Below, piece by piece: positions 1-19,811 of a stretch of DNA of 19,811 nucleotides (position 1 is its first letter; every line of letters starts with the position of its first letter). The notes beneath the pieces are model-generated. The model saw only the letters and a list, made by a program, of their open reading frames with translations. It was not told the origin of the DNA and made no database searches. The stretch is from Nitrospinota bacterium (lineage in GTDB: Bacteria > 2-12-FULL-45-22 > JACOWJ01): assembly GCA_016176845.1 (NCBI GenBank), contig JACOWJ010000008.1, forward strand, positions 1 to 19,811. The letters are read 5' to 3'. Position numbers and translations under genes: made by a program.

Positions 1-480
1 ATGCATTTCCCCGGCAAGCAGGGACGTCTTTGTAGCTCGCACTTCTTGAAGCAGGCTTTCATCCGCATCAATGACCGTGGCAAAGCGCTGCAAGGTATCG
101 AGGTCGCGGTAAATGTCCTCGACCGGAAACCCCTCTGTACTCGCATGCGCCCACCGGTTTCGGACGGTCTGCATTTCCTTGACGAAGTGGCGGGCTTCCG
201 AGGTCAGGCTCAACTTTGGTGATATTTGATACCAGTTCTGGTCGAGGACTCGAAGCAGAGCGGCAAAGTCCAATGACGCCAAGGAGCCAATATTTCGCTG
301 TTCAATTTGCTGCCGCTGTTGGGATGAAAGGTTATTTACGACGGCTTGCTTCCACCAGTCGTCGAAGATCGATGGCAGTACTTTCTCAAGGAAAATAGCA
401 AGCTGCCTGGCCGCTTCGCTCAACAGTGTTGTTATGGAACTGTGTATTTGGCTGGACTCAAATGCGCTGTTGTTGTCCAT
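1..480 (-). CDS. Swt1-type HEPN domain protein, N-terminal 160 residues (runs off left edge)
   Basis: Reading leftward from the ATG at 480, the frame is open for 160 codons to the window edge, so only the N-terminus is present. The translation starts MDNNSAFESS and is mostly helical. It contains VRNRWAH, giving R107-X4-H112, the RX4-6H signature of HEPN domains. The arrangement of a helical bundle, a central DWW segment and a late RNRWAH motif resembles the Swt1-like HEPN domain. From family knowledge, that domain commonly sits at the N-terminus of large ATPases or helicases (for example DUF499-type) in defence islands, where HEPN domains act as RNases or as interaction modules. Which C-terminal domain follows cannot be seen. 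The gene lies 166 bp downstream of another leftward gene and may share its transcript. Base composition is less GC-rich than the central genes. The Shine-Dalgarno (SD) signal is weak. HEPN call: fairly confident. Role: inference. Confidence 0.75.
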   Translation of the reverse strand, partial: MDNNSAFESSQIHSSITTLLSEAARQLAIFLEKVLPSIFDDWWKQAVVNNLSSQQRQQIEQRNIGSLASLDFAALLRVLDQNWYQISPKLSLTSEARHFVKEMQTVRNRWAHASTEGFPVEDIYRDLDTLQRFATVIDADESLLQEVRATKTSLLAGEMH

Positions 481-646
481 ATCGATTATGCTCGCTTTTC
501 AACGGGTTTTCATCATTGCGAGTACCGCGACATGAGCCTCGACGTGGGGCGTACTTTCTCCCGCAGGGACGGCTTGATGGTACCAGGTAGTACCGTACCC
601 GTTTCTCTTCGCGCATGGTCTTGGGAAGTAAGTTTAGATCCGCTTG

Positions 647-1060
647 TTATATGCTGATATTGGCCCTGTAAATATAGGAGTCTTCGATAAAGGTTCCGTT
701 TATGGCGTTTTTCCAAAGCCTAATTCCGGAGATTCCGCTTCCTGTCGGTATAGCAATGCTGAGTAGATTGGCTAAGCGATTCGAAGTATCTGCGACCCTG
801 ATATCATCCAGTGAAATGATTGGCTCTGATTCCTCGGCTTTCTTGTTTGCGTCCAGAATACGCTTATAAAAGCTCCTTGGCCCATCGGTTCCCACCAAAG
901 GTGAAATAAGCATCATTTCCCAAGTTTTGTCATCAGGCAAGTATAACCAAAACGCTGCCTGGACGTTCACTTGTGATTCATCAAGTCGTTCAATTAGCTT
1001 CTTCCCAGCATCAATCATCTGTTCTGACAAAATCTCCCTTACCACCAGCTCTTTATCCAT
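647..1060 (-). CDS. Uncharacterised 137-residue protein
   Basis: This is a complete frame from ATG 1060 to TAA 647-649. The protein looks globular: a helical N-terminus (ELVVREILSEQMIDAGKKLI), a strand-rich middle with FWLYLPDD and a PLVGTDGPRSFYKRIL stretch, and a C-terminus with GSGISGIRL and a hydrophobic-aromatic end. There is no signal peptide, membrane segment, cysteine cluster or catalytic motif that I recognise. Codon use and amino-acid content look like a real protein rather than a shadow, and no competing frame is better. The SD is weak (GGGA about 12 nt upstream). It lies immediately upstream of the HEPN gene in the same orientation, so the two could be co-transcribed. An AT-rich repeat array (1078-1172) abuts its 5' side. 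Function unknown. Confidence 0.7.
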   Translation of the reverse strand: MDKELVVREILSEQMIDAGKKLIERLDESQVNVQAAFWLYLPDDKTWEMMLISPLVGTDGPRSFYKRILDANKKAEESEPIISLDDIRVADTSNRLANLLSIAIPTGSGISGIRLWKNAINGTFIEDSYIYRANISI

Positions 1061-1077
1061 ACCAAGATTCCCGATTT

Positions 1078-1172
1078 AAAGTGAAAAATGCAAAATGATT
1101 GAAGAACAACGAGCTGACACTTTACAGTTTTTCTTTCACTTTGCATTTTACATTTTGCATTTTACATTTTGC
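1078..1172. repeat. AT-rich AAAATGCA-type short-repeat array
   Basis: The stretch is made of repeated words such as TTTTGCATTTTACATTTTGCA on the plus strand, with an inverted counterpart (GTGAAAAATGCAAAATG) at its left end. It separates the aminotransferase gene from the 137-residue gene. The aminotransferase stop codon (TTA at 1162-1164, read as TAA) and its last codons lie inside the array. The same words recur at 2820-2886 and 14908-14986. Confidence 0.8.
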
Positions 1173-2604
1173 CTTCTTTAGTCATCTTATCCACCTCCGA
1201 GAAGGCGTAATCCAGGGCCTCGATCCCCTGGTTGAGCTCCTCCTCGGTGATGGTCAGGGGCGGGGCCAGCCGCAGCGTGTTGGGGAAGACCCCCCCGGCC
1301 AGGACCCCCCGTTCGGCGCACTTATCCCGAATGACGGTGTTGGGGAACTTTTTGAGATCGCCCGCCGGCAGGAAGTGGCGGTCCTCGGTCACGAAGGGCT
1401 CCCTGGTCTTGCGATCCTTGACCATCTCGACCCCCCAGAGCATCCCCCCCTCGGAGCCGGCGACCATGCCGATGCAGGGGTGCTTGTCCTGCAGCTCCAA
1501 CAGCGACTTTTCCAACATCTTGCTGGCTCTGCGGGCCACCGCGGGCAGGTCCATCTCTTTCATCACCTCGATGGTGGCACAGGTGGCCGCCATGGCGATC
1601 GGGTGGGCGGCGAAGGTATTGATCGACCACCAGCGGTATCCCTCGAAGAAGTCGGCGATCTCCCGGCTCAGGACGACGCCCCCGATGGGGATGGCGGAGT
1701 TGGTGGTGGCCTTGGCGATGCTCATCAGGTCGGGGGTGACCCCCGGGTAGCGCTGGTAGGCGAACCATTGGCCCATCCGGCCGAAGCCGCACATCACCTC
1801 GTCGTCGATCCACAGGATCCCCAGCCGCCGGGTCATCTCCCGGATCTGGGGGATGTACTCGAGGGGTGGGTGGACGCACCCTCCCCCCATGGTAATCTCG
1901 GTGATCATGGCCGCCACCGTCTCGGGGCCCAGGGTCCGGATAATATTCTCGGTGATCTGGATGCAGGCTAGCGTCCCATCCGGCTGTTTGCAGGAGGGAT
2001 AGGTGTGCCCCAGGGAGCAGCGGTAGCAGAAAGGAGCCGGGACAAAGTGGAAGCTGGCATGATTGAAGCCCGGCACGTCTCGGATCTCCTGGGCCTCGGG
2101 GGAGGTCAGGGCGCTGCGGACCGCCCGCAGCTTGGTGCAGCCCGCCGCCCCCATGGTCCAGCCATGGTAGGCGTACTCGCGGGTGATGATGTTGGGCCGG
2201 CCGGTGAAGAGCCGGGCGATAATCAGGGCGGCCTCGACCGCCTCGCTCCCCGAATTGGAGAAACGCACCCGGCCAGCCCACCCATCCGGGCCCAGCAGGT
2301 CCTCGACGATGAGCTTGGCGGCCCGGGCCCGGTAATCGGTACAGAAGGCCTCCCATACGAAGCCGTAACGATCCACCGCCTCCTTGATGGCCTCCCGGAT
2401 CCGGGGATGGCCCTGGTCGATGTTGACGCAGACCAGCTGGCTGGAGAAGTCTAGCAGCTTCTTGCCGTCGGGCATGTAGAGGTAGCTCCCCTCGGTCCGG
2501 GCGATGGGAACGTAACCGTACTCGCCCTGGGACTTCAGCACGTGCAGGTAGTATTTCTCGTCCCACTCCTTGACCTGTCCCCAATCAATAGCGTTCTCGG
2601 ACAT
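1162..2604 (-). CDS. Class III PLP-dependent aminotransferase
   Basis: A 480-residue fold-type I enzyme expected to transfer an amino group between an omega-amino or similar donor and a keto acid in the cytoplasm. Class III landmarks are in order: NSGSEAVEAAL at 117-127 (phosphate contact), YHGW at 146-149, IDDEV at 266-270 (Asp contacting the PLP nitrogen) and SIAKATTNSAIPIGG with the presumed Schiff-base Lys298. A cysteine-rich insertion at about 190-214 (PAPFCYRC, then C205 and C214) resembles the CYRC segment of taurine:pyruvate-type aminotransferases, but the substrate cannot be assigned. Length fits the family. The start is supported by GGGAGGT 5 nt upstream of the ATG, with a perfect 7-bp hairpin just before it. 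It is the last gene of the leftward set, downstream of a radical-SAM/SPASM gene. The final residues GKM and the stop come from an AT-rich repeat array. Confidence 0.9.
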   Translation of the reverse strand: MSENAIDWGQVKEWDEKYYLHVLKSQGEYGYVPIARTEGSYLYMPDGKKLLDFSSQLVCVNIDQGHPRIREAIKEAVDRYGFVWEAFCTDYRARAAKLIVEDLLGPDGWAGRVRFSNSGSEAVEAALIIARLFTGRPNIITREYAYHGWTMGAAGCTKLRAVRSALTSPEAQEIRDVPGFNHASFHFVPAPFCYRCSLGHTYPSCKQPDGTLACIQITENIIRTLGPETVAAMITEITMGGGCVHPPLEYIPQIREMTRRLGILWIDDEVMCGFGRMGQWFAYQRYPGVTPDLMSIAKATTNSAIPIGGVVLSREIADFFEGYRWWSINTFAAHPIAMAATCATIEVMKEMDLPAVARRASKMLEKSLLELQDKHPCIGMVAGSEGGMLWGVEMVKDRKTREPFVTEDRHFLPAGDLKKFPNTVIRDKCAERGVLAGGVFPNTLRLAPPLTITEEELNQGIEALDYAFSEVDKMTKEGKM

Positions 2605-2617
2605 GATCTACCTCCCT

Positions 2618-2634
2618 TGCTCGCTTCGCGAGCA
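2618..2634 (-). repeat. TGCTCGC-GAA-GCGAGCA hairpin at aminotransferase SD
   Basis: A perfect 7-bp stem with a 3-nt loop ends next to the SD (GGGAGGT) of the aminotransferase gene. Related CTCGC-nnn-GCGAG hairpins sit upstream of the starts at 6814, 8961 and 15004, and a degenerate copy precedes prfB. Confidence 0.75.
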
Positions 2635-2886
2635 TTGGAAATTGAAGATTGGAAATTGGAAATTGAATAAGATTGGAAATTTGCCCCCCGCTCGCTCATT
2701 TTGAGAAAATTCATCGTCGCGAAAAACCGTTGGGATGGAAGCGGGCGGGATAAATCCCGCCCCTACATTGCCATTGGTCCTCCCAACGCTCATTCGCGCT
2801 AAAAAAATTGGGCTGGCGATGAATTTAAAATTTCCGATCTCTAATCTCCAATTTTCATTTTTCATTTTGCATTTTTCATTTTGCAA
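2635..2886. repeat. Composite intergenic repeat block (GGAAATTG array, GGGCGGGAT palindrome, AAAATGCA array)
   Basis: This 250-bp gap between the radical-SAM and aminotransferase genes has three parts. 2635-2687 is a GGAAATTG/GAAATTGAA array. 2741-2766 contains a perfect inverted repeat, GGGCGGGAT facing ATCCCGCCC, followed by CCTAC. 2820-2886 is an AAAATGAAAAATGCA-type array running up to the stop codon of the radical-SAM gene. Open frames here have repeat-like translations and are not credible genes. Confidence 0.75.
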
Positions 2887-2887
2887 T

Positions 2888-3955
2888 CTATTGCAGGTAG
2901 TACTCCCGGGCCTCAGGGTTCAGCCAGCAGCGGGGATCGGAGGCCTGATAGTCCCCCAGGAACATATAGGCATTGCCCCGACAGCCGATGCAGTGGGGGT
3001 TGTTCTCGCATTCGCCGCATTTCCCCTTGATGGGGAAGGAGAAGGTAACCAGCTCGCGGTTCTGCTCGAAGACCTCCCGGATCGAGCCCTCGTAGACGTT
3101 GCCGATCTTGTGCTCTGGGTAGAGACAGCCGCAGGGGGCCAGGTCGCCGTTGGCCATCAGGGCCAGGTTGGTGCGGCAGTAGTAGGTCCCAATGGGGGTG
3201 TCGCCCAGCATCAGCCAGCCGGCGCCCAGCCGCCTGGCCAGGTGCTCGTGGGCCCGGCGGATGTCGGAGAGGCCCGGCTCGTATTTCCGGTCCTCGGTCT
3301 TGAAGCCGCTGGGCTTGAAGGGGCAGAGGATGACCTGTTGGGCGCCCATCTCGTCGATGAACCAGTCGAGGGTCTCTTCGATATAGGGTATCGTGGGCCG
3401 GGTCAGCGTGAGGGTGGGCAGGACCTTCTTGGGGGAGAAGCCTGCCCCCAGCAGGGCCCGGTAGCTCTCCATTTTGAGGGCCAGGGTGTTGGGGTAGAAA
3501 TTGACCTGGCCGTAGGCCTCCGGGTTCACCGTGTCAATGTGGATGCCCACGCAGACCAGCCGCTCGTTGTCCAGCTTCATGATCTGCTGGATGACCTTCT
3601 TGGGCAGCACCCCGCCCGTCCAGAGGGAGACGCCGATCTCCCGGCTCATGGCGTGGCCGGCGATGTCGTACCAGTCGGGGTGGAGGATGGGGTCGCCCCC
3701 CCCCAGATACATCTCCTTGACGCCGACATCGGCGGCCTCGTCGATGACCCGGGCCAGGACCCCCCTCTCCAGGAAGATGTCGTCCTTGGTCGTGCATCCG
3801 TAAATGCAGTAGCTGCAGCCGGCGGCGCATTTGTTGGTGAGCTCCACCTCCAGGTGATAGAGCTTTCGCTGGTTGGCGTATTCCATCCGTTCCTGGTTAA
3901 AGGTGTAAAGCTGCTCGTCCAACCCGAAAAATTGGCAGCTGTCCACGTGAGCCAT
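2888..3955 (-). CDS. Radical SAM/SPASM domain protein
   Basis: A 355-residue radical-SAM enzyme. It has the canonical [4Fe-4S]/SAM motif CX3CX2C (C43, C47, C50), followed by GGGDP at 85-89 for SAM binding. The C-terminus has a SPASM-type pattern for auxiliary Fe-S clusters: C260, GX4C ending at C275, C277, then C313-X2-C316-X5-C322-X2-C325 and C343. SPASM enzymes often modify peptides or protein side chains or act in cofactor maturation. No substrate peptide is evident nearby, so the reaction is unknown. The longer frame starting at 3988 is less likely, because AGGAGGGAGGAGCG sits directly before the ATG at 3955. The gene is 283 bp upstream of the aminotransferase in the same direction, separated by repeats. 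Assignment to radical SAM/SPASM is secure; substrate is open. Confidence 0.9.
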   Translation of the reverse strand: MAHVDSCQFFGLDEQLYTFNQERMEYANQRKLYHLEVELTNKCAAGCSYCIYGCTTKDDIFLERGVLARVIDEAADVGVKEMYLGGGDPILHPDWYDIAGHAMSREIGVSLWTGGVLPKKVIQQIMKLDNERLVCVGIHIDTVNPEAYGQVNFYPNTLALKMESYRALLGAGFSPKKVLPTLTLTRPTIPYIEETLDWFIDEMGAQQVILCPFKPSGFKTEDRKYEPGLSDIRRAHEHLARRLGAGWLMLGDTPIGTYYCRTNLALMANGDLAPCGCLYPEHKIGNVYEGSIREVFEQNRELVTFSFPIKGKCGECENNPHCIGCRGNAYMFLGDYQASDPRCWLNPEAREYYLQ

Positions 3956-3959
3956 CGCT

Positions 3960-3969
3960 CCTCCCTCCT
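3960..3969 (-). promoter_or_regulatory. Ribosome binding site deciding the 3955 start
   Basis: On the minus strand, AGGAGGGAGG ends 4 nt before the ATG at 3955. The in-frame upstream ATG at 3988 would place this purine tract inside the coding region and adds 11 residues (MGPPVREEGGA) unlike an enzyme N-terminus. Confidence 0.75.
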
Positions 3970-4081
3970 CTCTCACCGGAGGCCCCAAAGGCCCCCGGTT
4001 ATTGAAGCTTGAACGCCCATCGCGGGCCTCCCCTTTTTCAACTTAAGCCTGTAGATATCGCTCTTTCTCTACATTGTTATC

Positions 4082-4098
4082 GAGGCTCATGCAGCCTC
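4082..4098 (-). terminator. Weak hairpin at the corA stop codon
   Basis: GAGGCT-nnnnn-AGCCTC forms a perfect 6-bp stem that overlaps the corA TGA. It is followed by GATAACAATG rather than a U tract, so it is at best a weak or factor-assisted terminator. Confidence 0.3.
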
Positions 4099-5164
4099 AC
4101 AGCCATCTCTTTTTCCTGAAATAAACCACCATCGAGACCCCAATCACCCCCATGATAGAGCAAGCCATAAAATAACCCCAACGCCACTCAAGCTCCGGCA
4201 TATATTTAAAATTCATCCCGTAAATTCCGGCAATCAAGCTCAGCGGCATGAATATCGTCATGACGATCGTCAATACTTTCATTACTGCATTCATCTTATT
4301 ATTGATACTTGAAAGATAAATATCAAGCATCCCTGAAAGCATATCCCGAAATGTCTCTATTGTTTCAATGACATAAATTGCATGATCGTGAACATCTCTA
4401 AAATACATCTCCATGGTTTCTTTGATCAGCGAGGACTCTCCTCTTTCCAGACTACTGATTACTTCTCTCAAAGGCCAAACGGCCTTCCGTAAGAATATCA
4501 TCTCTCTTTTTAAGCGATGGATCTCCCGTAAGGTTTGTGTTGTGGGATCGACCACCAGCTCTTCTTCCAGCAGCTCTATATTTTCCCCTAATTTTTCGAG
4601 AACTATAAAATAGTTATCAACTATAGCATCTAATAAAGTGTAACCAAGATAGTCTGCCCCCATCGTCCGGATGCGACCCTTGCCATTCCTGATTCTCTCC
4701 CTGATCGGGTCAAAAACGTCCCCTTCCTTTCCTTCTTGAAAAGAAATGACAAAGTTCGATCCAAGGATCAAGCTGATCTGCTCCGTAACTATTTCACCAC
4801 ACTTTCCATTGAAATAAATCATTTTCAGAACGATATAGATATACTTATCATAATCATCTATTTTTGGACGCTGATCTGTATTAAGAATGTCCTCCAATAC
4901 CAGAGGATGTAATCCAAAATAATTACCAACTTCTTCGACAATCCCAACCTGATGAATACCCTCGACATTAACCCATGTTATGGTACTCTTGTCTTTCGAG
5001 AGGCGGGATTCCTGGATCGTTTTTATTTCTTTTTCTTCAAAATGCCCATCATTGTAACCCATTATGGTAATTTTTACTTCCTCGGCCTTTTTCTCTCCAA
5101 TATGAACGAGAGTCCCGGGGGGGAGGCCGGCCTTTTTCGATCTTTTCTTTGTAAGCCTTGGCAT
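4097..5164 (-). CDS. corA: CorA-family magnesium/cobalt transporter
   Basis: A 355-residue inner-membrane divalent-cation channel. The N-terminal two-thirds is the cytoplasmic alpha/beta and long-helix region (NVEGIHQ at about 66; LHPLVLEDILNTDQRPKIDDYD in the 80s to 100s). The C-terminus has two membrane segments, the first ending in the invariant YGMNF selectivity-filter motif, and a short basic tail (YFRKKRWL) at the cytoplasmic exit, as in CorA pentamers. AAGGGGG just upstream of the ATG is a good SD. The gene is clearly more AT-rich than the aminotransferase and radical-SAM genes on either side and has large repeat-filled gaps, so it may have been acquired separately. Function is confident. 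A metabolic link to its neighbours is not indicated. Confidence 0.93.
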   Translation of the reverse strand: MPRLTKKRSKKAGLPPGTLVHIGEKKAEEVKITIMGYNDGHFEEKEIKTIQESRLSKDKSTITWVNVEGIHQVGIVEEVGNYFGLHPLVLEDILNTDQRPKIDDYDKYIYIVLKMIYFNGKCGEIVTEQISLILGSNFVISFQEGKEGDVFDPIRERIRNGKGRIRTMGADYLGYTLLDAIVDNYFIVLEKLGENIELLEEELVVDPTTQTLREIHRLKREMIFLRKAVWPLREVISSLERGESSLIKETMEMYFRDVHDHAIYVIETIETFRDMLSGMLDIYLSSINNKMNAVMKVLTIVMTIFMPLSLIAGIYGMNFKYMPELEWRWGYFMACSIMGVIGVSMVVYFRKKRWL

Positions 5165-5178
5165 ACCGGATCCCCCTT

Positions 5179-5207
5179 AAAAAGTGATGGCCAGGCAGAG
5201 CTGGCCA
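5179..5207 (-). terminator. Hairpin plus U tract in the corA leader
   Basis: In the leftward transcript, TGGCCAG-CTCTGC-CTGGCCA (perfect 7-bp stem) is followed by TCACTTTTT and then the corA SD. It has the shape of an intrinsic terminator or attenuator directly before corA. It could stop read-through from the upstream radical-SAM gene or regulate corA. No known Mg2+ riboswitch was recognised. Confidence 0.4.
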
Positions 5208-5259
5208 CCCCCGAGAATGAAAATGGATTCTATAGATATGCAGATCATGTTTTGGATAA

Positions 5260-5317
5260 ACCGCAGAGGCAGAGAGACGCAGAGAAGAGCTTGAGAAAAT
5301 CCCTGCGCCTCTGCGGT
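5260..5317. repeat. Inverted repeat ACCGCAGAGGC / GCCTCTGCGGT
   Basis: Perfect 11-nt arms at 5260-5270 and 5307-5317 enclose a purine-rich middle (AGAGAGACGCAGAG). This type of CGCAGAG-rich dispersed intergenic element is familiar from environmental genomes. It lies between the selenoprotein-like gene and corA. No coding potential. Confidence 0.6.
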
Positions 5318-5356
5318 AAAAATGCCCAATTCCTTTTCTAAACCTCTATAGCTCCC

Positions 5357-5410
5357 AGCTCATAGCTGACCGTTCCCTATTATGAGCTATGAGCTTTGAG
5401 CTATGAGCTA
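5357..5410. repeat. AGCTCATAGCT repeat cluster overlapping a stop codon
   Basis: AGCTCATAGCT at 5357-5367 faces repeated TATGAGCT words at 5381-5410. The cluster reaches the TAG stop (5408-5410) of the upstream radical-SAM gene. It can fold as a stem after the stop but lacks a U tract. Confidence 0.6.
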
Positions 5411-6814
5411 ACCTACCACCACCTCGGCCTCTCGCCGCAGCATGCAGGGGTCGCGGTACTCGTTATATCCCATGTCGCCCCAGCGGTGGCGGGCGAACTC
5501 CGAGCTGCCCATGATGATCCCCCCGCGGTAGCAGAAGAAGAAGCGGCTGGGGGTATAGAGCTTGTGCTGGAGCATGAGTTTATGGGTCTCGATGCCCACC
5601 CTCAGGTAATACTCCGTGGGCGGGCAGGGGGAGTGCTCGATTTTCGTCCCCGTATAGGTGATAAAGGGAGTCCAACTGGGGGCGATGCCGTGGCGGGCGA
5701 ACCACTCGTGACCCTCCATCACCGACGCGAAGCCCGCCTCCAGGTCCTTAAATCCCTCGGGGGGCTGCAGCTCCAGCCCCAAGACCTGGTTGCTCACTAC
5801 GTGGCCCTTTTCGAAGAAGGGGACCGCCCCGGCCAGCCACTCGGTCCATTTTTCCCAGGTGATGTTCTTGGCCTTGCCGGGGCAGGTGTGGTAGAACATC
5901 TTCTTGTCCCAGACCTCGATGTTGTACTGGATGCCATGGAGGCCCACCTTGGCCAGCTTCTCCGCCGATTGGGGGGAGCAGGCCTGGGTCTCGACGTAGG
6001 TGTTGTACTCGGGCACTACCCGCCGCACCGCCTCGATATAAGGGATATAACGCTCGGCCTCCTTCTCCTGGTTGCAAATGGAGCCCCCGGTGATCAGCCA
6101 GGTCAGGCAGCGGCAGTTGTTCTGGCCGCAGGGGATCTTGGCCTCGAGGAACTTCTTGCCCCGCTGGTACTGCTCATCCCGCACGATGGTCAGGGCCTCG
6201 GCCACCCTCTCGGGGGTGATCGCCACCGGCTTGTTGATCCCCATCCCTTGAATGGCCTTCTGGCCGGCGGTCAGGGGGCAGAACCAGCACTCCTCGTCGG
6301 TGTTTGCGTACACGCAAAACGAAGGGGTAATGGTTCAGGTGTGGGTGTCGCCCATGGGGGTTAAGATCAGGGGCACCGGAGTGCCGTCCTGGAGGCGTTT
6401 GGAGAGCCAGTTGGGCCGGGGGACGAAGAGGACCTCCTCCACCGCCATCCCCTTCCAGTAGAGCAGGTAGGAGCCATCCCCCTCGTAGCGGATCTCGTAA
6501 GGGGCATCGGGCTTGATGAGAAGTTGGATGTTGGTGCCATCGCGCAAGACCATGAAGGAGGGAATATCGAAAAGGTTGGCCTCCTCCGGGCTGCGGCTGA
6601 CCTCCCCGCTCTTGACCTCCTCGGGGAAGGTCGAATAGCCGAAGGTTCCCAGGGGGAGTGTCCAGCGGCCGATCCAGTTGATCACAGGGGTGTAGCGGAC
6701 GCCCCAATTGAGGACATCCAGCTTGAGGATGGTGGTCCGGGGGATATCAGGGAATTTCTCGAACAGGTCGTATAGGGGTGTAGGCTCCTTCTGGCCGATG
6801 ATCGGGTTGGTCAT
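5408..6814 (-). CDS. Radical-SAM-like selenoprotein with in-frame UGA (Sec160)
   Basis: One 468-residue protein is read here, with the TGA at 6335-6337 decoded as selenocysteine. Residues 1-159 (from MTNPIIGQKE) end ...GDTHT. After the UGA the same frame continues TITPSFCVYANTDEECWFCPL to a TAG at 5408. Residues C167, C176 and C179 (CX8CX2C), ITGGS at 241-245, and the YVETQ and IQYNIEVWD strands suggest a divergent radical-SAM barrel, with Sec160 seven residues before the first cluster cysteine. A SECIS-like hairpin lies 17-32 nt after the UGA. A separate downstream gene would have to begin at GTG 6313, only 21 nt after the stop and with no SD. Start 6814 is preceded by GAGGGAGGG; the upstream in-frame extension to 6904 encodes repeat DNA. 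Alternatives are a nonsense mutation or a sequencing error. The reaction is unknown. It is flanked by a porin-like gene and corA. Confidence 0.75.
6303..6318 (-). promoter_or_regulatory. Bacterial SECIS-like hairpin
   Basis: In the transcript, UUUGCG-UGUA-CGCAAA is a perfect 6-bp stem with a 4-nt loop containing G. The loop is 23-26 nt downstream of the in-frame UGA, in the usual range for bacterial SECIS elements, whose apical loop needs a G for SelB recognition. A seventh pair is possible with a bulged U. The hairpin is inside the coding frame, as expected in bacteria. Confidence 0.6.
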
Positions 6815-6829
6815 CTCGGTTTCCCTCCC

Positions 6830-6868
6830 TCTCGCTTCGCGAGAATTGGAAATTGGAAAATAAAAAAT
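6830..6868 (-). repeat. TCTCGC-GAA-GCGAGA hairpin with GGAAATTG array
   Basis: A perfect 6-bp hairpin (6830-6844) next to the SD of the selenoprotein-like gene is followed on the plus strand by GAATTGGAAATTGGAAAAT. It is the same module as at 2618, 8997 and 14987. Confidence 0.7.
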
Positions 6869-6878
6869 GGAGAGACAG

Positions 6879-6941
6879 GGCCTATCCGAAGCCCCAGGGG
6901 CCATGGCGTGGGCTTCGACCCCTGGGGGCTTCGGATAGGCC
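6879..6941 (-). terminator. Long GC-rich hairpin after the DUF1302-like gene
   Basis: Arms of about 22 bp (GGCCTATCCGAAGCCCC-AGGGG and its complement, with one bulged base) enclose an 18-nt loop. In the leftward transcript, CTGTCTCTCC and then ATTTTTTATTTT follow it, so it can act as an intrinsic terminator for the outer-membrane gene. The U tract is about 10 nt late, and it may equally be a dispersed repeat. It would reduce transcription into the selenoprotein-like gene. Confidence 0.5.
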
Positions 6942-6963
6942 GCTCCCTCATCCGTGATCTATT

Positions 6964-8961
6964 CTAGAACCGGTATCCAAACCGTAAAAAGATCTCGTCG
7001 TTATGCCTGGAGAGGTAATCCCCAAACAGCTCCTTGGCCACCCCGATGGAGATCTCTTGCAGGTCGCCCACGGGTGGCCTGAAGGCTGGCCGCTCCCCTC
7101 CGATGTTGTGGTCGGCCAGGTTGGTGGAGTTGTCGCCCCCCAGGATCCGCCGGAGGGTGGAGTCCCGGCCCAGGGCGGGGATATAGCCCGATGCCAGGTT
7201 CTCATAGTGGCGCTTGGGATGGCCACCGGTGGAATTGAAGCCCACCTTGGCCGACCAGTGGTCGGTGAAGAGGTACTCGATCGCCCCGCCACTGAGGAGC
7301 GACCTGCCATTGGGCGACCAGGCGATGAACCAGCTGGGGTTCAGCCGGTCGTGGAAGTAGTTGGTCGAGAGGGCGAAGGTGAAGATGAACTGGTTGCGGT
7401 CGGTGGGGATCCCGGTGCGCGCTCCCCCCTCGTGATTGAAGATCGTCTGGCCGAAAGCCTGGCCCGAGACGAAGACCTGCCGGGTGGGATTGATCCACTT
7501 GAAGATGGGGCCGCCCACGGTGGGCCGGTCGATCCCGATCACCCACGAGAAGACGTTGTGCTCGCTGTTCAGGTCCAAATGATTCCAGTTCTCCAGCAGC
7601 TTGTTGGGGGTGAAGGACGACTCGATCCGCCACACGGTGGAGGTGTACGGCTCGAAATAGTCCACCGCCAGCCCGAAGGTGCTCTTCCGGGGGTTGACCA
7701 GCTCGATCACGCCGCCGAAGGGGAGCCCGGTGATCGGGTCGGGTTTGGCCGTGGACCAGGGGGTAATCACGTGGTCCACCGGGATGTCCTGGCGGCCGTT
7801 GAAATAGGTGAGGGCGAAGCGCCAGCCCTTGAGGAGGAACTCCAGGTTGGCCCCATACTGCATGTTGTGCCAGCTGACCGAGTGGGGGACGTGCCACCGC
7901 TCCAGGATCTGGCTGCCCCCCAGCCGCGAGAAGCGCTGGGCGCAACGGGCCGGGTCGGCACAGCCGGTCGCGGGGATGAGGGGCTCACCCCGGGCACCCC
8001 GGAAGGCGTTCACGATGCCCGCGAAGATGTTGGGCATGGTAGCCGCAGCGCCGTTCCGGAGGGTATCATTCCGCAGGGCCTTGGTATAGTTGTAGACGGC
8101 CGTTCCCGTCCGCCCCCCCTCATAGGAGAGGACGGTGGCCCAGGGCTGGCCCACCTGGCCGATCCCGATCGGCTGGAATTGGCCCAGACTGCCGATCAGC
8201 TGCAGGGCCACGTTCTCGAAGGGCCCCCGGGGACCGAACTGGTACTGATAATTGATGTACCACTGGGGCATGCGGATGTCCACCCAGGGCTCCAGGAAGG
8301 AATGGATGCCGAAGTCCACCGGATTGACGATGTCCTGGAGGCGGAAGTTGTCCGCCTTCCCCCAGACGATCTGCTGCTTGCCCAGACGCAGCCAGTGCTT
8401 GCCGGCCGTGAGGTCGAAGTAGAGCTCCCGGAAGGGCCAATCCCGATAGGCATCCGTCCGCTCCCAGCGCAGCTGGTTCCGGGTGAGGTTCTGCTTGTAG
8501 CCGTGCAGCCGGTCGAAGGGCAAAAACGGAAGGTCCAACAATCGGAAGTTCCCCGCGTTGCGCGGGGGCCGGGCCCGGTTCTCCCAGTGGCCGACGGGAC
8601 TGTCGATGAGCGCGGGGGCCTCCTCACCCCAGCGATCGCGGCGCATGTCGTAGATCCCCTCGTAGACCGGGCGGATCATGGTATGGAAATCGAGCTTGTC
8701 GATGGGGCCCAGATCGGTGAGCAGGTTCTCCAGGGTGAGCTCGAACTGGGGAACGAAACGGCTGCTGACCAGGCTCAGGCTCTCGTCAAAGCGAAAGTCG
8801 TCGCTTCGCAGCAGGCTCTGGTTGTAGATAGTTCCTTCCACCAGGAGCCGCATGCGTCCTCCTTCCCCTCCCAGACTGAATTCCATCCTAGCCAGGGCGG
8901 AGGCCGGCCCGGTGAGGCTGAAGATTACGGCTAAGAGGCCAATGATGGCCCTTTCCCTCAT
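6964..8961 (-). CDS. DUF1302-like outer-membrane beta-barrel protein
   Basis: A 665-residue exported protein. It has a signal peptide (MRERAIIGLLAVIFSLTGPASALA) with predicted cleavage near residue 24. The body is rich in alternating aromatic and polar strands. The stretch LRLGKQQIVWGKADNFRLQDIVNPVDFG, followed by LEPWVDIRMPQW, is typical of DUF1302/DUF1302-like proteins. It ends in FLRFGYRF, a C-terminal Phe as used by the BAM machinery. Members are thought to be outer-membrane channels or partners of RND-type exporters and steroid/lipid systems, but no RND gene is visible here. GGGAGGA lies 6 nt before the ATG. It is the first gene of the leftward set, about 620 nt downstream of a candidate promoter at 9589-9616, with a hairpin terminator candidate after its stop. 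Family is fairly confident; cargo unknown. Confidence 0.85.
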   Translation of the reverse strand: MRERAIIGLLAVIFSLTGPASALARMEFSLGGEGGRMRLLVEGTIYNQSLLRSDDFRFDESLSLVSSRFVPQFELTLENLLTDLGPIDKLDFHTMIRPVYEGIYDMRRDRWGEEAPALIDSPVGHWENRARPPRNAGNFRLLDLPFLPFDRLHGYKQNLTRNQLRWERTDAYRDWPFRELYFDLTAGKHWLRLGKQQIVWGKADNFRLQDIVNPVDFGIHSFLEPWVDIRMPQWYINYQYQFGPRGPFENVALQLIGSLGQFQPIGIGQVGQPWATVLSYEGGRTGTAVYNYTKALRNDTLRNGAAATMPNIFAGIVNAFRGARGEPLIPATGCADPARCAQRFSRLGGSQILERWHVPHSVSWHNMQYGANLEFLLKGWRFALTYFNGRQDIPVDHVITPWSTAKPDPITGLPFGGVIELVNPRKSTFGLAVDYFEPYTSTVWRIESSFTPNKLLENWNHLDLNSEHNVFSWVIGIDRPTVGGPIFKWINPTRQVFVSGQAFGQTIFNHEGGARTGIPTDRNQFIFTFALSTNYFHDRLNPSWFIAWSPNGRSLLSGGAIEYLFTDHWSAKVGFNSTGGHPKRHYENLASGYIPALGRDSTLRRILGGDNSTNLADHNIGGERPAFRPPVGDLQEISIGVAKELFGDYLSRHNDEIFLRFGYRF

Positions 8962-8996
8962 GATGTTCCTCCCGAGTTGGTGGGGCAGGAGGCGAC

Positions 8997-9080
8997 CTCG
9001 CCTCGCGAGAGTTGCAAATTAGAAATTGGAAAGAGAAAATTTAAAAATTTCCATTTGCAATTTCGAATTTCCAATTCGCC
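8997..9080. repeat. CTCGC-CTC-GCGAG hairpin plus GGAAATTG/TTTGCAA array
   Basis: A hairpin at 8997-9009 upstream of the DUF1302-like gene is followed by AT-rich words (GCAAATTAGAAATTGGAAA, then an inverted TTTCCATTTGCAATTTC). It is the same module as next to the starts at 2604, 6814 and 15004, here about 35 nt before the ATG. Confidence 0.7.
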
Positions 9081-9318
9081 TCCGCGGGGGCGAAGGCCTT
9101 TGCCCCCAGGTTGTTTTGACTGAAACACCGGGGGGATGGATTCCTGCGCGAGCGATCTTCTTTCGGCCATCGGCTATCAGCAATAAAAGAAACGGAAAGG
9201 CATCAGCGGACGCGTCAAACCGCAATCTTCTTCATCGGCCTGTTTTCGTTGGGAATCGTCTGAGAGCGCCATATTCGGCTTTCAATCGAAACGGTGATTT
9301 TCCCCCTTAACCTGGAAG

Positions 9319-9336
9319 TATAGGAAATTCCATTTT
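9319..9336. repeat. TATAGGAAATTCCATTTT box
   Basis: This is one of four near-identical boxes in the window (others at 12034, 19682 and 19780). It contains the palindrome GGAAATTCC and is followed within a few bases by a GAGCGAAGCGA-type paired repeat, as at 19682. Confidence 0.65.
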
Positions 9337-9339
9337 TTC

Positions 9340-9413
9340 AGATTCCTCAGTCGCTATTGCTCCTTCGGAATGACAGATTCTGCGGCTGTCATTCCGAGCG
9401 AAGCGAGGAATCT
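9340..9413. repeat. Paired inverted repeat, AGATTCCTC...GAGCGAAGCGAGGAATCT
   Basis: The left arm (9340-9375) and right arm (9387-9413, TGTCATTCCGAGCGAAGCGA...) are imperfect reverse complements flanking a short centre. The same family, with GCAATCT in place of GGAATCT, is at 19701-19769. Such elements are common dispersed repeats in environmental bacterial genomes. Confidence 0.75.
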
Positions 9414-9588
9414 AAGTCCTTTACGACTTACCGCTGGTCCTCACCTCCTTTCCGCTCATGGCTCCTTGCGGATAGGTCCCCAGGTTTCGAGGTTGAACGA
9501 ATTCTTGGGGAACCTCTCCGGGGAATTGCCCCGGCCGATATTTTACCTTAAAAACAATCTTTAGGATAGACTTTATCGGTGCCATGTC

Positions 9589-9616
9589 ATTCTACTACCC
9601 GGAGGTTATCTGTCAA
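9589..9616 (-). promoter_or_regulatory. Sigma70-like promoter for the leftward cluster
   Basis: On the minus strand, a consensus -35 TTGACA (9611-9616) is 16 nt from TAGAAT (9589-9594). Transcription would run left toward the DUF1302-like gene, giving a long leader of about 620 nt. The -35 lies in one arm of a perfect inverted repeat (9604-9636), as in an operator. No other leftward gene lies between. Confidence 0.45.
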
Positions 9617-9636
9617 GAGAAGTTTGACAGATAACC
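9604..9636. promoter_or_regulatory. Perfect 13-bp inverted repeat, candidate operator
   Basis: GGTTATCTGTCAA at 9604-9616 and its exact complement TTGACAGATAACC at 9624-9636 are separated by GAGAAGT. The dyad overlaps the -35 of the leftward promoter candidate. It could be an operator for a dimeric regulator or simply a hairpin; no regulator gene is in view. Confidence 0.45.
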
Positions 9637-9820
9637 CTCGAGAAGGGCCCCCCATGGGGTTGCCCATACAGACCCCCTCGAGATTGGTTTTTCGCGCCAA
9701 TTAAAGTTCTGGACAAGCAAGGGTTGCAGAAGTAGTATATTACCGCAAAAAGTGGTATGAAGAAGCTGGCGAACAGAACCAAATAGGCAGATGAAATTAG
9801 ATTAGGAGTAATCGATAGAG

Positions 9821-10105
9821 ATGACATCCAAAATTCCCTATATATGGGATTATGATATTGATGAGGATAAGCTAAAGGATATCTTATCGGGTAAAGTGTC
9901 AATGGGGCATATTGATAGGAAATGGGCAATTATTCGATTACTTGAATATGCTCCCTATAATGAAATTATAAAATTGATAGGCTATAGAGAAATAATTAAA
10001 CAATGGCCTGAACTACGGAAATATATCCGTTCACAAAGCAGAAGAAGAGGATTTGATTTTTTAGTAGAGTGGCTACAAAAGAAACATCCTGATAAAATAC
10101 AATAG
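9821..10105 (+). CDS. Small uncharacterised AT-rich protein (94 residues)
   Basis: A complete frame ATG 9821 to TAG 10103-10105. The protein begins MTSKIPYIWDYDIDEDKLKDIL and has helices with WAIIRLLEYAPYNEIIKLIGYREI. It ends in a basic region (RSQSRRRGFDFLVEWLQKKHPDK). It looks like a real soluble, helical protein and resembles small conserved bacterial proteins of unknown function, sometimes linked to toxin-antitoxin-like pairs; I cannot name a family. AGGAG lies 12 nt before the start, slightly distant. Composition is much more AT-rich than lnt downstream, hinting at separate acquisition. No partner gene is evident: the next 220 bp are non-coding. Confidence 0.7.
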   Translation: MTSKIPYIWDYDIDEDKLKDILSGKVSMGHIDRKWAIIRLLEYAPYNEIIKLIGYREIIKQWPELRKYIRSQSRRRGFDFLVEWLQKKHPDKIQ

Positions 10106-10262
10106 GCATAAGTATGGATAAAAATTACTATATTATTGCTTGAGATTGTCTGAGCGAAGGCCCGGCCTCAGGCAAGAGGAGTCAGCTACGGCCGATACCG
10201 GAGAATCCTCCCCCGGATGGCCTTCTGATAGAGATCCTGGATCGGGTCGGAAAGGGCTCCCC

Positions 10263-10291
10263 TTGAAAGTCCAAGACATTTATGATATTAG
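10263..10291 (+). promoter_or_regulatory. Possible promoter of lnt
   Basis: TTGAAA (10263-10268), a 17-nt spacer and TATTAG (10286-10291) lie 37 nt before the lnt ATG. The match is modest and based on spacing only. Confidence 0.3.
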
Positions 10292-10327
10292 GTTATCCGG
10301 GTAAAGAGAGGAAGAATTTTTTCATCC

Positions 10328-11974
10328 ATGACTTCGAAAACGCGCTCGATCCATCGACCTAAAAGCATCCCCAAAAAAGTCATCCGGATATCCTGGAAGG
10401 ATGGCCTGCTGGCCGTCCTGTCGGGGATCTTGCTGATCCTGATCTTCCCCAGCTTCGACCTGGAGACGCTGGCCTGGGTGGCCCTGGTTCCGCTGCTCTG
10501 GATATTGGGGGGGAAGGGCCCCCGGCAGGCCTTCTGGGTGGGGGGGATCACGGGCTTAACCTTTTATCTCGGCACGCTCCATTGGGTGACCAACACCATG
10601 GTGAATTACGGCCACCTACCCCTCCCGGTGAGCCTGCTGATCCTCCTCCTGTTGGCCCTCTACCTGGCAGCTTATGTCGCCCTCTTCGCTTTACTTTTCG
10701 CTCACTTGGGTCAGGCGACCCTGGGCCTCCAGTGGATCGGGGCACCGCTGGTCTGGACCACTCTGGAGCTCGTACGGGCCCACCTGCTCAGCGGCTTCCC
10801 CTGGGCGAGCCTGGGCTACTCCCAATACAAGGCCCTCCCATTGATCCAGATCGCCGAGGTCACGGGGGTCTATGGGGTCTCTTTCCTGATTGTATGGGTC
10901 AATGCGACCCTGGCCCTCCTCCTCGTTGCCCTCAGGAACCCCGCACCGGCGGATGGCCCGGCGCAGCTCCGCGGCAGGAGCAAGCCTCGGTCCTCACTGG
11001 CCTTGAAACTTGCCGCCCCTCTGGTGGCCCTCTCCCTTTGCCTGGCCTATGGCTCCTGGAGGTTAAAAAGCGGGGAGTCTGCCCTCAAAGAGGGCTCTTC
11101 TCAGAAGGTCCGGGCCATCCTCATCCAGGGGAACATCGAGCAGGACAGGAAGTGGGACCGCCGCTACCAGGAGGAGGTCTTTGCGCTCCACCGGGAGCTC
11201 ACGCTGGCGGCCGCTCGCGCGCCGGCCGACCTGATCGTATGGCCGGAGGCATCCACGCCCTTCTTCTTCCAGTCCGATGACCGGTATCGACCCCAGACGT
11301 TTGCCCTGGCGGGTCAAAGCGGGGCCCCCCTGCTCTTCGGCAGCCCGGCTTATAGGCTCAACCGAACCGGCGTGGAGATGTTCAACCGGGCCTATCTGAT
11401 CTCCCCCCAAGGGATGGTGCTGGGCCAATACGACAAGATCCATCTGGTGCCCTTCGGGGAATACGTTCCCCTTCAGCGGATGTTGCCCTTTGTCCACAGG
11501 ATGGTCGAAGGGATCGGGGATTTCGCTGCGGGAAAGGAATTCACCCTGATGTCCATCCCTCAGGGGAGGTTTGGTGTGCTGATCTGCTTCGAGTCGATCT
11601 TCCCCGAACTGGCCCGGCGCTTCGTCCTGGAAGGGGCCCAGTTCCTGGTCAACATCACCAACGATGCCTGGTTCGGCCGCAGCCCCGCCCCTTATCAGCA
11701 CATGTCGATGGTTCCTTTCCGGGCCATCGAGAACCGGGTCCCGGTCATCCGGGCGGCCAATACGGGCGTATCGGGCCTCTTCGACCCCCGGGGGCGGATC
11801 CTCCAGCAGTCGGATATCTTTGTCCAAACCTGGCTGAGAGGGGAGATCTCGCCGAAGGACCCCAGAGAGGGCCTGACCTTTTATACCCGTCATGGGGACC
11901 TCTTTGCTTATCTTTGTGCCCTTTGCGCCATCGTCCTCTTTGGCATCCGGGCCCGGAGGAGGTTCGGGAGGTGA
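10328..11974 (+). CDS. lnt: Apolipoprotein N-acyltransferase
   Basis: A 548-residue inner-membrane enzyme that adds the third acyl chain to the N-terminal cysteine of lipoproteins, the step before Lol-dependent sorting. The N-terminal half holds several membrane helices (about 26-240), with HWVTNTMVNYGHLP at about 85-98 and GFPWASLGYSQ at about 156-166, both typical of Lnt. The second half is the periplasmic nitrilase domain with the catalytic triad visible: Glu307 in IVWPEAS, Lys370 in YDKIHLVPFGEYVP and Cys420 in LICFESIFPEL. A last hydrophobic segment (about 525-540) precedes a basic tail. It is slightly longer than E. coli Lnt because of the basic N-terminus. The SD (GAGAGGA) is about 14 nt from the ATG, so a nearby alternative start is possible. 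It heads the rightward block, in line with lolC and lolD downstream. Confidence 0.96.
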   Translation: MTSKTRSIHRPKSIPKKVIRISWKDGLLAVLSGILLILIFPSFDLETLAWVALVPLLWILGGKGPRQAFWVGGITGLTFYLGTLHWVTNTMVNYGHLPLPVSLLILLLLALYLAAYVALFALLFAHLGQATLGLQWIGAPLVWTTLELVRAHLLSGFPWASLGYSQYKALPLIQIAEVTGVYGVSFLIVWVNATLALLLVALRNPAPADGPAQLRGRSKPRSSLALKLAAPLVALSLCLAYGSWRLKSGESALKEGSSQKVRAILIQGNIEQDRKWDRRYQEEVFALHRELTLAAARAPADLIVWPEASTPFFFQSDDRYRPQTFALAGQSGAPLLFGSPAYRLNRTGVEMFNRAYLISPQGMVLGQYDKIHLVPFGEYVPLQRMLPFVHRMVEGIGDFAAGKEFTLMSIPQGRFGVLICFESIFPELARRFVLEGAQFLVNITNDAWFGRSPAPYQHMSMVPFRAIENRVPVIRAANTGVSGLFDPRGRILQQSDIFVQTWLRGEISPKDPREGLTFYTRHGDLFAYLCALCAIVLFGIRARRRFGR

Positions 11975-11980
11975 GCCCTT

Positions 11981-11997
11981 CGCCCTCTTCGAGGGCG
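11981..11997 (+). terminator. CGCCCTC-TTC-GAGGGCG hairpin after lnt
   Basis: A perfect 7-bp stem begins 6 nt after the lnt stop, followed by an AT-rich GATTGGAAATTG array rather than a U tract. It is either a weak terminator or a copy of the small-hairpin-plus-array repeat module. Confidence 0.35.
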
Positions 11998-12051
11998 GAT
12001 TGGAAATTGAAATTGGAAATTTTAAATTTAGCGTATAGGAATTTCCATTTT
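11998..12051. repeat. GGAAATTG array and TATAGGAATTTCCATTTT box
   Basis: GATTGGAAATTGAAATTGGAAATTTTAAA is followed by the box at 12034-12051, which matches the copies at 9319, 19682 and 19780 almost exactly. Confidence 0.7.
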
Positions 12052-12053
12052 AA

Positions 12054-12135
12054 GGGACTAGGGACTAGGGACTAGGGACTAGGGACTAGGGATTAGCAAA
12101 AGCTCTCTTACTAGCCCCTAACCCCTAATCCCTAA
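12054..12135. repeat. GGGACTA heptamer array with inverted CCCTAA counterpart
   Basis: Five tandem GGGACTA units and one GGGATTA (12054-12095) are followed after 15 nt by CTAGCCCCTAACCCCTAATC and CCTAA (12111-12135), which is roughly their reverse complement. The transcript can fold into a long imperfect stem directly upstream of prfB. Confidence 0.8.
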
Positions 12136-12171
12136 TTTAGAGCGAAGCGAGCAAAGGAGGTATCCATCTTG

Positions 12172-13282
12172 ATGTTCGAGGAACAAGAAAAAAGGCTGAG
12201 CGAAATCGAGGAACGGTTGAAGATTCTCCGAGGTGATCTTTGACTTAGGAGTGTTGGAGGAAGAGGTTAAAAAATTGGAAGAGGAAGTCGCAAAGGAGGG
12301 CTTCTGGGAAGATGGTGGGGCCGCGCAGCAGATCCTCAAGAAGAGGGCTCAGCTCCTCAATACCATCGAGAAATGGCAGGCCTTGTCCCGAGAGGCCGAA
12401 GAGAATCAGATTCTGGTGGAGCTGGTCAGCGAAGAGGGAGATCTCTCCATGATGTCAGAGGTGGAGGCCGGCCTGGGCTCGCTGGAGGAAAAGGTAAACC
12501 TGTTGGAGATCGAGACCCTCTTCAAGGAGCCCCATGACAAGAGCAACGCCATCGTCTCCATCCATCCCGGGGCCGGGGGCACCGAGTCGCAGGACTGGGC
12601 CGAGATGTTGCTCAACATGTACCTGAAGTGGGCTGAAAAGCGGGGCCACAAGACGGAGACCATGGATCTGCAGGCCGCCGAAGAGGCCGGCCTCAAGAGC
12701 GTGACCTTCTCCGTGGTTGGCCAGTACGCATACGGATACCTGAGGACCGAGGCGGGGGTCCATCGCCTGGTGCGCATCTCTCCCTTCGATTACAACAAAC
12801 GGCGTCACACCTCCTTCGCATCCGTCTCTGTCTACCCGGATATCGAAGAGGAGATCGAGATCGAGATCGATGAGACCGACCTGCGGATCGACACCTACCG
12901 GTCCAGCGGGGCGGGAGGCCAACATGTCAACGTGACCGACTCGGCGGTCCGGATCACCCATCTCCCTTCCGGCATTGTAGTCCAGTGCCAAAACGAAAGA
13001 TCCCAACACCGCAATAAGGCCACGGCCTTAAAGATCCTGAAGGCCAGGCTTTACGAGCTGGAGTTGCGCCGGCAGACGGAGAAGCTGGCCACCTTCCACA
13101 AGGATAAGAAGGAGATCGCCTGGGGGAGCCAAATTCGCTCCTATGTCCTCCACCCTTACCGGCTGGCCAAGGATCACCGCACCGGCCTGGAGATCGGCAA
13201 CGTGGATGCGGTCCTCGGCGGAGAGATCCATCCGTTCATGCAGGCTTACTTGCGGCAAAGGGCGAAGATCCCGGTCGCGTGA
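12172..13282 (+). CDS. prfB: Peptide chain release factor 2 (programmed +1 frameshift)
   Basis: RF2 recognises UGA and UAA stops and triggers peptide release. The gene is split: 23 codons from ATG 12172 (MFEEQEKRLSEIEERLKILR...) end in CTT TGA C at 12238-12244, and the remaining frame starts at GAC 12242. Reading CTT, slipping +1 and continuing joins 12172-12240 to 12242-13282, giving 369 residues, close to the usual length. SPF at 203-205 (stop-codon recognition) and GGQ at 248-250 (peptidyl-tRNA hydrolysis) are present. AAAGGAGG lies 11 nt before the ATG; a TTG one codon earlier is a less likely start. It lies between lnt and lysS, preceded by a repeat block. Expression is expected to be autoregulated by RF2 level at the UGA. 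This is a normal RF2 feature, not a broken gene. Confidence 0.96.
12230..12244 (+). promoter_or_regulatory. prfB programmed +1 frameshift site
   Basis: GAGGTGATC (12230-12238) is complementary over 9 nt to the usual 3' end of 16S rRNA. It leads into CTT TGA C, the standard RF2 slip site in which tRNA-Leu slips from CUU to UUU at the UGA (12241-12243). The internal SD-like stretch differs from the E. coli AGGGGG version. Confidence 0.9.
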
Positions 13283-13317
13283 CGGCGTTCCAGGCTGAAA
13301 ATCCAAAACCTTTCCCC

Positions 13318-13346
13318 TTGACGGGTAGGCCCAAATAAGTTATATT
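13318..13346 (+). promoter_or_regulatory. Sigma70-like promoter of lysS
   Basis: TTGACG (13318-13323), a 17-nt spacer and TATATT (13341-13346) lie in the prfB-lysS gap. The start point would be near 13353, leaving a leader of about 58 nt. It probably serves lysS and perhaps the genes after it. Confidence 0.65.
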
Positions 13347-13410
13347 GACCGTATTTTGTAAGACATCGAGGTAATTCGCGGTTTTTGGAAAGGGCAACAA
13401 GGTTCCTTCG

Positions 13411-14898
13411 ATGGAAGAGATCAACGACCTGATTCAACAGAGGATCGATAAAGTCCAGGAGCTCCGGGCGGACGGGATTGACCCCTATCCCAACCGGTTT
13501 CGGGTCTCTCATACCTTGAGAGAGATCTTCGAGCGGTGTGGGGGGCTGTCCAAAGAGGAGTTGGAGACGCGAGAAGAAGAGGTCGTAATCGCGGGACGCA
13601 TGATGTCGCGCAGGGAGCACGGCAAGGCGGCCTTCTGCCACATCCAGGACCGCTCCGGGAGGATCCAGGTTTACCTCCGCAAGGACGACCTTGGGCAAGA
13701 GGGCTTCGATCGGTTCTCCAGGTTTATGGATATCGGTGATTTCCTGGGGATCAAGGGCAAGACCTTTCGGACCCGGACGGAGGAACTGACCGTATGGGCC
13801 CGGGAAGTGGTCCTGCTGTCCAAGGCCCTGCGGCCCTTGCCGGAGAAATGGCATGGGCTCAAGGACATCGAGACCCGCTACCGGCAGCGCTACGTGGACT
13901 TGTTGGTCAACCCGGAGGTTCGCCGGGTCTTTGTCTTGCGTAGCGCGATCGTTCAGAAGATCAAGGACTTCTTGAATCGGCGGGACTTCCTGGAGGTGGA
14001 GACCCCCATCATGCAGCCGATCCCTGGCGGAGCGACGGCCCGGCCCTTCGTCACGCACCACACGGCCCTCAACCGTAACCTTTACTTGCGGGTGGCCCCA
14101 GAGCTCTACCTGAAACGGCTGGTGGTGGGGGGGCTCGAGCGGGTTTACGAGATCAACCGAAGCTTTCGCAACGAGGGCCTCTCCCGGGAGCACAACCCCG
14201 AATTTACCATGCTTGAGTTTTACATGGCTTATGCCGATTATAATGACTTGATGGCACTCACGGAAGAGATGCTCTTTGAGCTCACGCGGGACGTCCTGGG
14301 AAGCCCGGAGGTCCATTACGAAGGGGAACGGATCGACTTCACGCCCCCCTGGCCCCGGCACACCTATCGGGAGGCCCTGGTAAGGCTGGGAGAGGTGGCC
14401 CCTGAGGTCCTGGAGGACCGGGCCGCAGCCATTCGGTTGGCCAAGGCCCTCAATCTCTCCGTCGATCCTCAGAAGGATAGCCCGGGGCAGGTCCTGGATA
14501 AGATCTTCGAGGAGCGGGTGGAGCCCAAGCTGGTTCAGCCCACTTTCATCATCGACTATCCCAAGGAGCTCTCCCCCCTCTCCAAGTCGAGAGAGGACGA
14601 TCCCGACCTGGTGGAACGATTCGAGCTGTATGTGGGACGGAAGGAGATCGCCAACGCTTACACAGAGCTGAACGACCCGATGGACCAGCGCGAGCGCTTC
14701 CTGGAACAGGTGCGCCGCAGAGAGGCGGGGGACCAAGAGGCCCAGTGGATGGACCGGGACTTCTTGAGGGCTCTGGAATATGGATTGCCCCCCACAGCGG
14801 GAGAAGGGATCGGGATCGACCGTCTGGTGATGATCCTGACCGGCTCGCCCTCGATCCGAGACGTGATCCTCTTCCCTCAGCTGAGAGAAGAGGCCTGA
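13411..14898 (+). CDS. lysS: Lysyl-tRNA synthetase, class II
   Basis: A 495-residue cytoplasmic enzyme that charges tRNA-Lys. It has an N-terminal OB-fold anticodon-binding domain (about 55-145), then the class II catalytic domain. YRQRYVDLL at about 157-165 and the motif 1 region (FLEVETPIMQPIPGGATARPF) are followed by motif 2 (FRNEGLSREHNPEFTMLEFY) and motif 3 (GIGIDRLVMIL) near residue 470. Length is normal. The SD is weak (AAGG about 9 nt upstream of the ATG). It has its own promoter and is followed after a short repeat array by lolC, a pairing common in deltaproteobacterial-type genomes. Confidence 0.97.
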   Translation: MEEINDLIQQRIDKVQELRADGIDPYPNRFRVSHTLREIFERCGGLSKEELETREEEVVIAGRMMSRREHGKAAFCHIQDRSGRIQVYLRKDDLGQEGFDRFSRFMDIGDFLGIKGKTFRTRTEELTVWAREVVLLSKALRPLPEKWHGLKDIETRYRQRYVDLLVNPEVRRVFVLRSAIVQKIKDFLNRRDFLEVETPIMQPIPGGATARPFVTHHTALNRNLYLRVAPELYLKRLVVGGLERVYEINRSFRNEGLSREHNPEFTMLEFYMAYADYNDLMALTEEMLFELTRDVLGSPEVHYEGERIDFTPPWPRHTYREALVRLGEVAPEVLEDRAAAIRLAKALNLSVDPQKDSPGQVLDKIFEERVEPKLVQPTFIIDYPKELSPLSKSREDDPDLVERFELYVGRKEIANAYTELNDPMDQRERFLEQVRRREAGDQEAQWMDRDFLRALEYGLPPTAGEGIGIDRLVMILTGSPSIRDVILFPQLREEA

Positions 14899-14907
14899 CC
14901 AGAGGAA

Positions 14908-14986
14908 TTGCAAAATGCAGAATGCAAAGTGCAAAGTGCAAGATTTTCATTTTTCATTTTTCATTTTTCATTTTTCATTTTGCATT
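14908..14986. repeat. AAAATGCA / TTTTTCAT array between lysS and lolC
   Basis: GCAAAATGCAGAATGCAAAG is followed by GATTTTCA and several TTTTTCAT copies, then TTTTGCATT. The upstream in-frame ATG at 14908 would translate it as FFIFHFSFFILHF; this is repeat DNA, not part of LolC. Confidence 0.8.
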
Positions 14987-15001
14987 TCTCGCGCAGCGAG
15001 A
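14987..15001 (+). repeat. TCTCGC-GCA-GCGAGA hairpin at the lolC start
   Basis: A perfect 6-bp stem ends 2 nt before the lolC GTG. It belongs to the same family as the hairpins at 2618, 6830 and 8997. It occupies the place where an SD would normally be. Confidence 0.7.
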
Positions 15002-15003
15002 TT

Positions 15004-16302
15004 GTGTCTTACGAATTAAAGATTGGCGTGAGATATTTGAAAGCCAAGCGGAAGCAGGCCTTCATCTCCCTGATCACCTGGATCTCGATCGGGGGGGTCA
15101 CGGTGGGAGTGATGGCCCTCATCATCGTGTTGGCGGTGATGAGCGGCTTCGAAGAGGATCTGCGCGACAAGATCCTGGGGACCAACTCCCATATTGTCGT
15201 GGTCGATCCCACGGGCGCCGGCATGGAAAATTACGCCCAGCTGATCGAGAAGGTCCGGAGGGTCGACCACGTGGCCTCTGTCGCTCCTTTCATTTACAAC
15301 CAGGTGATGTTGACCTCCGAGACCAGCGTCTCCGGGGTGGTGATCCGGGGCATCGACCCTCGCACCGAGGGGAAGGTGACCAACCTGGTGAAGAACCTGA
15401 AGGAGGGAAAAATCGATCTGCTCGACCGTTCTTACAGCCCCGATGGAGGAGTTCTTCCCACCGGGGAAGGACAGACCTTGACCCCGGGGAAAGATAAGGC
15501 TATGATAGGAGCTAAAGGGATCATCCTCGGGAAGGAGCTCGCCAAGAACCTGGGAGTCTTCAAGGGGCAAGAAGTAACCGTCATCTCCCCTTTGGGAAGC
15601 GTGACGGTCGTGGGTATGGTCCCCCGGATGAAGCGATTCCGGGTGGTCGGGATTTTCGATTCGGGGATGTTCGAGTACGATAGCAGCCTGGCCTTTATCT
15701 CCCTCGAGAGCGCTCAGCGTTTCTTCAATATGGGCGCTAAGGTCACCGGAATCGAGGTCAAGATCGATGACATCTACCGGGCCGATCAGGTGGCGAGAGC
15801 GATCCAGAAGGTTGTCGGGTTCCCTTACTGGGTCCGGGACTGGATGCAGCTGAACCGAAACCTCTTCTCCGCTTTGAAGTTGGAGAAGATCGCCATGTTC
15901 ATCATCCTGGTATTGATCGTGCTGGTGGCCGCCTTCAATATCATCAGCACACTGATCATGGTGGTGATGGAGAAGAACAAAGACATTGCCATCTTGAAAT
16001 CCATGGGGGCGAGCAATCGCAGCATCATGAAGATCTTCATGATGGAAGGGTTGGTGATTGGCGTAGCGGGGACGGTGATCGGCTCCCTGGGTGGATGGCT
16101 GGCCTGTCACCTGTTGGATCGGTATCAATTCATCAAGTTGCCCAGTGATATCTATTACCTGAGCACCTTACCGGTAAAGATGGAACCGTTGGATATCGGG
16201 GTGATCGCCCTGGCAGCCATCGGGATCAGCTTCCTGGCGACCCTCTATCCCTCCTGGAATGCCGCCAGGATGAACCCGGTAGAGGCCCTCCGGTACGAAT
16301 GA
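15004..16302 (+). CDS. lolC: Lipoprotein-releasing ABC transporter permease (LolC/LolE family)
   Basis: A 432-residue inner-membrane permease that releases mature lipoproteins from the inner membrane for transfer to the outer membrane. GTG 15004 gives [19 protein letters not shown], the typical LolC/E start, followed by one membrane segment (about 20-46). A large periplasmic domain follows (about 47-290). Three C-terminal membrane segments (from about 298, 345 and 396) form the FtsX-like domain. It ends [14 protein letters not shown], the usual end of this family. The longer frame from 14908 is repeat DNA. No convincing SD precedes the GTG, perhaps because the repeat module is inserted here; lysS may supply coupling. 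The stop overlaps the lolD start by 4 nt. A single LolC/E protein would act as a homodimer, as in many non-gammaproteobacteria. Confidence 0.93.
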
Positions 16303-17069
16303 AGTCCTGGGAAAACCTTTCCCTTCGGGGGACGATGGCCCTGGCTCCAGGAAGTAGCCCGGGCCTTGAGGCATGGGGTATATTGGCGGACCAGGAGGCG
16401 CTAATCCAGGTTGTGGATCTTTACAAGACCTTTATTCTGGGACGTCAGAGGATCGAGGTTCTCAAGGGATTGAACCTGGAGATTCGGAGAGGGGAGATGG
16501 TCGGAGTGGTGGGGGCCTCAGGGGCAGGGAAGAGCACCTTGCTTCACCTGATGGGCACGCTGGACCGACCGAGTATGGGTAAGATCTTTTTCGGGGCTCT
16601 GGATGTATTCCAGTTGGACGATGGAGGGCTGGCCCATTTTAGGAATCAAAAGATCGGCTTTGTCTTTCAATTCCATCACCTCTTGCCCGAGTTCAATGCC
16701 CTCGAGAACACGATGATGCCGGCCCTGATCAAGCGCAAGCCTGAGGGCGAGGCTCGCCGGAGGGCGGCAGAGATTCTTGGGGAAGTAGGGTTGGCAGAAC
16801 GGTTGTATCACAAACCAGGAGAGCTTTCGGGAGGTGAGCAGCAGAGGGTGGCCGTTGCCCGTGCCCTGATGAATGACCCGGAAGTCATCCTGGCGGATGA
16901 ACCCACGGGCAATCTGGACCTGAGGACGGGGGAGGCCATCTATGAGTTGTTACGCCGGTTGAACCGAGAAAAGGGAAAGACGCTTATCATCGTAACCCAC
17001 AGCCAAGATCTGGCAAAGAGGATGGACAGGGTCGTAAGGCTGGTAGATGGCTTAATTTCTGCGAATTAA
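16299..17069 (+). CDS. lolD: Lipoprotein-releasing ABC transporter ATPase
   Basis: A 256-residue ATPase that powers the LolC-type permease. Walker A is GASGAGKST at about 72-80, the Q-loop follows in [17 protein letters not shown], and the signature is LSGGEQQR at about 174-181. Walker B is [12 protein letters not shown] and the H-loop is IVTHSQD. The [10 protein letters not shown] stretch is typical of LolD. The chosen ATG overlaps the lolC stop (ATGA), indicating translational coupling. It gives a roughly 34-residue N-terminal extension over usual LolD proteins, which start near [11 protein letters not shown]. Because AGGAGG occurs at about 16400 just before that point, a downstream non-ATG start is possible. 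Confidence 0.93.
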
Positions 17070-17082
17070 GCGAGGTGGGAAG

Positions 17083-19521
17083 ATGTTTAAAAGATTTACG
17101 GAAAGGGCGAGGAGGGTTATCATTCTGGCACGGGAAGAGGCTGAACGGAACCAGCATGAGTTCCTGGGGACGGAGCACATCCTGTTGGGCATCCTGAAGG
17201 ATGGCGGCGGGATCGCCATTACCACCCTGCAGAAGATCGGCCTCAATCTAGAGCGTCTCAAGTTAGAGCTGAAGAAGAACATGCCCAAGAGCTCCAGCCC
17301 TGCTCCGGTGGGAGAGATTCCCTTTTCTCCTCGGGCCAAGAAGGTCCTCGAGTACGCCGTCGAAGAGGCCAAGTCGATGGGCCACAACTACATCGGGACG
17401 GAACACCTCCTGCTGGGCCTGATCCGGGAGAAGGAGGGCGTGGCCTCCAAGGTGCTGATGGGAATGGGCGTGCGCCTGTCCGATGCCCGAGAGCAAACGC
17501 TGAACCTTCTCCAGGAGCCCTTCAATGCCCCCAAGGAGCGGGAGAAGACCCCGGCACTGGACGAGTTCGGCCGCGATCTCACGGATCTGGCCATGGAGGA
17601 CAAGCTCGACCCGGTGATCGGTCGGGAAAAGGAGATCGAAAGGGTCATTCAGATCCTCTCCCGCCGCACCAAGAACAACCCGGTGCTGATCGGCGAGCCA
17701 GGGGTGGGCAAGACGGCGATCGTGGAGGGGCTGGCCCAACGAATCGTCACCAAGGATGTCCCCCAGGTGTTATACGACAAACGGGTGATCGCCCTGGATC
17801 TGGGGGCACTGGTGGCGGGGACCAAATACCGGGGCCAGTTCGAGGCCCGGCTCAAGACGATCATGAAGGAGATCATCCAATCGGAGAACGTGATCCTCTT
17901 CATCGATGAGCTGCACACTCTGGTGGGCGCCGGGGCGGCGGAAGGTTCGATCGACGCCTCCAACATGCTCAAGCCCGCCCTCTCTCGGGGCGAGATCCAG
18001 TGTATCGGGGCCACCACGCTCTCGGAGTATCGCAAGTACATCGAGAAGAACGGGGCCCTGGAGCGAAGGTTCCAGCCCATCATCGTGGACCCACCCTCAG
18101 TGGACGAGACGATCCAGATCATCCGGGGGCTCAAGGACAAGTACGAGGCCCATCACCGGGCCAAGTTCACCGAAGATGCGATCATCTCCGCTTCCAAGCT
18201 GTCCGACCGTTACATCTCGGACCGGTTCCTGCCGGATAAGGCGATCGATGTGATCGACGAGGCGGGCTCCCGGGCGAGGCTCAAGAAGTCCACCTTCCCC
18301 CCGGAGGTCCGGGACGTCCAGCGGCAGATCGAAAAGATCGTCTGGGACAAGAAGAAGGCGATCGAGAGCCAGGAGTTCGAGAAGGCCGTGGAGCTGCGCG
18401 ACAAAGAGGAAGACCTGCGGCGCAAGCTCCAGCTCCTCAAAGAGGAGTGGGAAGAGGCCCAGGACGAGTTGGAGCCCATCGTGGCCGGGGAGGACATCGC
18501 GGAGATCGTCGCTCGGATGACCGGCATCCCCGTCACCAACATCCGGGAAGAGGAATCCCAACGGCTCCTCAATATGGAGGGGGAGCTTCACCAGCGAGTG
18601 GTGGGCCAGGAAGAGGCGATCGAGATGATCGGCAAGGCGATCCGGCGATCCCGCGCGGGCTTCCGCGATCCCAGCAAGCCAATCGGATCCTTCATGTTCC
18701 TGGGACCCAGTGGCGTGGGCAAGACGCACCTGGCCCGCACGCTGGCCCAGTTCCTCTTCGGGAAGGAGTCGGCCCTGGTGCGGCTGGACATGTCGGAGTA
18801 CTCCGAGCGGTTCACCGTCTCCCGGCTGACCGGCGCTCCTCCCGGATACGTGGGCTACGAGGAGGGCGGCCAGCTCACCGAGCAGATCCGGCGAAAGCCT
18901 TACTCGGTCATCCTGTTGGACGAGATCGAGAAGGCCCACCCGGACGTATTCAACATCCTGCTGCAGATCATGGACGATGGGCGCCTCACCGACAGTTACG
19001 GGCGGGTAGTGAACTTCAAGAACGCCGTGGTGATCATGACCTCCAACATCAGCGCTCGGGTGATCGAGAAGCACACCGCCCTGGGGTTCCAAAAGTCCGG
19101 CGAGAAGGACGTGCTCGACAAGATGAAGGAGAATATCCACGCCGAGCTCAAGCGGGTCTTTAACCCGGAGTTTCTGAACCGATTGGATGCGGTGGTGGTT
19201 TTCCATCCCCTGAACAAGGAGCACATTCTCAAGATCATCGACATCCTGCTGGCCGACCTGGAAAAGCAGTTGGAAGAGCATGGGCTCTCGCTGGATATCG
19301 AGCCGGCCGCTAAGGAGTGGTTGGCCGAAGAGGGATACAATCCCACCTATGGGGCCAGACCGCTGCGCCGGGCTATCCAGCGTTTCATCGAGGATCCGCT
19401 CTCCGAGGAGGTCCTGAAGGGCAGATTCAAGGAAGGAGATACTATCCTGCTCCGGTTTGACGGAGAGCGGTTGGTTTTCTCGGAGAAGAGAGAGTCGGAG
19501 TTGATCCTCTCTGAACTGTAA
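17083..19521 (+). CDS. clpC: ATP-dependent Clp protease ATP-binding subunit ClpC
   Basis: An 812-residue Hsp100 unfoldase that feeds proteins to ClpP. The N-domain carries two Clp-N repeats (about 1-145). The first AAA+ module has Walker A GEPGVGKT (204-211) and Walker B ILFIDE (271-276). A short UVR-type middle region lies at about 417-452 ([27 protein letters not shown]), which marks ClpC rather than ClpB or ClpA. The second AAA+ module has GPSGVGKT (541-548) and ILLDE (610-614). ALGF at 666-669 fits the ClpP-docking loop. The SD GAGGTGG lies close to the ATG, 13 nt after the lolD stop, so it is probably the last gene of the lolC-lolD unit. It is followed by a strong terminator. No McsA/McsB or ClpP is in view. 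Confidence 0.96.
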
Positions 19522-19620
19522 CTCTGGGGGATTATTGCCGCAAAACCGATATGGCCGGGCAGCGTTGATCGCTCCCGCAGATAAAAACGACCTTCGAGAG
19601 CCCCCGGCATTTTCACGGTA

Positions 19621-19672
19621 AAACAGCTTGCCGCTGATCTGACTATAAGGTTAGCGGTAAGCTGTTTTTGTA
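19621..19672 (+). terminator. Intrinsic terminator after clpC
   Basis: AAACAGCTTGCCGCT (19621-19635) pairs with AGCGGTAAGCTGTTT (19653-19667), a 15-bp stem with one G-U pair and a 17-nt loop. TTTTTGTAATTT follows. It lies 100 nt after the clpC stop and closes the rightward block. Confidence 0.85.
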
Positions 19673-19681
19673 ATTTAATTG

Positions 19682-19797
19682 TATAGGAATTTCCATTTTG
19701 AGATTGCTTCGTCGCTAACGCTCCTCGCAATGACATGAGGGGGTCATTGCGAGCGAAGCGAAGCAATCTAAGTTCATTGCATAGGAATTTCCATTTT
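19682..19797. repeat. Paired GAGCGAAGCGA repeat flanked by two TAGGAATTTCCATTTT boxes
   Basis: Boxes at 19682-19699 and 19780-19797 are in the same orientation. They flank an imperfect inverted repeat (19701-19769): AGATTGCTTCGTCGC... facing ...GCGAAGCGAAGCAATCT around a short centre. It is the fullest copy of an element also seen at 9319-9413. No gene starts between clpC and the window end. Confidence 0.75.
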
Positions 19798-19811
19798 CAG
19801 CGAAGACCCCC

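Follow-up and report, generated by a model that had tools for sequence, protein, structure and literature searches.

A 2026 review names only two families of radical SAM selenoproteins, TIGR04167 and TrsS, and makes no mention of NF045502 (variant_rSAM) or MSMEG_0568 (PMC13188914). No report of selenocysteine (Sec) in the NF045502 family was found in the literature searched. The gene described here encodes a member of this variant radical SAM group and carries one in-frame UGA. It is located at 5408-6814 on the minus strand of the window, which is the whole stretch of 19,811 nucleotides analysed (contig JACOWJ010000008.1 of a Nitrospinota bacterium). The best reading of the sequence is that UGA codon 160 is probably translated as Sec, giving a single enzyme of 468 residues. 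The original prediction of a radical SAM selenoprotein is upheld as regards the joined protein and the Sec-decoding organism, while the support it drew from the hairpin and expected from a Cys at residue 160 is largely lost; the prediction stands as most likely rather than established.

Gene organization and the read-through protein

The gene starts with an ATG at 6814-6812 and ends with a stop codon at 5410-5408, both on the minus strand. Purine-rich GAGGGAGG is found ahead of the ATG, and the purine-rich ribosome-binding site GAGGGAGGGAAACCGAG occupies 6815-6831 of the same strand. The sole internal stop across the 468 codons is the TGA at 6337-6335 (codon 160), and codon usage on either side of it is typical of a gene. 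After the TGA come seven codons (ACC ATT ACC CCT TCG TTT TGC) and then the next potential start, a GTG at 6313-6311 that is not preceded by a Shine-Dalgarno sequence. A product begun at this GTG would be devoid of Cys167, the first cluster cysteine, which lies seven residues after the proposed Sec, as originally described. The earlier account of two same-frame open reading frames parted by TGA 6335-6337 and seven codons, the downstream one without Shine-Dalgarno sequence or ATG, was likewise confirmed and is now assigned to the minus strand.

The gene is flanked by a DUF1302 gene (6964-8961) and by corA (4097-5164). In the gap that separates the DUF1302 gene from the UGA gene there is an inverted repeat (6879-6941) with 22-nt arms that are 91% complementary; a U-rich stretch follows it on the minus strand, which makes the repeat a possible terminator. 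Downstream of the UGA gene, at 5260-5404, the intergenic DNA contains imperfect inverted repeats (ATAGCTCCCAGCTCATAGCT and its inverse). On the minus strand (1162-3988), a class III aminotransferase gene adjoins that of a radical SAM/SPASM protein for which none of the listed NCBIfam matches reaches its cut-off; the two are possibly a small biosynthetic pair.

The read-through protein matches NF045502 over residues 30-414 with an E-value of 8e-53 and 179.6 bits, above the curated cut-off of 125 bits, and the TGA lies inside the match. Since a single profile match spans residues 30-414, TGA included, and both halves have gene-like codon usage, the joined gene is beyond chance, which bears out the claim that read-through yields one sensible 468-residue radical SAM enzyme. 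About 100 homologues, drawn from 80 loci of GTDB genomes, a 192-genome sample and two Streptomyces plasmids, are all uninterrupted at the TGA site; the best identity of any of them to the read-through protein is about 32%. Nine residues invariant in 45 aligned proteins (C167, C176, C179, G244, G291, E300, P312, G313 and G346) are all kept in the UGA protein. The three cysteines form the cluster motif C-x8-C-x2-C (6278-6316, minus strand), a variant of the usual CxxxCxxC. Homologue scans of GTDB genomes and IMG/VR with the UGA protein alone returned nothing, and a PDB sequence search with it alone gave no match. Around the closest homologues, the neighbouring genes (for TetR and GntR regulators, a hydrolase, an MFS transporter and SAM synthetase) have no common theme. 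A second, intact variant_rSAM gene with Cys158 and a C-terminal CYRC is present in the same genome (L023; G000:C35:7033-8064), as is a further variant_rSAM fragment at the start of contig C3. The Chloroflexi MAG JACQUA01 carries at least eight variant_rSAM paralogues (L067, L070, L071, L073, L076, L083, L100 and L136).

AlphaFold2, run on the alignment of 45 proteins, predicted a radical SAM barrel with a pLDDT of 84 and a pTM of 0.87. Residue 160 lies in the predicted strand 158-162 (beta1), directly ahead of the cluster loop. Residue alternation at 158-163, with hydrophobic residues conserved in alignment columns 159, 161 and 163, suggests that residues 158, 160 and 162 are on one face of this strand.

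Selenocysteine decoding and the SECIS-like hairpin

The draft genome comprises 61 contigs (1.53 Mb) and is 68% complete; the collection searched includes only two genomes of its phylum. The original prediction had proposed a search for selA, selB, selC and selD, and all four are present: tRNA-Sec (selC) was detected above the cut-off and also by ARAGORN, and SelB, SelA and SelD were identified by profile matches in the same genome. The selD gene (L140; G000:C23:19348-20271) is itself a selenoprotein gene. It has an in-frame TGA at GAG-U-ACK, which we take to be the canonical Sec site of SelD, followed by a nine-pair hairpin (CUGGCGCAG-GUC-CUGCGCCAG) with G at the start of the loop. The organism must decode UGA as Sec to make SelD, and this gene therefore serves as an internal positive control. 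Profile matches within the same genome, about 60 in all (34 radical SAM, 13 ABC and about 15 more), were reported to contain no further stop, the Sec codon of selD excepted. Formate dehydrogenase and MvhD/FlpD, sought as extra Sec genes for SECIS comparison, gave matches without stops. In the window, prfB (release factor 2; 12172-13282, plus strand) has the programmed +1 frameshift site CTTTGAC at 12238-12244; because this site is kept, UGA is taken to be a normal stop in the organism.

The SECIS-like hairpin UUUGCG-UGUA-CGCAAA is located at 6303-6318 on the minus strand, 17-32 nt after the UGA, so that its sequence and position are as first described. It falls within the published bSECIS constraints (PMC13188914), with a 4-nt loop, G at loop position 2, a spacing of 22 nt and an MFE of -11.8 kcal/mol. 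Of random codon positions in the genome's other genes, 56% satisfy these constraints as well, and a hairpin at least as stable is found at 22% of random codon positions in its genes. The stem-based score of the candidate is reached by 6.7% of random codon positions, as against 0.4% for the selD element, and the candidate is matched by 14% of synonymous recodings versus 0.8% for selD. On these figures the hairpin is statistically almost uninformative. Near background in this GC-rich genome, it permits Sec insertion and hardly argues for it, so that as weak evidence it no longer lends the prediction the support once drawn from it. No Rfam match was found across the hairpin. Rare codons are clustered after the UGA relative to the rest of the gene (4% of windows), not relative to the genome (16%), and on account of the genome figure this clustering was not counted as evidence that RNA structure is under selection. 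SECIS rules by themselves tell little in GC-rich genomes.

Residue 160, the altered cysteines and rival explanations

Column 160 of the alignment is occupied mostly by Tyr, Phe, Ala, Gly or Leu. The expectation that homologues would carry Cys or Sec at residue 160 was essentially disappointed, as Cys is found at exactly this position in 1 of about 100 homologues, L062, which comes from a deltaproteobacterial chromosome and belongs to the sister clade. The tree joins the UGA protein, on a long branch of its own (1.61), to a five-member sister clade (87/93). Each of the five has Cys158 together with a C-terminal CxxC, mostly CYxC. Cys158 is present in 10 of 103 homologues: 10 of the 17 with a C-terminal CxxC and none of the 86 without it (Fisher 8e-10, a significance inflated by kinship). 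The Cys158 proteins are spread over well separated parts of the tree, and the pattern suggests a single site, an auxiliary cluster or a redox site, formed by Cys158 and the C-terminal CxxC. The UGA protein has His158 and UGA160, and in no other protein is a lost Cys158 accompanied by a UGA two residues further along. At the C-terminus it reads CYRG (residues 428-431; 5522-5533, minus strand), Cys428 being kept and the second Cys of the CxxC replaced by Gly. A Cys-rich insert, CGQNNCRC (residues 229-236; 6107-6130, minus strand), just before strand beta2, is absent from the 44 aligned homologues. A two-residue slip that would align the UGA with Cys158 was rejected, the gapless alignment scoring better and all of four alignment settings being in agreement. 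No UGA copy at the site was found in other organisms in the GTDB, IMG/VR and phylum searches, in which homologues reached at most about 32% identity. Such copies lend support to a Sec assignment but are not strictly required of it, and as the sequences searched include no close orthologue, their absence is compatible with Sec.

Under the Sec reading, SelB and tRNA-Sec would insert Sec at UGA 160, possibly aided by the hairpin 17-32 nt downstream. The residue would be placed in the predicted strand beta1 of the barrel, just ahead of the cluster loop, where it would probably do the job of the sister clade's Cys158, the partner of the C-terminal CxxC. Its likeliest job would be to ligate an auxiliary site, either iron-sulfur or metal, or to act as a redox partner, beside the SAM cluster (Cys167, Cys176 and Cys179); Cys428 and the unique insert CGQNNCRC may complete the altered site.

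Sec is favoured because the gene is undamaged, because the Sec machinery is complete and in use, and because the stop is UGA rather than UAA or UAG. It is favoured also because the site adjoins the radical SAM cluster, at two residues' distance from a Cys that the whole sister clade shares, and no other stop is reported in the roughly 60 own-genome matches. The same reading is weakened by the restriction to a single genome with no second UGA copy, by the scarcity of exact Cys homologues, by the near-background hairpin, and by the long branch combined with the lost second Cys of the CxxC. Most of these weaknesses, namely one 61-contig draft genome at 68% completeness, a column 160 with no Cys/Sec pair in nearly all homologues, the hairpin and the long branch, are also what would be seen if an ordinary variant radical SAM gene had suffered a recent nonsense mutation in the strain or an error in the assembly consensus. 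This explanation is judged unlikely, since the 468 codons are otherwise undamaged with the invariant residues kept, about 60 profile matches in the genome are free of stops save the true Sec codon of selD, and the stop is a UGA, in a Sec-decoding genome, next but one to a Cys on which the sister clade agrees.

The standard code gives an open reading frame ending at codon 159 and a second one of 301 codons from GTG 6313, as would be expected if the UGA were a true stop and two proteins were made. Two separate proteins are untenable, since the profile match crosses the TGA and no homologue is split at the site; the split would moreover fall within the predicted strand beta1 of a single barrel, and the second product would start without a ribosome-binding site and without Cys167, which is invariant in 45 of 45 proteins. 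Decoding of UGA as some other amino acid, through a changed code or general read-through, would likewise account for a UGA in frame and is equally improbable, being held very unlikely in view of the cognate tRNA-Sec in the genome, of the frameshift site retained in prfB, which marks UGA as a normal stop, and of the fact that, among the genes matched, only selD besides needed a UGA.

Comparison with known radical SAM proteins

If the Sec reading is true, the variant_rSAM group, which is poorly understood, contains a third family of selenoproteins of the radical SAM type, and the presence of Sec inside the barrel beside the SAM cluster would hint at selenium chemistry within a radical enzyme. 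The fuller proposal is that in this third family the beta1 Sec replaces a Cys of the same face, with a new Cys-rich insert and an altered auxiliary metal or redox site, the change from Cys to Sec having moved two residues rather than taken place at the Cys itself; this is offered tentatively and is, taken as a whole, doubtful. This gene would probably escape searches for Cys/Sec pairs, which need a Cys that coincides with the UGA.

TIGR04167 (rSAM_SeCys, GxxU) and TrsS (NF045646) share with the UGA protein a radical SAM domain with Sec (PMC13188914); however, neither model is matched by it at E≤1. The MSMEG_0568 family radical SAM protein (TIGR04043) has a related barrel, with an E-value of 1e-9, but the UGA protein reaches 37.6 bits where the cut-off is 303.7. 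Among solved structures, lipoyl synthase, HydE and biotin synthase come closest in fold and share the barrel (VIA-align Z 15.5-17.8, with 236-257 aligned residues at an rmsd of 3.6-4.8) at an identity of 12-15%; they differ in the cluster motif, and the UGA protein is set apart from them by an N-terminal domain of about 150 residues. The L060/L062/L063/L064/L036 clade of NF045502 is alike over the whole length, including the C-x8-C-x2-C motif, the N-terminal domain and barrel, and the EVW and PGK motifs. Its members have Cys158 and the C-terminal CxxC and no UGA, whereas the protein described here has His158, UGA160, CYRG and the insert CGQNNCRC.
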